From NCBI GenBank assembly GCA_947259095.1, contig CAMYLA010000008.1, positions 1-64,000 on the forward strand: a stretch of 64,000 bases of DNA. Direction: 5' to 3'. Source of the stretch: an uncultured Acidimicrobiaceae bacterium (lineage in GTDB: Bacteria; Actinomycetota; Acidimicrobiia; Acidimicrobiales; SZUA-35). This document shows, in pieces, positions 1 through 64,000 of the stretch. Positions within the stretch are counted from its first letter, which is position 1. Every line of letters starts with the position of its first letter. The notes under the pieces were generated by a model. It searched no databases. It saw only the letters and a program-made list of their open reading frames with translations, and had not been told where the DNA came from. A program made the position numbers and the translations under genes.

Positions 1-882
1 CACCCCGAAGATCTCGCCCGCTCTGACCTCCAGCGACAGGTCGTTCACCATCCGGATACCCCGATCATCGTCGACCTCCAGGCCATCGACCCGAATCACG
101 GTGTCGACCGGATGGGATGGGCCCTTCTCGACCTGGAACACCACGTCGCGACCGACCATCAGGTTGGCCAGCGACTGTTGGGTCGCGGTCTTGGGGTCGG
201 CACTGCCGGCCACCTTGCCGTTGCGCAACACCGTGATCCGGTCGGCGACGGCCAACACCTCCCGCAGCTTGTGGGTGATGAAGATGATCGACTTGCCCTG
301 ATCGACGAGGCTGCGAACGACCCCGAAAAAGTCGTCGACCTCGCCCGGGGTCAGGACTGCGGTGGGCTCGTCGAGAATCAGGACGTCGGCCTCCCGGAAC
401 AGCGCCTTGACCAGCTCCACCCGCTGCTGCTGGCCGACCGAGAGATCGCCGACCTTGGCGTCTGGGTCGACCAGGAGGCCGTACTGTTGCTCCAGATCCC
501 GGATCCGCTTCCTGGCATCGTTGAGATCGAGGAATGGACCGTTTGTCAGCTCGTTGCCGAGGATCACGTTCTCGGCAACGGTGAACACCGGGATCAGCTG
601 GAAGTGTTGGTGGACCATGCCGATGCCGTGGTCGATGGCGTCGCCGACGCCGCTGAAGCGGACCTGCTCACCTCGGACCTTGATCGTGCCGGTGTCGGGT
701 TGGTACAGGCCGAACACCACATTCACCAGGGTGCTCTTGCCTGCGCCGTTCTCGCCGAGCAGGCAGTGGATCTCGCCTTCGTGGAGGGTGAGATCGACGT
801 CTTCGTTGGCAATGACTCCGGGGAAGGTCTTCGTCACTCCGCGCACGTCCAGGACCGGCACTCGGTCACTGTCGCTCCCCAT
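1..882 (-). CDS. BMP-family nucleoside/sugar ABC transporter ATPase (partial)
   Basis: Reading from an ATG at 882, the reverse strand stays open for 294 codons to the window edge, so the C-terminal half is missing. The first nucleotide-binding domain is complete: Walker A GENGAGKS near residue 42, Q-loop in MVHQHFQ, signature LSVGQQQRVE, Walker B ILDEPTAVL and the H-loop ITHKL. A second domain begins at the edge (VNDLSLEVRAGEIFGV). This two-domain layout is that of RbsA/YufO-type ATPases that power uptake of nucleosides or simple sugars at the membrane. A strong GGGGAGGA ribosome site lies just before the start. The upstream gene encodes the matching BMP lipoprotein, so permease genes are expected beyond the window start. 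Confidence 0.93.
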   Translation of the reverse strand, partial: MGSDSDRVPVLDVRGVTKTFPGVIANEDVDLTLHEGEIHCLLGENGAGKSTLVNVVFGLYQPDTGTIKVRGEQVRFSGVGDAIDHGIGMVHQHFQLIPVFTVAENVILGNELTNGPFLDLNDARKRIRDLEQQYGLLVDPDAKVGDLSVGQQQRVELVKALFREADVLILDEPTAVLTPGEVDDFFGVVRSLVDQGKSIIFITHKLREVLAVADRITVLRNGKVAGSADPKTATQQSLANLMVGRDVVFQVEKGPSHPVDTVIRVDGLEVDDDRGIRMVNDLSLEVRAGEIFGV

Positions 883-1138
883 GGTTCCTCCCCAAGGACC
901 ACAGCGAGTGGATGTGCGCTGTTGGCCCGTCCTGTTGATTCGACCCCGCGCCGCGGGCTCGATGTTCGAAATTGTTCACCCGGTCACCTCGCCTGCCGGC
1001 TCGGCCCCCGGTCCCGTGGCCGTAACCCGACCGGAATCACTGCGTGCAACGCTCGACTCGGGAATGTGAATCGGCCAGAGGCGGATGGTCCCTTGTCGAT
1101 CGGAGCGCCCAGAGGATAGGCCGGATCGACGAAAACGT
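883..1138. other. Spacer between BMP lipoprotein and ATPase genes
   Basis: About 330 bp separate the lipoprotein stop from the ATPase start. Apart from the terminator-like hairpin at its upstream edge (1139-1170), I see no convincing gene or motif here. Forward-strand frames that cross it are antisense shadows of the ATPase. Confidence 0.5.
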
Positions 1139-1170
1139 CGAGACCCGACGTCGGAGGACGCCGGGTCTCG
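1139..1170 (-). terminator. Terminator/attenuator after the BMP lipoprotein gene
   Basis: A perfect 9-bp stem (CGAGACCCG at 1139-1147 with CGGGTCTCG at 1162-1170) lies 46 bp past the lipoprotein stop. On the reverse strand it is followed by CGTTTTCG, a short U-run. It probably terminates part of the transcription, giving more binding protein than ATPase. Confidence 0.65.
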
Positions 1171-1216
1171 CTACCGGCGGCCGAAGCCACCGGTCAACTT
1201 CGGATTGTCGTTGCGG

Positions 1217-2461
1217 TCAGTCGCAGGCCGAGCCTTCGCCGACGAACAGACCGTCATCGAAGCAAACACCGGTATCGATGCTGCCGTCGGCCAGGCCGAC
1301 TCGGACCGCTTCGACCGCCTCGGCAACGTCGGACGGGATGTCGGCGTCGTGGAACGGGGCATAGGTGATGTTGTCGTTCGCAGTGGTCCCGTCGAGGAGG
1401 CCGCCGGCGAAGCTGCCGTCGATGGCCGCCGCAATGTTGCGGAACACCGCCAGGTCGACCCGCTTGATGGCCGAGCTGGCCAGGTACTCCGAACCGGGAG
1501 CCGAACCGCCGCTGAAGGTGGTGAAGTACTCGTCCTGATCAACCCCGATGCCCCAGACACCGGCCTCGGCTGCGGCCTTGACGCCACCGGAACCGGTGGG
1601 ACCGCCGGCCCCGAAGATGACGTCGGCGCCCTCACCGATGAACTGGGCGGCGTCCGAGGCACCCTTGGCCGGATCGGTGAAGCTCTCGTTGTAGATCGAC
1701 AGCACGGTAATGTCGGGATTGACGGACTTGGCCCCGGCCTCGTAGCCGTTGACGAACCTGGGCACCGCGGGCACGTCCTCCCGGCCGGCGACGACGCCGA
1801 CGACGCCGGTCTCACTCAGCAAGGCGGCCAGGGAACCGGCGATGAAGCCGCTTTCCTCCTCGTGGAACACCACGCCGACCATGTTGTCCGGATAGGTGTC
1901 GAGACCCTGGTCGATCCCAATGAAGTTGACGTCCGGGTTGGCGATGGCCGCCTCTTCGGTGTCGGTGGTGATCAGGAAGCCGACGGTGACAACCACGTCG
2001 GGATCGGCTTCGAGCGACGTTGCGATGTTGGCCGCATAGTCGGCCTCCGACACGGTTTCGATGAAGCTGGAGTCCTCGATGCCGAAGCAGTCGAGGGCGC
2101 CTTGCATGCCTTCGAATGCGAACTGGTTGAAGGTGCCGTCATCGACCTTGCCGATGTCGGTCACCAGGTTCACGATGAAGCCGTCTGGCGCCTGCAAACC
2201 GTCGTAGGTTGCGCACTCCTCTTCGAGCGTGACCTGGGCCGAAGCCGCAGTCTCTTCGGTGGCCTCGGTCGACTCGGTGGTCTCCTCGTCCTCCATCGCC
2301 TCGGTCGTTTCGGTGGTCTCCTCGTCCTCCATCGCCTCGGTGGTCTCGGTTGTCTCGGTGTCGTCAGATCCGGTCGAGTCGTCGTCGTCCGAACCGCAGG
2401 CCACCGCCAACAGACTGAGGGCGGCCAATAGCGCCAACAGCTTGATCCAGGGTTTCGTCAT
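1217..2461 (-). CDS. BMP-family substrate-binding lipoprotein
   Basis: This is a 414-residue lipoprotein with a signal peptide ending in the lipobox LLAVAC. An acidic Thr/Glu linker of about 45 residues (repeats of TTEAMEDEE) follows, then a PBP1-type binding domain with FIVNLVTDIGKVDDGTFNQ, the usual opening of BMP/Med-type nucleoside-binding proteins. It should capture nucleosides or related ligands outside the membrane and deliver them to the ABC system encoded downstream. The ATG at 2461 has a GGAGGAG ribosome site. The linker DNA contains an exact 32-bp tandem repeat (2274-2305 and 2310-2341). The family is clear; the ligand is not established. Confidence 0.93.
   Translation of the reverse strand: MTKPWIKLLALLAALSLLAVACGSDDDDSTGSDDTETTETTEAMEDEETTETTEAMEDEETTESTEATEETAASAQVTLEEECATYDGLQAPDGFIVNLVTDIGKVDDGTFNQFAFEGMQGALDCFGIEDSSFIETVSEADYAANIATSLEADPDVVVTVGFLITTDTEEAAIANPDVNFIGIDQGLDTYPDNMVGVVFHEEESGFIAGSLAALLSETGVVGVVAGREDVPAVPRFVNGYEAGAKSVNPDITVLSIYNESFTDPAKGASDAAQFIGEGADVIFGAGGPTGSGGVKAAAEAGVWGIGVDQDEYFTTFSGGSAPGSEYLASSAIKRVDLAVFRNIAAAIDGSFAGGLLDGTTANDNITYAPFHDADIPSDVAEAVEAVRVGLADGSIDTGVCFDDGLFVGEGSACD
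2274..2341. repeat. Tandem repeat coding for acidic Thr/Glu linker
   Basis: A 32-bp unit occurs at 2274-2305 and again at 2310-2341 (36-bp period, 12 codons) inside the BMP lipoprotein gene. It encodes the disordered linker between the lipid anchor and the binding domain, and is likely to vary in copy number between strains. Confidence 0.8.
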
Positions 2462-2678
2462 TGAATCTCTCCTCCAAAAGATTGAACGCCGTGAATCTAG
2501 CGCCTCTCCTGCGCCGAAGTGCCGCGCGACACCAATCCGTCACCGCCGCCGTGAAGCCCGAACAGATCCACTGCGGCGGCCAGACAGCGGGCGTTCGGTG
2601 CGTTGCGGCGAGCTGGTTACAGCTCGGAGAACATCTCCGGCTCGGCCGGCGCGACGATTGCGGAGTAGGTTTTGCCCG

Positions 2679-4142
2679 ATGTCGACAACGGCCGCCAGAC
2701 CAGAGGTTCAGGCCGTCCCCCGATCGGCCTGGCTGGCATTGCTGGTCACCACGGTCGTGTTCTTCCTCACCGTCGTCGACGTCTCGGCGGTGAACGTCGC
2801 CTTCCCCTCGATCAGGGAGGACTTCGCCGTTTCCAACTCCGAGCTCAGCTGGATCATCTCCGGCTACAACGTCACGGTGGCCACCGGGCTGCTGCTGGCC
2901 GGGCGCCTGGCCGACAGCATCGGCCGCAAGCGGGTGTTCATGCCCGGTGTCGTCATCTTCATGCTCGGCTCGTTGCTCTGCGGGATCGCTCCCTCTGTCA
3001 ACACCTTGATTGCGGCCAGGGTGGTCCAGGCGGTGGGTGGGGCGGTCGTCGCCGCCTCATCGCTGGCGGTGGTGCTGCCGGACTTCCCGCTGTCGAAGCG
3101 CAGCACGGTGATCGGCATCGCCGGCGCCACCGCCGGACTGGGGGCGGTGGCCGGCCCTGCCGTCGGCTCGGTGTTGATCGAGTTGTTCTCCTGGCGTTCC
3201 ATCTTCCTGTTGAACGTGCCGCTGTGCCTGTTGATCCTGGCCCTGGCACCGGGACTGCTGCGGGAGTCGAAGAACCCCAACGCCAGGGGCCGGGTCGATC
3301 TGCTCGGCATCCCCATCGGGACCGCCGCCATCGCCCTCATCATGTTCGCCATCGTCCAGAGCGAATCCTGGGGGCTGACCGACGGTCGGATCCTGGCACT
3401 GCTGGTGGTCGGGTTGGCGCTGGTGCCGCTGCTGATCTGGCGGTCGGCCCGCCACCCCGAGCCGTTGCTCGACCTGACGCTGTTCAAGATCAGGTCCTTC
3501 GCCAGCACCAACGCCGGGGCCGCCTTCTATTCCTCCGCCTTCACCGCCGGATTCCTGGTCAGCTCCCTGGTGATCCAGGAGATGTGGGACCAGCCCCTGA
3601 GCACCACCGGTCTTGCCCTGTCACCGGCCCCGGTCCTGGCCGCGGTCGCCTCGCCCCTGGCTGGACGATTCGCCGATCGTTTCGGCCACCGCTGGCTGCT
3701 CGGTTTCGGCTCGTCGCTGTGTGGGCTCGCCTACCTGCTGTACCTGCTGCTGCTCGACGAGACCCCGGCGGTGTTCACCCGGTTCGTCCCGATCAGCCTG
3801 CTCCTGGGGATCGGGATCGGGCTCAGCATCTCCAGCTGGTCGAGCGCCGGGTTGTCCGACATCGGCCCCGCGAAGTTCGGCACCGCAAACGCAACGGTGC
3901 GGACCGTCCAGCAGTGCTTCTACGCATTGGGTATCGCAGTGGTCGTCACCCTGCTGGCAACCGGCGGTGAACGAAGCGAGCTCACCGGGTTCCGATGGGC
4001 CTGGATCTGGGTCGCCGGTGCCTACTTGCTCAGCGCCGCCATCATCATGATCAGCTTCCCTTCGGGATCGAGCGAGGATCGCAGCACCGAAGCGGCCGCC
4101 ATGCCCGCCGCTCGGCCGGCGCCCGGAACCGTTCGGAACTGA
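2679..4142 (+). CDS. MFS transporter, DHA2 (EmrB/QacA) type
   Basis: This is a 487-residue integral membrane protein with about 14 hydrophobic segments. TM1 carries the DHA2 signature LTVVDVSAVNVAFPSI, and GRLADSIGRKRVF matches MFS motif A in the loop between TM2 and TM3. The family exports drugs, dyes or metabolites in exchange for protons. The frame is open much further upstream, but the ATG at 2679 (MSTTAARPEV) gives the normal N-terminus just before TM1; the upstream part is antisense to the BMP lipoprotein gene. It diverges from that gene. The substrate cannot be read from the sequence. Confidence 0.9.
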   Translation: MSTTAARPEVQAVPRSAWLALLVTTVVFFLTVVDVSAVNVAFPSIREDFAVSNSELSWIISGYNVTVATGLLLAGRLADSIGRKRVFMPGVVIFMLGSLLCGIAPSVNTLIAARVVQAVGGAVVAASSLAVVLPDFPLSKRSTVIGIAGATAGLGAVAGPAVGSVLIELFSWRSIFLLNVPLCLLILALAPGLLRESKNPNARGRVDLLGIPIGTAAIALIMFAIVQSESWGLTDGRILALLVVGLALVPLLIWRSARHPEPLLDLTLFKIRSFASTNAGAAFYSSAFTAGFLVSSLVIQEMWDQPLSTTGLALSPAPVLAAVASPLAGRFADRFGHRWLLGFGSSLCGLAYLLYLLLLDETPAVFTRFVPISLLLGIGIGLSISSWSSAGLSDIGPAKFGTANATVRTVQQCFYALGIAVVVTLLATGGERSELTGFRWAWIWVAGAYLLSAAIIMISFPSGSSEDRSTEAAAMPAARPAPGTVRN

Positions 4143-4172
4143 AGACGGCGCAACGGGACGACGAGGGGCTGC

Positions 4173-4916
4173 ATGGCAACCGACGAACCACCACCGCCCA
4201 CCGAACCCCCACCGGCCGGACGCCGGATTCGGGCACTGTGCTTCGATGTGTTCGGCACGGTCGTCGACTGGCGGGGCTCGATCATCGACGAGGGCCGGGC
4301 GCTGGGCCGACGGCTCGGCATCGAGCGCGACTGGACGGCCTTCGCCGACGCCTGGCGCGGTCGCTACCAACCGTCGATGGAGCGGGTCCGGTCGGGGGAG
4401 ATCGACTGGAAGCCGCTCGACGAGTTGCACATGGAGAGCCTCGAGGCCCTGCTCGAGGAGTTCGAGATCGAGCTCGGCGACGAGCAACGGCTCGATTTCA
4501 ATCGGGCCTGGCATCGCCTTCGCCCCTGGCCGGAGGTGGTGCCGGCGTTGACCGACCTGGCCGGCCGCTACATCCTGGCCACCCTGTCGAACGCCAACAT
4601 CGGGTTGGCCAGGAACATGGCGGCGAACGCCGGCCTGCCGTGGCACCGGATCCTCGGCGCCGAGTTCGCCCGGGCCTACAAACCGTTGCCCGAGGCCTAC
4701 CTGCGATCGGCAGCCGGCCTCGGTCTCGAACCGGAGCAGTGCATGCTGGTGGCGGCCCACAACAACGACCTGGAGGCCGCCTCGGCCCTCGGCTTCGCCA
4801 CCGCCTTCGTGGCCAGACCGACCGAATACGGCCCCAACCAGACCGCCGACCTCGAAGCCACCGGCCCGTGGGACATCGTCGTCGGCGACTTCACCGAGCT
4901 GGCTCGGGCACTGTGA
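4173..4916 (+). CDS. HAD-superfamily hydrolase, haloacid dehalogenase type II-like
   Basis: The protein has 247 residues with a Pro-rich N-terminal tail. HAD motif 1 is FDVFGTVVDW (nucleophile Asp25), motif 2 lies in TLSNANIG, motif 3 is the lysine of YKPLPEAY, and motif 4 is AAHNNDLEAA. The DxFGT form and the helical cap are typical of L-2-haloacid dehalogenases and related hydrolases, which use an aspartyl-ester intermediate. Whether it dehalogenates or removes phosphate cannot be decided here. It starts 30 bp after the MFS gene on the same strand, so the two may be co-transcribed. Confidence 0.85.
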   Translation: MATDEPPPPTEPPPAGRRIRALCFDVFGTVVDWRGSIIDEGRALGRRLGIERDWTAFADAWRGRYQPSMERVRSGEIDWKPLDELHMESLEALLEEFEIELGDEQRLDFNRAWHRLRPWPEVVPALTDLAGRYILATLSNANIGLARNMAANAGLPWHRILGAEFARAYKPLPEAYLRSAAGLGLEPEQCMLVAAHNNDLEAASALGFATAFVARPTEYGPNQTADLEATGPWDIVVGDFTELARAL

Positions 4917-4932
4917 CCGGTGGCGGCCTCAC

Positions 4933-6711
4933 TCAGGTCCGCGACCAGGCGGCAAACAGGTCGGCGTAGTTTCGCCCGGCCTCGATGAGGTCGTCGTGGC
5001 GCCCGAGCTCGACCAGGCGACCGTCTGCGATCACCCCCACCCGATCGCAACGGGCCGCGGTCGACAGCCGATGGGCGATCACGATCACCGTCCGCGACGT
5101 CATGAGGGCGTCCATGGCCCGTTCCACCAGGGCTTCGGTGCCGGGGTCGATGCTGGAGGTCGCCTCGTCGAGGATCAGGATTGCCGGGTCGACCAGAGCG
5201 GCCCTGGCCAACGACACCACCTGCCGTTCACCGGCCGAGAGCCTGCTTCCTCGCTCCTGGACTTCGGTGGCCAGACCGTCCGGCAGCTTCTCGAAGATCT
5301 CCGTGGCTCCGATCCTGGCCACTGCGGCCACCACCTCGGCATCGGTGGCCGATGGCCTGGCGAAGCGGATGTTGTCGAGGATCGAACCCGAGAACAGGAA
5401 TCCCTCCTGGGGCACGACCACGATCTCGGATCGCAGCGACTGGTACGACACCGTCCGCAGGTCCACCCCGTCGACCCGGACCGTGCCGACCGTCGGGTCG
5501 TAGAATCGAGCCACCAGCTTGGCCAGGGTCGACTTGCCGGCCCCGGTCGGGCCGACGAGGGCCAGGCGCTCCCCGGCGGCGATCGAGAGGTCGATCGACG
5601 TCAGCACCGTCGACTCCTCGTCGTAGGCGAAACCGACGTTCTCCAACTGGATCGACCCGGGCCCGGTGAGCTCCACCGGGTCGGCGATCTCGTCGATCTC
5701 CACCGGTTCGTCTATCAGTTCGTAGATCTTGTTGAGGGCCGCGGTTGCCGACTGGACCAGGTTGAACAGCTGGCTCAGCTGCTGGACCGGACCGAACAGG
5801 CTCTGCAGGATCAACACGAACGCCGCCACTGTCCCCAGGGTCAGCAGGTCCATCCCGATCAACAGCCCACCGACACCCAAGGCGATGGCGGTGGTGAGCG
5901 CACCGGTGAACTCGATGATGGGCAGATACCAGGCGGCGATGCGGACCGAGTCCATGTGTGACCGGTAAAGCCGGCGGTTGGTATCGGCGAAACGGTTGGC
6001 CTCGATGCTCTCCCTGGCGAAGGCCTGCACGATCCGGACCCCGGAGATGCCCTCCTGGAGGCTGGTGAGGGTGGTTCCCACACTGTCGCGGACGGCGAGG
6101 TATGCCCGGTTCGAGTCGCGATGGAACTTGATGCTGGCGGCGACGATGAGCGGCGTGCTCACCAGGCAGACCAACAGGAGCTGCCAGCTGAGCACGGCCA
6201 GCACCACCGCCGACGAACCGAGGAGCAGGGCGGCGCTGACGAACATCAGGAGACCGAACTGCACCAGGTCCTGGAGTGAATCGATGTCGGAGGTCATGCG
6301 GCTGACAAGCACTCCGGACTTCTCACGGTCGTAGAACGGCAGCGATTGGCGCAGCATCCTGGAGAAGACCCGATTCCGCAGGTCCCGAAGGAACCCCTCC
6401 CCCACGTGGGCCAGGTTGACGATGGCCAGCCGGTAGGTGAGGTATGCCGCGGCGGCGGCTGCGATGTAGAGGCCGACCGACAGGTTCAGCTGGCCCCGAT
6501 CGCCGACCCGGAGACCTTGATCGATGGCCCGCCGGACCAGGAGCGGCCCGGCCAGGGTCAGCAGCGTCCACAACACCAGCGCCACCAATGCGGCGATCAT
6601 CCGGCCCCGGTACGGCCGGGTCAGCCGAGCCGTCCTGGCCGCCACCCGGCGGGCCCCGTCGACCCCCAGCTGATCGTCCTCGCCGACCCCGAGCGACATT
6701 CGCCACGCCAT
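4933..6711 (-). CDS. ABC exporter half-transporter, consensus-site subunit
   Basis: This is a 592-residue half-transporter: a six-helix exporter membrane domain (about residues 35-330) followed by a nucleotide-binding domain. It has Walker A GPTGAGKST, Walker B LILDEATSS with the catalytic Glu, H-loop IAHRLST, but an unusual signature LSAGERQ. Its start overlaps the stop of the partner gene (TGATG), so translation is coupled and the two should form a heterodimer. This subunit supplies the catalytic Glu, while its non-standard signature falls in the degenerate site. Heterodimeric exporters of this type move lipids or drugs; the cargo is unknown. Confidence 0.9.
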   Translation of the reverse strand: MAWRMSLGVGEDDQLGVDGARRVAARTARLTRPYRGRMIAALVALVLWTLLTLAGPLLVRRAIDQGLRVGDRGQLNLSVGLYIAAAAAAYLTYRLAIVNLAHVGEGFLRDLRNRVFSRMLRQSLPFYDREKSGVLVSRMTSDIDSLQDLVQFGLLMFVSAALLLGSSAVVLAVLSWQLLLVCLVSTPLIVAASIKFHRDSNRAYLAVRDSVGTTLTSLQEGISGVRIVQAFARESIEANRFADTNRRLYRSHMDSVRIAAWYLPIIEFTGALTTAIALGVGGLLIGMDLLTLGTVAAFVLILQSLFGPVQQLSQLFNLVQSATAALNKIYELIDEPVEIDEIADPVELTGPGSIQLENVGFAYDEESTVLTSIDLSIAAGERLALVGPTGAGKSTLAKLVARFYDPTVGTVRVDGVDLRTVSYQSLRSEIVVVPQEGFLFSGSILDNIRFARPSATDAEVVAAVARIGATEIFEKLPDGLATEVQERGSRLSAGERQVVSLARAALVDPAILILDEATSSIDPGTEALVERAMDALMTSRTVIVIAHRLSTAARCDRVGVIADGRLVELGRHDDLIEAGRNYADLFAAWSRT

Positions 6712-8492
6712 CAGCCGACCTCTTCGCCGGACTCGATCCCCAACGCCTCGCCGGCCTCACCGGCGGCCAGCACCTGGCGATAACGGTCGCTGCGGGCCAG
6801 CAGCTCGGCGTGGCCACCTTCGTCGACGATGCGACCCTGGTCGAGCAGCACCACCCGATCGGCCAGTGCCACGGTGGCGGCCCGATGGGCGATCACGATC
6901 GTGGTCCGGCCATCCATGACCTGGCCAAGGGCGTCGGCGATCTCGTGTTCCTTGCCGGGGTCGACAGCCGAGGTTGCGTCGTCGAGAATCAGGACCCGGG
7001 GTTCGGCCAACACCGCTCGTGCAATGGCCAGCCGCTGCCGTTGCCCACCGGACAGCGAATAGCCACGCTCGCCGACCTCGGTGGCGAAGCCATTTGGCAG
7101 GTCTTCGACGAAATCGGCCCCCGCCACCAGGGCGGCCCGGCCGATGGCGGCCTCGGACGCATCGGGGTCGGCGAAGGCGATGTTGTCGGCGATGCTGGCG
7201 CTGAAAAGGAACGTCTCCTCGAACACCAGGCCCACCTCCCGGCGCAGGTCCTGTGGCCGCAGCATCCGGATGTCGATCCCGTCGAGCAGGATCACGCCGT
7301 CGTCGACGTCGTAGAACCGGGGCAGGAGGTTTGCCACGGTGGTCTTGCCCGACCCGGTTGGCCCGACCAGCGCCACCGACTCCCCCGGGGCGATGGTGAG
7401 GGAGAAACCTCGGAGGACAGCCTGCTCGGAATCGGGGTGATAGCCGAATGAGACGTTCCGGAACTCGACCTCGCCCCGTTGACCGGTGACCGGCAATCGT
7501 TCGGGGCGGACCGGGGAGACGATCGTCGGCTCGGTGCCGAGCAACTCCTGGACCCGGACCCCGGCCGCCGCCGATCGCTGCCCGGTGGTGACCGCCATAC
7601 CGAGCGTCCGCAGCGGCTGGACGAGCAGGATCACGTAGATGTTGAAGCTGATCAACTGTCCGATGGTCATCGCCCCATCGAGCACCAGTCGGCCCCCGTA
7701 GGCCAGGACCACGATGAGGCCCAGGTTGGGCACGATCTCCATGGCGGGGAGGAAGCGGGACCGGATCATCAGGGCCCGCATCGAGGGTTCGTACACACCG
7801 TCGGCGGCGGCCGACAGCTTCTCGGCCTGGAGGGGCTCGGCCCCAAACCCCTTGATGACGCGGATACCGACCACGGTCTCCTCCACCACCGAGGCCAGGG
7901 CCGCCGAGCGACGCTGGACCGCGGCCACCTGGGGGAACAGCCGGTTGGAGAATGCCCGACCGAGCACGTAGACCAGTGGCAGGCCGACCAGGGCCAGGGC
8001 CGCCAGCAACGGCTGCAGGATGAGCATGATGATGCTGACCGCCACCACGGTGATGACGGCGCCGGTCAACATCGGGACCATCGTGATGAAATTCTGGAAC
8101 TGCTGCAGGTCGGTGTTGGCCCGACTCATGAGATCACCGGTTGCATTTGCGTCGTGGAATGCAAAGTGCAGCCGTTGGATATGGGCGAAGATGCGGTCCC
8201 GCAGCCGAGCCTCGGCCAGGCGGGCGTTGTGGAACGCCAGGTATCGACGCAGCCCCAGCATCACCCCCGAGAGCAGGCCGGCGGCCAGGATGCCCACCGT
8301 CCACGGCCAGATGGCTCCGTCGCCGTCGATCCCCCGATCGATCCCCAGCTGCACCAACAGTGGGATCGTGACCCGGCCGGCGGCCCAACCGAGCCCCACC
8401 AGCATTCCGACGAGCAAGCCGTTTCGCTGTCGCCGCATCGAGTCTGCGAGCAGTGCCCAGCCGGTCCGGCCATGATTGGTCGTTGCATTCAT
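6711..8492 (-). CDS. ABC exporter half-transporter, degenerate-site subunit
   Basis: This 593-residue subunit is the first gene of the exporter pair. Six membrane helices precede an ATPase domain with Walker A GPTGSGKTT, a canonical signature LSGGQRQRL and the switch His in IAHRAAT. The Walker B motif reads LILDDATSA, so Asp replaces the catalytic Glu. This is the pattern of asymmetric heterodimeric exporters in which one ATP site hydrolyses slowly. The stop overlaps the start of the partner at 6711. The gene diverges from the P450 gene across about 234 bp that should hold both promoters. Confidence 0.9.
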   Translation of the reverse strand: MNATTNHGRTGWALLADSMRRQRNGLLVGMLVGLGWAAGRVTIPLLVQLGIDRGIDGDGAIWPWTVGILAAGLLSGVMLGLRRYLAFHNARLAEARLRDRIFAHIQRLHFAFHDANATGDLMSRANTDLQQFQNFITMVPMLTGAVITVVAVSIIMLILQPLLAALALVGLPLVYVLGRAFSNRLFPQVAAVQRRSAALASVVEETVVGIRVIKGFGAEPLQAEKLSAAADGVYEPSMRALMIRSRFLPAMEIVPNLGLIVVLAYGGRLVLDGAMTIGQLISFNIYVILLVQPLRTLGMAVTTGQRSAAAGVRVQELLGTEPTIVSPVRPERLPVTGQRGEVEFRNVSFGYHPDSEQAVLRGFSLTIAPGESVALVGPTGSGKTTVANLLPRFYDVDDGVILLDGIDIRMLRPQDLRREVGLVFEETFLFSASIADNIAFADPDASEAAIGRAALVAGADFVEDLPNGFATEVGERGYSLSGGQRQRLAIARAVLAEPRVLILDDATSAVDPGKEHEIADALGQVMDGRTTIVIAHRAATVALADRVVLLDQGRIVDEGGHAELLARSDRYRQVLAAGEAGEALGIESGEEVG

Positions 8493-8726
8493 CGGTGACC
8501 CGAGGGTAATCGGATCGGCCGGGCTCGGGCGATTTGGGCTCTTTGACCCATGCAGACCTTTTGACGACGACCGGCTTTGTTACATAAGGTCGTGTCAATT
8601 GTAATACGAAGATTCGGCGGCTGTCCTCTCCTTTCGACCGCCGAATTTTCGCTTTTCACCCCAGGTCGGTTCGAGCGGTGGCCGCCCGACGGTTGCCGCC
8701 GATCGAGCGAGGAGCCGAAGACCGAC

Positions 8727-10040
8727 ATGGTCAACCCGAACCCGATCGATCCCGATCAGCCGACCGAGGCAACCCCGGCGCTCGACGACGCCGCTGCCGA
8801 TACCGGACAACCCGATCAACCCGACCTCGGAACCTCGTTCCTGATGGAGGCCTTCGATCCGGTCAACCGGACCGATCCCTACCCGCTCTACCGGAGGATG
8901 CGAGCCGCCAAGCCGGTCCTCGACGCCGGAAACCATCTGTGGTTCACCTTTGGCCACGGAGCGGCCCAGGCGTTGCTGCGGGCCAAGCAGGTCTCGAGCG
9001 ACGAGCGACGAAGTGCGGCCTACCGACAGGAGCTGGCCGCCGGGAACATCCCGGACCACATCCTCGATCGTGAGCCGTCGATGCTGTTCCTCGACCCACC
9101 GGATCACGATCGTCTCCGGGGTCTGGTCAACCAGGCCTTCACCCAGCGGCGGGTGGAGTTGCTGGCGTCGAGCATCGAGGCCAGAACCGCCGACCTGCTG
9201 GACAACATCGACGGCGCCGGTCCCGTCGACCTGATCGAACAGCTGGCATACCCACTGCCGGTGGCGGTGATCTGCGAGCTGTTGGGCGTCCCCGAGCAGG
9301 ACCATCGACAGTTCGGCAGCTGGTCCCGGGACCTGACCAAGGGCCTCGACCCGTCGCAGCTCCGGACCGAGGCCGACGACCTGTCCATCGGGGCGGCGCT
9401 CGAGGGACTCGAGGCCTACATCGCCGAGCTGCTGGCGTACCGCCGGGCCGCTCCCGGCGACGATCTGCTGACCGCACTGCTCGATGCCAGCGACGGCGAC
9501 GATCGACTCAGCGAAACCGAGCTGATCAGCCTCACGGTGCTGCTGCTGGTGGCCGGACACGAGACGACGGTCAACCTGATCGGCAACGGCGCAGTCGCCC
9601 TGCTCCGGCATCGAGAGCAGCTTGCCAGATGGCGATCGGATCCGTCACTGGCCAAGAGCGCCGTCGACGAGTTGCTGCGGTTCGACAGCCCGGTCCAGAT
9701 CGGGATGCGGGTCACCATCGAGGAGACCGAGCTTGACGGGATGATCGTTCCATCGGGCGAAACGATCCTCATCCTGCTCGGTGCGGCCAATCGGGATCCC
9801 GAGATGTTCGCCGACCCCGATCGGCTGGACCTCGGTCGGCCGAACGCAGCCCGCCATCTGTCATTCGGCGGCGGTATCCACCACTGCCTGGGTATGGCGT
9901 TGGCCAGGACCGAGGGCCAGATCGTGCTCGGTGGCCTGGTGGCCCGCTTCCCCGACCTGGCCCTGGTCGGCGAACCGGAGATCGGCGACCGGTTCGTCCT
10001 CCGCGGCTATCCCCGAATCATGGTCGACAGCGGTCGCTGA
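8727..10040 (+). CDS. Cytochrome P450
   Basis: This is a 437-residue soluble bacterial P450. It shows the I-helix oxygen-activation motif AGHETT (residues 276-281), the K-helix ELLR of the ExxR motif, and the heme loop FGGGIHHCLG with the iron ligand Cys387. The protein should mono-oxygenate a small hydrophobic compound with electrons from a separate ferredoxin; no ferredoxin or reductase gene is adjacent. The frame is open back to 8577, but the ATG at 8727 follows a GAGGAG ribosome site and gives a normal N-terminus. The family is certain, the substrate unknown. Confidence 0.93.
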   Translation: MVNPNPIDPDQPTEATPALDDAAADTGQPDQPDLGTSFLMEAFDPVNRTDPYPLYRRMRAAKPVLDAGNHLWFTFGHGAAQALLRAKQVSSDERRSAAYRQELAAGNIPDHILDREPSMLFLDPPDHDRLRGLVNQAFTQRRVELLASSIEARTADLLDNIDGAGPVDLIEQLAYPLPVAVICELLGVPEQDHRQFGSWSRDLTKGLDPSQLRTEADDLSIGAALEGLEAYIAELLAYRRAAPGDDLLTALLDASDGDDRLSETELISLTVLLLVAGHETTVNLIGNGAVALLRHREQLARWRSDPSLAKSAVDELLRFDSPVQIGMRVTIEETELDGMIVPSGETILILLGAANRDPEMFADPDRLDLGRPNAARHLSFGGGIHHCLGMALARTEGQIVLGGLVARFPDLALVGEPEIGDRFVLRGYPRIMVDSGR

Positions 10041-10052
10041 CCGGCAACCGAC

Positions 10053-10964
10053 TCACGGCACCTCCTGGGGTTGCAGCCGGGCCGCCGACGCCTTCCTGGC
10101 CGACGAGGTCACCACCAGATAGACCCCCGCCACCACCAGCAGCCCGCCGACCAGCTCGACGCTGCCGAGCCGTTCGTCTCGCAGCAGCCAGCCGAACGCC
10201 ACCCCGAACACCGGTATCAGGTAGGCGCTGGCCGACGCCTGGGTCGGCGTCGCCCTGGTGGCCACCGTTGCCAGCAGGGCGAACGTCACCGCATTGGCGG
10301 GGATGGCGGCATAGAGCAGGGGCACCAGCAGACCGGTCGACCAGTCGGTCCCGCCCGTCCCCTCCACCACCAGGGCCAGGGGCATGAGCACCGCCGCCGA
10401 CATCATGAGCTGCACGCCGACCAGCATCACCGGGCTGACCCGGCTGAAATTGCGCCACTTCATATAGACGTTGCCGAACGCCCATGCCAGGGCGGCGAAC
10501 ACCAGGGACGCCACGCCCAGTGCTGCGGTGCTGCCCGAGACCGACGGGGCGGCCAGCACCACCGTGCCAACCGAGCCGAGGGCCAGGCCCACCCCGCCGA
10601 CCCGGCTGACCGACACCCCCAGCAGCAGAAAGGCCAGGGCCGCAGTGAACAACGGCATCGTGCTCGAGATCAGCGAGGCCAGCCCGGCCGGGACCCGATT
10701 GACCCCGGCCACCAGGAACCCGCTGGAGATGGTGGTGATGCTGAGCGACACCACGAAGATGTTGGCCAGGTCGGTGCGATTGCGAGGTACCCGCTCCCCT
10801 CGCAGCAGGGCGAAGGCGATCAGGGCGGTGCTGCCGATGACGGTCCGCATGGCCGCCAGCAGCAGTGGCGTGGTGTGGTCGAGGGCGAACTTCAGTGCGG
10901 TGAAGTTGCCCCCGATGAGCACGGCGATGAGAACGATGACGCCGAGAACGGCCCGGGAGCTCAT
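10053..10964 (-). CDS. EamA/DMT-family transporter
   Basis: This 303-residue protein has ten hydrophobic helices in two five-helix EamA repeats. It opens with VLGVIVLIAVLIGGNFTALKFAL, including the polar Asn found in TM1 of many EamA proteins. Family members export amino acids or other metabolites. The gene lies 45 bp downstream of the acyl-CoA dehydrogenase gene on the same strand and may be read with it, and it converges with the P450 gene 12 bp away. The cargo is not identifiable. Confidence 0.88.
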   Translation of the reverse strand: MSSRAVLGVIVLIAVLIGGNFTALKFALDHTTPLLLAAMRTVIGSTALIAFALLRGERVPRNRTDLANIFVVSLSITTISSGFLVAGVNRVPAGLASLISSTMPLFTAALAFLLLGVSVSRVGGVGLALGSVGTVVLAAPSVSGSTAALGVASLVFAALAWAFGNVYMKWRNFSRVSPVMLVGVQLMMSAAVLMPLALVVEGTGGTDWSTGLLVPLLYAAIPANAVTFALLATVATRATPTQASASAYLIPVFGVAFGWLLRDERLGSVELVGGLLVVAGVYLVVTSSARKASAARLQPQEVP

Positions 10965-11009
10965 GGGAGACCGCCGGGTTGTGGCGTGCTCAAGCCCGCG
11001 GGGTTCCGA

Positions 11010-12314
11010 TCACTGGGTGCCGAGATGTCGTTCCAGTACGTCGGCGTACTTCTGCTCCGCATCGGCTTGGCGCCGGGGAAGGTGCATCGTCGGGAACAAG
11101 TCGTCGCACGGCACGTAGTCGTCGAGGACCCGGCGGGCGACCTGGACCTTGTGGACCTCGGTCGGACCGTCGGCCAGCGCCATGTGGAACGACTCGATGA
11201 CCTCCTTGCCGAACGGCATCTCCCAGGAGGCGCCGAGCGAGCCGTGGATCTGGAGGGCTCGGGAGGCGACGTTGCGATAGACGCCGGGCATGGCCGCCTT
11301 GACCGCGGAGATGTCTCGGCGGACCCGCTTGTAGTCCTGGTACTTGTCGATCCGCCACGCCGTTCGCAGCACCAGGAGCCGGAACATCTCCATCTCGATC
11401 CAGGAGTCGGCGATCATCTCCTGAACCATCTGCTTCTTGGAAAGCAGCTCGCCCTGGGTGGTTCGGCTGATGGCCCGCTCACACATCATGTCGAAGATCC
11501 GCTGCACCCGACCGGAGGTCCGCATCGCATGGTGGATCCGCCCGCCGCCGAGGCGGGTCTGGGCCACCACGAAGCCGCCGCCTCGGGGGCCCAACAGGTT
11601 TTCCTTTGGCACACGGACGTCGTTGTAGCGGATGTAGGCGTGGGAACCGTGCTCATCGTCGTTCGGCTCGTAGCTCAAGCCGACGTTGCGAATGATCTCC
11701 ACCCCGGGTGTGTCGGTGGGAACAAGAAACATCGACTGCTGCTGATAGGGCGGGTTGTCGGGGTCGGTGACCACCATCACGATGAGGAACGAGGCGTAGC
11801 GGGCGTTCGACGAGAACCACTTCTCGCCGTTGATCACCCACTCGTCACCGTCTTGAACCGCAGTGGTCCGGAACACCTTGGGGTCGGCGCCGCCCTGGGG
11901 CTCGGTCATCGAGTAGCAGGAGACGATCTCGTTTCGCAGCAGTGGTTCGAGGAACTGGGCCTTCTGTTCGTCGGTGCCGAAGTGGGCCAGGATCTCGGAG
12001 TTGCCGGTGTCGGGAGCCTGACAGCCGAACACCGTTGGGGCGCACTTCGCCCGACCCAGGATCTCGTTCATCAACGCCAACTTGACCTGACCGTAGCCGA
12101 GGCCACCGAGGTCCGGACCGAGGTGACAGGCCCACAACCCACGGGCCTGGACCTTCTCCTGGAGCGGCGGAATGATCTCGGCCCGAATCGGATCATGGAT
12201 GTCGTATGGCGTCTTGATGATGAAGTCGAGCGGCTCGATCTCGGTCTTGACGAAGTCTTCGATCCAGTCCAATTCGGACTGGAACTCCTCATCGGTTTCG
12301 AAACTCCACGACAT
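11010..12314 (-). CDS. Acyl-CoA dehydrogenase, ACAD10/11-like
   Basis: The 434-residue flavoenzyme has the acyl-CoA dehydrogenase fold: a helical N-domain, a beta domain with YSMTEPQGGADP that binds FAD and substrate, and a C-terminal helical domain ending in QIHGSLGASWE and ALADGPTEVHKVQVAR. In medium-chain enzymes the base is the Glu of YEGT; here the matching position is the Asp of ADGPTEVH, as in ACAD10/11-type enzymes, which accept unusual or branched substrates. It should oxidise an acyl-CoA to the enoyl-CoA with an electron-transfer flavoprotein as acceptor. The start has a GAAGGGG ribosome site. Confidence 0.92.
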   Translation of the reverse strand: MSWSFETDEEFQSELDWIEDFVKTEIEPLDFIIKTPYDIHDPIRAEIIPPLQEKVQARGLWACHLGPDLGGLGYGQVKLALMNEILGRAKCAPTVFGCQAPDTGNSEILAHFGTDEQKAQFLEPLLRNEIVSCYSMTEPQGGADPKVFRTTAVQDGDEWVINGEKWFSSNARYASFLIVMVVTDPDNPPYQQQSMFLVPTDTPGVEIIRNVGLSYEPNDDEHGSHAYIRYNDVRVPKENLLGPRGGGFVVAQTRLGGGRIHHAMRTSGRVQRIFDMMCERAISRTTQGELLSKKQMVQEMIADSWIEMEMFRLLVLRTAWRIDKYQDYKRVRRDISAVKAAMPGVYRNVASRALQIHGSLGASWEMPFGKEVIESFHMALADGPTEVHKVQVARRVLDDYVPCDDLFPTMHLPRRQADAEQKYADVLERHLGTQ

Positions 12315-12475
12315 GGCGATACCCCTTCAGCCCGGCTCGATGTGGCTGCCTCGCCGGCAACGATCCCGGCGGCGAAGCCTCTGGCGCCATGATTGTAGAT
12401 GACCGTTGCGACCCGACCAAAAGCCGCCGCCGGCCCGGTGGGAGTCCCGGTCGGGCGGTCGGGGAACGGTGCGGC

Positions 12476-13216
12476 TCATGTTGGGGCGGTGGGCAGGCGT
12501 CGCATCGGCGGACCGTTGGCGTCGGTCTCACCCCAGTACTCGGGCAGCCGGAGATAGCCGACCCGGGGCAGTTCCTGGGCCAACGGCAGACCCTGGTGGG
12601 CCTTGAGCCGCTGGATGGTCCGGATGTGGGTGAGTTGCTCGTAGAAGACCATCCAGAGCGACGCCTCCAGGGTGTAGGAGATGAAACCGGGGCGGGCCGG
12701 GTCGGGGCCGGCCCCCCGGGGCAGCGTGGTGATCACGTACTGCCAGAAGTAGGTCCCACGAACGCTGGTGCGGTCGGCCCGAAGCTCGTCGATCGAACGT
12801 TCCGTGACCACCCGCTCCAGCCAGCCATTGCCAAGTTCGACCTTGGCCAGCAGATCAGGAATCTCCCAGAACATGTCCTCGTCGAGCAACCGGTCGTACT
12901 TCATGTCTGGGCCGAGATGATGGTGGCGCCACACCACCGGCTCCGGCTCGTCACCGTCCGGCCACAGCAGTTGGGCACAGCGGCGGTGGGTGAACACCAA
13001 CGCGTCCCAGGCGATGTGGGACACCTGGCGACGGATCGACCACCACATCCACTCGGCGTCCGGACTCTGGTCGTCAACGTCGAGCTGCTCGGTGGTGAGA
13101 CCGGCCAGCTCCACCTCCAGCCAGGTCGGCAAACGGCAATAGGGCGGCATGGCCCCGATCGATTCGTCGTCCGGCATCTCGACGATGTCCGGGGAGACCA
13201 ACGCCATGTCAGGCAC
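12476..13216 (-). CDS. DinB-like four-helix protein of unknown role
   Basis: The protein has 246 residues. The segment WMWWSIRRQVSHIAWDALVF and the later FYEQLTHIRTIQRLK resemble helices one and four of the DinB / mycothiol-dependent isomerase fold, where three His residues bind a metal. Two candidate His residues are visible in those segments. Members act as thiol-dependent transferases or isomerases, but I cannot assign a reaction. The start overlaps the end of the upstream LLM oxidoreductase gene by 8 bp, so the two are translated together and probably work on the same compound. An alternative ATG lies three codons inside. Confidence 0.6.
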   Translation of the reverse strand: MPDMALVSPDIVEMPDDESIGAMPPYCRLPTWLEVELAGLTTEQLDVDDQSPDAEWMWWSIRRQVSHIAWDALVFTHRRCAQLLWPDGDEPEPVVWRHHHLGPDMKYDRLLDEDMFWEIPDLLAKVELGNGWLERVVTERSIDELRADRTSVRGTYFWQYVITTLPRGAGPDPARPGFISYTLEASLWMVFYEQLTHIRTIQRLKAHQGLPLAQELPRVGYLRLPEYWGETDANGPPMRRLPTAPT

Positions 13217-14225
13217 CGTCCAGTTCGGCTCTGACCCTGGGCAGGACCTCGGTGGCCAGACGCTCGATGTTGGTGTTCATGAAGTCGGGTTCGATTCCCG
13301 GCGGCAATCCGGACGAGGCGATGTCGGTCACGCCGAACTCGGTGGCGAACGACACCATCTCGGACGCACACTCCTCGGCGGTCCCCATGAACGAGCCCTG
13401 GGGGATCCCGCCCCCCTTGCCCCAGCCGTACTCGTCAGGGGTCGAGGCCATGAACTTGTTGTAGATCGCCATCCGGAACCGTTCGGCCTCCCGGAGGATG
13501 GGCCAGTCCCGCTCCCGGTCGTCACTGACATAGAAGGAGCGGATGATCCCGATCCGGTAGCGGTCGGGGTCACGGCCATCGGCCGCCACCGCGGCCCGGA
13601 ACGGGTCCAGCACGTCTGTCCGGTCACCCTGGGGTAGCAGGTTGGTCCCGAACCGGGCCGCCCGCTTGGCTCCGGCCTCGCTCATGGCCGCGATCCACAG
13701 CGGGGGACCACCCGCCTGGACCGGCTTTGGATGCACGTCGACGTCATCCAGCCGATAACGCCGGCCGGTGTAGCTGAATGGTCCATCGGACCAGGCCAGC
13801 CGGAGGATGTCGATGCCCTCCTCGGTCATCGACACCCGGTTCTTGAGCGGGACCCCGAAGGCCTTGAACTCCTCCGGGACGTAGCCCATGCCGATGCCGA
13901 GCTCGATCCTGCCGTTGCTCAGATGGTCGAGCACCGCCAGTTCCTCGGCCAGCCGGATCGGGTGGTACAGGGGCAACAGGGCGATATCGGTGGAGATCCG
14001 GATCCGCTCGGTCACCGCGGCGATGGCACCGGCCAGCGGCTGAAAGGCCGGCAGGTAGCCGTCGGCCAGGAAGTGGTGCTCGGTGAACCACACGTGGTCG
14101 AAACCGAGCCCATCGGCAAGCGCCGCCTGTTCGACGGTTGCGGCGTAGACGTCGGTCATCGACAGCGCACTGTCGGGCGTCCGGCGGCAGTCGTACATCA
14201 GGCCGAAGCGGAAGGGAGGTGCCAT
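13209..14225 (-). CDS. LLM-class flavin-dependent oxidoreductase
   Basis: This is a 338-residue protein of the bacterial luciferase-like family. The TIM-barrel opens with FRFGLMYDCR, followed by FDHVWFTEHHF, ISTDIALLPLYHPIRLAEE and LSNGRIELGIGMGYVPEEFKAFGV, all typical of FMN- or F420-using monooxygenases and dehydrogenases. It is the first gene of a pair with the DinB-like gene. It diverges from the AhpD-like gene with 138 bp between the starts. Whether it uses FMN or F420 cannot be settled from sequence alone. Confidence 0.9.
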   Translation of the reverse strand: MAPPFRFGLMYDCRRTPDSALSMTDVYAATVEQAALADGLGFDHVWFTEHHFLADGYLPAFQPLAGAIAAVTERIRISTDIALLPLYHPIRLAEELAVLDHLSNGRIELGIGMGYVPEEFKAFGVPLKNRVSMTEEGIDILRLAWSDGPFSYTGRRYRLDDVDVHPKPVQAGGPPLWIAAMSEAGAKRAARFGTNLLPQGDRTDVLDPFRAAVAADGRDPDRYRIGIIRSFYVSDDRERDWPILREAERFRMAIYNKFMASTPDEYGWGKGGGIPQGSFMGTAEECASEMVSFATEFGVTDIASSGLPPGIEPDFMNTNIERLATEVLPRVRAELDGA

Positions 14226-14363
14226 CGCAACGGTCTACCCCATCGACCTGCCGGTCGCCAGGTGGCCAGGTCGCCGGGCCGGGTGCGGTTCTGTGGCCAG
14301 ACGACCGATGTGTCGGTCGGCCACCAAATGGAACCACCGGCGGCCACGGGCTAACAAGGGACG

Positions 14364-15533
14364 GTGATCGATCTCTACGCAGACGCACCGGTGCCGGTCA
14401 GGACCGATCTGGCCCGGGCCCACCTCGAGACGGTCCGGCGGTGGGCGGCACCGGGCAATCACTGGACCGGTCGGCAGCGATTGGCCATGGTCGACCAGGT
14501 CAGGCGGGCCAGGGCCGCCGAGCCGCTGGCGCCGTGGATCCGGCCCACCTTGATCGAGGGCCTGGTCCATGGCCCGGCCGACGGCTCCGTCGAGGGTGAT
14601 GCCGGGGCCCGACACGGCGAGACCGGTGCCAGGCTGCCCGATGCGGCCATCGACGCCGTCTGGCGACTGACCACCCACCCCGGGACCCTGACCGAGGACT
14701 GGTATCGCGACATCATCGACCGCGGCCTGACCCCGGAGCAGTACGTGGAGTTGGTGGCGGTGGTGGCCACCGCCAACTGCCTCGACGTTTTCGCGACGGC
14801 GATCGGTCTCGACCCGGTCCCGCTGCCGGGCCCCTCCGAGGGCCTCCCGGACGGTCGAGCGGTGGCATCGGCATCGGTGACCAGCCATTGGGTACCGACG
14901 GTCCAGGGCGGCGGGGCCAACGTCGGCAAGGCGTTGAGCGCGGTGCCGGTGGCCATGGGGGCCTGGCAGTTGTTGTCGGCCGCCCAGTACGTACCGCCGG
15001 AGGCGCTGGTCAAGGATCTCAATTGGAGCCGGGGGCCGTTGGATCGTATGCAGGTGGAGCTGCTGGCCGCTCGGACCTCGCTGCTGAACGAGTGTTTCTA
15101 TTGAACGACATCCCATGCGATGCTGCTCGGTCTGAGCGGCGCAGCCTCCGAACGCGACACCGATCTCCAGGTCGTCGCCGGACCGGGCGATGGCGGTGTT
15201 GCCGCCGGCGCCCTTCTGACCAACTTCGCCGAGCAGGTGCATCACCGATCGGTCGACGATGCCGGTCGCAAGGCGATCATCGAATCGGTCGGAACCGACG
15301 GCCTGGTCGATGCGGCCGCGGTCTGCGCCAACTTCAACATGATGGTTCGCATCGCCGATGGAACCGGGACCCCACTCGATACCGGCTCGGTCTCGATGTC
15401 GGAGCGACTGCGGGCCGAGCTCGACCTCGACAAGCTGGCGAGCAGGCGGCTGGCATCGGCGACCGGCGGCGGTGAAGAGCGGCACCGTGCCGGCCCGCCG
15501 TCCGGTGCTTCTCCCCGAAGCCCCGAACCCTAG
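14364..15533 (+). CDS. Two-domain AhpD-like protein with in-frame TGA (probable selenocysteine)
   Basis: A GTG at 14364 with an AAGGG ribosome site opens a frame that meets TGA at 15102-15104 and continues in the same frame to a stop at 15533. Read through, it gives 389 residues with two AhpD-like domains. The second domain has NECFY-TGA-TTSHAM: Cys244, the TGA codon at 247 and His251 form the C-x-x-C-x-x-x-H active site of alkylhydroperoxidase AhpD, and Glu232 sits 12 residues before Cys244, as Glu118 does before Cys130 in mycobacterial AhpD. TGA thus takes the place of the second catalytic Cys. The first domain lacks the site. Sequence after the TGA remains protein-like (QVVAGPGDGG, VDAAAVCANFNMMVRIADG). 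The alternatives are a nonsense mutation or a TGC/TGT misread. Confidence 0.8.
15122..15140 (+). promoter_or_regulatory. SECIS-like hairpin just after the TGA
   Basis: Seventeen bases after the TGA, GCTGCTC (15122-15128) pairs with GAGCGGC (15134-15140), seven pairs including one G-U, closing the five-base loop GGTCT. The same GGUCU appears in the apical loop of the E. coli fdhF selenocysteine element, where the G and U contact SelB. The spacing from TGA to loop (24 nt) falls within the range known for bacterial elements. The RNA would direct insertion of selenocysteine at codon 247. Confidence 0.65.
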
Positions 15534-15542
15534 ACTCTGCCC

Positions 15543-16373
15543 GTGTCGAGCGACGAGAAATCACCGGCGGTTCTGTTCATCCACGCCCACCCGGACGACG
15601 AGTGCATCCTGACCGGTGCCACGCTGGCCAAAGCGTCGCACCTGGGCCTGGCGACCATCGTCGTCTACGGGACGAAGGGCGACGCCGGCGAGACCAGCGC
15701 CGAGCTTGGAGACCAGACGCTGGGCCAACGACGGGTGGGCGAGGCGATGGCGGCATGTGCCGACCTGGGCGTCGCCAGGGTGGAGTGGCTGCCGTACGCC
15801 GATTCGGGGATGGCCGGCACCGACACCACCGACAATCCCGAGGCATTCTCGAACGCCGATCCATCCATCGTTGCCGACTCGGTGGCCGAGCTGGTGGCCG
15901 CCGAGCACATCGTGGCGGTGGTCGGCTACGACGACAACGGCACCTACGGCCACCCCGACCACGTCCAGGTCCACCGGGTGGCGAACGAGGTGGCCAAGGC
16001 GCTCAACGCCCCATGGGTTCTGGATGCAACCTACAACCGGGAGCACCTGGCCTCGCTGCCCGGCGGCGACGGGACGCTCGACCCGGTGTTCGCCGCTGCT
16101 GAAGCCGATCTGACCCACTTCGTCGCCGGCGAGAAATGGCTCAAGGCCAAGATCACCGCGGTGTCGAACCACCTCTCCCAGGTGCCGGACGACTGGGACG
16201 CCGACAACCCCGACCTCGAGGGTTTCCGAGAGCGTTTCGGCACCGAGTGGTTCATCGCCCGGTCGCCGAACGGCGCCACCGACCTCGGGCCCCTGAACGA
16301 CCTCCTCACGCCGAAGGCCCTGTGGACCGAACGGGTGGCCGAGGAGTTCGACTCCTCGGCCAGCATCACGTAA
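15543..16373 (+). CDS. PIG-L family (MshB/Mca-like) deacetylase
   Basis: This 276-residue protein carries the PIG-L zinc motif AHPDDE near residue 16 and the second motif HPDHVQVH about 120 residues later. The family hydrolyses N-acetyl or amide bonds on glucosaminyl groups; in actinobacteria it includes MshB (mycothiol synthesis) and Mca (mycothiol conjugate amidase). The GTG start lies 9 bp after the AhpD-like gene, so the two are likely one transcript, which suggests a thiol or detoxification role. The sequence does not separate MshB-like from Mca-like function. Confidence 0.87.
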   Translation: MSSDEKSPAVLFIHAHPDDECILTGATLAKASHLGLATIVVYGTKGDAGETSAELGDQTLGQRRVGEAMAACADLGVARVEWLPYADSGMAGTDTTDNPEAFSNADPSIVADSVAELVAAEHIVAVVGYDDNGTYGHPDHVQVHRVANEVAKALNAPWVLDATYNREHLASLPGGDGTLDPVFAAAEADLTHFVAGEKWLKAKITAVSNHLSQVPDDWDADNPDLEGFRERFGTEWFIARSPNGATDLGPLNDLLTPKALWTERVAEEFDSSASIT

Positions 16374-16553
16374 CGGAATCCGGCGGGATCCCCGGCGCCC
16401 GACCTCGGGCCGGGGAAACCTTCGGCCCAGCCTGGCGGCCCGGTCGCTAGATTTTGGGGCCTCGATCTCGTGATTTTGTGTCAGGTTTTCGATGCCCCAA
16501 GAATCTTGAGGTGCCCGAAGGGCACACCTAGACTCCTGGTGAGGGGGAGCGCT

Positions 16554-17465
16554 TTGGCCGAGGCGGCAATCAGCACCGAGGGGTTGACCAAGGACTACGG
16601 CGGCACGTTGGGGCTGGACGGCCTCGACATGGAGGTCGGCGTCGGCGAGGTCTACGGGTTCCTCGGTCCCAACGGTGCCGGGAAGACCACGGCCATCAGG
16701 CTGCTGCTCAACCTGATCCGACCCACCAGTGGTCGGGCCACGGTGCTCGGCCTCGATGCCCAGACCGAGAGTGTCGCCCTCCGCCGACGGCTCGGCTACC
16801 TGCCGGGCGATTTCCTGGTCGATGGCCGCCAATCGAGCCGGGAGCTGCTCTCCTACCTCGGCAACCTGCGGGGCGGGATCAGCCCGGGACGAGTGGAGGA
16901 ACTGGCCCAGCGCCTGGACCTCGACCTCGGCGTCCGGATCAAGACGCTGTCGAAGGGCAACCGCCAGAAGGTCGGACTGATCCAGGCCGTGATGCACGAC
17001 CCGGAACTGCTGATTCTCGACGAGCCGACCAGCGGCCTCGATCCGTTCCTCCAGCACGAGTTCGTCTCCCTGGCCCGCGAAGCGGCGATGGACGGGCGGA
17101 CCGTGTTCATGTCCTCGCACGTGATGAGTGAGGTCCAACAGACCGCCGACCGGGTGGGGATCATCCGTGACGGTCGGATGGTGACCGTCGAGGGTGTCGA
17201 AGAGCTCCGGGAGCGGTCGATGCGGAAGGTGTCGATCCTGTTCGGCCATCCGGTCCGACCCGAGGACTTCGCCGGTGTCGACGGCCTGAGCGACGTCCGG
17301 GTGATCGGCCGTTCACTGTCGTGTCGCCTCGACGGTCGGGCCGACGCCCTCGTCAAGGAGGCGGCCCGTCACACGGTCGTGACCCTGTCGGTGGAGGAAG
17401 CGGACCTGGAGGAGCTCTTTTTCCAGTACTACGACAGGAGCCGACCGGCCGATGATGCTGCGTAA
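16554..17465 (+). CDS. ABC-2 exporter ATPase
   Basis: This 303-residue single-domain ATPase has Walker A GPNGAGKTT, the Q-loop region at RLGYLPGDF, a signature LSKGNRQKVG in the variant form common in ABC-2 drug or polymer exporters, Walker B LLILDEPTSGLDP and the switch His in SSHVMSE. I chose the TTG at 16554 because a GGGGGAG site sits just before it and translation then begins at the start of the domain; the frame is open back to 16470. The end overlaps the permease gene by 14 bp. A GTGCCC-GAA-GGGCAC hairpin (16511-16525) lies in the leader. Confidence 0.9.
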   Translation: MAEAAISTEGLTKDYGGTLGLDGLDMEVGVGEVYGFLGPNGAGKTTAIRLLLNLIRPTSGRATVLGLDAQTESVALRRRLGYLPGDFLVDGRQSSRELLSYLGNLRGGISPGRVEELAQRLDLDLGVRIKTLSKGNRQKVGLIQAVMHDPELLILDEPTSGLDPFLQHEFVSLAREAAMDGRTVFMSSHVMSEVQQTADRVGIIRDGRMVTVEGVEELRERSMRKVSILFGHPVRPEDFAGVDGLSDVRVIGRSLSCRLDGRADALVKEAARHTVVTLSVEEADLEELFFQYYDRSRPADDAA

Positions 17466-18249
17466 CGCCTTCACCAAGTGGTTGTGGGATGCCCGGCGAT
17501 CAGTGCTGGTGTGGGCCCTGGCGGTGGCCGTCGTTGGCGGCGTCTACGCCGCATTCTGGCCGACCATCGACAATCCGAACATCCAGGAGGCCCTCGAGAG
17601 CTACCCCGAGGGTCTGCTCGACGCCCTCAACTACAACGACATGTCAACGCCTGCCGGCTACCTCACCGCCAGCGTGTACGGGCTGCTCGTCGCCGTCCTG
17701 TTGCTCGTCTATGCCGTGTCGGCCGGGACGAGGACGATCGCCGGCGACGAGGAGGCAGGCACGCTCGATCTCATCATCGCCCACCCGGTGAGCCGGACGA
17801 GGCTGGCCCTGCAGCGCTTCGCCGCGTTCCTGGCCACCGTGGTCATCATCACCGTTGTGTTCTGGCTCGTCATGCTGGCCCTGATCGCCCCGGCCGGTCT
17901 CGATGGCATCTCGGCCGGGCAGTTCGCAGCCATGCACCTCCACCTCGCCCTGTTCACCGCCTTCTTCGGTGCGCTGGCCTTCGCCGTCGGCGCCGGCACC
18001 GGCAGCCGGCCGCTCGCCCTCGGCGTCGGTGCCGCAGTGGGCGTGATCGGCTATTTCGCCAGCGGGATCATCCCCCAGGTGGAGGGGTTGGAATGGGTGG
18101 AGAACCTCTCGCCGTTCAACTGGCTGATCGGCAGTGATCCGCTCCGCAACGGCGTCGACCTCGGCGACAGCCTGCTCATGGCCGGTTTGGTGGCAGTGCT
18201 GGTGGCCGCCGGCATCCGGGCCTTCGATCGCCGCGACATCGCGGTCTGA
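17452..18249 (+). CDS. ABC-2 type transporter permease
   Basis: The 265-residue membrane protein has six hydrophobic helices, with the short hydrophilic segment DEEAGTLDLIIAHPVSRTRL between TM2 and TM3 that is typical of ABC-2 permeases. It overlaps the ATPase gene and should dimerise and pair with it as an exporter. ATG codons occur at 17452 and 17455. The cargo is unknown. Its end faces the M15 peptidase gene across 63 bp. Confidence 0.88.
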   Translation: MMLRNAFTKWLWDARRSVLVWALAVAVVGGVYAAFWPTIDNPNIQEALESYPEGLLDALNYNDMSTPAGYLTASVYGLLVAVLLLVYAVSAGTRTIAGDEEAGTLDLIIAHPVSRTRLALQRFAAFLATVVIITVVFWLVMLALIAPAGLDGISAGQFAAMHLHLALFTAFFGALAFAVGAGTGSRPLALGVGAAVGVIGYFASGIIPQVEGLEWVENLSPFNWLIGSDPLRNGVDLGDSLLMAGLVAVLVAAGIRAFDRRDIAV

Positions 18250-18312
18250 GTCGAGATCGTCGCGGACTGAGACCGGAACCCGGGTGATGGCCCGATCCTT
18301 CCCGTCGACGAC

Positions 18313-19803
18313 TCAGCGACCGTTGACCGACCAGTGCCACGGCTCACTTGGCAGATTGAACAGGCCGTAGTTGGCGGCGTTGGCCTTGAGCCAGTTCCAA
18401 CCCCCGCCGGACCGGCTGCGAATCAGCCTGCCGTTGTGGGTGAAGTCGATGGCCTTTCCCTGCTCGTGCTGGGATCGGCCGGGCCGAGCGGTCGGGGGGC
18501 GGCAGCGGCTCGACGGCATGTCGTAGATCGCATAGCTCGACGTACCGCAGTTGTTGCGGCGGGTGGCGATCTGGGCGGCCGGGTCGCGATAGCCGCCGCC
18601 GGCCAGGTCCACACCGGCGGCCGCGGCGTCGGCGAGGAGCCGGCGAACGTTGTCGACGATGTCGACGTGGACTTCGATGCCTTTGCCGGCCGATCGAATA
18701 TTGGCCCCCGTGACCCCTCCGGAGCCTGACGACCTGGAGGCCGAGCTCGGCGGCGGGGCCGGGGTGCTTGCCAGCTGGGCCACCAGTGCGTCGGTCTGCG
18801 AGGCATCGGCGCCGGCGCTGGACTCCTCCCCCAGCCTGGCCAGCGCCGCCCGCTCCGACAACAGGTGGTCCAGCCGGGATTCGGCGGCGGCGGCGAGCTC
18901 ACCCTGGGCCGCCCGGTCCGCTTCGAGTTCGGCCAGCTCCTGCTCGCTCTGGGCCTGCGACTGCTCGGCAAGGGCAACCGCCTCGGTGGCGTCGGCTCGT
19001 CTGGCCGTGAGATCCTCCCGGACCCCGGCCAGCGTGTTCACGTAGTCGATGTCGGATTGTGTGGCCTTGGCCAGCATGGCCTGCATCCGGATCGCCTGGT
19101 TGGGATCGGTTCCGACCACCATCACCGCGGCTTCGATCACCTCACCCTTGAACGACCGGATCGCCTGGTCACTCAAGCCGTATTCCAATTCCAGGACCGT
19201 CGCTTCGAGCTCGGTGACGTCTTCGGCGGCTGCGGAGGCGATGGCCTGGGCTGCGCCCAGCTGTTTGGTGGCGATCTCCACCTTGGCCGACTGGGCGTCG
19301 ATATCGCTCTGGACCGAGGCGAGCGCACTGGTCAGCTCACCGAGCTGGGCGTTCGCCGCATTGACCTGGCGGGATTTGGCCCGCTCCGCCGCTTCGATCT
19401 TTGCCTGGGCCGCAGCGGAGGTCGTTGTGCCGTTGGCTGCGGTGGTGGCCGACCCGGCGGAGGTGGGCGGGGTCGATGAAGCAGCCGTCGACGAGGACGA
19501 ACCGGTCGTTGCCGTGCTCCCCTGGGGCTGGGCCGTTGTCGCCGGGGCTGAACTCGCCGCAGCGGTGGTGGGCGGCGCGGTCGTGGTGTTGGCCGGAGCG
19601 GTGGTCGACGACGTGGGGGCGCCGCTGGTGGTTGTCTGGGCCGCTGCCGGGAGCGTGGCCAGGCCGACTGCGACTGCGAGCGCGGAGAATCCAGCCGCTC
19701 GCAGGCCCCGCTGCCGAGACGTTGAAACCCTGCCATCCCGAACCACGCCTGGCCGGCGCACGGGACCTGACTCCGCCGAGTCGTCGCGTTGTGTGACAAC
19801 CAT
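18313..19803 (-). CDS. Secreted coiled-coil M15 (VanY-like) peptidase
   Basis: This is a 496-residue secreted protein. A signal peptide (about residues 30-55, ending LPAAAQ) is followed by a Thr/Ala/Ser-rich linker, then about 200 residues of predicted coiled coil (AAERAKSRQVNAANAQ onward), then a C-terminal M15 domain with the zinc ligands in SQHEQGKAIDFT (His and Asp) and the late EPWHWS. Such proteins trim D-Ala ends of peptidoglycan at the cell surface. I chose the ATG at 19803; the longer frame upstream has no protein-like sequence. The coiled coil resembles hydrolase regulators of the cell-division type. Confidence 0.87.
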   Translation of the reverse strand: MVVTQRDDSAESGPVRRPGVVRDGRVSTSRQRGLRAAGFSALAVAVGLATLPAAAQTTTSGAPTSSTTAPANTTTAPPTTAAASSAPATTAQPQGSTATTGSSSSTAASSTPPTSAGSATTAANGTTTSAAAQAKIEAAERAKSRQVNAANAQLGELTSALASVQSDIDAQSAKVEIATKQLGAAQAIASAAAEDVTELEATVLELEYGLSDQAIRSFKGEVIEAAVMVVGTDPNQAIRMQAMLAKATQSDIDYVNTLAGVREDLTARRADATEAVALAEQSQAQSEQELAELEADRAAQGELAAAAESRLDHLLSERAALARLGEESSAGADASQTDALVAQLASTPAPPPSSASRSSGSGGVTGANIRSAGKGIEVHVDIVDNVRRLLADAAAAGVDLAGGGYRDPAAQIATRRNNCGTSSYAIYDMPSSRCRPPTARPGRSQHEQGKAIDFTHNGRLIRSRSGGGWNWLKANAANYGLFNLPSEPWHWSVNGR

Positions 19804-19959
19804 CGACAAGGGACTGTAATGGCGCCGAGACACAGTTGCGAGGCATCTACCCAAGAACCTCTCGAGACAGATGTCGACCAAGGTGACGTCTTGGCTGTAT
19901 CCCTTTCGACGATCGGAACCGCCGCGTAGGATGCGTCGGCGAGGATTCAGCAACCAGCG

Positions 19960-20457
19960 AATCCCTGCAACCGATTGTCGGCCTGCTGCGTTTGGCCCTG
20001 GCCGCGGTCTGGTCGGTCTGGTTCCTGGATGCCGGTGCCGGCTGTAACGACTGGGGTGACCTGCTGCTGAACTGTTCCTGGCTGCGATCTCCAACGTGTC
20101 GTGTTTCCCGATCGTCAGGATGCTCCCCACCCGCTACCGCGAGCTGTTCCGGGGCGGGCTTCAGTCGGTGCCGAGCGGCCAGGTCGAGGCCGGCCGGGAG
20201 GCCATCCGCAACATGATCCCATCACTGGTCGGCCAGTTCATCAGCCTGTTCAAGGACACGACGTTGGCCGGGGTGGCATGGGGCTGTTGGAACTTCTGAA
20301 GGCGGCCGAGGCCTCGACGGCCCAGGAGGCTCTCCGAGGCCAGGGCCTGATCGCCGAGAGCCTCGTCTTCGCACTCTTGCTGTTCTGGGCCGGGTCATAC
20401 ACGATGTCCCAGGAGAGCCGGCGTCTCGAAACACGGCTAGGAGTTGGTGAGCGATGA
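19960..20457 (+). pseudogene. Broken polar amino-acid ABC permease (AapM/HisM-like)
   Basis: Pieces of one permease appear in several frames: WSVWFLDAGAG and SNVSCFPI from the N-terminal part, GGLQSVPSGQVEAGR, then AIRNMIPSLVGQFISLFKDT and, after a one-base shift near 20275, LLELLKAAEA and FWAGSYTMS. The helix-loop normally found between VEAGR and AIRNM is missing, so there is a deletion as well as frameshifts. The last codons overlap the start of the ATPase gene (ATGA at 20454-20457), so the operon order was once permease then ATPase. It cannot make a working channel unless the sequence has errors. Confidence 0.8.
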
Positions 20458-21269
20458 CAAACGAGAACGAGCCCGGCGCGCCGGCCGACACCGTCACCGG
20501 CGAGGTCTTTGCCGATGCCACCCAGCTCGGCCGGGGCGTCGAAGCGATGATCGAATTGCAGGGCGTCGTCAAGCGTTTCGGCGACTTCACCGCCTTGAAC
20601 GACATCGACCTGGCGGTCGCCCCGCAGGAGGTGGTTGTGGTCATCGGTCCCTCCGGGTCCGGCAAGTCCACCCTGATCCGATGCATCAATCGTCTGGAGG
20701 CGCACGACGAGGGCCGGATCGTCGTCGACGGTGTTGAGCTGACCGATGACCCGCGGAACATCCAGGCAATCCGCAAGGAAACCGGCATGGTGTTCCAACA
20801 GTTCAACCTCTATCCGCATCTGACCGTGCTGGACAACATCACGCTGAGCCCGAGATTGGTCAGGGGTCTGAGCAAGGCCGACGCCGAAGCCAGGGCCATG
20901 AAACTGCTGGAGCGGGTACAGATCCCCGAACAGGCAAACAAGCGGCCGGGGCAGCTGTCAGGCGGTCAGCAGCAGCGGGTGGCGATCGCCCGGTCGTTGG
21001 CGATGGAGCCCAAGGTGATCCTGTTCGACGAGCCGACCTCGGCCCTCGATCCGGAGATGATCAACGAGGTGCTGGAGGTCATGACCGACCTCGCAACCGA
21101 GGGTATGACAATGATCGTGGTGACCCACGAGATGGGCTTCGCCCGGCAGGTCGCCGACCGTGTGGTCTTCATGGCCGACGGGGAGATCGTCGAGGTGGGC
21201 ACCCCCGAACACTTTTTCACCAACCCCACCGAGCCCCGAACTCAGGCGTTCCTGTCGCAGATCCTGTAG
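20454..21269 (+). CDS. Polar amino-acid ABC transporter ATPase (GlnQ/AapP-like)
   Basis: The 271-residue ATPase has Walker [11 protein letters not shown]-loop [12 protein letters not shown], signature [15 protein letters not shown], Walker [16 protein letters not shown] and switch His VTHEMGF. These match the GlnQ/HisP/AapP group that drives uptake of polar amino acids. About 35 extra residues lead the domain. The start overlaps the permease remnant. No intact permease or binding protein is nearby, so this ATPase is either orphaned or serves another system. The stop lies 8 bp from the convergent broken phosphatase. Confidence 0.9.
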
Positions 21270-21277
21270 CGGTCGTC

Positions 21278-22097
21278 TCAGTCCCGCCCCCGCCGGACCA
21301 CCACCAACGTGGCATCGTCGCGCAGTTGGGCACCCGTCAGCTGCAGCAGATCCTCGATGATGGCCCGGGCCGGGTGGGGCGAGCGGCCGCCCGGTCCGGG
21401 ATGTTGCCAGGTCCGCACCGTTTCGCCGAGCGCGACGTAGCGCTCCGGCCGCCACCCCCGAGGTGGCGGCGGCCCGGAGGCCGTGGCCCCGGGCATCGAG
21501 CACGGCGACGAACGCCCGGTGCCCGTCCACCGCGTAGTCGAACAGGTCGCCTCCGGTTTCGTAGGCCGGCTCCACTGCGGCCGAGATCGAGATGCCCGAT
21601 GTGACGAACTGCGTCGGCGGCAGGAGGGCGGACTGCATCTCGGCCGGCAGAGACATCGCCTCCCGGCGTCTCCGGAGGTTGATGAGATCGGCCACCGGCT
21701 CGGCGGCCCGGACGGTAAGGGCCAGGAGCCCCGACAGTGACGCAGCGACCGCAGCCGCCGGATCGTGCTGGTTGCGGTCGGCCTGGCCGGACGGCGCGAT
21801 CGTCACGAAGCCGATGGCGTCACCATAGATCCGCAGCGGATGATGAACGGGAAACCGGTGCTCGAGACTCGACAGGTCCTCGGGGTCCACTGCGATCGCG
21901 TCTCCGGTTCGAACCGAGCCGAGCCCACGCCATTGACGGTCCCACAGCCAGACATCGATGTCGCCGGCGATGCCGGTGATTCGCTGCAGCTCGGTGAGCA
22001 ACTCCGGGAGCGGTCGCCCGACACAGGCCTGGGCCAACAGCTCGACGTCGCTCAGGTCGGTCATCGTCTGCGAATCATGGTCGAGCTGGTGGGACAA
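21278..22097 (-). pseudogene. Broken SpoIIE-type phosphatase
   Basis: The first 250 or so residues read well: an N-terminal sensor-like part (SDVELLAQACVGRPLPELL), then the phosphatase opening YETGGDLFDYAVDGHRAFVAVLDARGHGLRAA. Near 21400-21420 the frame is lost and about 80 residues of the phosphatase core are absent; the last strand (LTGAQLRDDATLVVVRRG) is found in another frame and ends at 21278. PP2C-type serine phosphatases of this kind act on anti-sigma-factor antagonists. It is a remnant or the site of a sequence error. It lies directly downstream of the intact phosphatase gene. Confidence 0.75.
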
Positions 22098-22130
22098 ACA
22101 AGCGGTGCCGCACGCCCGCCGGGTGGACCA

Positions 22131-24317
22131 CTAGGGCCGGGCCACAACGGCGGTGACCGTGGTCAGGCCGCCCGAGCCCTCCACCACAATCGACTCGGCC
22201 AGGGACTGCACGATGGCCAAACCTCGACCTCGACCGGAGTAGGCTGCCGGCATCGTCGGGTCGGCAGTGAATCCGGGGCCGGGGTTGGTGACCGAAATCT
22301 CCACCTGCGGTCCTTGGCGACGAACCGACAGCGTGATCGTATCGGCGACCCCGGATGCTTCTCTGGCGTTGGTCAGCAACTCGGTCGTCACCAGCGACAC
22401 CACCGACTCCAGCGCCACCAACCCTCGCCGCTCGAGCCAATCCGCCAGATCCTGCCGAGCAGCACCGAGGTCGACCGACGCCGCCGTCCATGACCGCTCC
22501 AACCGAGCGGCGGTCGAGGAGGAACCCTCGGTTGCCTCGTTGCGGGACACCGCCAGGAGGGCCACGTCGTCCTCCCGGTCGACGTCGACGACCTCCGCCA
22601 CAACCTCGTCGACGATACTGTCGGCGCCGTGCCGGGCCGACCCGTGGTCGGCGACGTCGAGTCCTGCCAGGAAGCCGTCGAGCCAGGCCTCCCCGGCGTC
22701 GACCGGTTGTCGGCGTCGCTCGATCAAGCCGTCTGTGAACAGCAGCAGGGCCTCGTCGGGCCCGAAGGAGAACTCGTGTTGGCCGAAGCAATGAGCGCGC
22801 AGACCCAGCAGGGGGTCGCCGAGCCGCCCGATCGGCGCCACCGCACCAGGGGACAACAACCGGGGCAACGGATGCCCGGCGCTGGCCACCGTCCCCCGGT
22901 CTCGCTGCGGTTCAAGCAGCAGATAGGCGCACGTCACGAGGCGCTGACGGTCCGAACCCATGAGGTACCGGTTGACCGAGGCCAGCAGCTCGGCCGGAGG
23001 CAGGCCTTCCATGGTGAGGGCTCCGACCGCGTGGCGGAGCCTGGTGGCGACCCTCGTGGCTTCGAGGTCGTGACCGACGACGTCAGCGATGACCACCCCG
23101 ACGGCACCGTCGTCGCGCACGACCACGTCATAGATGTCGCCGCCGACCCGCTGTGAACGATTGGGGGCCAGATACCTGGCGGCGAACGCCAGCCCGGGGG
23201 CCGACGGCAACGCCGATGGGATCACCAGCAGCTCCAGGGTTTTGGCGTGGTCCTCGGCCCGATCGAAGCGGTGGGCCTGGACCAGAGCCTGGGCGGTGAG
23301 CGCCATCAGCCGATCGGTTGGGCCCGGGAGCCGACCGGCCGGAAGTGGTTCTGCGAAGCCGAGGCCGACCGATGCCCGCAGCCCCAACGACTCGTCACCG
23401 ATCGGGATGGCGGCGAAGGCATGCAAGTTCAGCTGCTCCACCGCCTCGGCCATGGCCGGCCAGGCGGCGAACCCGGCGGGATCCGCCACGATCACCCGCT
23501 CCTGGTGCACCGCAGCGTGGACCATCGGCACCGGCGTGTCGACCGGGGCGGTGGCCCAGGCCGCAGCGACACCGTCGATCACCCCCGGGCCGTGGTGGAA
23601 CGAGACCTCACCGGTCCCGGCGATGGCCAGCGAAATCATGCTGGCACCGACCACCGCCGAGCCGTGCTCGACGAGGGCCTGGGCCGTTGCTTCGATCCCG
23701 GCCGCCTTGTTGGCTGCCGAGGCAACACGGGACAGGCTCTGTTCGAAGCTGTTCTCCCGCTGCTCGACTTCCAGCCGCTTTTCGAGGCGGCAACGATTCC
23801 GGTGGGAGGCCAACTGGGCCTCCAGAGATTCGGCGATGTCGGCCAACATGGAGAGCTCGGTGTCGGTCCAGACCCGCGGGCCGTTGTCGATGGCGCACAG
23901 CGCGCCGAGGATCGCCCCGTCCTGATCGCGGATCGGCATCCCAGCGTAGGCGCCGATGCCAAGCGCATCGTTGCCAGGGTGGTTTCGGGTCCACTCGTCG
24001 TTGGCGCTGTCCTCGACCACCAGGCCGGCGTCGGACTCGATGACTCCCCGACAGTACGAGAGCTCGAGCGGTATTCGTCGCTGCTCGGCAAGCTCGCCGG
24101 TGAGGCCGTGGGCGGCGTGGAACCGTTGTTCCCGGTCGTCGACAACGGAGAAGAGGGCCATCGGTGTGCCGAGCGCGATGCCGGCCATCCTCGCATAGCG
24201 ATCGAGGGAGGCGAAACCGCCTGACTGCTCGTACCAGCGGATGGCGGCCAGCCGTCGCGGGTCGCCCAGTATGGCGGCCGCCGGCGAATCCTGGGGACCG
24301 ATCGCATGGTGGCTCAC
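22131..24317 (-). CDS. GAF-GAF-SpoIIE phosphatase-HATPase sensor
   Basis: This 728-residue soluble signalling protein has a first GAF domain at about 20-175 (ELSYCRGVIESDAGLVVEDS), a second at about 200-340, a SpoIIE/PP2C phosphatase at about 370-560 (metal Asp in QRVGGDIYDV and VIADVVGHD), and a C-terminal RsbW-like ATPase fold at about 600-728 (TELLTNAREASG, GRGRGLAIVQSL). It combines the anti-sigma kinase and the phosphatase that reset STAS antagonists. Small STAS proteins are encoded at 24993 and 27318, so it may be the stress-sigma switch that controls them. The start is GTG. Confidence 0.9.
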   Translation of the reverse strand: MSHHAIGPQDSPAAAILGDPRRLAAIRWYEQSGGFASLDRYARMAGIALGTPMALFSVVDDREQRFHAAHGLTGELAEQRRIPLELSYCRGVIESDAGLVVEDSANDEWTRNHPGNDALGIGAYAGMPIRDQDGAILGALCAIDNGPRVWTDTELSMLADIAESLEAQLASHRNRCRLEKRLEVEQRENSFEQSLSRVASAANKAAGIEATAQALVEHGSAVVGASMISLAIAGTGEVSFHHGPGVIDGVAAAWATAPVDTPVPMVHAAVHQERVIVADPAGFAAWPAMAEAVEQLNLHAFAAIPIGDESLGLRASVGLGFAEPLPAGRLPGPTDRLMALTAQALVQAHRFDRAEDHAKTLELLVIPSALPSAPGLAFAARYLAPNRSQRVGGDIYDVVVRDDGAVGVVIADVVGHDLEATRVATRLRHAVGALTMEGLPPAELLASVNRYLMGSDRQRLVTCAYLLLEPQRDRGTVASAGHPLPRLLSPGAVAPIGRLGDPLLGLRAHCFGQHEFSFGPDEALLLFTDGLIERRRQPVDAGEAWLDGFLAGLDVADHGSARHGADSIVDEVVAEVVDVDREDDVALLAVSRNEATEGSSSTAARLERSWTAASVDLGAARQDLADWLERRGLVALESVVSLVTTELLTNAREASGVADTITLSVRRQGPQVEISVTNPGPGFTADPTMPAAYSGRGRGLAIVQSLAESIVVEGSGGLTTVTAVVARP

Positions 24318-24362
24318 AGAGAAAGACTATTGCCGGATGCACCGGTCGTCGTCGATCGCACG

Positions 24363-24857
24363 TCAGTCCGACGGGCCTGCGTTCTCGATGTGGGACCGGA
24401 CGAACCATTGGAACAACTCCAGCTTGGCAAGCTGACCGATGAACAGATCCTCGGTGACCGGGTCGAGATCGGCCGATTTGGTCGTCGCCGATCGATGGTC
24501 TGCGACGATGCCGCCGTAGACCGAATCGAGGGCCTGGAGGTGAGCGACGACGGTGCTCCGGCCAACCGGATAGTCGTCCCAGGTTCGGCGCTTCACCACG
24601 TTTCCCGGGGTGCCGTTCGGGGTGCCACCGAGGGTGGCGATACGTTCGGCGATCTCGTCGGTCATGGCTCGAACGGCCTCGACCTGATCGTCGAGCATTT
24701 CGTGGACGGCGATGAAGTTCATGCCGGTCACGTTCCAGTGGATGTGTTTGAGTGTCAGCTGCAGGTCGATCATGGCGACCAGTCGATCCTCGAGCACGGT
24801 GACTGCTTTCCGGGCGTTGTCCACTTCGAGTCCCGGTACCGTTTCGTGGGCCATCAT
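24363..24857 (-). CDS. dps: Dps-family DNA-binding ferritin-like protein
   Basis: The 164-residue protein has the Dps ferroxidase ligands: LKHIHWNVTGMNF with His residues, then HEMLDDQVEAVRAMTDEIAERI with Asp and Glu, all on a four-helix bundle. Twelve subunits form a shell that oxidises Fe(II) with peroxide and protects DNA. The frame is open to 24896, but AAGGA just before 24857 marks the start (ATGATG gives two options three bases apart). It sits between the phosphatase sensor and the STAS gene, a stress-response setting. Confidence 0.92.
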   Translation of the reverse strand: MMAHETVPGLEVDNARKAVTVLEDRLVAMIDLQLTLKHIHWNVTGMNFIAVHEMLDDQVEAVRAMTDEIAERIATLGGTPNGTPGNVVKRRTWDDYPVGRSTVVAHLQALDSVYGGIVADHRSATTKSADLDPVTEDLFIGQLAKLELFQWFVRSHIENAGPSD

Positions 24858-24992
24858 TATTCCTTTCGTTGTCTTTCGTGTTTGCGACATGCCCACCCGA
24901 TTGGCCTCTCAAACGGATATCTTGGACATCCCTGGTGATGTCCGGCCGGTGGGCTTCGGCGCCTCGAGAGGCGTGACAAAGGGGAGTGCGTC

Positions 24993-25292
24993 GTGAACGT
25001 TTCCGTGGCGAATCACGGTGTCGAAACCATCGCAGTGGTCACCGGCGAGGTCGATGCCGACAACTGCTCCGCGCTGACTGGGGCCATCCTCGAGCAGCCC
25101 GAGCTCAGCGCCAGCCTTGTCATCGACCTGTCCGGGGTCTCATTCATCGACTCGTCCGGCATCAGTGAGCTGCTTCGCATTCAGAAGGCGGCCCAAGCCG
25201 ACAATCGCTCGTTACGGATCAAGGATCCGTCTCCAGCCGTTCATCGGGTGCTGGAGATCACCGGCCTCCTGGGCACACTCGGCCTGGCCTGA
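24993..25292 (+). CDS. STAS-domain anti-sigma factor antagonist
   Basis: The 99-residue protein is a single STAS domain. The phosphorylation site is Ser in VIDLSGVSFIDSSGISELL, as in SpoIIAA/RsbV. The unphosphorylated form binds the anti-sigma kinase and frees the sigma factor. The GTG start follows an AAAGGGGAG site. It lies about 700 bp from the HATPase-phosphatase gene on the other strand, which is its likely partner. No sigma-factor gene is in the window. Confidence 0.9.
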   Translation: MNVSVANHGVETIAVVTGEVDADNCSALTGAILEQPELSASLVIDLSGVSFIDSSGISELLRIQKAAQADNRSLRIKDPSPAVHRVLEITGLLGTLGLA

Positions 25293-25537
25293 ACCACCAA
25301 CCACACCCGCACATCCCGCAGACGGGTCGCGACCTCGTCCACGAAGCCGGCGGGGACCATCAGAACGTCCGACGGGCAGGTCACAGCGAGCAGACCGGTA
25401 CCGGCGGCGACGAGCGAGCCGGCCGAGCCATGGTCGAACACGATATTCCTGGCATCGGCCGGGACCCTCCGAGGGTCGGTGCCACCGGTCGCCCCGCGGC
25501 CAGGAAACGGCGTCGGGTCTCCGGTCCCCCTCTGCAT
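25241..25537 (-). CDS. Possible small hypothetical protein
   Basis: This reverse frame of 98 residues overlaps the end of the STAS gene by 52 bp and lies antisense to the spacer before the KhtT-like gene. Its sequence (IVFDHGSAGSLVAAG, LLAVTCPSDVLMVPAGFVDEVATRL) looks more protein-like than most shadow frames, but I recognise no family. It could be the tail of a lost gene. Confidence 0.3.
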   Translation of the reverse strand: MQRGTGDPTPFPGRGATGGTDPRRVPADARNIVFDHGSAGSLVAAGTGLLAVTCPSDVLMVPAGFVDEVATRLRDVRVWLVVQARPSVPRRPVISSTR

Positions 25538-25553
25538 TCCGTAGACTCGAGCC

Positions 25554-26036
25554 ATGACCGAGGTCCGCGAAACGAAGTTGCCCGGCGTCGGCGTTCGATA
25601 CGAATTCACCACCGATGTCGGCCAGGACATGGGGGTCATCGTCCACCACGACGGTCGGCGTGAGGTCCTCGTCTATGACGGGCCCGACCCGGACTCGTGC
25701 TCCTCGATCGTCAACCTCTCCGAGGCCGACACACAAACCCTCGGCGAGATCCTCGGGGTGAGCCATGTCACCGAAACCGTGGCTGCGGTCCGCCACGAGA
25801 TCGAGGGTCTGGCCATCGAATGGATGGAGCTGTCATCGGGTTCCTCGGCCATCGGCGCCACGATCGGCGACGGGGCCTACCGAACCGAGACCGGCGCCTC
25901 GGTCGTTGCGGTGATCCAGGGCGGCCGGACGGTGCCGGCCCCCGGACCCGACTTCACGTTCTCCGCCGGTGATGTTGCCGTGGCGGTTGGCACGCTCGAC
26001 GGCCTGGCCGCACTCAGAACCCTCCTCAGCAGCTGA
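25554..26036 (+). CDS. KhtT-like K+/H+ antiporter regulatory subunit (TrkA-C)
   Basis: The 160-residue protein has an N-terminal half (VGVRYEFTTDVGQDMGVIVHHDGRREVLVY) of the KhtT type and a C-terminal TrkA-C/RCK_C domain (IGDGAYRTETGASVVAVIQGG and GDVAVAVGTLDGLAALRTLL). In Bacillus, KhtT gates the antiporter KhtU. The antiporter gene follows 8 bp later, so the pair is an operon. RCK_C domains bind nucleotides or ions; the ligand here is unknown. Confidence 0.9.
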   Translation: MTEVRETKLPGVGVRYEFTTDVGQDMGVIVHHDGRREVLVYDGPDPDSCSSIVNLSEADTQTLGEILGVSHVTETVAAVRHEIEGLAIEWMELSSGSSAIGATIGDGAYRTETGASVVAVIQGGRTVPAPGPDFTFSAGDVAVAVGTLDGLAALRTLLSS

Positions 26037-26044
26037 CCCCACCG

Positions 26045-27271
26045 ATGATGATCGCCGCCGGATCGGCCGAAACCGCACTCGCGTTCGTCGAGGTCGGAGC
26101 CCTCGTCCTGGGCCTGGGCCTGCTGTCGCGAGTGGCGGGACGGCTCGGGGTCACCGCCGTTCCCCTGTATCTGATCGCCGGCCTGGCCTTCGGCGAAGGT
26201 GGTCTCCTCCGGCTCGACGTCAGCGAGGAGTTCGTATCGTTGGCGGCCGAGATCGGGGTCCTGCTCCTGCTGTTCACACTCGGTCTGGAGTACAGCGACG
26301 TCGAACTGCGGCACGGGCTCCGGACCGGTGTTCCCCCCGGCCTGGTCGATATGGTGCTCAACGCCGGAGCAGGCCTGGCCGCCGGCCTGGCTCTCGGCTG
26401 GTCGCCGCTGGCCGCGTTGCTCCTGGCCGGCGTGACCTGGATCTCCTCTTCCGGCGTGGTGTCGAAGGTGCTGGCCGACCTCGGCCGACTCGGCTTCCGT
26501 GAAACGCCGTCGGTGCTCAACCTGCTGGTCATCGAAGACCTGGCCATGGCGGTGTACCTGCCGGTGGTGGCAGCCCTCATCGTCGGGGGAACCGTCACCG
26601 AGACCCTGACCAGCGTGGCCATCGCCCTGGCCGTCGTGGCCGCCATCCTGTTGGCCGCCCTTCGCTACGGCGCCCACCTCAGCCAAGGCCTGGCCGACGG
26701 TTCGAACGAGGCATTGCTGCTGGCGGTGTTCGGACTGGTGCTGCTGGTCGCCGGTGTGGCCCAGAGCTTCGAGGTGTCGGGGGCCATCGGCGCATTCCTG
26801 GTCGGTCTGGCCCTCTCCGGTCGGGCTGAGGAGCGGACCATGGAGCTGATCACTCCCCTGCGCGATCTTTTCGCCGCCACCTTCTTCGTGTTCTTCTCCT
26901 TCCAGATCGATCCGGCCGACCTGATCGACGTCGCCGGCTGGGCGGTGCTGCTGGCGTCTGTCACGGCCATCACCAAGACGGCAACCGGGTGGTATGCGGC
27001 CAAGCGGATCGGTGTCGGCCGTCGGGGCCGGCTCCGGGCCGGGACCGTGCTGATCGCCAGGGGCGAGTTCTCCATCGTCATCGCCGCGCTGGGTACCGGT
27101 CTCGACGACGGCGCCCAACTGGGGGCCCTGGCCGCCGGCTACGTTCTCCTCACCGCCATCTTTGGACCGTTGGCCGCCCGCTATTCCGACCAGCTGTCCG
27201 AGCTTCGCCGCCCGGTGTCGCTCGGCCGTCGGCCATCGGCGGCCCTCGGCGGTTCGGCCGGGAGCGGCTGA
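26045..27271 (+). CDS. CPA2 K+/H+ antiporter, KhtU-like
   Basis: The 408-residue membrane protein has about 12 hydrophobic helices of the CPA2 cation:proton antiporter family. Conserved stretches include VPLYLIAGLAFGEGG, LLLFTLGLEY, GVTWISSSGVVSKVLADLGR and AFLVGLALSGRAE. Unlike KefC it has no C-terminal RCK domain; that role falls to the separate subunit encoded just upstream. It should export K+ under alkaline or toxic-aldehyde stress. The start is one of ATGATG at 26045. Confidence 0.9.
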   Translation: MMIAAGSAETALAFVEVGALVLGLGLLSRVAGRLGVTAVPLYLIAGLAFGEGGLLRLDVSEEFVSLAAEIGVLLLLFTLGLEYSDVELRHGLRTGVPPGLVDMVLNAGAGLAAGLALGWSPLAALLLAGVTWISSSGVVSKVLADLGRLGFRETPSVLNLLVIEDLAMAVYLPVVAALIVGGTVTETLTSVAIALAVVAAILLAALRYGAHLSQGLADGSNEALLLAVFGLVLLVAGVAQSFEVSGAIGAFLVGLALSGRAEERTMELITPLRDLFAATFFVFFSFQIDPADLIDVAGWAVLLASVTAITKTATGWYAAKRIGVGRRGRLRAGTVLIARGEFSIVIAALGTGLDDGAQLGALAAGYVLLTAIFGPLAARYSDQLSELRRPVSLGRRPSAALGGSAGSG

Positions 27272-27317
27272 GAGACGACGGGCCCTGGCCCCGGCAGCAA
27301 GCCGGTGCAGCCGAGGA

Positions 27318-27635
27318 TCAGAGCGGCTTGAAGGTCGGAATCTCGTCGGCCAGCTCCAGCAGTTCCGGTGGCGGGTTGATCGGGGCCCGCAACTCCAAAA
27401 CCCCACCGGCCTGCTCCACGCTGTCCTTGGCCCTGGCCAGCACCTCACCGATGCGCGGCTGCAGCGGGAACGATCCGGACAGGTCGACCAGCAGATCCGA
27501 GACCCCCTGATCGACGATGAGGTCGTGGAGGATTCGCTCCAGTTGCCGGACACCGGTTTCGTCAAGGGACTCGGTCACCCGAATGACAACACTACGGGTC
27601 ACGCTGATTGCCGGCCTGCGGCGTTTGGAGGGCAT
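27318..27635 (-). CDS. STAS-like small protein
   Basis: The 105-residue protein has a STAS-like pattern: SVVIRVTESLDETGVRQLERILHDLI, then the central LLVDLSGSFPLQPRIGEVLARAKD, and a closing strand LELRAPINPP. The position of the usual phospho-Ser is occupied by the PLQP stretch, so regulation may differ from the copy at 24993. I chose the ATG at 27635, since sequence before it is low-complexity; an 8-bp tandem repeat (GTCGAGGA) lies at 27722-27750. It may be a second antagonist for the same sensor. Confidence 0.65.
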   Translation of the reverse strand: MPSKRRRPAISVTRSVVIRVTESLDETGVRQLERILHDLIVDQGVSDLLVDLSGSFPLQPRIGEVLARAKDSVEQAGGVLELRAPINPPPELLELADEIPTFKPL

Positions 27636-27721
27636 CCCCGACCATCGTATCGCCGCCCCGCCGACGGATCCGGGACTGCCGAAGGCCACCGGGCCCACTC
27701 GATCCACGCCAGCACCGATGG

Positions 27722-27750
27722 GTCGAGGAGTCGAGGAGTCGAGGAGTCGA
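27722..27750. repeat. Short tandem repeat GTCGAGGA
   Basis: The 8-bp unit GTCGAGGA is repeated about three and a half times upstream of the STAS-like gene, in the spacer before the TasA-like gene end. No function is evident. Confidence 0.8.
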
Positions 27751-27837
27751 CCGGAGGCGCCTCCCCCGCTGTCGATCAGCCGGCGGGGGCGCCGACCTCG
27801 GTCAAACGTGCCTGGGGCTGCCCCCACTGAGGCTCGG

Positions 27838-28413
27838 TCAGGCCTGGGCTTCGAACGTGAACACGGCGGTGGAGCTGTCGCCCTGGGCCGCAGCGTTGTT
27901 CTGCACGTCGACGGTGAAGCGGAACGTCCGCGAGGTGGGGTTGGCTGCGGCGCTGAACGTCGCCAGCCCGGATGCCCAGTTGGTGTGAGTGGTGGAGAAG
28001 TTGGCCAGCGTGTTGTTGAACAGCGTGCTGGTCGGCGTGAAGCCGGCGCAGCTCCCGAAGCTGCCGCCGGTGCCGACCTCGATGGTGGTGTTCAGGTAGG
28101 TGTCGAGGGTGCCGGTGCTCGAACCGTAGATCCTGACCGGTGCCGGGAGCTCCGTACCGGAATAGGTCACCGTGATGCACTCGACCACCGGCGTACCGGG
28201 CGACATGTTGGTGACGCTGAACATCGCCGAGCCCGAGTCGTCGTCGGTGAGCACGACGGTGCCGGTGGCAAAAGAGTTGGCGGAGCTGTCGGTGGTGTCG
28301 GTGAACGCGGCTTGACTTCGTCCGATGGTCAAGATGGTCACCATCAGGAGCGCTGCGGCCACGGCGCCGCCTCTCACGAGGTGCACAATCAGCGATACAT
28401 GCGCTCTAGTCAT
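27838..28413 (-). CDS. TasA/CalY-like SipW-dependent matrix protein
   Basis: The 191-residue secreted protein starts with basic residues and a long hydrophobic signal (VAAALLMVTILTIGRSQAAFTD). QAAFTD is the cleavage pattern of SipW-type substrates. The mature part has beta-rich TasA/camelysin features: FATGTVVLTDDDSGSAMFSVTNMSPG, VECITVTYSG and a final FRFTVDVQNN strand. TasA proteins build surface fibres in biofilms. The cognate SipW-like peptidase gene lies two genes upstream in the same operon, with a diguanylate cyclase between, which supports the call. Confidence 0.82.
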   Translation of the reverse strand: MTRAHVSLIVHLVRGGAVAAALLMVTILTIGRSQAAFTDTTDSSANSFATGTVVLTDDDSGSAMFSVTNMSPGTPVVECITVTYSGTELPAPVRIYGSSTGTLDTYLNTTIEVGTGGSFGSCAGFTPTSTLFNNTLANFSTTHTNWASGLATFSAAANPTSRTFRFTVDVQNNAAAQGDSSTAVFTFEAQA

Positions 28414-28488
28414 GTCTTTGGTATCGGCGCCGCTTCGGGTCCCACCTAATGGTCCGATCGGCCCTGCGTGGCAGTGCTGAAAGCACCG

Positions 28489-29988
28489 TCATCCGGCCCG
28501 GGTTTCGATCAACGACGCCAGTTCCCCGCCGTCTGCCACGTGCACCTGATTGCGACCGGCCCGTTTTGCACTGTAGGCCGCCTCGTCGGCTTTCTCCAGG
28601 AGGCGGTTGGCATCGACCGGACACCGCCCCATGGCCACACCGATGCTCATCCGAACCGGAATACTCTGCTCCGCCACTGCGATCGGTTCCTCGAATGCTT
28701 TCTGGATATGTTCGCCGAGCTCCCGGGCAACCGATGCCAGGTCACCGGTCACCAGCACCACGAACTCGTCGCCACCGAAGCGGGCCACCAGCCCCTTGCC
28801 GTTCAAAATGCTCTCCAGCCGGTTGCCGAGGGCGACCAGCACCTGGTCAGCCACCAGGTGTCCGTGGCTGTCGTTGATCTCCTTGAACTTGTCGAGATCG
28901 ATGAACATCACCGCCATGGGTTCGTCTCCCCTGGCTGCGACCGTGAGCCGCCGATGCAGCTCGGCCCGGTTGGCCAGCCTGGTCAACGGGTCGTGGGTGG
29001 CCTGGAAACGGGCCTGCGCAAGATGGCGGGCCGCAGCCATGGCATGTCTGGCGTTTGCCGCCAGATCGCCGAGCGCTTCGGCGACCGATGCTTCGACCGG
29101 TTCCGGCGACCAGCCGGTGAGGACCGACCCCGGCAGGGGTCCGGCAACCGAAGCGCTCTGCAAGCTGAGCTTGTCCGGTCCCAGCCAGTGGGTTACGAGC
29201 ACGGCCTCGTCATCCTCCAGCATGTCGGGAGTGGTGCCGAGCGGCACGAGGTCGGCGTCGCCGGCCACCGCAACCGACACACCGTCGACGGTGCCGGTGG
29301 CGGCGGTGAAGCCGAGCCTCGGGATGTGAGCCACACAGACTTCGATGATCTGGTCCAGTTCGGTCGCCCGCATAGCTCGCGATGCGTGTTCGATGGTCGA
29401 AACCCGATCGAGGCGCGACTCGCTCTCGGCGGTCAGCTCACCCTGGGCTCGCCAACCTTCCTGGAGCCAGCGGGCCAGAAGTGCAACGCTGGCCGCCACG
29501 GCCAGCATCACCGCCACCCGTTCGACGAGAAGTCCCCAGTCGGCCGCTCCGAGCGCGGGATTCATCCGGCCGGCCATCATGTAGCCGGCGGAACAGATGA
29601 CCCAGGTGCCGACGACGGCGAGATCGTCGAGCCGAATCGAGGCCACAACGATCGGGACCACCAACAACGCCCACGATGCGGGCGAGACGTGAACTTCCAT
29701 CGCCACGGCGAGGCCAACCGCGGCCGCAGTGTCCATGCCGTGCAGCAACAAGAGCTTCCAGGTTCTGCGGGCGGTGCCGGAGGCGGTGCCGAGCCTGCGG
29801 CCGAGCCAGGACAGGATCAGCGTCGCCAAACCGGTGGCGGCGGCGATGGTCAACATCTGGCCCAGATCGGCTCTGGCCCTGGTCGCCTCGAAGGTCAGCA
29901 GCGTCACGATCCCGACCGACGCGAGGATGGCCCGAACCACGTTCACCGCCTGCTCGACGCCGGTGGACGACGCCGTTACGGTGTTCAT
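28489..29988 (-). CDS. Membrane diguanylate cyclase (GGDEF)
   Basis: The 499-residue protein has about six N-terminal membrane helices (residues 15-185), a middle region of about 150 residues that may be a sensor, and a C-terminal GGDEF domain. The catalytic loop is ARFGGDEFV, preceded by FIDLDKFKEINDSHGH, so it should make c-di-GMP from two GTP. I see no RxxD inhibitory site before the loop. The start at 29988 overlaps the SipW-like gene stop (ATGA), and the TasA-like gene follows 75 bp later. The enzyme thus sits inside a fibre-export operon. Confidence 0.9.
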   Translation of the reverse strand: MNTVTASSTGVEQAVNVVRAILASVGIVTLLTFEATRARADLGQMLTIAAATGLATLILSWLGRRLGTASGTARRTWKLLLLHGMDTAAAVGLAVAMEVHVSPASWALLVVPIVVASIRLDDLAVVGTWVICSAGYMMAGRMNPALGAADWGLLVERVAVMLAVAASVALLARWLQEGWRAQGELTAESESRLDRVSTIEHASRAMRATELDQIIEVCVAHIPRLGFTAATGTVDGVSVAVAGDADLVPLGTTPDMLEDDEAVLVTHWLGPDKLSLQSASVAGPLPGSVLTGWSPEPVEASVAEALGDLAANARHAMAAARHLAQARFQATHDPLTRLANRAELHRRLTVAARGDEPMAVMFIDLDKFKEINDSHGHLVADQVLVALGNRLESILNGKGLVARFGGDEFVVLVTGDLASVARELGEHIQKAFEEPIAVAEQSIPVRMSIGVAMGRCPVDANRLLEKADEAAYSAKRAGRNQVHVADGGELASLIETRAG

Positions 29989-30668
29989 GGAGCGGCGCCC
30001 GCGAATCGGCGCTCGAGGTCGCTCCGGAAGAGCCAGCGTCGGGGTGTCGTCCAGCCGGCAGCACCGATCACGGCGACGAGGACAGCGAGGTTGAACCACC
30101 GTTCCCCATCGAGCCACAGGCTCGGCACACCGATGAACGGCACCACCATGACGCCGACACCGTTGATCTGATCAACGGCCACCAATTCGCCGTCGGCGGT
30201 GGGATTGGCGTCCCCCTTCGTCCGGTAGCCGGATCCGACCCGTTCCACGATCCGGTGAATGCGACGCTCACCGCCTACCTGGAAGTCGACAACGGCACCG
30301 ACCGGCAGCGAGTCGTCCACATCGTCGAGAACAACGACGTCGGATGCCCGCAACGCCGGCGCCATGGAACCCGATGCAACAACAACCGATTGGAACCCGA
30401 ACGCCGTCGGGGCCAGTGCCAACAGCGCCAGGCTGATCACCAGGGCCGAGACGAAGACCCCGATGGCATTGGCGGTCAGCCGCAACGAGAAGGCTGCGGC
30501 CGAAGGGGAGGTGATGACCCGGCCTCGGCCTGGATCGCCGATCACCCGGACCTGCCGAACCACTCGCGGTTTGCCGGGCAACGGGGGCGTCACGGTCGGC
30601 ACCGGCCCAGAGGTGTCGAAGCGCCGCTCGAGGACGGCCGTGTCTATAGCACCCTGCACCTCCTTCAA
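29985..30668 (-). CDS. SipW-like signal peptidase I
   Basis: The 227-residue membrane protein has a helix at about 65-90, then the serine active site VVASGSMAPALRASDVVVL, RRIHRIVERV with the catalytic His of ER-type peptidases, GYRTKGDANPTAD, and a C-terminal helix. This is the SipW/S26B type, which uses Ser-His rather than Ser-Lys. It should process the TasA-like protein of the same operon. The start is uncertain: the TTG at 30668 overlaps a strong GAAGGAGGT site, so translation may begin at a codon slightly inside. Confidence 0.86.
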   Translation of the reverse strand: MKEVQGAIDTAVLERRFDTSGPVPTVTPPLPGKPRVVRQVRVIGDPGRGRVITSPSAAAFSLRLTANAIGVFVSALVISLALLALAPTAFGFQSVVVASGSMAPALRASDVVVLDDVDDSLPVGAVVDFQVGGERRIHRIVERVGSGYRTKGDANPTADGELVAVDQINGVGVMVVPFIGVPSLWLDGERWFNLAVLVAVIGAAGWTTPRRWLFRSDLERRFAGAAP

Positions 30669-30828
30669 TCGGCCGACCGAAGCCGGATATGAGTCGACCG
30701 GCCCCCGGCCACCGACCAGGCCGCTCGGCCCACCTCCCGACCATCTGGACCCCGGATCGTCGAATTGCTCCGCGCCGGGAATCGAAGGGACTCGTCGGCC
30801 GCCTCCGGTCGGCGCAACCGCAAGCCGG

Positions 30829-31182
30829 TCAGCCCCTGGCGATCTCCCGGCGTCGCTCGGCGATCAACTCCTCGACCAGTTCCTCCGGGATCGGCTCGTC
30901 GATCGGAAACTTCAGCGCCCCCTTCGAGGTGGCGAAGCCTGCGACCTCCACTTGGAGCGCAGCCAGCACCTCGCCGCTGTGGGGCAGATAGCTGAGATGG
31001 TTCTTGAACGCGGCAAAGCCGGCAACCGGCCTACCATCGACCCGAAAAGCAGGAACCCCATAGGCCAGCCCCTGTTCCGCCTCCGGCACGACGCAGAGGA
31101 TCGTCCGCCGCAGCGCCTCCAGGGTGGAGCGTTTCGGTTCCTCGAGTTGGGCCAGGTAGTCATCAACCTCAGCGGCGGCCAT
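30829..31182 (-). CDS. DUF1801 (YdhG-like) protein
   Basis: The 117-residue protein matches the DUF1801 pattern: VDDYLAQLEEPKRSTLEALRRTI, then AYGVPAFRVDGRPVAGFAAFKNHLSYLPHSG, and GALKFPIDEPIP near the end. The family has a frataxin-like fold and no firm function; some members occur near stress genes. The frame is open upstream, but the ATG at 31182 gives the standard N-terminus. About 160 bp to the SipW-like gene hold no clear gene. Confidence 0.85.
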   Translation of the reverse strand: MAAAEVDDYLAQLEEPKRSTLEALRRTILCVVPEAEQGLAYGVPAFRVDGRPVAGFAAFKNHLSYLPHSGEVLAALQVEVAGFATSKGALKFPIDEPIPEELVEELIAERRREIARG

Positions 31183-31207
31183 ACCGAAACGGTAGCCCGT
31201 GTCGCCA

Positions 31208-31459
31208 CTATTTGGCGTAGTGGGCCCGGCTCCTGATCGAATAGGTGCGAACCATGGCCAGGACCGCTTCCGCCACGTCGAGGTTGATCCTCTCGTGCAG
31301 GACATGAAGGCCCAGCGCATCTTTCAGGTCGTGCAGGTCGGCCTCGTCGCCGGTTGCCAGGATCTCGCCGGCGAACGACGGCAGCACGGTCAGTGCCTGC
31401 TCGGTCTCCGAGGCCAGGATCCGCCTGACCTCGGCCTGGATTTCGCACCCTTGGCCCAT
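31208..31459 (-). CDS. Small hypothetical protein
   Basis: The frame encodes 83 residues (MGQGCEIQAEVRRIL to the C-terminus SRAHYAK), charged and probably helical with no membrane segment. I chose the ATG at 31459, which has TTGGAG at the right distance; a longer frame starts at 31483. I recognise no family. It lies 25 bp upstream of the DUF1801 gene on the same strand and may be read with it. Confidence 0.5.
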   Translation of the reverse strand: MGQGCEIQAEVRRILASETEQALTVLPSFAGEILATGDEADLHDLKDALGLHVLHERINLDVAEAVLAMVRTYSIRSRAHYAK

Positions 31460-31645
31460 GACTCCAAGGTCTAGTCGAACCACCCGGCAAAGGGGAAGGG
31501 CCCTTCGTCATCTCCTGGCCGAGCACTACTTCCGGTGACCAACTGCGGCTCGGCCGGCTCAGGCCGACGGTGCAATCCGGCGTTGCGAGGCCGTTCGCCT
31601 TGCCCGACTCGGTGGGCCGCGCCAGAGTGGGACCAGGAGGTAATC

Positions 31646-32587
31646 GTGTCGAAATCAACCGTTCCCTCATCCGGGACAGACCCCGATTCGCCACCGGCCG
31701 GTGGAAACCAGGGAAAAAACCACATTCCCCAAAGCGACGGATCGGCCGTGGAGGAGGCGCTGCGGCGCGAACTCGAGGCCGAGCGGCGTCGTGGTCGGAA
31801 GCTGAAACGGCGCGACAACCGGGAGCGGGAGCTGCAGCCGTACCAGGTCGAGCTACTGAAACTCCAGCGCCACCTCGAGTTGCACAACAAGCGAATGATC
31901 GTGGTCTTCGAAGGCCGGGACGCAGCCGGAAAGGGCGGAACCATCCGGCGGGTCACCCGCTACATGAACGAGAAACACTACCGGGTCGTGGCGCTCGGCA
32001 AGCCGAGCGAAAAAGAGCGGAGCGAGTGGTACCTGCAAAAGTACGTGGCCGAGTTCCCTGCCGGTGGCGAGACGGTGCTGTTCGACCGCAGTTGGTACAA
32101 CCGGGCCATGGTGGAACCGGTTTTCGGATTCTGCACAGACAAGGAGCACCGGGATTTCCTGCGGGGTGTGGTCGGGTTCGAGAAGGACCTGGTCCGCCAG
32201 GGCACAACGCTGGTCAAGCTCTACTTCTCGGTGACCAAGGAAGAGCAGCTTCGGCGGTTCGACCGGCGCAGGGACGACCCGCTCCGGCAGTGGAAGTTGA
32301 GCGAGATCGACGTCCAAGCGCAGGATCTCTGGGATGAGTTCACCGAACGCAAATACGAGATGCTGGACCAGACCCATACCAGCGCCGCGCCCTGGACCAT
32401 CATCCGCTCGGAGAGCAAGCATCGAGCTCGGCTGAATGCCATGCGTGTGATCCTGGCCGCCGTCGCCTACGAGGATCGAAGCCCAGATGTGGATTTTGTT
32501 CCCGATCCCGAGATCGTCGTGTCCGGGGCCCATGAGGTCGAGTTGATGGAGGCGGACCGGATACGCCGGGGCAAATTCAGCGGGTGA
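31646..32587 (+). CDS. ppk2: Polyphosphate kinase 2 (PPK2)
   Basis: The 313-residue protein has the PPK2 core: Walker A in VFEGRDAAGKGGTIRR, the lid region VALGKPSEKERSEWYLQKYV, Walker B-like TVLFDRSWYNRAMVEPVFGFC, then LVKLYFSVTKEEQLRRF and QWKLSEID. PPK2 moves phosphate between polyphosphate and nucleotides. An ideal AGGAGGT site five bases before the GTG at 31646 sets the start. About 60 residues of charged N-terminal tail precede the fold. A second, broken PPK2 gene overlaps its stop. An exopolyphosphatase is encoded at 57392. Confidence 0.95.
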   Translation: MSKSTVPSSGTDPDSPPAGGNQGKNHIPQSDGSAVEEALRRELEAERRRGRKLKRRDNRERELQPYQVELLKLQRHLELHNKRMIVVFEGRDAAGKGGTIRRVTRYMNEKHYRVVALGKPSEKERSEWYLQKYVAEFPAGGETVLFDRSWYNRAMVEPVFGFCTDKEHRDFLRGVVGFEKDLVRQGTTLVKLYFSVTKEEQLRRFDRRRDDPLRQWKLSEIDVQAQDLWDEFTERKYEMLDQTHTSAAPWTIIRSESKHRARLNAMRVILAAVAYEDRSPDVDFVPDPEIVVSGAHEVELMEADRIRRGKFSG

Positions 32588-33244
32588 GCAAGCGTTCAAG
32601 GTTGAAGAAGACCATCTACGAGCCCGAATTGGCCCGGCTGCAGCGGGAGCTGATCAAGCTGCAGGAAGCCGACCGAACGGGAACGCACCCAGTGGTACTT
32701 CCAACGGTATGTCGGTCACCTCCCGGCCGCCGGTGAGATCGTTCTCTTCGACCGGAGTTGGTACAACCGGGCCGGCGTCGAACAGGTGATGGGGTTCTGC
32801 ACCGAGGGCGAGTACTGCCGGTTCCTCCGGTCGGCCCCGGAGTTCGAACGCATGCTGATCGACGACGGCATCATCCTCATCAAGTACTGGTTCTCGGTCA
32901 GCGACGAGGAACAGGAACGACGCTTCGCCGACCGCATCGCCAACCCGGAAAAGCGGTGGAAGCTGAGCGAGATGGACCTCGAGTCCCGGATCCGGTGGGT
33001 CGACTACAGCCGGGCCAAGGACGTCATGTTCGAACACACCGACGTAAAGGACTCGCCGTGGTGGGTGGTCGATGCCGACGACAAGCGGCGAGCCCGCTTG
33101 AATTGCATCCAACACCTCCTGGAGACCGTCGCCTACGCAGATGAAGAAACCGAGGCGCTGGAACTGCCGGACCGCCAGAAGGCGGACTACGACCGGCCAC
33201 CGATGTCGTCGCAGACCTTCGTCGAGAACCACTACCCCAAGTGA
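32584..33244 (+). pseudogene. Broken second PPK2 gene
   Basis: A GTG overlapping the stop of the intact PPK2 gene opens SKRSRLKKTIYEPELARLQ and reaches LIKLQE at about 32667. There about 45 codons, including Walker A, are missing and the frame shifts by one. The rest is normal PPK2 sequence in the new frame: TQWYFQRYVGHLPAAG, VLFDRSWYNRAGVEQVMGFC, up to FVENHYPK. Without the P-loop the product could not bind phosphate. The tandem arrangement suggests two PPK2 classes were once co-expressed. Confidence 0.85.
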
Positions 33245-33369
33245 GCGGCCACCGTCAGCCGGTCTGACCTGCCCTACCGGCCCGGTCCGAGCAGATGATG
33301 GGCCGGTGGGCTGCGGGTTGGTGTAGGTCACGTCGACAGGACGACGGAGATGGGATCGGGGTACCCGAG

Positions 33370-33802
33370 GTGGTGGATGCGACCGAGACGAGCCATGTTC
33401 TCGAATGCCGCGGCCTGACCAAGTCCTTCGATGACATCGATGCGGTGAAGAAGGTCGGGTTCCACATCGCCGCGGGCGGCACATCGGGCTGGTGCCCCAG
33501 GACCTCGCCATCTACCCAGACCTCAGTGCCACCGAGAACCTGACCTTCTTCGGCAGGCTCTACGACATGTCCGGCCAGGATCTCAAGCGTCGGGTGGCGG
33601 AAGTACTCGACATCATCGGCCTGGCCGATCGGGCCGATGAGCGATCCGACCAGTTCTCGGGTGGAATGAAGCGGCGGCTCAACATCGGCATCGGCCTGCT
33701 CCACACCCCCCGCCTGCTCCTGCTCGACGAGCCGACGGTCGGCGTCGACCCGCAGAGCCGCAACGCCATACTCGAAAGTGTCGAGCAGCTCGGGCAGGAA
33801 GG
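33370..33802 (+). pseudogene. Broken ABC-2 exporter ATPase
   Basis: From a GTG at 33370 the frame reads HVLECRGLTKSFDDIDAVKK, the start of an ABC ATPase. At about 33480 the Walker A segment is missing and the frame changes; IGLVPQDLAIYPDLSATENL, the signature FSGGMKRRLNIG and Walker B LLLLDEPTVGVDP follow. The gene breaks again near 33800, where it runs into the permease remnant, so the C-terminal part with the switch His is also gone. It was a DrrA-like exporter ATPase. Confidence 0.82.
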
Positions 33803-34371
33803 TATGGCAGCAACTCCTGCTGTTCGTGTTCCTCACCTCCCTCACCGCCTCGGCCGCCCTCATCCAGACTCGACAGCTCGGCCTGGCCAGACGAATGGTG
33901 GCAACCCCGACCTCGGTCGGCACGATCCTGATCGGGGAGAGTCTCGGCCGGTTGGCGGTGGCCCTGCTCCAGGGCGTGTTCATCATGATCGGCACGCTGG
34001 TACTGTTCGGGGTCGATTGGGGCCAGCCGCTGGGAGCGGTCATCATCGTCGTCACCTTCGCCCTCGTCGGTTCCGGTGCGGCGATGCTGATGGGGTCGCT
34101 GTTCAGCAACGACCAGCAGGCATCGGGAGTGGCGGTGATGCTCGGCCTCGGGCTGGCCGCCCTGGGGGGCTGCATGATCCCGCTCGTCGTGTTCGAGGTG
34201 TTCGCCCCCACGCTGTGGCGGGTGGCCCACATCACCCCCCATGCCTGGGCCCTGGAGGCGTTCGACGCCCTGATCGTCGACGACGGAACCGTGATCGACA
34301 TCCTCCCGTTCGTGGCAATCCTGCTCGGCTACGCCGTCGTGTTCTACGGTCTCGCCACATGGCGCCTCTGA
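33803..34371 (+). pseudogene. Truncated ABC-2 exporter permease
   Basis: The C-terminal half of an ABC-2 permease reads from about KVWQQLLLFVFLTSLTASAALI to the stop after GLATWRL. Five hydrophobic segments remain and the conserved RQLGLARRMVATPTS is present. The N-terminal part, which would carry the first helix and the large outer domain, is missing and the sequence joins the ATPase remnant directly. No start codon with a ribosome site is evident, so it is probably not expressed as a working protein. Confidence 0.78.
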
Positions 34372-34455
34372 GCGGTGCTCACCAGCTGAGTCGAGCCCGA
34401 GCGCCCCCGCTCGATGCCGGTCGTCGAACCGAAGCGGTCGATCTACGATCGCAGC

Positions 34456-35082
34456 ATGGATCAACGAACCGAGAAGCTGTGGGCCAAGCAGAACCAGCAT
34501 GAGGGCGACCGGCAACGACTGTTCTCGGCGGTGGCCGGCGAGGTCGACGCCGCCAAGGTGCTGTACCCCGGATCCTACGTCGACGTCGCTGCATCGTTCG
34601 CGTTCCCCGAGGTGACCTATGTCGACACCGATGATCGGGCCAACAGGTTCTTCGCCGACGTCGACGGTGTCGCTGAGATCATCGCCGAGGCCGCAGGCTG
34701 GACCGACGGGCGCAGGTTCACCTTTCTCCACCGTGACTATCGGGACGATCTCGGCTTGCCCCTCGACTCGTTCGATCTGCTCATCTCGCTCTACGCCGGA
34801 TTCATCTCCGAACACTGCACCCGGTACCTCAAGGTCGGCGGGAAGTTGCTGGTCAACCCGAGCCACGGCGACGCAGCGATGGCCTCGATCGACGACCGCT
34901 ACCGGCTCTCCGCGGTCGTCACGTCGGAAGACGGTCGCTACCGGGTCAGCCGGTCCGGGCTCGACGGGTACCTGATTCCGAAGCGGGAACAGCAGATCAC
35001 CCGGGAGTTCCTCCACGAGTTGGGGAAAGGGATCGGCTACACCAAAGCACCGTTCGCCTACCTCTTCGAGCGGGTCGGCTGA
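34456..35082 (+). CDS. Methyltransferase-like conserved protein
   Basis: The 208-residue protein has features of a Rossmann-type methyltransferase fold: KVLYPGSYVDVAASFAFPEVTYVDTDDR could be strand one to strand two, LDSFDLLISLYAGFISEHCTRYLKVGGKLLVN resembles strands four and five. The classic GxGxG motif is not present, so catalytic function is unproven. The start at 34456 (MDQRTEKLW) is preferred; a longer frame begins at 34414. A strong hairpin follows the stop. Confidence 0.6.
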   Translation: MDQRTEKLWAKQNQHEGDRQRLFSAVAGEVDAAKVLYPGSYVDVAASFAFPEVTYVDTDDRANRFFADVDGVAEIIAEAAGWTDGRRFTFLHRDYRDDLGLPLDSFDLLISLYAGFISEHCTRYLKVGGKLLVNPSHGDAAMASIDDRYRLSAVVTSEDGRYRVSRSGLDGYLIPKREQQITREFLHELGKGIGYTKAPFAYLFERVG

Positions 35083-35121
35083 GGGGCCAGGCCCACCACG
35101 AACAGCACCGGGTCGGGACCG

Positions 35122-35153
35122 CGGTCGCAAGGCCGCTTCCGGCCTTGCGACCG
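35122..35153 (+). terminator. Strong hairpin after methyltransferase-like gene
   Basis: A perfect 13-bp stem (35122-35134 with 35141-35153) closes the six-base loop GCTTCC. No T-run follows, so it may act as a transcription terminator without a U-tract or protect the 3' end of the transcript. It lies 39 bp after the stop. Confidence 0.6.
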
Positions 35154-35204
35154 TTGGAGCCGGCCGGATCTCTGTGGCCGGAAGGCCCGGGGTAAGCTGA
35201 TCCT

Positions 35205-36272
35205 ATGGTGCTCAGCGCTGGTTGGGCCAGGCGTTGCGTGGTGACTGCGGTGGCCTTGGCTGTGTTCGTGGCCGCCGGCTGCAGCGTCGAGAGCAGTGAG
35301 GCCGGCGTTTCCACCCCCATCACAGCTCCCGTCGCCACCGAGTCGGCCTCGACGGCCACCGCTCCTTCGACCACCGCCGAGGCTGCGACGACGAGCTCGA
35401 CCGCCCCGACATCGACCACCTCGTTGTCGACGACGGCCGGTGAGGAGCCCACCTCGACCTCGACCACGACCTCGACCTCGACCTCGACCTCGACGGCAAA
35501 CTCGCAGCCCAGTGAACAGACCTGCACCGTCCATGACGATCGGGAGCGGTGCTGGCTCCTGCAGGTGCCGTCAACTGCGGCCGGTCCGGCGCCCCTCGTG
35601 ATCGACTTCCACGGCTGGACCAGCAATGCCCGGTCCCAGCGTTCCTTCTCGGGTTTCGACGAGCTGGCCGAACGTGAGGGGTTTTTTGTCGTGTGGCCCG
35701 ACGGCTACCGGACTTCGTTCAATGCGGGCGGCTGCTGTCCTCCGGCGAACAACGCCAACGTCGACGATGTCGACTTCACCCGGCTGCTCGTGTCGACCGT
35801 CTCCGCAGACCACGAGATCGACCTCGACCGGGTCTACGTGACCGGGTTGTCGAACGGCTGCGCCATGGCGCAGCGGATCGCAGCCGACGCCAGCGACCTG
35901 GTTGCCGCTGTCGCCTGCATGTCGCTCTACCTGCTCGATGAGGTCGACTCCGGCTACACCGCAGTCCCGGTGATGGCTCTGCACGGCACGAACGATGCTG
36001 TCGTCGCCTACGAGCCATCGATCATATTCGACGGTGCGGAAAAGAACTTGTCGACCTGGGCTCGGTTGAACGGCTGCAGCGGTGAGCCGGCCGAGACGTG
36101 GCGATCCGGCGCCAGCGTCGCCATGACGTACCAGACCTGCGACGGTGGCTCCGAGGTGTCGCTCGTCACGATCGACGGCGGTCGTCATCTCCTCTACGGC
36201 GATGCGGGAACCGACATCGACACCACCCGGTTGGCCTGGGACTTCATGCGGCGGTTCACGAACAACACGTGA
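35205..36272 (+). CDS. PHB-depolymerase-type esterase lipoprotein (LpqC-like)
   Basis: The 355-residue lipoprotein has the lipobox VAAGC, a Thr/Ser-rich linker of about 80 residues, and an alpha/beta-hydrolase domain. The nucleophile Ser is in VTGLSNGCAMAQ (GxSxG), the acid probably in LHGTNDAVV and the base in DGGRHLLYG. FHGWTSNARS forms the oxyanion region. The family hydrolyses polyhydroxybutyrate oligomers or feruloyl-type esters outside the cell. The linker DNA holds a hexamer repeat (35451-35494). The ATG at 35205 follows a GGGGTAAG stretch. Confidence 0.87.
   Translation: MVLSAGWARRCVVTAVALAVFVAAGCSVESSEAGVSTPITAPVATESASTATAPSTTAEAATTSSTAPTSTTSLSTTAGEEPTSTSTTTSTSTSTSTANSQPSEQTCTVHDDRERCWLLQVPSTAAGPAPLVIDFHGWTSNARSQRSFSGFDELAEREGFFVVWPDGYRTSFNAGGCCPPANNANVDDVDFTRLLVSTVSADHEIDLDRVYVTGLSNGCAMAQRIAADASDLVAAVACMSLYLLDEVDSGYTAVPVMALHGTNDAVVAYEPSIIFDGAEKNLSTWARLNGCSGEPAETWRSGASVAMTYQTCDGGSEVSLVTIDGGRHLLYGDAGTDIDTTRLAWDFMRRFTNNT
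35451..35494 (+). repeat. ACCTCG hexamer repeat in esterase linker
   Basis: About seven near-perfect copies of the ACCTCG unit encode a Thr-Ser-Thr-Ser tract in the linker of the esterase lipoprotein. Slippage here would change linker length by two residues at a time without a frameshift. Confidence 0.85.
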
Positions 36273-36543
36273 ACCGAGCGAGGGTTCCCGGATGGTGAGG
36301 CTGGCGCCTCAGGTTCCGCATCCGCACATTCGTGATCGAAGACTCGGACGGAAGGGATACGGCGAGCGTCCTGTTCGAGAGGGGCTGCTTGTGACAGTGC
36401 GGCGGTGGCCAGGTCCGCCCGGCTCGCCATCGATACACTGAATCGACCATGAGGACGGCGCCCGAAACCGGAGTCCGATTCGATCCACCAGTACCGTCGG
36501 CGACCGTGCGAACCGATCCGGCTGTCTCCACGCGACCGGCGCC

Positions 36544-37089
36544 GTGAGTTCCGACTACGACCCGGCTGCGCTGGCCGGCACCGGCCGCCACCTCTCGAAG
36601 CAGGAACTGAGGACCTGGACCCGTCTCCTGGACGCCGGGAGGTTGCTCGAGGAGATCTTGGCCGGACACGTCAGCCACCATCACGGCATGTCTCACAGCG
36701 ACTACGAAGTGTTGGTTCGCCTCGACGGGGCCGGCGGAGAGATGCGCATGACGACGTTGGCCGAGCAGGTGGTCTCGTCGGCCCAGAAGCTCACCCACAC
36801 GGCCAACCGCCTCGAGAAGCGCGGCTGGATCGAGCGTGTGGCCGTCGAGGACGACGGGCGAGGCCTGATGGCCACGCTGCTCCCCCCTGGCCGGTCCGCC
36901 CTCGAGGCGGCGTCGGGCGAGCACGCCGAGCTAATCAAGAGATTCCTTCTCGATCTCCTCACCGCCGACGAGCAGCGGTCCATCGCCGACGCGTTGGACC
37001 GGGTGGCAGACCACATGCGCCTCCATCGTCGCCGGGAGCCGTGCCCGCGCTGTGATCGCGCGGTGCCCGAAGCCCCCGAGCCCGACTGA
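36544..37089 (+). CDS. MarR-family transcriptional regulator
   Basis: The 181-residue protein has the winged-helix MarR domain: MSHSDYEVLVRLDGAGGEMRMTTLAEQVVSSAQKLTHTANRLEKRGWIERV, with the wing VEDDGRGLMATLL. The C-terminal tail CPRCDRAVPEAPE has two Cys residues four apart (CPRC), which could sense oxidants or bind a metal. The start is GTG. No target gene is certain; the region on the left (36273-36543) has no gene and may include its promoter. Confidence 0.88.
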   Translation: MSSDYDPAALAGTGRHLSKQELRTWTRLLDAGRLLEEILAGHVSHHHGMSHSDYEVLVRLDGAGGEMRMTTLAEQVVSSAQKLTHTANRLEKRGWIERVAVEDDGRGLMATLLPPGRSALEAASGEHAELIKRFLLDLLTADEQRSIADALDRVADHMRLHRRREPCPRCDRAVPEAPEPD

Positions 37090-37103
37090 GCCGATCGCTC
37101 AAT

Positions 37104-37270
37104 TCACCAAAGATGTCTTCTTCCGGCGATATCGGAGCGGTTTGCCGGTACGGCTCCCGGTTTCAGCCAGCTCGGCGTAGAGGTGGTCGATCTCCAAGGG
37201 CGTCAGTGCTTCAAGCTTGCGGCGGCCCGGCCGGAACTGATCCGCACGACAGCGACTTCGGTCGCTCGAC
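37104..37270 (-). pseudogene. Integrase fragment
   Basis: The reverse strand reads GRRKLEALTPLEIDHLYAELAETGSRTGKPL and then a stop at 37104. This matches residues of the truncated integrase at 43617-44222 (GRRKLEALTPLEIEQFYVQLSETGSRSGKPL), with roughly 75% DNA identity. Only the end of the SAM-like core-binding domain remains. It marks the left end of a decayed integrative element. Confidence 0.85.
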
Positions 37271-37370
37271 CTGGCCGTCGTGTGTGCCTTGATCTGGTCT
37301 TTCGGTCCGGGCAGTTCCGGCCAGTCCGAGCCGGCCAGTAGACAGACGGGAATTGCTGGGCCACATTGTG

Positions 37371-37784
37371 AGGATGACCCTTGGGCCGAAGATGACTCGA
37401 TTGACGGTCCGCGAGATCATGACGTCGCCGGTCACGACGCTCCCAATGCACGCAACCGTCAAAGACGCCCGAGCAACCATGCTCAACAACAGAGGGTCCG
37501 CGCTCCCGATCGTAAATTCCGAGGAGCACCTCGTGGGGATCGTGACCAAATCTGATCTGGTTGCTTCAGTGACGGACAACGTGCCCATCGCAGTACTGAT
37601 GACGAACAAGGTACTGACCTGCAGCGCTGACACATCGGTGTGGGCTGCAGCACGGCAAATGCGGACCGCGAATGTACATCATCTCGTTGTGGTCGCCGAT
37701 GTGATGACCGTCGGGATCGTAGGCGTTTTCGATCTACTCAAGCTTTTCGACGAACTCGAACCTCGGAACTCAACCGAAGACTGA
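37371..37784 (+). CDS. Tandem CBS-domain protein
   Basis: The 137-residue protein consists of two CBS motifs: LTVREIMTSPVTTLPMHATVKDA with ALPIVNSEEHLVGIVTKSDLV, and VLMTNKVLTCSADTSVWAAARQM with HHLVVVADVMTVGIVGVFDLL. Stand-alone CBS pairs bind adenine nucleotides and regulate partners. The start may be the ATG at 37371 or that at 37392. Base composition is lower in GC than neighbours outside the island. A membrane protein gene follows 31 bp later. Confidence 0.85.
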   Translation, partial: RMTLGPKMTRLTVREIMTSPVTTLPMHATVKDARATMLNNRGSALPIVNSEEHLVGIVTKSDLVASVTDNVPIAVLMTNKVLTCSADTSVWAAARQMRTANVHHLVVVADVMTVGIVGVFDLLKLFDELEPRNSTED

Positions 37785-37815
37785 CGTCTACGACCTTCGC
37801 GTCATCCTCGGCGCC

Positions 37816-39009
37816 GTGGCCGTGCTTGGGGTGTTGACCGTGGCAGGGCTTCTTGTCCTGTGGCCCGATGGCATGGGCCGGTCGGCCGCTATCGACGAGG
37901 CGGAGCAGTTCGGCCTGGTGACCGAGCAGTTCGACGCCACGGTTGAGTCGGTGATCGAGGCCGAATGCAGCTACTCAGACCCAGCGGACCCGCAGGACTG
38001 CATCAGCTTCTCATTTGTCGTTCACGAAGGCCCCGAGGCCGGCGCGCTGGTCGTGCTTCCCGAATACAACCTGTCCGCCCTCTCGCCGGCTCCGCCGCTG
38101 TCGGTGGGAGACGCAGTCGTCTTGGGCTACGAGCCGAGCACGGCGTTCTATTTCTACGCCGATCGCGACCGGGGAAATACCCTCGTGTGGCTCACTGCTT
38201 TCTTCGTGGTGGTGGTGGTGGCCCTCGGCCGATGGCGGGGTCTGTCAGCTTTGGTCGCAATGGCTCTCACGGTGGTCGTGCTCGTGTGGTTCGTCGCTCC
38301 TTCGGTGCTGGACGGCAACGACCCGGTGTGGGTTGCGGTTGTCGCTGCGTCGACCATCGCCTTCGTCGGTCTCTATGTGACGCACGGGTTCAGCCCGACA
38401 ACCACCGTGGCGCTGGCCGGCACGTTGGCGTCGCTGCTGCTCACCCTGGCGATCTCTGCGGTGTTCTTCGATATCGCCAACTTCAGCGGACTTGCGACCG
38501 AAGAGGGCCTGACCCTGCCACTGGTAGCCGACATCAACCTGTCCTCGTTGCTGTTGGGTGGCGCTGTGATCGGCACGTTGGGCGCTCTCGATGACGTGAC
38601 CGTCACCCAGGTGGCAACCGTGGCCGAACTCAACCACCGCAATTCGAGGCTTACCGTGGCCGAGCTGATCACCTCGGGAATCCGAGTCGGCCGCGAACAC
38701 ATCGCCTCGACCGTGAACACCCTGCTGCTGGCCTACGCCGGAGCGAGCATGCCACTGCTCCTGGTGTTCGCCGCCTCCGACCAGCCCCTCGGCGTCGTCG
38801 CCAACTCCGAGATCGTGGCTGTCGAAATCGTCCGTACCCTCTGCGGCTCAATCGGCCTCGTGGCTGCGGTCCCGATCACAACCATCATGGCCGCAGTCCT
38901 CGTCGGGACCACCACCGATGACAACAACCCCGACACCACCTCGGCGGACGACGCCCCGCACGATTCGTCGCTCAGCTGGGAAGACTTCGGCCCTATCGAC
39001 GATCTCTAG
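37816..39009 (+). CDS. YibE/F-family membrane protein
   Basis: The 397-residue protein has a signal-like first helix, an outer domain of about 120 residues (EAECSYSDPADPQDCISFSFVVHEG), then seven or eight helices with the YibE/F core: HGFSPTTTVALAGTLASLLLT, LVADINLSSLLLGGAVIGTLGALDDVTVTQVATVAEL. The family is widespread in actinobacteria and Firmicutes, with no firm function. The start is GTG. It is in the island and may share a transcript with the CBS gene. Confidence 0.87.
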   Translation: MAVLGVLTVAGLLVLWPDGMGRSAAIDEAEQFGLVTEQFDATVESVIEAECSYSDPADPQDCISFSFVVHEGPEAGALVVLPEYNLSALSPAPPLSVGDAVVLGYEPSTAFYFYADRDRGNTLVWLTAFFVVVVVALGRWRGLSALVAMALTVVVLVWFVAPSVLDGNDPVWVAVVAASTIAFVGLYVTHGFSPTTTVALAGTLASLLLTLAISAVFFDIANFSGLATEEGLTLPLVADINLSSLLLGGAVIGTLGALDDVTVTQVATVAELNHRNSRLTVAELITSGIRVGREHIASTVNTLLLAYAGASMPLLLVFAASDQPLGVVANSEIVAVEIVRTLCGSIGLVAAVPITTIMAAVLVGTTTDDNNPDTTSADDAPHDSSLSWEDFGPIDDL

Positions 39010-39010
39010 C

Positions 39011-39259
39011 GTGTCCGAGAAACGGTTTCGAGCTTCGACCGCACGATTCTTCGAACCGTCGCCCAGCCCGCCGCCAATGCAGCCATGGCGCCAGCTGCTC
39101 TACGCGGCCAATCACGCCCTGCAACTGGGTCTTCTGGTGTTGGTGGTCACCAGGATCGCAACACTGGTACCGAAAGCCGACGGAGTGACAGGGTTGTTCT
39201 TGTTCGACATCAACTATTGGGGGGCAGCTGACCGCGGTGGGGCACGTTTGTCGAGATAG
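39011..39259 (+). CDS. Possible small membrane protein
   Basis: A GTG directly after the YibE/F stop opens 82 residues with one hydrophobic stretch (LYAANHALQLGLLVLVVTRIATLV). The end overlaps the convergent MBL gene by 46 bp. There is no good ribosome site beyond coupling to the previous stop. It may be chance or a truncated gene. Confidence 0.28.
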   Translation: MSEKRFRASTARFFEPSPSPPPMQPWRQLLYAANHALQLGLLVLVVTRIATLVPKADGVTGLFLFDINYWGAADRGGARLSR

Positions 39260-40008
39260 CTCCGGGCGATGTGTCGGAGTCTGGTTCGATCGAAGCTCGG
39301 ATCGTGGCCGCCGTGTACGACCTCGACGGGGAGTTCCAAGAGCCGTTGCATCGTGACGCAGTAGTCGGCGATGTTCGAACCCGGGAGTTCGTCGAGCAGT
39401 GGGCCGTCGTAGATCGCATCGCCCGAGAACAGGGTCCCGGTCGTGCGTTGCCACAACCCGATCGAGCCGGGTGAGTGGCCAGGAAGGTGGAGTACCTCGA
39501 AACAGCGATCACCGAGATCGATTGCGTCGCCTTCCACGACCTCCCGACTCACCTTTGCCGGGCGTTGTCGAAAACTCTCCAGCGTGACGCCGGCCGGGAG
39601 CGCAGTAACGAAGTACGGGGCGTCCACGGCATAGCCCGCCCTGGTGAGCTCGTCGATCCCCTCCTGACCCCACGCCTCCAGCAGATCCAGCGTTTGCAGT
39701 TTGGGTCGCTCGAGATCCGCGGCTTCTGCTGGATGGGCAAGCACCTCGTCAAACTCATGGTGGCCTCCGACGTGATCGCCGTGACCATGGGTCGCGACCG
39801 CCGCCACTGGCTTGTCGAGTAGATCTTCCATAGCATCGACGAGGCTCACGACGCCCAGGCCGGTGTCCACAACGAGGTCTCGATCACGACCCCGCACATG
39901 CCAGATGTTGCACCGCATCAGCTCGATGACGTGGGGTTCCCACAGCAACGTGATGTCGGTTGAGACCTTGCGCCGCTCAAACCATCGGCCCGCAATGGCA
40001 ACGCCCAT
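39214..40008 (-). CDS. MBL-fold metallo-hydrolase
   Basis: The 264-residue protein has the metallo-beta-lactamase metal motif THGHGDHVGG, the third and fourth ligands in HLPGHSPGS and FSGDAIYDG, and the late HGGHDPS. It resembles glyoxalase-II-like and lactonase-like hydrolases. The N-terminal part (LLWEPHVIELMRCNIWHVRGRDRDLVVDTG) is normal for the fold. The substrate is unknown. It is encoded in the island on the strand opposite its neighbours. Confidence 0.9.
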   Translation of the reverse strand: MGVAIAGRWFERRKVSTDITLLWEPHVIELMRCNIWHVRGRDRDLVVDTGLGVVSLVDAMEDLLDKPVAAVATHGHGDHVGGHHEFDEVLAHPAEAADLERPKLQTLDLLEAWGQEGIDELTRAGYAVDAPYFVTALPAGVTLESFRQRPAKVSREVVEGDAIDLGDRCFEVLHLPGHSPGSIGLWQRTTGTLFSGDAIYDGPLLDELPGSNIADYCVTMQRLLELPVEVVHGGHDPSFDRTRLRHIARSYLDKRAPPRSAAPQ

Positions 40009-40359
40009 CGTGCAGCGTAGCGTTCACAGCTCGGTAATGCCGCCCGAGAATCACGATCCGTCGCACTCGGCATGCGGATTGTTGTGCTTCAGGTGCTCGG
40101 AAACGCGACCACGCACGGCGCGATGCAGTGTTGCGGTCGTCTGACGCCTGAGCCGAGCATTATTGAGCTGTTGGATCGAATGGACGGCTCCCGCCGTCCT
40201 GAGCGCTGGGATCGCGGACACGATCCCAGACGCCCGTCGCCCGATCCTCGTCGCAACCTCTCGGTGGCCGTGTTGCTTGCCAGGCGCCGCCCTTTACTCT
40301 AGAGTACCAAAATCCTTTAGTAAATAGGCCGATCGATGGCCTGGGAGTGGAGCGATCTC
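40009..40359. other. Spacer with imperfect repeat and AT-rich promoter region
   Basis: No gene is visible in this 351-bp spacer. It holds copy A of an imperfect repeat (40053-40147) shared with 42766-42889. Near its right end is an unusually AT-rich stretch with the palindrome ACTCTAGAGT (40296-40305) just upstream of the cupredoxin-like gene, a likely promoter or operator. Confidence 0.5.
40053..40147. repeat. Imperfect dispersed repeat, copy A
   Basis: The stretch from CGATCCGT to GACGCC resembles 42766-42889, with shared blocks GTTGTGCT, GCTCGG, CGCGACCACG and GCAGTGTTG in the same order. Identity is roughly 75% over the first 60 bp. It may be a remnant of a mobile element. Confidence 0.5.
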
Positions 40360-40908
40360 ATGAAACCGATCTTTTCTTGGCGCGTTTTGGTGGTCCTGAC
40401 CGCCGGCCTGAGCTTCATGTTGGCAGCGTGCGGAAGCGACGACGAAGAGGGCGCCGAGGAGACGACGACCACCGAGGCAGCCGAGACGACAACCACCGAG
40501 GCAGCCGAAGAGACGACGACCACCGAGGCAGCCGAGGACGCCGGTTCTGGTATCGGTGTGACGCTCACCGACGAGTTCGAGATCCTTCTGGCCAACGATC
40601 CTGCTGCAGGTGCGGTCACCTTCAAGGTCTCGAACGAGGGGCCCGACTTCCCCCACGCGCTCACCATCGTGCGGGCGACCAGCATCGATGACCTTCCACG
40701 CAAGGAAGCGAACGGCGCGGTCGATACCGACGCCATGGACGCGGCCGACATCGTCGGTTCGACGAACGTTCCCATTGCCAGCGGCGCCGCTGAAGACCTC
40801 ACGGTTGATCTCGAGGCCGGAGACTATGTGTTTTTCTGCCCGGTCCAGGACGAGACCAGGTCACACGTTGGAGCCGGTCAGATCATCAGCGTGAGCGTCG
40901 GTGGCTGA
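40360..40908 (+). CDS. Cupredoxin-like lipoprotein
   Basis: The 182-residue lipoprotein has the lipobox FMLAAC, an acidic linker with three TTTTEAA repeats, and a C-terminal cupredoxin-like domain. Possible copper ligands are the His in DFPHALTIV, the Cys in YVFFCPV and the His in RSHVGAGQ; the usual Met is replaced by Gln, as in stellacyanin-type sites. It would carry electrons or copper on the outer face of the membrane. I chose the ATG at 40360, which has a GGAG site; 40336 is the alternative. Confidence 0.75.
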   Translation: MKPIFSWRVLVVLTAGLSFMLAACGSDDEEGAEETTTTEAAETTTTEAAEETTTTEAAEDAGSGIGVTLTDEFEILLANDPAAGAVTFKVSNEGPDFPHALTIVRATSIDDLPRKEANGAVDTDAMDAADIVGSTNVPIASGAAEDLTVDLEAGDYVFFCPVQDETRSHVGAGQIISVSVGG

Positions 40909-41069
40909 TAGCCACCGTTTCACGCCGAGGCTTGCTCAGTAGCAGGCCGAGCCCTGTGCCGGCGACCACCCCTCCCTCGCCGGCTCATGCTGGGGTCGTC
41001 TGCGCAGCTGTGTTTGCGGTTCTCGAGATCGTCCAACTGCCCGCCAGTCGATAGGTCCACTGATCGCCA

Positions 41070-41564
41070 ATGCTGGAATCCATCGGAGAGCTCCCGAGCC
41101 ACCCACTATTTGTCCACGCACCCGTGGTGTGCACGCCGTTGTTGGCGATCTTCGCCCTGGTGCTCGTTGCCCGGCCCTCGTGGCGCCGGCAAGTGGGGTT
41201 GGCTCTCCCCGTCCTGTCGGCCGGGCTCGCGGCGGCAACGGTCCTCGCCAAGGAATCGGGGGAAGAGCTCAAGGGTCTGCTCGGAGATTTTGCTCCCAAT
41301 ACCGACAAGCACGAGAGTCTGGCCAACACGGCGCTGGTCTTGATCCTGCTCCTGCTGGTCACGAGTGCGGCCATGGTCGCCGCCGACCGATGGACCCAGG
41401 CCGACGATGCCGCCTGGCTCTCCCGGGCCGCAGCTGCCCTCCTCGGCCTGTCGGTTGTGTTCGCCAGCCTGGCCACCATCTGGACGCTTCGGGCCGGCCA
41501 TGAAGGGGCCCGACTGGTCTGGAAGGGAACGGTCCAAAGCATGATCGCTTTGCCCTTGACGTGA
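41070..41564 (+). CDS. DUF2231 membrane protein
   Basis: The 164-residue protein has four hydrophobic helices. It opens with LPSHPLFVHAPVVCTPLLAIF and ends with RAGHEGARLVW, both landmarks of DUF2231, a family often found near cytochromes and copper proteins that may bind heme through its His residues. It lies between a cupredoxin-like and a thioredoxin-like lipoprotein gene, which suggests a redox role on the membrane. Function is otherwise unknown. Confidence 0.8.
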   Translation: MLESIGELPSHPLFVHAPVVCTPLLAIFALVLVARPSWRRQVGLALPVLSAGLAAATVLAKESGEELKGLLGDFAPNTDKHESLANTALVLILLLLVTSAAMVAADRWTQADDAAWLSRAAAALLGLSVVFASLATIWTLRAGHEGARLVWKGTVQSMIALPLT

Positions 41565-41700
41565 ACGCCGATCGTCGATTCCACGGCCGAGGCCTCATAG
41601 CCCGAAGGCAGCTTTCGACAAACGCCCAATGCCCGACCCGCAGTGCGTCATTGGGGCACTGGCGGATCACCTGACCAATCGCACCCGGAGTAGCTCCATC

Positions 41701-42585
41701 ATGAGGATTGCCGGCCCGCTTCTGCCCATCATCTTCACGGTCGGTCTCGTCGCCTCGGCCTGTGGTGCCGGCTCCGATGATCGATCGGCCGCAGGCCTAT
41801 CGGCCACCGACTTCGGCCAGGCCACGGGAGCTGTCGTCGCCAATACCGATGGCACGATCACCACCGCCGGGCGCCAACGGGTGATGACCGCCATCATCGG
41901 CCCGGACGGCAGCCCGTTCCTCGGTGGGCCCGACGTTCCGGTGGCGATTGCCTACCGGGCGGTCGACGGCGACAGCGCCGTCCAGGTCGAGGGGACCTGG
42001 CTCACAACCAATGCCACCGCCTTCGGGCTCTATGTCAGCTACGTCGATTTTCCCTCCGCCGGCCCCTGGGAGGTCATCGTCTCGGCCGGTGACGCCGAGG
42101 TCGCCCGCACCAACCTGACCGTGACCGACGAGTCGCCGGTTCCCAGAATTGGCGACCCGGCTCTGGCCACCCACAGCCCGACCGGCACCAGCCCAGCCGA
42201 GCTCGAAGCCATCAGCACCGACCTCGACCCCGACCCCGCCTTCTACGAGTTCTCGATCGCCGACGCCGTCGGCAACGGTCGGCCGACGATGATCGCCTTC
42301 GTGACCCCAGCGTTCTGCCGGACCGCCCTGTGCGGCCCCACTCTGGAGGCGGTCAAAGGCGCAGCGGCCGGGCACGCCGACCTCGACGTCGTCCACGTCG
42401 AGCCCTTCGACATCGAATTGGCGACCGCAGGCGAGCTCCGTCCCGTTCCGGCCATGGCGGAGTGGGGGCTTCAGACCGAGCCTTGGGTGTTCGTCGTCGA
42501 CGCCGACGGCGCGGTGCGGGCCAGCTTCGAGGGCATCATTGGCCAGGAGGAGTTGGAGTCCGCCCTCGACCGGCTCGACGATTAG
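41701..42585 (+). CDS. Thioredoxin-fold lipoprotein with CX5C motif
   Basis: The 294-residue lipoprotein has the lipobox LVASAC and two parts. The first (about 45-165) is a beta-rich domain (VPVAIAYRAVDGDSAVQVEG). The second is thioredoxin-like: RPTMIAFVTPAFCRTALCGPTLEAV has a Cys pair five residues apart, then PWVFVVDADGAVRASFEG and a final helix. Such proteins may act in copper delivery or thiol reduction outside the cell. I chose the ATG at 41701, as the frame before it gives no signal peptide. Confidence 0.75.
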   Translation: MRIAGPLLPIIFTVGLVASACGAGSDDRSAAGLSATDFGQATGAVVANTDGTITTAGRQRVMTAIIGPDGSPFLGGPDVPVAIAYRAVDGDSAVQVEGTWLTTNATAFGLYVSYVDFPSAGPWEVIVSAGDAEVARTNLTVTDESPVPRIGDPALATHSPTGTSPAELEAISTDLDPDPAFYEFSIADAVGNGRPTMIAFVTPAFCRTALCGPTLEAVKGAAAGHADLDVVHVEPFDIELATAGELRPVPAMAEWGLQTEPWVFVVDADGAVRASFEGIIGQEELESALDRLDD

Positions 42586-43048
42586 CCAATCGGTCGGGTT
42601 CATTCACGGTCGAAGTCTCGCTCGACTTCACCGGCAGCCGCAATGCTCTTCGACTGAAGTCGAACCCGCCCGGTATCCACCCGCTCGTGATCGACTCGCG
42701 CCTGTGGCCGGTGGGCGCCGCAGTCGTAGTCGGCCGGTTGGCCGCACGATAACGCTGCTCGAAACACGATTCGTTGCGCCCGAGTGCGGACTGTTGTGCT
42801 CCTGGCGCTCGGTACGCGACCACGGAGAGTGGGACAGCCGGTGATCCCGAGTACGGCAGTTGTGACGCAGTGTTGTGCTGATCGACGGCTGGTGCTGAAT
42901 GCCATGGGTTGGCCGCTCAACCGGTGGTGTAGTTCGGGAGTGCCGTCTTCCATTCGTCTTCACTGACGATGATCAGTGATTCGGCGACCGCTTGGATGGC
43001 ATCGAGGGGTGCGTGGCCCGAGACAGCGATGATGCGGCCCGGGGTGGC
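42586..43048. other. Gene-free 463-bp stretch in the island
   Basis: I see no convincing gene on either strand. It holds copy B of the imperfect repeat (42766-42889). Short open frames here lack ribosome sites and protein-like composition. It is probably decayed sequence of the integrative element. Confidence 0.5.
42766..42889. repeat. Imperfect dispersed repeat, copy B
   Basis: This stretch matches 40053-40147 in order and spacing of blocks (CGATTCGT, TGTTGTGCT, GCTCGG, CGCGACCACG, GCAGTGTTG) with an insertion of about 30 bp before the last block. Its nature is not known. Confidence 0.5.
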
Positions 43049-43624
43049 TTACCAGGCGATCCCGTTCCACTCGCCGTCGGCGTCGAGGCGTGTGATGGTC
43101 CAACCCTCAGCACCTTTGATTCGTGTGGCAGACAACTGCCCGCCGAGAGCTCCGGCGCCTAGTAGGGGACTGGGTGAGGTCGCTGTTTCCACCGTGATTG
43201 ACTGTCCGTCGGTCGTCAGTGTCGAAGCCACGTCGAGGTAGGTGCTGGTGTAGTTCGCGCCATCTTGGAACCTCGGCCGGACCGCTCGCCAGGTCGAGTG
43301 GCGTGGAGTCCGCACCGAGTTCGGGTCCTGGTGCGCCGACCCAGATCGTGGCCAGGTCGGTGAAGGCATCAGTACCCGAGGGCACACCGACAATGATGAT
43401 TTCGACTCAGACGAATTGTTTCGAAGAATCAACGCAGCCCCGACCATTGCGATGACTGCCGCTGCTACGACCAGGACAATCTGGCGGGCCCTACCCGGCT
43501 TGGGCGAAGTGATCGCCTCGATCAACATCGCGGGATCTTCGGACGGCGAAAGGTCGAGGCCGGATGAACGCTGCAGCCAGCCTCCGTACTCGGCGAGGTG
43601 TTCTTTGACATATTGGTCAGACAT
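43049..43624 (-). pseudogene. Frameshifted membrane-anchored hypothetical protein
   Basis: The frame opens at 43624 (MSDQYVKEHLAEYGGWLQRSSG), has one helix (IVLVVAAAVIAMVGAALIL), and then needs a shift near 43400 to read IIIVGVPSGTDAFTDLATIWVGAPG and a shift back near 43275 to read FQDGANYTSTYLDVAS and the end GEWNGIAW. Two compensating shifts suggest either real decay or two base errors. No family is recognised. The start overlaps the end of the truncated integrase. Confidence 0.65.
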
Positions 43625-44222
43625 GGGGCTCAACCTCCAGGGCTGTTTGGAGCTTGGCGAGTGCGAAGAACTGGACGAGTTGGTCGGAGTCCCATATCTG
43701 ATGCTCGACGGGGCCGACCACCGGGGGCTTGGCTGCAGCGGCAGCATTGCGGGGAACGAGGCCCAGGCGCTCGGCGTGGTTGAGGGCCTTGCGTAAGACG
43801 ACGTGGGTGTTGCGGATGGTCTTGGCCTTCAACGGTTTACCGCTTCGGCTGCCGGTCTCGGACAGCTGGACATAGAACTGCTCGATCTCCAGCGGGGTCA
43901 GTGCTTCGAGCTTGCGGCGCCCCAGCCCGGACTTGATCCGCTCGACGGCGACTCGGTAGCTGGACCATGTGGTTTCCTTCAGCCGATGCTTCTGACCGAT
44001 CAGCCAGTCGTCGAGAAACTGACCGAGGTTCGTGGAACTTCGGGTGACGACGGAGCCGGATCGTACGTTGGCCAAGACCTCGTCCAGCGCCGCCTCGGCT
44101 TCTCGCTTGGTTGGGTAGCCCTGTTTGTAGTGCTGGCGACGTTTCCCGGTGGCTGGGTCGGGCCCGAGGTCCACTCGGATGGCGTAGCCACCATGCCGGC
44201 GGGTAAGTGAGCCTCGGGCCAT
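43617..44222 (-). pseudogene. Truncated tyrosine-recombinase integrase
   Basis: This 201-codon frame encodes the arm-binding domain (GSLTRRHGGYAIRVDLGPDPATGKRRQ) and the SAM-like core-binding domain (LGQFLDDWLIGQKHRLKETTWSSYR) of a phage-type integrase. It ends after IWDSDQLVQFFALAKLQ, so the catalytic domain with the R-H-R-Y residues is absent. It starts about 95 bp from the 3' end of tRNA-Leu, the usual place for an integrase of a tRNA-targeted element. It is inactive; a fragment of a related integrase is at 37104. Confidence 0.85.
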
Positions 44223-44240
44223 GAGCCAATTCTGGTGTCT

Positions 44241-44258
44241 GTGCACTCTTCGTGCACT
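44241..44258. repeat. GTGCACT direct repeat before integrase remnant
   Basis: GTGCACT occurs at 44241-44247 and 44252-44258, an 11-bp spacing, between the integrase remnant and tRNA-Leu. Helically phased short repeats beside an integrase gene may be old arm or excisionase sites. Confidence 0.4.
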
Positions 44259-44317
44259 TCTGGCGTAGTGGCAATGGCCGACAACCGGGTCAAATCCACG
44301 TTTTTCCTGTTGAAGGG

Positions 44318-44402
44318 TGCCCGGGGCGGGATTCGAACCCGCACGGAGGTTGCCCTCCCGAGGGGTTTAAGCCCTCTGCGTCTGCCATTCCGCCACCCGG
44401 GC
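44318..44402 (-). tRNA. tRNA-Leu (UAA)
   Basis: The 85-nt gene has acceptor GCCCGGG paired with CCCGGGC, the D-loop GGCGGAATGGCAGACGC, an anticodon stem GAGGG/CCCTC with loop CTTAAAC giving anticodon UAA, a long variable arm typical of leucine tRNAs, and the T-arm GCGGGTTCGAATCCCGC. The discriminator is A; the 3' CCA is not encoded. It is the likely integration target of the decayed island. Confidence 0.95.
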
Positions 44403-44490
44403 ACGGTGACCCCAGAGTAGTCGTGCCGCCGGACCGATCGGACCCTGCTCCCACACCGCCCGGACGAAACCGAGCGACCACCGCCGAGGG

Positions 44491-45561
44491 TCAGGTCGGG
44501 CTCGACATCGAGGTCGGCGCGACCGATACCTCGGGGTAGTGGCAGGCTACGACGTGGCCCACGCCGGGGTCCTCCAGCGGTGGCTCTTCGTTGGCACACA
44601 GCTCCGTCGCCTTCCAGCAGCGGGTGCGGAACCGGCAGCCACTCGGCGGATTCGACGGGCTCGGCACGTCACCTTCCAGGCGGATGCGCTCCGGTCGGCG
44701 GCTCTGGTCGGCCGACGGCACCGGCACCGCAGACAGCAACGCCTTGGTGTACGGATGGGCCGTGCGCTCATAGACCCCCTCCTCGTCGCCCATCTCGGCG
44801 ATCTTGCCGAGGTACATCACCGCCACCCGATCGCAGATGTGGCGAACCACCGAGAGATCATGGGCGATGAACAGGTAGGCGAGCCCCAGTTCCTTCTGGA
44901 GGTCCTTGAGGAGGTTCACGACTTGGGCCTGAACCGACACGTCGAGCGCCGACACCGGCTCGTCGGCGATGATCAGCTTGGGATTGAGGGCCAGGGCCCG
45001 CGCGATCCCGATCCGTTGCCGCTGGCCCCCGGAGAACTGGTGGGGGTAACGGTTCACGTGGTTCGGGTTGAGGCCAACCAGTTCCAGGAGTTCCTGAGCA
45101 CGGTTCCGTTGCTGATCGGGCGGCACCACGTCACTGTGGATCTTCCATGGCTCGGACACGATCTTGGCCACGGTCATTCTGGGATTCAGCGACGAATACG
45201 GATCCTGGAAGATCACCTGCATGTCCCGGCGAACCAGCCGCATATCGGACCGGCCCATGTCGACCAGGTTGCGACCCTGGAACCAGACCTCGCCCGACGT
45301 CGCTTTCTCCAAGCCGAGAATGGTTCGGGCCGTTGTCGACTTCCCGCAGCCCGACTCCCCCACCAGCCCAAGCGTCTCGCCCCGGTCGAGGTCGAAGCTG
45401 ACGCCGTCGCAGGCCTGAACCGTGCCGATGGAACGTTTGAACACGATGCCTTGGGAGATCGGGAAGTGCTTGACCAGGTTCCTGACCATCAGCAACGGCT
45501 GATCGTCACCTCCGGGGGCAGCATTGAGCAGCTCCGGTTCGAGGTCCGGCGTTGTTGTCAT
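44491..45561 (-). CDS. Dipeptide ABC transporter ATPase DppF-like
   Basis: The 356-residue ATPase has Walker [11 protein letters not shown]-loop [13 protein letters not shown], signature [15 protein letters not shown], Walker [19 protein letters not shown] and switch His IAHDLSV. The C-terminal Cys-rich tail ([15 protein letters not shown]) is typical of OppD/OppF-type ATPases, some of which bind an iron-sulfur cluster there. The start at 45561 overlaps the stop of the DppD-like gene (ATGA). It is the last gene of the operon, 88 bp before tRNA-Leu. Confidence 0.93.
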
Positions 45562-46586
45562 CGGAAGACCTCTTCCCAGCGCAGGCAGGCAGTGGACCTG
45601 GGCAGACCGTCGCTCCCGACGCCGATCTCGATCAGCGGAGGCACCTTCTCGGCGCAGGCTTCGGTGGCGTACGGACACCGGGTTCGGAAGGCGCAGCCGG
45701 AGGGGATCCTGAGCAGATCGGGCGGGTTGCCCCTGATCGGCTCCAGACGATCCACGTGCACGTCGCTCCGGGGTATCGACCGCATGAGACCTTCGGTGTA
45801 CGGGTGGGCCGGGTCGTCGAAGACATCGTACATGGCGCCCTTCTCCACCCCCCGCCCGGCGTACATGACCACCAGACGGTCAGCGACATCGGCCACCACC
45901 CCCAGATCGTGGGTGATCAGGATCAGGCCCATGCCGTTGTCGTCCTGGAGGTCCTTGAGCAGGTCCATGACCTGGGCCTGTACGGTGACATCGAGGGCGG
46001 TGGTCGGCTCGTCGGCGATGATCACGTCCGGATCGAGCGCCAGGGCCATGGCGATCATGATCCGCTGCCGCATCCCGCCGGAGAACTCGTGAGGGTAGGC
46101 ACCCACCCGCTGGGCCGCATCGGGGATCTTGACCCGATCCATGGCCTTGATCGCTTCGGCCTTGGCCGCCTTCTTCGACAACCCTCGGTGCTGTCGGAAC
46201 ATCTCGCCGATCTGCCAGCCGACGCTGAACACCGGGTTCAGCGACGACAGTGCGTCCTGGAAGATCATGGCGATCTTCTCGCCTCGGATCGATTGCTGCT
46301 CGTCCTCGGACAGGGTCAGCAGCTCGGTTCCCCGGAACTTGACCGACCCTTCGGTGATGTAGCCGGGCGGCGTGTCGATCAGCCCCATGACGGCCTGAGC
46401 GCTCACGCTCTTGCCGCTGCCGCTCTCACCGAGGATGGCCAGCGTCTCCCCCCGGTCGACCACGTACGACAAGCCGTTGACGGCCTGAACGGTGCCGTCC
46501 TCGATCCGAAACTCGACGTGCAGGTCTTCGACGGCCAGCAGCGGTGCCGACGGGTCGAATTCGACACCCGATTCTGCAGTTGCCAT
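45558..46586 (-). CDS. Dipeptide ABC transporter ATPase DppD-like
   Basis: The 342-residue ATPase has Walker [11 protein letters not shown]-loop [13 protein letters not shown], signature [15 protein letters not shown], Walker [19 protein letters not shown] and switch His ITHDLGV, with the Cys tail [15 protein letters not shown]. It forms the ATPase pair with the next gene and energises peptide import. The start at 46586 overlaps the permease stop (TGATG). Longer upstream frame is antisense noise. Confidence 0.93.
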
Positions 46587-47491
46587 CAACGCTGCCTTGG
46601 GTCGAACGCGTCTCGGAGCAGGTCCCCGAGGAGGATGAAGGCGAACACCGCCATGCTGAGCACCGCTCCAGGGAACAACAGGAGGTAGGGGTGGGTTTGG
46701 ATTCGGCCCCGGGAGTCGGAGATGATCAGACCCCAGGAAACCGCAGGCTTGCGGAGACCGACCCCGATGAAGGTCAAGGCCGCCTCGGCGGCGATCACCA
46801 CACCGAAGGTGATGGCCATGTACACAACCAACGGAGTGAGGGCGTTCGGCAGGATGTGCTGGGAGATGATGCGGCGATCGCTGGCACCCAGAGCCCGGGC
46901 CGCGTCGACATAGTCGGCGCTCCTCACTGCGATCACTGCGGAGCGGACCAGCCGGAGCATGGTGGGCCAGCCGAACACCACCAGAACCAGGCACAGGGTC
47001 AGGATCGACCGCTGCTCGAAGAGCTGCAGCATCACGATGCCGCCCAGAACCGCCGGGATGGCAAACCACACATCGGCCACCCGGGAGATGAAGGTATCGG
47101 CGACTCCGCCGTAGAAGCCGGCGAGCGACCCGAACAGCAGGGCAACGGCGGCGGCTGCAAAGGTCACCACGAAGGCAACGACAATGGAAACCCGGGCGCC
47201 GTACACCACCCGGGCGTACTGATCCCGGCCCAGCAGGTCGGTTCCGAACCAGTGTTCCGAGCTTGGCCCCTGGAGGTTGTTCCGCTGATCGCCGACCAAT
47301 GGGTCCGTGCTGGTGAACAGTTGGGGGAAGGCGGCGGCGATGATGAGCAGGACGATGATGGCCACACAGAGCCAGAACAGAGGCCGCCGGCGAAGCTCGC
47401 GCCAGGCATCCGATGTCAGCGAACCTTCCCTGACATCCTCTCCGGCCTCGTCGTCGGCGAGCTCGGACACGATGAGGCCGGTTTCAGTCAT
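46586..47491 (-). CDS. Dipeptide ABC transporter permease DppC-like
   Basis: The 301-residue permease has an N-terminal cytoplasmic tail of about 30 residues, a first helix, the extracellular GTDLLGRDQYARVVYGAR and the EAA loop RALGASDRRIISQHILPNALTPLVV that docks on the ATPases. It has six helices, as normal for DppC. The ATG at 47491 overlaps the end of the DppB gene by 8 bp, so the two are translated together. Confidence 0.93.
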   Translation of the reverse strand: MTETGLIVSELADDEAGEDVREGSLTSDAWRELRRRPLFWLCVAIIVLLIIAAAFPQLFTSTDPLVGDQRNNLQGPSSEHWFGTDLLGRDQYARVVYGARVSIVVAFVVTFAAAAVALLFGSLAGFYGGVADTFISRVADVWFAIPAVLGGIVMLQLFEQRSILTLCLVLVVFGWPTMLRLVRSAVIAVRSADYVDAARALGASDRRIISQHILPNALTPLVVYMAITFGVVIAAEAALTFIGVGLRKPAVSWGLIISDSRGRIQTHPYLLLFPGAVLSMAVFAFILLGDLLRDAFDPRQR

Positions 47492-48407
47492 ATCGAATCC
47501 TCGGATCAAGCACGGCGTATAACACGTCGACCAGCAGGGTCATGATCATGTAGACCAGGATGATGAAGGTGGTGAGGCCCACCACCGTGGTGCCCTCCTG
47601 TCGGATCACACCGTCGAACACCGCCCCGCCGACGCCGGGAATGTTGAACACCGACTCGGTGATGATGGCGCCGCCCAGCAACGCCCCGAGGTCGATACCG
47701 AGGTAGGTGACGACCGGAATCAGGGAATTTCGCATCGCATGGACGCCAACCACTCGATTGTGGCTGAGACCCTTGGAGCGCGCCGTTCGGACGTAGTCGG
47801 TCTTCAGGTTGTCGACAAGACTGCTGCGGGTCAGTCTGGCCACGTAGGCCAGCGACACCGAACCGAGGACGAGGCCGGGCAGGATATAGGAGATCCAGCC
47901 CTCCTTGATGCCGGCAACGGGGAAGATCCCCAGTTTCAGGCCGAACGTTATCTGGGCCAGGAAGCCGAGGACGAAGATCGGGATCGAGATCACCGTCAGG
48001 GTGGAGACGAGGACGAGGCTGTCGAAGAAGCCCCGCTGTCGGACCCCGGCCAGGATGCCGGCCGAAATCCCGATGATCACTTCGAACAGGAATGCCACCA
48101 GGGCCAGCCTGGCGGTGATCGGCACTCGTTGCTTGATCGTCTCACTGACCGGCCGGCCCCGGAAATCGGCACCGAAGTCGCCCTGCATCAGCCCCCAGAC
48201 GTACTTGCCGTACTGCACCGGGAGGGGGTCGTTGAGATTGTATTCCTCGCGCAGGGCGTTGCGGACCGCTTCCGATTGCGACCGCTCGCCGGCCAGGGCC
48301 CGGATCGGATCCCCGGGGAGGGCAAACACCATGGAGAAGATCAGCGCGGTGGCGAAGAAGAACACCAGGATCGACTGCAGGACTCTGCGAATGATGTACC
48401 GACCCAT
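47484..48407 (-). CDS. Dipeptide ABC transporter permease DppB-like
   Basis: The 307-residue permease starts with MGRYIIRRVLQSILVFFFATALIF, the usual DppB opening. It has the outer loop DPLPVQYGKYVWGLMQGDFG and the EAA loop ARSKGLSHNRVVGVHAMRNSLIPVV. Six helices are visible. It is preceded by a transcription terminator that separates it from the binding-protein gene, so it is probably made in smaller amounts. Confidence 0.93.
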   Translation of the reverse strand: MGRYIIRRVLQSILVFFFATALIFSMVFALPGDPIRALAGERSQSEAVRNALREEYNLNDPLPVQYGKYVWGLMQGDFGADFRGRPVSETIKQRVPITARLALVAFLFEVIIGISAGILAGVRQRGFFDSLVLVSTLTVISIPIFVLGFLAQITFGLKLGIFPVAGIKEGWISYILPGLVLGSVSLAYVARLTRSSLVDNLKTDYVRTARSKGLSHNRVVGVHAMRNSLIPVVTYLGIDLGALLGGAIITESVFNIPGVGGAVFDGVIRQEGTTVVGLTTFIILVYMIMTLLVDVLYAVLDPRIRYD

Positions 48408-48415
48408 GGAACCCC

Positions 48416-48463
48416 CTCAAAAACCATGCGGATGGGGACGACGCTAGCGCGTCGTCCCCATCC
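48416..48463 (-). terminator. Strong terminator/attenuator between binding-protein and permease genes
   Basis: A perfect 15-bp stem (48430-48444 with 48449-48463) closes the loop TAGC. On the reverse strand the stem is followed by GCATGGTTTTTGAGG, which has a U5 run. It lies 18 bp after the binding-protein stop and 22 bp before the permease start, so most transcripts should end here and only some continue into the membrane genes. Confidence 0.85.
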
Positions 48464-48481
48464 GTTCGGAATCTGCGGCCT

Positions 48482-50203
48482 CTACTCCTCTTCGTCGGTA
48501 GGCGGATTCAGGTCCGCGTAGCCGACGAAGTTGGAGAAGAAGCTGTTGTTCTGCTGGGCGTTCGCAGCGTCGGCTCCGAAGTTCCAGGAGTCGACGAACG
48601 ACTGAGCCGTGACAGCCTCACCATCGTGGAAGGTCCAGCCGTCCTTGACGGTGATGGTCCAGGTCTTGCCACCGTCCTCGGTGACGATCGACTCGGCCAC
48701 CTCGTTGTACGGCTCGGTGGTCTCGGAGGTGAACTCGACCAGACCCTTGAACAGAGCGTCGAGGACCTCGCTGCCCTCGGACTCATTGGTGGTGGTCGGG
48801 AACAGGTGCTCCGGCTCACCAATCGGCGTTCCCACATCGTCACCGATGATCTCGGTGAGGTTGGGGCGGCCGAAGGCGGTGATGAAGACGTTGTCCACCG
48901 TGTCGTTCCAGGCGTACTGGTTCTTGCTGAAGTAGATCGGCAGAACCTGTGCATCGGCGCAGAGGAGATCCTCGGCCTGCTGGTAGAACGGGATGGCGTC
49001 GGCCAGCTCGCCGCTCTCCGCCAGCGCAGCCTTGCCGTCGGCCAGGGCCTGATCGAACTCGGGGTTCATGTAGTTCACATTGTTCGACCCGACCGGCGGG
49101 ATGTTGTAGCTGGCGTACAGAGGCTCGAGGAAGTTCAGCGGCGACGGGTAGTCCATACCCCAGCCGAGGCGGAACGGCCCGGTGACCTCTTTGTTGTCGA
49201 GCAGCGGCAGGTACTCACTGAACTCCAAGTTCTGGAACTCGATGTTCTCGATGCCCAGCACCTCGCGCCACTGACCGGTGACGGCCTCGGCGATCTGCTC
49301 GTGGCTGGTGCTGGTGTTGAACCACACGATCAGAGGCTCGTCGCCGAGGGCTTCGAGGCCGCCGAAGGCCTCGAACTCGGCCCTGGCGGCGTCGGCGTCG
49401 AAGTTCCAGCTGTCACACACGTCGTCGCGGGCGCCCTGCAGCGACGGCGGCACCACCGAGTTGGCCGCGACGCGGGAACCGTCGAGGATGGCATCGATCA
49501 GCAGCTGCCGGTCGAGGGCCATCGACAGGGCTCGACGAAGCTCCAGCGGGTACTGGTCCTCCAGGTAGGTCGGGAAGCCGTAGTAGTAGAAGCCCGTGTT
49601 GTCGGACTCGGCGTACCGGTCGCCGAACTCCTCCTGGGCTGCTGCGATCTGCTCGGCGGGAACCGACTTCACGAAGTCGTTCACACCGGCCTGCAGGTCG
49701 AGGTAGCCGGTGGTGACCGAATCCTCGTAGATATTGAAGGTCACGCTGCTGACGTCGGCCGGGTCGGTACCGGCATAGTCGGCGTAGGGCACGACCTTGA
49801 TCGACACGTCGTGGTCCCACACGCCGTCCATCATGAACGGGCCGTTGCCGACCGGGGCCTCTTCGAATGCTGCCGGATCCTCGAAGGCCACCGACGGCAT
49901 CGGGTAGAAGGCGTTGTAGCTCAAGGTCAGCGGGAACTCAGGATCGGGGCTCTCGAGCTCGACGGTGAACGTCGTGTCGTCGACCACGGCGAGGCCGGAC
50001 AGGGTCCCGCCGCCGGCGGCGGCCCCACCGGTGGACTCGTCCTCGGCAGTGGTGTCGGTTTCGTCCTCCATGGCCTCGGTCGTCTCGGTGGAGGACTCGG
50101 TTTCGGTTCCGGTGGCGTCATCGTCGTCGCTGGAGCACGCACTAGCCACCAGCGCAAGCCCCATAAGAACGGCCGCGAAACGACCTAGACGAAATCTGTT
50201 CAC
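48482..50203 (-). CDS. Dipeptide-binding lipoprotein (SBP family 5), apparently circularly permuted
   Basis: The 573-residue lipoprotein has lipobox LVASAC and an acidic linker. Right after it comes SGLAVVDDTTFTVELESPDPEFPLT, which in family 5 proteins lies about 150 residues into the mature protein. The normal order then follows (NGPFMMDGVW, ALSMALDRQLLIDAIL, FRLGWGMDYPSPLNFLEP, VFITAFGRPNLTEI). The last 121 residues (453-573) are the part that usually opens the mature protein: GEPEHLFPTTTNESEGSEVL, ALFKGLVEF, TWTITVKDGWTFHDGEAVTAQSFVDSWN. So the natural ends are joined and new ends are made in a surface loop. The start is GTG with a GGGGAG site. Confidence 0.85.
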   Translation of the reverse strand: MNRFRLGRFAAVLMGLALVASACSSDDDDATGTETESSTETTEAMEDETDTTAEDESTGGAAAGGGTLSGLAVVDDTTFTVELESPDPEFPLTLSYNAFYPMPSVAFEDPAAFEEAPVGNGPFMMDGVWDHDVSIKVVPYADYAGTDPADVSSVTFNIYEDSVTTGYLDLQAGVNDFVKSVPAEQIAAAQEEFGDRYAESDNTGFYYYGFPTYLEDQYPLELRRALSMALDRQLLIDAILDGSRVAANSVVPPSLQGARDDVCDSWNFDADAARAEFEAFGGLEALGDEPLIVWFNTSTSHEQIAEAVTGQWREVLGIENIEFQNLEFSEYLPLLDNKEVTGPFRLGWGMDYPSPLNFLEPLYASYNIPPVGSNNVNYMNPEFDQALADGKAALAESGELADAIPFYQQAEDLLCADAQVLPIYFSKNQYAWNDTVDNVFITAFGRPNLTEIIGDDVGTPIGEPEHLFPTTTNESEGSEVLDALFKGLVEFTSETTEPYNEVAESIVTEDGGKTWTITVKDGWTFHDGEAVTAQSFVDSWNFGADAANAQQNNSFFSNFVGYADLNPPTDEEE

Positions 50204-50509
50204 GTAAGTATCTCCCCTTGTGAATTGGGCACTCTGAACCAGGGCGCCCGGGCGGTAGCAGTCAGAATAGGTCAGAAGACAAGCGCTTTCACGCCATGGC
50301 TGTCACATATATCGGAACCTTAAACAAGGAGCGGCGACCGTAGATCCATGACGTCGGCACATGGAATCCATCACCAGATGAGATGGCCCTGGTCGGGCGG
50401 CCGACACGATGATTGGGGGAGCCGACATCTCCGACAGCGGCCGATGCTGCTCGGAAGGTGTGGCCGGTGCCGGCCGGCATCCGCCGTGCCCCGCCAACCG
50501 ATCTCGAAC
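50204..50509 (-). promoter_or_regulatory. Promoter region of dipeptide operon
   Basis: This 306-bp spacer has no gene. It should carry the operon promoter. On the reverse strand GTGAAAGCGCTTGTC (50279-50293, centred on the palindrome AAGCGCTT) resembles LacI-family operators. Exact -35 and -10 boxes are not clear. The AlkP-superfamily gene ends at its right edge. Confidence 0.45.
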
Positions 50510-51913
50510 CTAGATCCGCAGCTCCGGCGTGCGGTGGTGGGCGGCCGTCGCCACCCCCAGATGGGACAGCATCGCCGGTGCGACGTCGAGGTAGTCGACC
50601 ACGGCGCCGAACGAAGCCGACGACGACGGCGAGTTCGCAACGCCGAGGATCCCCCGGCTGGTGTGGCGACCACTGGAGTGGTCGTCCACCTCATGGACCC
50701 GGACCCCGGTGGAGGAGGCGGGCCGGTTCACGCCGCCGATCCTCACCGTTGCACCATCGACCACCTCGATTCGGTAGGTCAACGTCACCACCGCATCGAG
50801 ACCGTCGACGTCCCAGAAAACCTCGCCGGCATCGGCGTTGGCCAGTTTGGATGCCGTCTCTGCGGCAGCAGTCGGATCCTCACAACCAATCGTCAGCTGC
50901 GGGGCCATCGAACCCATGATCGTGACGTCGCCGTCGACTCCCATTGCCGCCAGGAACTGTTCGGGATCGACGACCACCGCCTCCTTGTCGACACCGGATT
51001 CCAGCCGTCCACTCGGCCCCTGACCCATGGAGGAAACCAGGACCAGTGTGCGGTGATTCACCACACACCACCGATGCAAACGTTCCAGAAATCGATCCAG
51101 CAGGATGATTGCATTGGGAATCTCGTTGCGGTACCGCTCGACCCATCGAGCCCCGTAGTGCTCCCGGCCGAAATCGTCGGGATACATCGCGTACCAGTAG
51201 CGGTGCATGGCGGCCGCCACATGGTTGGTGAACAGCATCGCCAGATCCGGCGACCGCTCATCGAGCAGGCGGAGGAAGAGGTCGCGCTGCATCAGGAATT
51301 GGCCACAACGAAGCCGCTCCCGAGGTGTGCGCCCCAACCCGACACCGCCGGCCAGGCGTACCAGCTCGGCGATCGATCGGGGTCGAAGCCCGATCGATGG
51401 CACCGAGCGGGCCAGGTCGACCAGGTCCGATCGGCCGTACCGAAGGCTGGCTCGCCTGCTGTTGGCACCGGTAAGCGAGAGGTTGGCTCGCTGGAAGTGG
51501 CGATAGCGATCGGGGATCGTGGCCGGGTCGGAGCTGAAGCAATCGGGAATGACGAACCGAAACTCACCGTCGCCGCACTGCTCGTGGACCGGCGACGAGT
51601 GCAGGGTGTTGACGAGGCCAACCGAACGACCGGCCGCAGCGGCCAACTGCCAGTACAACGGGAACTGTTGCGGCTTCGGGTCGCCGTACCAGTAGACCCC
51701 ATGGTCGGCGAAGGGGACCCCGGTGTTCATCGAGGCCCAGGTCTGGGAGGGGTACAGCTCGCGGGAAAGGTCTTCGCGCACCTCGGTTTCCATGAGGGCA
51801 CCGGCCTCGAGCAGCGAGGCCAGGAAGGGGATGCGACCGGTGGTGGCCAGATCGGCGATCACCCGAAGCGGGACCTCGTTGGCCTCGACGACAACGACTC
51901 TCCGAGCATCCAT
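50510..51913 (-). CDS. Alkaline-phosphatase-superfamily (phosphodiesterase-like) protein
   Basis: The 467-residue protein resembles the type I phosphodiesterase/AlkP superfamily. The N-terminal strand VVVVEANEVPL is at the first metal-ligand position (usually an Asp; here Glu or Asn), and ELYPSQTWASMNTGVPFADHGVYWYG has the Thr nucleophile pattern. Further ligands could be in FTNHVAAAMHRYWY and SSMGQGPSG. It has no signal peptide. Substitution at metal sites leaves activity uncertain; related proteins act on sulfate or phosphate esters. It is encoded between the dipeptide operon and a small membrane protein. Confidence 0.68.
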   Translation of the reverse strand: MDARRVVVVEANEVPLRVIADLATTGRIPFLASLLEAGALMETEVREDLSRELYPSQTWASMNTGVPFADHGVYWYGDPKPQQFPLYWQLAAAAGRSVGLVNTLHSSPVHEQCGDGEFRFVIPDCFSSDPATIPDRYRHFQRANLSLTGANSRRASLRYGRSDLVDLARSVPSIGLRPRSIAELVRLAGGVGLGRTPRERLRCGQFLMQRDLFLRLLDERSPDLAMLFTNHVAAAMHRYWYAMYPDDFGREHYGARWVERYRNEIPNAIILLDRFLERLHRWCVVNHRTLVLVSSMGQGPSGRLESGVDKEAVVVDPEQFLAAMGVDGDVTIMGSMAPQLTIGCEDPTAAAETASKLANADAGEVFWDVDGLDAVVTLTYRIEVVDGATVRIGGVNRPASSTGVRVHEVDDHSSGRHTSRGILGVANSPSSSASFGAVVDYLDVAPAMLSHLGVATAAHHRTPELRI

Positions 51914-52018
51914 ACCTGGGCTATCGGCAGAAACGGCAACGAGGATGAGTTCAATCGATCTCGACCGAGAGGCGGGAACCGAGACTCGGCCCGGTGATGG
52001 CCACCGGGCACCCGACGA

Positions 52019-52477
52019 TCAGGCGAAACGTTCCCGCAGATAGTGGTAGCTCTCGAGCACCGGGTCGACCGTGAGGCGCAGGAAGATGCTGACGATGCCG
52101 AGCTGGATGATGATGCCGACGATCTTGGTGCCCCGGTACAGCGGGCCGGGGGCCGTGTCTTCGATGGTGAGCGTGATCGGAGCCTCCCCATCGGGGCCCT
52201 CGCCGTAGGAGCAATACCCCTCCGATCGATTGAACAGGCCGAATCGGTTCGACCGCTCGTAGCCGACCGACTCCCGCCCGATCTCCTCTCCATGATCCCG
52301 ACAGAGCCGCTCGGTCACCAGGTCGTCCAGCGGTGTGACCACCTGGTTTCGGCCGATCGACCACACCACGAGGGCCAGCGCGGCCAAGATGCCGACCAGC
52401 ACCAGCTTTATCGGATCGATGCGCTCGGCGAATGGTGGCATCGACGGGTTGGAAGGCTTCTGGGGAGCGGTCTGCAT
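52019..52477 (-). CDS. Two-helix membrane protein, unknown
   Basis: The 152-residue protein has a helix at about 22-42 (IKLVLVGILAALALVVWSI), an outer domain with two Cys residues (RLCRDHGEE, EGYCSYGEG), and a second helix near the end (KIVGIIIQLGIVSIFLRL). The Cys pair may form a disulfide. I chose the ATG at 52477; a longer frame starts at 52564. No family is recognised. It lies 105 bp upstream of the AlkP-like gene. Confidence 0.7.
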   Translation of the reverse strand: MQTAPQKPSNPSMPPFAERIDPIKLVLVGILAALALVVWSIGRNQVVTPLDDLVTERLCRDHGEEIGRESVGYERSNRFGLFNRSEGYCSYGEGPDGEAPITLTIEDTAPGPLYRGTKIVGIIIQLGIVSIFLRLTVDPVLESYHYLRERFA

Positions 52478-52591
52478 AAGATCGGCCCAGTATGCCACCT
52501 GGGATCGACGGCGGGGCGACGGCGCAGCCCACCAACCGCGGGATCCGGGGCCCCCGAACGCCACCGGGATCGCCCCGGCGACAGCGTGGCC

Positions 52592-53035
52592 TCATGCCGC
52601 TCGCCGGTTGGCGGCGGCAAAGGCAAGGTTGACACCGGGATCGGTTTCGGCGGCGAGCAACGGGGCGGCGGCCGACCACAACCGATCGCGGACCTCGGCC
52701 GAGCGGGTGGAACAGTGCTCGTTGGCCGCCATCACACCATCGATCATGTCGGCCACCACCGCCACCGCCGGACGCCCACGCAACGACACCGACACCGTTG
52801 CCGACCCATCGGGCCGACGCCTGATCGATCGCCTCAATCCCGGCGCCCGGGGTGGGCTGCGGAACGCCGGACCGCAAAGGCTCTGATCCTTCGCCGCCTG
52901 GTTGATCCTCCTGGCGATCTGGGCGAAGCGGATCGACGTGAGCTCGGACACCGCATCGTCCCCACGCCGCCCCGAGCGGGTGCCGGCCGTTTCCAATCGA
53001 GGTTTGTGCTCCTGCCGCTTCTCCACGCCTTCCAC
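52592..53035 (-). CDS. Conserved hypothetical protein
   Basis: The 147-residue protein is basic and has a compact core: ELTSIRFAQIARRINQAAKDQSL, CGPAFRSPPRAPGLRRSIRR and TVSVSLRGRPAVAVVADMIDGVMAANEH. The style suggests a real, conserved actinobacterial protein, but I know no function. The GTG at 53035 has AGGAG about nine bases before it; the longer frame to 53167 looks less protein-like. It diverges from the nuclease gene. Confidence 0.6.
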   Translation of the reverse strand: MEGVEKRQEHKPRLETAGTRSGRRGDDAVSELTSIRFAQIARRINQAAKDQSLCGPAFRSPPRAPGLRRSIRRRPDGSATVSVSLRGRPAVAVVADMIDGVMAANEHCSTRSAEVRDRLWSAAAPLLAAETDPGVNLAFAAANRRAA

Positions 53036-53176
53036 TATGGACCGCTCCTGTGACAGTGGCCCGAGGGCCGGGGCCGGCATCCATCCCGGTCGACCGACGC
53101 CGAAACCGGCGGACACGGGCCGCGACAATCGGCTGATGCGACCCCCGCTGTCACCGGTTGCGGGCACAATGGCGTC

Positions 53177-54142
53177 GTGAGCGGATCACTCTCGGAAGGG
53201 CCGAGCCTCAACCCGGCCCAGCAACAGGTACTCGACGAACTGGGCACGTTGGACCGGCCGAGCTTCCGGGCCGACCTCCGGGCCGATCTCCGCCACGACC
53301 TCGAAGAGGCGCTCCGACCCATCGTGGCCGAGGCCGACGAGGCGAATCGGCCCCTCTTCGTGTCGAAGCGCCAGCTCGGCATGCTGCACGGCTGCGAGGC
53401 CCGGTACGTGGCCGACAAGGAGGAGGAGTTCGAATGGTCCGTCGCCTCGGCCCGGGGCTCGGTGGCCCACAAGGCGATCGAGCTGTCGGTGGCCTATCGA
53501 GGCAACCCGACCCCACTCGACCTGGTGGAGGGGGCGATGGCCAGGATCGAGGCCGACGAGAAGGGGCTGAGCTCATTCATCCAGAGCCTCGACGAGGTGG
53601 AGCGGGCCGAGCTGTCCGGCCGGGCCAATGATTTTGTCACCACCTTCACCGAGACCTTCCCCCCGCTGAGCCGCAAGTGGGTCCCGGTTGCCGAATCATC
53701 GGTCCGGGCCCTGCTGTGCGGAGACGATCTCACCCTGATGGGCCGGGTCGATCTCAGCCTCGGCAGGACCAGGGGCCAGGAGGCGGGAAAGGTGCTGATC
53801 GATCTGAAGACCGGCCAGCCGTCCCATGCCCACCTCGAAGACCTCCGGTTCTACGCTCTCCTGGAGACGTTGAAGGTCGGCGTTCCGCCCCGGCTCCTCG
53901 TCAACTACTACCTCGACGCCGGCAGCCCCCGAAACGAGATCGTCACCGAGGACATGCTGTGGTCTGCGGCCCGGCGTGTGGTCGACGCAGTAACGAAGCT
54001 GGTTGCACTCGACCCGCCGGAACCGAGGGACCCGGTGCGAACACCGGGTCAGAACTGTCGGTGGTGCCCCATCAGCGATTCCTGCCGGCCCGGTCTGCAG
54101 TTCCTCGAGGGGTCGGATCAGGACGATTGGCGGCCGGCTTGA
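53177..54142 (+). CDS. PD-(D/E)XK (RecB/Cas4-like) nuclease with Cys cluster
   Basis: The 321-residue protein has the nuclease core of RecB-like enzymes: GSVAHKAIE (the GxxxH motif), LMGRVDLSLG with the metal Asp, KVLIDLKTGQ with the D-x-K, and the QxxxY-like FYALL. One Cys near residue 73 (MLHGCEAR) and three at the end (NCRWCPISDSC) fit the four ligands of a 4Fe-4S cluster, as in AddB and Cas4. No helicase or CRISPR genes are nearby. The start is GTG. The end overlaps the convergent membrane protein gene by 71 bp. Confidence 0.85.
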   Translation: MSGSLSEGPSLNPAQQQVLDELGTLDRPSFRADLRADLRHDLEEALRPIVAEADEANRPLFVSKRQLGMLHGCEARYVADKEEEFEWSVASARGSVAHKAIELSVAYRGNPTPLDLVEGAMARIEADEKGLSSFIQSLDEVERAELSGRANDFVTTFTETFPPLSRKWVPVAESSVRALLCGDDLTLMGRVDLSLGRTRGQEAGKVLIDLKTGQPSHAHLEDLRFYALLETLKVGVPPRLLVNYYLDAGSPRNEIVTEDMLWSAARRVVDAVTKLVALDPPEPRDPVRTPGQNCRWCPISDSCRPGLQFLEGSDQDDWRPA

Positions 54143-55241
54143 TGCTCCCGGTGGAGGCCTGGGAACCGGTTCCCTCGGCCACCGACGGCCGCTGGCCCCT
54201 TCCATGGCCAACGAAGGCCAGGTAGGCGCCCAACCCGCTCACCACCGGGAACCACATCGAAACAAGTCGATAGGCCACGGTGGCCAAGGTCGCGTCCTGA
54301 GCGCTGACGCCCGAGATGACGAGCATCGAGTACAACCCGACCTCGACGAAGCCGAACCCGCCGGGGGTGATGGGGATCATGGCCAGAACCTGTGCACCGG
54401 CATAGGCCAGCAGCACCAGGCTCAATCGAGGGTCGGCACCGACGCTGTAGAGGGCGGCGATCAACGTCAGGTAGTCGAAGGCCCACTTGCCGGCCGAGGC
54501 GGCGATGGCCGCGGGCCACCGGGCGCCCAGCACGTCGATCAGACGATCCCGTTCGGACAGCAGCAGCCCCTTGCGGACGCCCCAGCTCCGTTTGAAGGGT
54601 CGACCGATCAGCCCGAAGAAACGATCGAGTGCACGCTCCATCAGCAGCAGCGGCCGATCCAAGGCGATGCCGGACGCCCCGACGGCGAGCAGTACAAAGA
54701 ACATCACCCCACCGGAGATGGCGGCCGGAAGCAGGCTCTCGGGAATCGGCGCCCCGAGCAAGGCCATCAGCCCGGCCACCGCGGGGATGGCCACCAATGC
54801 CGCGGTGGTGAGGATGGAGGTTGCGGCCAGTGCGCCCCCGGCCTCGGCAGGCTGCACCCCGGAGACGGCGAGCATGCGGTAGTACACGGCCCCGCCGGTG
54901 GCGGCACCGCCGGGGATCACCCGGCTGACCGAATTGGAAACGAGTTGGCTGGTTGCGGCGACGAACCAACTCACCTTTGGCAACACGATCCTGGTCAGCC
55001 ACCACAAGCAGGCGAAGCTGGCGATCTCGGTTGCCACCATCACCAGGAACCAGGCCGGCCTGATGGTCCGGAGCCGCTCACCGGATTGCAGGACCTCCCG
55101 CAGCTGATCCTGCATGAAGTAGATGGCCACCGCCCCGAGACTGAGGAACACGCCGGACCACAGGACCCGCTTGATGTGGGCCGATCCGCTGGGATGGGTT
55201 CGGATCTCCTCCAGGGCCGCGGTGGTCCGGAGCTCCTTCAT
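54072..55241 (-). CDS. LPG-synthase-TM / YbhN-like membrane protein
   Basis: The 389-residue protein has about eight or nine helices and the UPF0104/LPG_synthase_TM motifs: SQLVSNSVSRVIPGGAATGGAVYYRML and AMIPITPGGFGFVEVGL. Members lack the lysyl-transfer domain and may flip lipids or polyprenyl-linked sugars. The start at 55241 overlaps the Maf stop (ATGA). The tail after about residue 350 is polar and overlaps the nuclease gene on the other strand. Confidence 0.85.
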   Translation of the reverse strand: MKELRTTAALEEIRTHPSGSAHIKRVLWSGVFLSLGAVAIYFMQDQLREVLQSGERLRTIRPAWFLVMVATEIASFACLWWLTRIVLPKVSWFVAATSQLVSNSVSRVIPGGAATGGAVYYRMLAVSGVQPAEAGGALAATSILTTAALVAIPAVAGLMALLGAPIPESLLPAAISGGVMFFVLLAVGASGIALDRPLLLMERALDRFFGLIGRPFKRSWGVRKGLLLSERDRLIDVLGARWPAAIAASAGKWAFDYLTLIAALYSVGADPRLSLVLLAYAGAQVLAMIPITPGGFGFVEVGLYSMLVISGVSAQDATLATVAYRLVSMWFPVVSGLGAYLAFVGHGRGQRPSVAEGTGSQASTGSIKPAANRPDPTPRGTADRAGRNR

Positions 55242-55906
55242 TTCACCGCCAGCTCCCGGAGCGGCCACCCGAACCAACGGGTCAGGCTGTCGAGCGCCGG
55301 CAACGACAGGCCGACGACGTTCTGGTGTGAGCCGTCGATGCGATCGACCAGCAACGAGCCGACGCCCTGGATGGCGTAGGCCCCCGCCTTGCCACGGTGT
55401 TCACCGGAGGCGAGATACCAGTCGATATCGGCCTCGTCCAACGGCCGGATCCAGACGTCGGTTCGCTCGACGGTCGTCATGGTGTCATGGCCGCCGGCCC
55501 GTTGGCCGATCACCGCCAAACCGGTCAACACCTGATGACTGCGACCGGAAAGCGCCGACAGCATCCGCTGGGCGTCGGCATCGTCGATGGGCTTGCCGAA
55601 CACCGCGCCGTCCAGGTCGATCACCGTGTCGGCCCCGACCACCAGCACCGGTGCCGTTTCCCCGGCAGGTCCGGCCCCGTCGAGCGTGGGGTTGGGTCGC
55701 GGCTGGAACTCGTCCCACACCCGGCCGGCCTTGGCCATGGCCAGGCGCTCGACCAGCTCGCCAGGCTTCTCCCCCACCAGCGGAGCTTCGTCGACGTCTG
55801 CGGGCGCGACCACCGGCTCGATCCCGATGGTCTCCAAGAGGCCCAGCCTTCGTGGCGAAGCCGAGGCCAGGACCATACGTGGCGAACCGTGGTCAACCCT
55901 GGACAT
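55238..55906 (-). CDS. maf: Maf-family nucleotide pyrophosphatase
   Basis: The 222-residue protein has the Maf motifs: LASASPRRLGLLETIG at the N-terminus, VVGADTVIDLDGAVFGKP with the catalytic Asp, and the late KAGAYAIQGVGSLLVDRIDGSHQNVVGL. Maf proteins hydrolyse non-canonical or excess dTTP/UTP to the monophosphates and can affect septation. I chose the ATG at 55906; upstream in-frame sequence is antisense noise. It is the first gene of a pair with the membrane protein. Confidence 0.93.
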   Translation of the reverse strand: MSRVDHGSPRMVLASASPRRLGLLETIGIEPVVAPADVDEAPLVGEKPGELVERLAMAKAGRVWDEFQPRPNPTLDGAGPAGETAPVLVVGADTVIDLDGAVFGKPIDDADAQRMLSALSGRSHQVLTGLAVIGQRAGGHDTMTTVERTDVWIRPLDEADIDWYLASGEHRGKAGAYAIQGVGSLLVDRIDGSHQNVVGLSLPALDSLTRWFGWPLRELAVK

Positions 55907-56004
55907 CAACACCCATGGTAGACCGTCCGGCGTCACGACACAGGGCTGCGCTCGCTCGGCCGGCCGTTTGGTTGCCGGAACCGCTCGCTGGCACACTGTG
56001 CGTC

Positions 56005-56763
56005 ATGGACCTCATCAACGTCGACGTTACCGACGGTGTCGGAACGATCACCCTGAACGATCCCGATCGTCGCAACGCGGTCACCTTGGACATGTGCGAG
56101 GAGCTCGATCAGGCGATCGGGCAGCTGGAAGCCGACATGTCGGTCAACGCCATGGTGATCACCGGTGCTCCCCCTGCGTTCTGTGCCGGCGCCGACCTCA
56201 GCCATCTCGGCGGCTCCGAGGAGGAGGGCCTGCTCGCCATCTACGAAGGCTTTCTCCGGGTCGGGCGGTCGCCGCTCCCGTCGATCGCCGCCGTCAACGG
56301 CGCCGCAGTGGGCGCAGGCATGAACCTGGCGCTGATCTGCGACGTCCGCCTTGCCGGCCGATCGGCCCGCTTCGACGATCGGTTCCTGAACCTCGGCATC
56401 CACCCCGGCGGCGGTCACACCTGGATGTTCCAGAACATCTGCGGCCCCCAAGCCACGATGGCGGCGGTCGTCTTCTCCCAGGTGATGGACGGCGAAGAGG
56501 CGGCCAGGGTCGGTCTGGTCCATCAGGTCTACGACGATGACAAACTGCTCCAGGCGGCCCAGGACATGGCGGCGAAGGCATCGACGGTTCCCCGGGAGCT
56601 GGTGCTCAAGACGAAACGCACGATCCAGGACATCAAGTACGCCACCAGCCAGACCGCAGCGGTGAACCACGAGCTCGGCCCCCAGGCCTGGTCCACCCGC
56701 CAGCCCGATTTCCAGGCCCTGCTGGCCAAGTTGAAGTCCAAGATCTCGTCGTCGTCCAACTGA
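56005..56763 (+). CDS. Enoyl-CoA hydratase/isomerase (crotonase) family protein
   Basis: The 252-residue protein has the crotonase fold: FCAGADLSHLGG and AAVNGAAVGAGMNLAL build the oxyanion hole. The two catalytic Glu residues of classical enoyl-CoA hydratase (Glu144 and Glu164) do not appear at their places: the first region reads DDRFLNLGIHPGGGH and the second ATMAAVVFSQVMDG. It may therefore catalyse another crotonase reaction. The ATG at 56005 gives the normal N-terminus; the much longer frame upstream is antisense to Maf. Confidence 0.88.
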   Translation: MDLINVDVTDGVGTITLNDPDRRNAVTLDMCEELDQAIGQLEADMSVNAMVITGAPPAFCAGADLSHLGGSEEEGLLAIYEGFLRVGRSPLPSIAAVNGAAVGAGMNLALICDVRLAGRSARFDDRFLNLGIHPGGGHTWMFQNICGPQATMAAVVFSQVMDGEEAARVGLVHQVYDDDKLLQAAQDMAAKASTVPRELVLKTKRTIQDIKYATSQTAAVNHELGPQAWSTRQPDFQALLAKLKSKISSSSN

Positions 56764-56790
56764 CCGGCCGGCCCGGCCGGGATCAGCGGC

Positions 56791-57381
56791 CTACAACCAC
56801 TGGCCGGTGAGCTCCCCGGCCCGGACGAGCCATTCCTCGACCGTCATCGCATAGCGGACGTGGTCCTCCCAGGCCCCGTTGATCTCGAGGTACCGCTCGG
56901 CAACACCCTCGTTTCGAAGGTTGAGCTTCTCGACCACCCTCCGGGAGGCGACGTTGCGAGGCACGATCGAGATCTGGATCCGATGGAGCTTCAATTGCTC
57001 GAAGGCGAACCGGGCCACAATCACCACACCCTCCGGGGTGTACCCGTTGCCCGCCATCTCCTCGTCTATCCAATAGCCGACGTAGGCGTTCTGGAACGGG
57101 CCCCTCTGGACCGAATTCAAGTTGATCTCGCCGCAGAACACCCCGCCCACGAACATGCCGAAACCGAACCCGGTGCCGAGTTGCCACTCACGCTCCCTGG
57201 CATGGCAGCGTAGGGAGAAGGCGCTTCGGTCCTCGATGACGTCGGGAGCCCCGATCGGCCGGCTGGGTTCCCACTGCGTCAACCAATCGGCGTTTCGCCG
57301 CCGAACCTCCTGCCATTTGAAGAAGTCTTCCGGCCGGAGCGGTCGGAGCAGGATCCGACGACCCAACAGACTGTCAGCCAC
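56791..57381 (-). CDS. GNAT acetyltransferase, RimJ/RimL type
   Basis: The 196-residue protein opens with LLGRRILLRPLRPEDFFKWQEVRRRN, has the GNAT core YVGYWIDEEMAGNGYTPEGVVIVARFAFEQLKLHRIQISIVPRNVASRRVVEKL and the acetyl-CoA pyrophosphate loop at MAGNGYT. RimJ/RimL-type enzymes acetylate protein N-termini or small amines. It is 10 bp downstream of the Ppx gene on the chromosome and follows it on the same strand. Confidence 0.9.
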   Translation of the reverse strand: MADSLLGRRILLRPLRPEDFFKWQEVRRRNADWLTQWEPSRPIGAPDVIEDRSAFSLRCHAREREWQLGTGFGFGMFVGGVFCGEINLNSVQRGPFQNAYVGYWIDEEMAGNGYTPEGVVIVARFAFEQLKLHRIQISIVPRNVASRRVVEKLNLRNEGVAERYLEINGAWEDHVRYAMTVEEWLVRAGELTGQWL

Positions 57382-57391
57382 GCAGCCGAGC

Positions 57392-58342
57392 CTAGTGGTT
57401 CATTGCCAACTCGGCGGCAAGACCATACATCAGCCCCCGCCGGGAAACGAGGATCTCTTCGGCTGGGAACCGGCGCATGAATTCGACGAGCACACACATC
57501 GCCCCGATGATGTCCTCGACGTCGCCGGGCCGCAACCCGGGGTTGAAGGCCCGGTCGGCGACCGACTCGATTGCCAGCGCCCGGAACACCTCCTCGAGCG
57601 CGGTCTTGGCCATGCGGTAGCCGTCGACGCTCTCCTCCTCCGGATTGACCAAGCCGATCTCCACCTCGGCGATCTGGCTGACCGCACCCACCCCGATGAC
57701 CGTCCCGGACTCGATGGCGGACGAGATCTCCGGCAGTTCCCGCTTGAGGTCATCGAGGTACAGCTCGACGACGGTCAGAGCCGAGGACAACTCCTCCGGT
57801 CGGAGCGGATCGGACAGCAGGTACTGGCCGGTGAGGCCTCGCCCGCCGATCGGGAGCGAGAGGGTTCGGGGTTTGTCGCCGATCTCGCCGACCGCGAACT
57901 CGGTGGAGCCGGAGCCGAGATCCAACACCACGATCTGGCCGGTCAGGTCACGACCGGCAACGGCACCACGAAACGCCAATTCAGCTTCGCGATGGCCGGA
58001 CAACACATCGAGCCCGACCCCCAGCTTGTCCTCGACCAGGCGGTCCAGGCGGTGGAGATCGGAGACCGTCCTGGCCCATGCGGTGCCGACGGCCGCCAGC
58101 CGGACCGGCCGGACCTCGGCCAGCGAGCCGGCGAACGAGTCCAGGGCATCGGCCGCAGCATCGATGGCCTGATCGGACAACGCCGTGCCCGAGCCGTCGC
58201 CGTCGATCAGCTTGGTCTTCAGGGACCGAGCGACCAACGCCGGAGCCTGCCCGGCCAGCCCCAACTCATCGATCACCAGGAGCTTGGCCGCCCCCGATCC
58301 CAGGTCGACCACCGCCACCGGGCCGCCGGTGGATCCGCTCAT
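57392..58342 (-). CDS. Ppx/GppA exopolyphosphatase
   Basis: The 316-residue protein has the actin-like ATPase fold of the Ppx/GppA family: AVVDLGSGAAKLLV is phosphate loop one, SGHREAELAF the catalytic Glu region, and VVLDLGSGSTEFAV phosphate loop two. It releases phosphate from polyphosphate or acts on pppGpp. It is the short form without the C-terminal HD domain, as common in actinobacteria. The start overlaps the DUF501 stop (ATGA). Confidence 0.92.
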   Translation of the reverse strand: MSGSTGGPVAVVDLGSGAAKLLVIDELGLAGQAPALVARSLKTKLIDGDGSGTALSDQAIDAAADALDSFAGSLAEVRPVRLAAVGTAWARTVSDLHRLDRLVEDKLGVGLDVLSGHREAELAFRGAVAGRDLTGQIVVLDLGSGSTEFAVGEIGDKPRTLSLPIGGRGLTGQYLLSDPLRPEELSSALTVVELYLDDLKRELPEISSAIESGTVIGVGAVSQIAEVEIGLVNPEEESVDGYRMAKTALEEVFRALAIESVADRAFNPGLRPGDVEDIIGAMCVLVEFMRRFPAEEILVSRRGLMYGLAAELAMNH

Positions 58343-58932
58343 GGCCGGCGACGCTGAGCCGGCTCGTTCGGGTCGAAGTGGCGATTCCTGTCCCGGAGCC
58401 GCTCATCGACCCAACGGCCAACCGGATCGTCACCGCCGGCCAGGAAGTAGGCGTAGTGGGCGTGGAGGCACTTGACCCCGACCCTCGTGCCACCGACCCC
58501 TCCGGAGGGGGCGGGCCCGCGGTGGTCGGCGGGAAGTCGGCTGGTGCGCTCGGCGGCGTAGCGGGCGTGGGCGGCAGCGAGCTCGACCGGGTTCACCTCG
58601 GCTTCGGCCCGATCGACGGCCCCGGTGGATTCCAGCTGCCCGATGGCCCGGTTGAGGGCTCGGTCGATCAACCAGTACCGGGTCGGCATCGGTCGGCCGC
58701 CGGTGAGCAGCGGCTCGTTCCGCAGCACCACCGGTGAGCCGTCGTTGCGCCGCACCGCCACCTCGTAGTCGCCCTGCGGTTGGCGACCGAGCAGCTCGGC
58801 CACCACCACCCGATCGCAGACATGCCCGGGCCCCGGCGCCAGATCCCGCAGCGGGGGTTCGGCGCTTTCGGGAGCTGGGCGATCGGAGCCGGCAACGGCT
58901 GCGCCGCCGCCGTCCCGACCCGCCTCGCTCAA
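58339..58932 (-). CDS. DUF501 protein
   Basis: The 197-residue protein matches DUF501: RDYEVAVRRNDGSPVVLRNEPLLTGGRPMPTRYWLIDRALNRAIGQLESTGAV and GVKCLHAHYAYFLAGGDDPVGRWV with conserved Cys and His residues. DUF501 genes usually lie next to ppx in actinobacteria, as here, but the role is unknown. I chose the TTG at 58932, which overlaps the CoxG stop (TTGA), giving a translationally coupled chain. A long open frame runs upstream but is a shadow of CoxG. Confidence 0.85.
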   Translation of the reverse strand: MSEAGRDGGGAAVAGSDRPAPESAEPPLRDLAPGPGHVCDRVVVAELLGRQPQGDYEVAVRRNDGSPVVLRNEPLLTGGRPMPTRYWLIDRALNRAIGQLESTGAVDRAEAEVNPVELAAAHARYAAERTSRLPADHRGPAPSGGVGGTRVGVKCLHAHYAYFLAGGDDPVGRWVDERLRDRNRHFDPNEPAQRRRP

Positions 58933-59666
58933 CGAATGATCCAGTAAATGATGGCGGCGAGGAGCGCCAGCGCACCGATCGTGGGGACAACCCGCTTGGC
59001 CACCGAACCGCCGGACACCGCCAGCAGATTGACAGCCTCGGCCTCCGGACCGTCGATCTTGCGGATCCCGGAGGGGGTTGCGGCGGCCGGCACGGGCGCG
59101 CTCGGGTCGGAAGTGTCGGTGGCGCCGGTCTCGGCGACGGAGGGAGAGACCGGCCGTGGAACATCGGCAACCGACTGGTCGGCCGCGGCCGGGGCCTTGG
59201 TGGTCAGACCGGGGATGTCCTCGGTGTTCTCCAACTTCTCCCGGAGGTTCTCGGTGAACTGGCCGAGGATCTTCTTGGAGACGTCTTCGATGGCTCCCCG
59301 CCCGAAGCTGGCGATCTTGCCGCTGAGGCCGAGATCGGTATGGATCTTGACGCTGGTCTGGTCTTCGCCGACCGACCGCATCTCGGCGGTGACCATGGCA
59401 TTGGCGTTGCCCTGCCGAGGGTCCCGCCCTTCGGCCTTGAGTCTGGCCACCTTGTTCACCGCATCCTGCTCGGTGAACGACGCCTTCCCCTTGTAGTTGG
59501 CGGTGATCGGACCAACCTTTATCTTCACCAGACCCCGGTACTCGTCGCCCTCGATCTCGGTCAGCTGCGCCCCTGGCATGCAGGGAGCGATGAACTCGAG
59601 ATCGTTGAGGATGTTCCAGGTCTCCTCGACATCTCGGTCGATGATGAACTCGTTTGTCAGCTCCAT
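58929..59666 (-). CDS. coxG: CoxG-like SRPBCC protein with membrane anchor
   Basis: The 245-residue protein has the CoxG domain at 1-150 (MELTNEFIIDRDVEETWNILNDLEFIAPCMPGAQL, YKGKASFTEQDAVNKVARL), then a Pro/Ala-rich linker and a C-terminal helix (VVPTIGALALLAAIIYWII). CoxG recruits CO dehydrogenase to the membrane or binds a quinone. The overlap with the MobA-like stop (10 bp) and the following CoxI-type genes support the role. Confidence 0.9.
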   Translation of the reverse strand: MELTNEFIIDRDVEETWNILNDLEFIAPCMPGAQLTEIEGDEYRGLVKIKVGPITANYKGKASFTEQDAVNKVARLKAEGRDPRQGNANAMVTAEMRSVGEDQTSVKIHTDLGLSGKIASFGRGAIEDVSKKILGQFTENLREKLENTEDIPGLTTKAPAAADQSVADVPRPVSPSVAETGATDTSDPSAPVPAAATPSGIRKIDGPEAEAVNLLAVSGGSVAKRVVPTIGALALLAAIIYWIIR

Positions 59667-60244
59667 TGCTGGAGGTCCTCCAGGGTGTCAATGTCAACGG
59701 GATTACCACTGCACGGTAGCTCGTAAACCAGCTCGGGCCGCAGTCTGAACAACGATCGTGCGCCTTCATCACCGCTACGGGGCAGATCGGGCCAAACCGT
59801 TCGTTCCAGCTTGACCGGCGGCCGGCGAACTCCCCCGAACGTGGCGGTCACGATCTCACCGGCCGAGGCTCCGACCGAGCGCCAGGCCGCCGCCGGAACC
59901 AGCGGCTGATCGGCCAGACCGACCACGATGGCCCGGTGGCCGTCGGCCGCGGCCGCCTCGATCGCAACGGCCAACGACGTCGCCTGGCCCTCGTTCCAGT
60001 GGGGGTTGTGGAGGACCGTGGCCCGCTCCCCCAGCGTCTCGGCGACGAGGTCATCGACGTCGACCGCCCCGGTGATCACGTAGAGCTGGTTGAATCCGGC
60101 CTCTTCGGCCGCCAACAACGACCAGACGATCAACGGCCGACCTCGGAACGGGGCGGTCAGCTTGTGAGCGGAGATCTCGGACCCCCCGTCCTCGAGGTAC
60201 CGGCTCCCCGCACCGGCCGCCAGCACCACCCCCGCCACTGTCAC
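59657..60244 (-). CDS. MobA-like nucleotidyltransferase (MocA type)
   Basis: The 195-residue protein has the nucleotidyltransferase start VAGVVLAAGAGSRY, lysine in HKLTAPFRGRPLIVWSL and the metal Asp in VVGLADQPLVP. It resembles MocA, which makes molybdenum-cytosine dinucleotide, the cofactor of CO-dehydrogenase-type enzymes. The start is GTG at 60244 (or 60238). Two copies of a hairpin lie just upstream. It is located within the cox cluster, which fits cofactor supply. Confidence 0.88.
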   Translation of the reverse strand: MTVAGVVLAAGAGSRYLEDGGSEISAHKLTAPFRGRPLIVWSLLAAEEAGFNQLYVITGAVDVDDLVAETLGERATVLHNPHWNEGQATSLAVAIEAAAADGHRAIVVGLADQPLVPAAAWRSVGASAGEIVTATFGGVRRPPVKLERTVWPDLPRSGDEGARSLFRLRPELVYELPCSGNPVDIDTLEDLQQWS

Positions 60245-60245
60245 C

Positions 60246-60265
60246 GGCAGCCCTTCGGGCTGCGA
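60246..60265. repeat. REP-like hairpin, copy 1
   Basis: The 20-bp sequence GGCAGCCCTTCGGGCTGCGA folds into a hairpin (GCAGCCC/GGGCTGC with loop TTC). An identical copy occurs 69 bp to the right. It ends right at the start codon of the MobA-like gene, so it could affect translation. Confidence 0.8.
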
Positions 60266-60314
60266 CGAGTTTCGCCAACGGCAAAACATCGCACGGGCCA
60301 AACCGAAGACCCAC

Positions 60315-60334
60315 GGCAGCCCTTCGGGCTGCGA
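60315..60334. repeat. REP-like hairpin, copy 2
   Basis: This is the second exact copy of the 20-bp hairpin element, located in the 127-bp spacer between the XdhC-like and MobA-like genes. In the reverse orientation it follows the XdhC stop by 38 bp and may serve as a transcript-end stabiliser or partial terminator. Confidence 0.8.
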
Positions 60335-60371
60335 AGGGTCGGGACGGGGACGACAGCCGGGGTCTGGTGGC

Positions 60372-61169
60372 TCAAGCGTGTATGTCGCCGGCGGAGTTGC
60401 GTAGCGACGGTGCCCGACGGCCGGAGCGGAGCGAGATGATCTCGGCACAAATGGAAATCGCCGTCTCCTCCGGTGTCCGGGCACCGAGGTCGAGTCCGAT
60501 GGGGGCGAAAACGGTGTCGAGTTGGTCTTGGCCGACCCCTTCTTCGAGCAGCCGGCGGTTGCGATCCTCGGTGGTCCGCCGTGACCCCATGGCGCCCAGG
60601 TACCCGACGTCGGTTTTCAGGGCGGCGATGACCGCCGGCACATCGAACTTGGGATCGTGGGTGAGCACGCAGATGGCGTCCCGCTTGCCGAGCTCCGGAC
60701 CGACCTTCTCCAGGAGACGGTGAGGCCAATCGACCACCACCTCATCGGCATAGGGAAATCGCTGGGTGGTGGCGAACACCGGTCGGGCGTCGCAGACCGT
60801 GACCCGGTAGCCGAGCACCTTGCCCACCCGGCTCAGGGCGGCGGTGAAGTCGACCGCGCCGAAGATCAACAGCTGCGGCGGCGGGGCGAAGGACTCAACG
60901 AAGATCGCAACGTCTTCCTGGCGGGCCTCGCCGCTCGGACCGTAGTGGCGGATGCCGGTGGTCCCGGCTGACAACTCCCCGAGTGCATCGCGGATCACGA
61001 CCCGGTCGAGATCGTCGTTGCCAAGCGTTCCCATCGGTTCATGGTCTGGGCGGACCAGGATCTTGGCCCCGACCGCGTGCGGATCCGGGGCCTCGACGAT
61101 CGTGGCCAGTGCCGCAGGGGCCTCGGTCTCGATGGCGACTCGCAGGAGGTCAAAAATCGAGTTGGTCAC
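60372..61169 (-). CDS. XdhC/CoxI-type maturation protein with Rossmann domain
   Basis: The 265-residue protein has an N-terminal XdhC_CoxI part (FDLLRVAIETEAPAALATIVEA, GAKILVRPDHEPMGTLG) and a C-terminal XdhC Rossmann domain (LLIFGAVDFTAALSRVGKVLGYRVTVCDARPVF, VLTHDPKFDVPAV, GYLGAMGSRRT). It inserts or sulfurates the molybdenum cofactor of xanthine/CO-dehydrogenase-type enzymes. I chose the GTG at 61169, next to GGGGAG, though a longer frame runs to 61268. Confidence 0.9.
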   Translation of the reverse strand: MTNSIFDLLRVAIETEAPAALATIVEAPDPHAVGAKILVRPDHEPMGTLGNDDLDRVVIRDALGELSAGTTGIRHYGPSGEARQEDVAIFVESFAPPPQLLIFGAVDFTAALSRVGKVLGYRVTVCDARPVFATTQRFPYADEVVVDWPHRLLEKVGPELGKRDAICVLTHDPKFDVPAVIAALKTDVGYLGAMGSRRTTEDRNRRLLEEGVGQDQLDTVFAPIGLDLGARTPEETAISICAEIISLRSGRRAPSLRNSAGDIHA

Positions 61170-61304
61170 GATCTCCCCAATCAGAACCGACGAGAGGCAT
61201 TCCGGCCATTCGAGCAGGCGACCTCCCGGAGGAGCCCCGGCGGGTAGTTGCGAACGAAATCGGGGCACCGCACGGCTGCACCGAAATCGGGGAACCAGCG
61301 GCGG

Positions 61305-61619
61305 TCACCAGTCGAGCGGTTCGAGGTAGAGGTGGATGGTGCCACCACAGGTCAAGCCGACGGCGAACGCCTCGTCATCGGAATACCCGAAGGTGACGAT
61401 CCGTCGCGAGTTCTCCTCCAGACACTGCAGCGACTCGGTGACGACCGCCCCCTCGACGCAGCCCCCGGACACCGAACCGGCGACCTCACCGTCCTCGGTG
61501 ACGGCCATGGCCGCGCCCGGGAGACGAGGGCCCGAGCCCTCGATGTCGACGACCCGGGCCAGCGCGACACGCTTACCCTGCCGCCGCCACCGTTCAAGAT
61601 CGCCGAGAATCTCCTTCAT
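61305..61619 (-). CDS. XdhC/CoxI N-terminal-type small protein
   Basis: The 104-residue protein is a single XdhC_CoxI domain: RWRRQGKRVALARVVDIEGSGPRLPGAAMAVTEDGEVAGSVSGGCVEGAVV, with SGGCVEG holding the conserved Cys, and LTCGGTIHLYLE at the end. It works with the Rossmann-bearing neighbour as a split CoxI. The ATG at 61619 gives a typical N-terminus; the long frame upstream is antisense to the BtuF-like gene. Confidence 0.9.
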   Translation of the reverse strand: MKEILGDLERWRRQGKRVALARVVDIEGSGPRLPGAAMAVTEDGEVAGSVSGGCVEGAVVTESLQCLEENSRRIVTFGYSDDEAFAVGLTCGGTIHLYLEPLDW

Positions 61620-61675
61620 CCAAACAGTGTACCCGGCACCTCCATCACGGCCCCAGCCGGTCCGACCGACCAAGG

Positions 61676-62548
61676 TCAGGCACCGGGATGCAACAGGTCG
61701 GCCAGCGCCTCGACGCCATCGACCAGCCGAGGGCCCGGTCGCACGATCAAACCGTCCGCGTCGAGGGCGTGGCAGCGGCCGCCGGCGACTGCGGGCAACG
61801 CCGCCACCTCGGGCCGGGCCATGACCTCGTCGAGCTGGGTCCGGGCCGCAGCCTCGTCGAAACCGCACGGTGCGACCAGCAGGACCTCGGCGCCGCTCTC
61901 GGCAACCGCCTCCCAGGTCGTTTCGCTCGATCGGCCACCGGGATGGGCCAGCAGCGCCGTGCCGCCGGCCCGTTCGATCTGGTCCGGGATCCAGTGCCCG
62001 GGGGTGAACGGCGGATCCGGCCACTCCAGCAGGAGCACCTTGGGGCGATCACGGTCGGCCACCCTGGCCTCGACCTCGGCCAGTCGGGCCCGCAGGCGAC
62101 CAATGGCAGCCGGCTCATCGGTTCCCCCGCCGATCAGGCGATCGAGGTTCGCCATCTCGGTGAAGACCTGGTCGAGGGTCATCGGGTCGTAGCTGAACAC
62201 CTCGGCCCGACAACCCAGCGCCGCCACCGCAGCATCGACGTCTCCCGATGGCAGGGCACAAACCCGACACAGGTCCTGGCTGACGATCAGGTCGGGGTCG
62301 AGCGACTGCAGCAGCTGCCGATCGAGGGTGTAGAGCTCCGAACCCTCCTCCATGGCTCGCCGTATCAGCTCGTCGATCTCGCTCGGGGTCAGCCCGGCGG
62401 GCACGATGGTGTCGGTCACCGTCGGCAGCCCGGCGGCCTCGCTCGGCGTGTCGCACTCGAAGGTAACACCGACCACCCGCTCACCGTGGCCCAAAAACCA
62501 GAGAACCTCGGTGGCCGACGGGAGGAGAGAAACGATCCGATCAACCAC
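61676..62548 (-). CDS. BtuF/cobalamin-binding-like protein without signal peptide
   Basis: The 290-residue protein has the periplasmic-binding fold of class III (Fe/B12): RIVSLLPSATEVLWFLGHGERVVGVTFECDTP, DLIVSQDLCRVCALPSGDV and the later PGPRLVDGVEAL. No signal peptide or lipobox is present, so it acts in the cytosol. Such proteins are often annotated as cobalamin-binding and lie next to cofactor genes. It sits within the cox-type cluster between CoxM and the CoxI piece, so it may be linked to metal or cofactor handling; that is inference. Confidence 0.82.
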   Translation of the reverse strand: MVDRIVSLLPSATEVLWFLGHGERVVGVTFECDTPSEAAGLPTVTDTIVPAGLTPSEIDELIRRAMEEGSELYTLDRQLLQSLDPDLIVSQDLCRVCALPSGDVDAAVAALGCRAEVFSYDPMTLDQVFTEMANLDRLIGGGTDEPAAIGRLRARLAEVEARVADRDRPKVLLLEWPDPPFTPGHWIPDQIERAGGTALLAHPGGRSSETTWEAVAESGAEVLLVAPCGFDEAAARTQLDEVMARPEVAALPAVAGGRCHALDADGLIVRPGPRLVDGVEALADLLHPGA

Positions 62549-62636
62549 TGAGGTCTCCGATCCTCAACAGAGCCCAAGTGTTGGTTGGGGAGGACTTAAG
62601 CGTGCCTGGCCGAACGACGACCCGGCAATGAACGTG

Positions 62637-63467
62637 CTACGAGATGCCGGCTTCCTGCAGCGCCCGCCGGGTCAGGACCCTGGCCAGGTGGTTGCGGTAG
62701 TCAACGCTGGCATTGAGATCGCTCGACGGTTCCATACCGACCGCAGCCTGCTCGGCCGCTTCGGCCGCAGAGGCACCGCCTGCCAGGGCTTCTTCCACTG
62801 CCGTGGCCCTGATCGGGGTGGGGTGCATGTTGACCAGCGCAACCTGGGCTCCCCCGTTCGTCTGCTGGGCCGAAACGCCGACGATGGCCCAGTCCTGGGC
62901 CCGACGGTTGAACTTCTGGAAGTTCCAGCCCTGACCGGTGTACTTGGGGATGCGGACCTCGGTGATCATCTCGGTCGGTTCGAGGCTCGACTCGAGGAAG
63001 CCGGTGAACAGATCCGCCCCCTCGATGACCCGTTCGCCGCCCGAGGCGCTGGTGGCCACCACCGAGCCGGCCATGGCCAGCAGTACCGATGGGTGATCGC
63101 CGGCGGCGTCGGCGTGGGCCACCGAGCCCCCGAGGGTCCCCCGGTGGCGAACCTGCGGGTCACCGACGTGGGTGGTGGCGTGAGCCAGCAGCGGCGCATG
63201 CTCTTTGACCAGGTCGCTGATCTCGACGTCGCGGTGTCGGGTGAGGGCACCGATGGCCAGGTGATCGCCGGCGTCGGTGATGTAGGACAGGTCGTTGAGC
63301 CGAGCGATGTCGACCACAACCGATGGGTAGGCCAGCCGCAGCTTCATCATCGGAAGCAGGGAGTGGCCACCGGCCATCAGCTTGGCCTCGTCGCCATGCT
63401 CGCCGAGGCTGGCAAGCGCCTCCTCGGCCGAGCCGGCCCGGACGTAGTCGAATGCGACGGGGATCAC
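62637..63467 (-). CDS. coxM: CO-dehydrogenase-type medium subunit (FAD)
   Basis: The 276-residue subunit has the FAD-binding motifs of the xanthine-oxidase family: [25 protein letters not shown] and [17 protein letters not shown], and the CODH flavoprotein C-domain. It passes electrons from the molybdenum subunit through iron-sulfur clusters to the quinone pool. The start overlaps the CoxS stop (ATGA). The large subunit that decides the substrate is not in the window. Confidence 0.93.
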
Positions 63468-63925
63468 TGGCCACCTCCGGCTGCGCTCAGCACTGCCTTG
63501 ACGATGTTGTGGTATCCGGTGCAGCGACAGAGATTGCCTTCGAGCCCAACACGGACTTCGGTCTCGGTCGGGCTCGGGTTCTCATCGAGCAGGGAGATCG
63601 AGGCCATGACCATGCCCGGCGTGCAGTAGCCGCACTGCAGGGCGTGGCAGTTCATGAACGCCTCCTGCATCGGGTGCATCTGGTCGCCTTCGGCCAGGCC
63701 CTCGATAGTGGTGACGCTCTGGCCGTCGGCCTGGACGGCAAGCATCGTGCATGACTTGACGGCCTCGCCGTTGAGATGAACGGTGCAGGCTCCGCAGGAG
63801 GAGGTATCGCAGCCGATGTTCGTGCCGGTCAGGCCGACGGCGTCTCGTATGTAGTGAACGAGAAGCGTTCGAGGTTCGACGTCGTTCGTATGACTAGTAC
63901 CGTTGACTTCAACGGATATCTCCAC
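63464..63925 (-). CDS. coxS: CO-dehydrogenase-type small subunit (2Fe-2S)
   Basis: The 153-residue subunit has two 2Fe-2S domains: the plant-ferredoxin type [16 protein letters not shown] with a fourth Cys in VKSCTML, and the helical type QCGYCTPGM with [10 protein letters not shown]. It is a standard CoxS length. I chose the GTG at 63925; the longer frame to 63988 adds an atypical N-terminus. It is the first gene of the cluster visible here; about 75 bp remain to the window edge and hold no clear feature. Confidence 0.93.
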
Positions 63926-64000
63926 GGGGAGCCCCTTTCGGAAATTGTTACCGTCCGGGATTCTTGCACAAATCGAATCGCCGCACATCTTCGGAGCACG

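Follow-up and report, generated by a model that had tools for sequence, protein, structure and literature searches.

The frame at 14,364–15,533 of the window (the whole 64,000-nucleotide stretch analysed) very probably encodes a redox selenoprotein of the curated family NF041238, in which an in-frame TGA is read as selenocysteine (Sec) within a C-F-Y-U active site. We hold this combined reading, that is Sec decoding, family membership and a redox role taken jointly, with high confidence. The selenocysteine reading of the TGA at 15,102, which is drawn from sequence comparison, would on its own be a little surer still and close to certain. The preliminary description of this stretch had proposed that reading, and it is supported by the selenocysteine machinery of the genome, by the recurrence of the TGA in all 62 fetched loci L023–L084, by a SECIS element and by the family match. 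The features are collected in Table 1.

Table 1 Features of the predicted selenoprotein gene and their positions in the window.
Feature	Position	Strand	Remarks
Possible ribosome-binding site AAGGGA	14356..14361	+	Near the start codon; inferred by inspection of the sequence
NF041238 (AhpD_rel_CFYUT) predicted selenoprotein CDS, 389 aa with Sec247	14364..15533	+	GTG start, TAG stop; translated with TGA=U
N-terminal half (about residues 1–168), possibly a degenerate CMD domain without CxxC	14364..14867	+	Weak profile similarity
Glu232, putative AhpD proton relay	15057..15059	+	12 residues before Cys244; invariant 34/34
Cys244, partner Cys of C-F-Y-U	15093..15095	+	Invariant 34/34
Predicted Sec247, in-frame TGA	15102..15104	+	TGA in 62/62 fetched loci; TGC in the single Cys form
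His251, putative AhpD proton relay	15114..15116	+	4 residues after Sec247; invariant 34/34
Predicted bacterial SECIS hairpin	15121..15141	+	Arms 15121–15128 and 15134–15141; apical loop 15129–15133 (GGUCU)

The frame opens with GTG at 14,364 and closes with TAG at 15,531–15,533, and the sole internal stop among its 390 codons is the TGA at 15,102–15,104, as the preliminary description had it; the placement of Glu232, Cys244, residue 247 and His251 given there also agrees with the translation. Translation table 11 divides the gene into two ORFs, 14,364–15,104 (246 aa) and 15,120–15,533 (137 aa). GC content at codon positions 1/2/3 is 72/53/87% 5' of the TGA and 73/56/77% 3' of it, and against the orthologues L026, L023 and L024 the differences are highest at codon position 3 on either side of the TGA (for L026, 53/37/102 by codon position before it and 29/23/46 after). 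These patterns of composition and of substitution relative to three orthologues indicate that the segments 5' and 3' of the TGA are both coding and under constraint. The Pfam CMD profile scores 27.5 bits with the TGA read through, compared to 18.3 bits for the first part alone (cut-off 23). Protein-like sequence had been reported on both sides of the TGA, and the GC3 pattern, the position-3 differences and the gain in CMD score all agree with this. Around the site the read-through product is NECFY-U-TTSHAMLLGL, and 33 homologues of 27–68% identity align along the frame; at the site itself 32 carry TGA and one carries Cys.

The TGA is present at the active-site position in 62 of 62 fetched loci (L023–L084), which represent 59 distinct places and include the window's own gene twice. 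It directly follows [EDQ]CF[YF], as found by script for 61 loci and, for L083 (Gln before Cys), as read in the wider region L101. Within the gene's own GTDB family the protein is matched in 30 of 39 genomes. Where residue 247 is covered, every match there of E 1e-9 or better contains one or more in-frame TGA codons; six weak ones (E 2e-5 to 7e-4) show no stop and are presumed to be other CMD proteins. NF041238 is over its cut-off in 74 of 395 genomes of the class sample, with 82 genes listed, 81 of which contain exactly one in-frame TGA (its place verified in the fetched loci only) and one none. This TGA-free gene (G284:C4) reads NRCFYCTLGH, with Cys, codon TGC, at the Sec position. The check on close homologues that had been proposed thus finds Cys where the window gene has TGA, and the frames of the relatives continue past the TGA rather than ending there. 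In the phylum sample only 4 of 396 genomes hold the family over cut-off, all from the same class as the window. The window's own genome (G000) carries three NF041238 genes, namely the window gene and paralogues on contigs C24 and C83.

These results bear on a reading of the gene as split or decayed, with the TGA being a real stop, a nonsense mutation or an error of sequencing. It is true that the ORFs of table 11 end and restart at the TGA, and that the bin is fragmented (6.39 Mb in 229 contigs, 96.5% complete, 7.1% contaminated). Yet a split or decayed gene is extremely improbable given the same TGA at the same active-site place in all 62 loci L023–L084, a 3' part under the same codon-position constraint as the 5' part, a conserved hairpin directly 3' of the TGA, and the location of His251 and the remaining conserved C-terminal half past it.

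Two further observations concern related frames. On G000:C4:217064-217340 we noted fragments that resemble the N-terminal part of NF041238 and are interrupted by TAG and TGA; they may be a pseudogene. Among the class-sample rows of about 40–60 bits, which are below cut-off, one in-frame TGA is reported for many AhpD-like frames of smaller size (often about 190 aa), and because of these frames a second AhpD-like selenoprotein may perhaps be common in the class.

The genome contains selA, selB, selD and a tRNA-Sec gene, the components whose absence had been said beforehand to count against a selenocysteine reading. selA (404 bits, cut-off 268) adjoins selB (275 bits, cut-off 242) on contig C168, and this contig is 4.8 kb long. 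The tRNA-Sec scores 64.8 bits (gathering score 47) and is confirmed by ARAGORN with anticodon tca. There are two selD genes, on C27 (361 bits) and on C83 (346 bits), with one in-frame TGA each; the paired copies would reflect either a true duplication or the 7.1% contamination of the bin. On C83 (locus L086) selD at 1757–2680 and the NF041238 paralogue at 4409–5329 lie about 1.7 kb apart. A contaminant origin of the Sec machinery was considered and judged unlikely, because each of the 12 genomes from the genus has selA. Its closest counterpart (77%) is in G026, the genome that also carries the closest orthologue of the window gene (68%).

Across the class sample selA is over its cut-off in 256 of 395 genomes, and it is found more often with NF041238 (64 of 74 genomes) than without it (192 of 321; Fisher p 6e-6, relatedness of the genomes ignored). 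The 10 NF041238 genomes without selA over cut-off comprise six with no match (completeness 56, 72, 73, 79, 82 and 90%) and four with a weak or partial one (56, 77, 77 and 82%). Taken with the frequency of NF041238 in the same sample, the frequency of selA suggests that UGA is widely decoded as Sec in the class.

The hairpin lies directly behind the UGA. With the UGA counted as 1–3, bases 20–27 pair with bases 33–40 around a five-base loop, and the hairpin starts 16 nt 3' of the UGA. In the section of the 2005 Sargasso Sea paper on which we draw, the mark of a bacterial selenoprotein gene is a stem-loop that directly follows the UGA and has a small, G-containing apical loop (PMC1088965). Such a stem-loop is found here at 15,121–15,141, with loop GGUCU, and is conserved across 58 distinct sequences. 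The fold of the single sequence is not more stable than its shuffles (z -0.36), and the case for a SECIS therefore rests on comparison.

In this comparison 84.5% of the 58 x 8 cells are paired, compared to 58.4% (sd 2.4, max 65.7) in 1000 synonymous redraws, a null that is only approximate since its codon weights come from the same stretches; with the arms slid six ways, 31–53% of the cells pair. A stricter shuffle within codon columns reaches a mean of 81.9% and a maximum of 83.6% (1000 shuffles), values that are so high because the codon columns are nearly fixed; the observed pairing lies above all of these shuffles by a narrow margin. When no bulge is allowed, 36 of the 58 sequences form at least 7 of the 8 pairs, a number equal to the maximum of the within-column shuffles. 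When A22 is allowed to bulge, at least 7 of 8 pairs form in 50 of 58, while the null has a mean of 10.9 and a maximum of 20. The results show two SECIS forms, one fully paired and one with A22 bulged. Of the 21 sequences for which the bulged form is the better fit, 19 have A at position 22; this form explains many of the hairpin mismatches among the 58 sequences.

Codon usage within the hairpin follows the same direction. For the Leu of codon 9 the 58 sequences use CTC (55) or CTT (3) and never CTG, while the window gene as a whole uses 20 CTG vs 11 CTC; codon 10 has T as its last base in 56 of 58, and codon 12 is AGC or AGT in 55. The GU at the second and third bases of the loop, kept in 56 of 58, is thus due to codon choice. 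The loop of E. coli fdhF is similar to this GU-containing loop. At synonymous sites the hairpin pairs and the GU of the loop persist in spite of codon preference, which shows selection, as judged from the aligned sequences. The pattern TGA-N21-CTC-N-GT-NN-GAG has 6 matches in the 6.39 Mb genome, 3 of which are its three NF041238 genes, compared to 2 in the whole genome for the reversed pattern used as control; within the window it has one match, with 0.04 expected.

The hairpin also bears on the possibility that the TGA is decoded as Trp or Cys, by an altered code or a suppressor, and not as Sec. The Cys of one homologue implies that Cys insertion would be chemically acceptable, but TGA serves as the stop of 7 of the 11 listed window genes around the selenoprotein gene, the Sec machinery of the genome is complete, and the hairpin goes together with the TGA: in the Cys form G284:C4 it is not found at the corresponding place. 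Decoding as an ordinary residue is, accordingly, hardly credible to us. Under the selenocysteine reading, the anatomy of the gene and the machinery of the genome suggest that the hairpin would recruit SelB with Sec-tRNA(UCA), so that the UGA is decoded as Sec247. The relatives, with one Cys form, many Sec forms and two SECIS shapes, provide a workable test bed, and two such shapes within one gene family could serve as a natural series for comparing recognition by SelB.

The protein matches NCBIfam NF041238.1, 'alkylhydroperoxidase-related (seleno)protein', at 321.1 bits (cut-off 175), with residues 12–359 aligned to profile positions 1–356 of 357. The motif C-F-Y-U-T in the name of this model is present in the window gene as ECFY-TGA-TTSH. 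The TIGR01926 profile gives 37.7 bits, below its cut-off of 81.8, and so does not claim the protein. Of the earlier assignment, then, membership of a recognised CxxU selenoprotein family stands, and the exact family is NF041238 instead of the COG2128/TIGR01926 'AhpD-like' one. A table of a 2026 review gives NF041238 with CxxU as 'AhpD-related protein (hypothetical protein 1, Sargasso Sea metagenome)' and has a separate row with TIGR01926 for the AhpD-like selenoprotein (PMC13188914). Hypothetical protein 1 was, according to the relevant portion of the 2005 Sargasso Sea paper, described from four CXXU sequences, and a figure legend in that paper names a SECIS for it (PMC1088965). Since the review equates NF041238 with this protein, the kind is already known and the window gene is a further member of a known, curated selenoprotein family.

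The window protein resembles NF041238 and 'hypothetical protein 1', as the consulted table and sections present them, in its full-length match, the CFYU motif, the position of Sec and a bacterial SECIS 3' of the UGA (PMC1088965, PMC13188914). It differs from the aligned NF041238 relatives by an insertion at about residues 69–89 and otherwise by nothing different in kind. With the COG2128/TIGR01926 AhpD-like selenoprotein (Sargasso Sea, GOS), as far as the cited portions describe it, it shares CxxU and the AhpD core (PMC1088965, PMC2398784, PMC13188914); it is unlike TIGR01926 in that the profile spans 178 positions, compared to 389 residues in the window protein, and in its score below cut-off. 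Our search of one literature collection found no study of NF041238 in Acidimicrobiia.

It had also been expected that automatic annotation would split the gene in two and lose the active site. Table 11 does split it, and annotation without awareness of Sec would split NF041238 genes and drop their active site. Sec-aware annotation based on NF041238 probably need not do so, because the name of the NCBI model carries the U.

We aligned 33 of the 43 relatives that were read out with the window protein, giving 34 sequences (L030, L038, L039, L053, L060, L064, L065, L069, L076 and L086 were omitted to limit size); start codons were chosen by a length rule, so that some N-termini may be wrong, and the N-terminus of L023 was trimmed manually. 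At residue 247, 33 of the 34 sequences have Sec and one has Cys; Phe245 is invariant and Tyr246 nearly so. The AhpD relay of M. tuberculosis is listed, in the passage we cite, as Glu118, Cys130, Cys133 and His137 (PMC3141380). The pattern Glu-x11-Cys-x2-[Cys/Sec]-x3-His is present in the window protein when Sec is counted as Cys, with a spacing identical to that of the M. tuberculosis enzyme, and a Tyr precedes the second redox residue as it does in P. aeruginosa PA0269 in the same passage (PMC3141380). Unlike AhpD, the protein has Sec instead of the second Cys and an additional N-terminal half. At E 0.01 or better the profile matches ten solved sequences. The top ones, among them 2pfx (E 1e-13) and 6k40 (E 2e-13), are peroxidase-related and AhpD proteins; the matches to solved AhpD-like chains cover the C-terminal half only. 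In each of the three solved relatives for which an alignment was shown, CxxC occupies the columns of CxxU.

Based on the conserved relay residues, the AhpD spacing and the solved AhpD-like matches, we infer a mechanism by analogy with AhpD. Cys244 and Sec247 would form a CxxU redox pair within the AhpD helix-turn-helix, with Glu232 and His251 relaying protons; the selenol of Sec247 would attack a hydroperoxide or a disulfide, Cys244 would resolve the intermediate, and the resulting Se-S bond would then be reduced by a cellular thiol system. Reduction of a hydroperoxide or a disulfide is the most likely activity on this analogy, and we put the chance that the substrate is a hydroperoxide rather than a disulfide at about even.

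The N-terminal half, which had been described as an inactive first domain, gives a less clear picture. In the window protein this half has no Pfam match at E <= 1 and thus no CMD match, and it contains no CxxC. A comparison of the two halves by hhalign is weak (probability 35%, P 4e-4, 38 columns) and matches residues 115–153 to the C-terminal half, the stretches being ELVAVVATANCLDVFATAIG (N-terminal) and VDAAAVCANFNMMVRIADGTG (C-terminal). The likeness of the halves gives the earlier description some weak support, and it is plausible that the N-terminal half is a degenerate, inactive CMD domain. An AlphaFold2 model built on a 3-sequence alignment was too poor (mean pLDDT 39, pTM 0.38) and was set aside. 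In human Sestrin2, as the cited excerpt describes it, only one of the two AhpD-like halves is active (PMC4674687). The window protein likewise has two halves with an AhpD-like helix-turn-helix in one only; unlike here, where CxxU lies in the C-terminal half, it is the N-terminal half of Sestrin2 that is active, with a single Cys, according to the same excerpt (PMC4674687). It could be imagined that NF041238 is a Sestrin-like pseudo-dimer, with a degenerate N-terminal AhpD and a Sec catalytic domain, acting as a mycothiol-linked selenoperoxidase kept across Acidimicrobiia, a picture that we consider rather unlikely.

Finally, we compared the gene neighbourhood, clustering the ORFs of the window's stretch and of 19 loci, 20 regions in all, with the overlapping and antisense frames of the gene dropped. 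Upstream, the opposite strand carries genes for a luciferase-like (LLM) monooxygenase (13,209–14,225), a 246-aa protein that matches nothing in Pfam, an acyl-CoA dehydrogenase and an EamA transporter. The downstream genes share the strand of the selenoprotein gene; here a PIG-L deacetylase (15,543–16,373) is followed by an ABC transporter pair. Only 9 bases separate the stop codon of the selenoprotein gene from the start of the PIG-L deacetylase, and the two are possibly on one transcript. The deacetylase is nearest to the mycothiol enzyme MshB but below its cut-off (122 bits vs 224), and nothing matching it occurs in the other 19 regions, including the G026 region of the closest orthologue. 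The LLM gene has matches in 3 of the 19, where only that of the same-genus G026 (83%) is clearly the same gene, the remaining two showing 32–35% identity over about half the length. One further cluster spans three regions (L089, L102, L104), the window not among them. As none of the neighbours is widely conserved with the gene in the 20 regions, we rejected them as functional evidence.

On the paralogue's contig C83, at about 2864–4280 of L086, a minus-strand frame resembles mycothione reductase (NF005884, 458 bits, cut-off 501) from model position 31 on. Head to head with it lies a plus-strand piece that by eye resembles a thioredoxin-like C-terminal part and has no NCBIfam match; the arrangement looks like an inversion junction or a misassembly.

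Such neighbours enter into the main alternative to a peroxide-reductase role, in which the selenoprotein would, for instance, reduce disulfides or mycothiol disulfides, or serve as an adaptor that returns a peroxiredoxin to its reduced state. AhpD itself is an adaptor for AhpC, as stated in the cited passage (PMC3141380), the next gene downstream is nearest to MshB, although with 122 of 224 bits, and the C83 paralogue adjoins selD and the mycothione reductase-like frame. Against this, the mycothiol-type neighbours are not conserved: none of the other 19 regions has a match to the PIG-L protein. The mycothione reductase-like frame lacks its N-terminal part and scores below cut-off. We give this alternative somewhat less than an even chance.

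In G026 the counterparts of the upstream genes stand in the same order and are 80–91% identical, with an extra ORF beside the selenoprotein gene. The two parts of the selenoprotein are 65% identical to those of G026, and the selenoprotein thus changes faster than these upstream neighbours.
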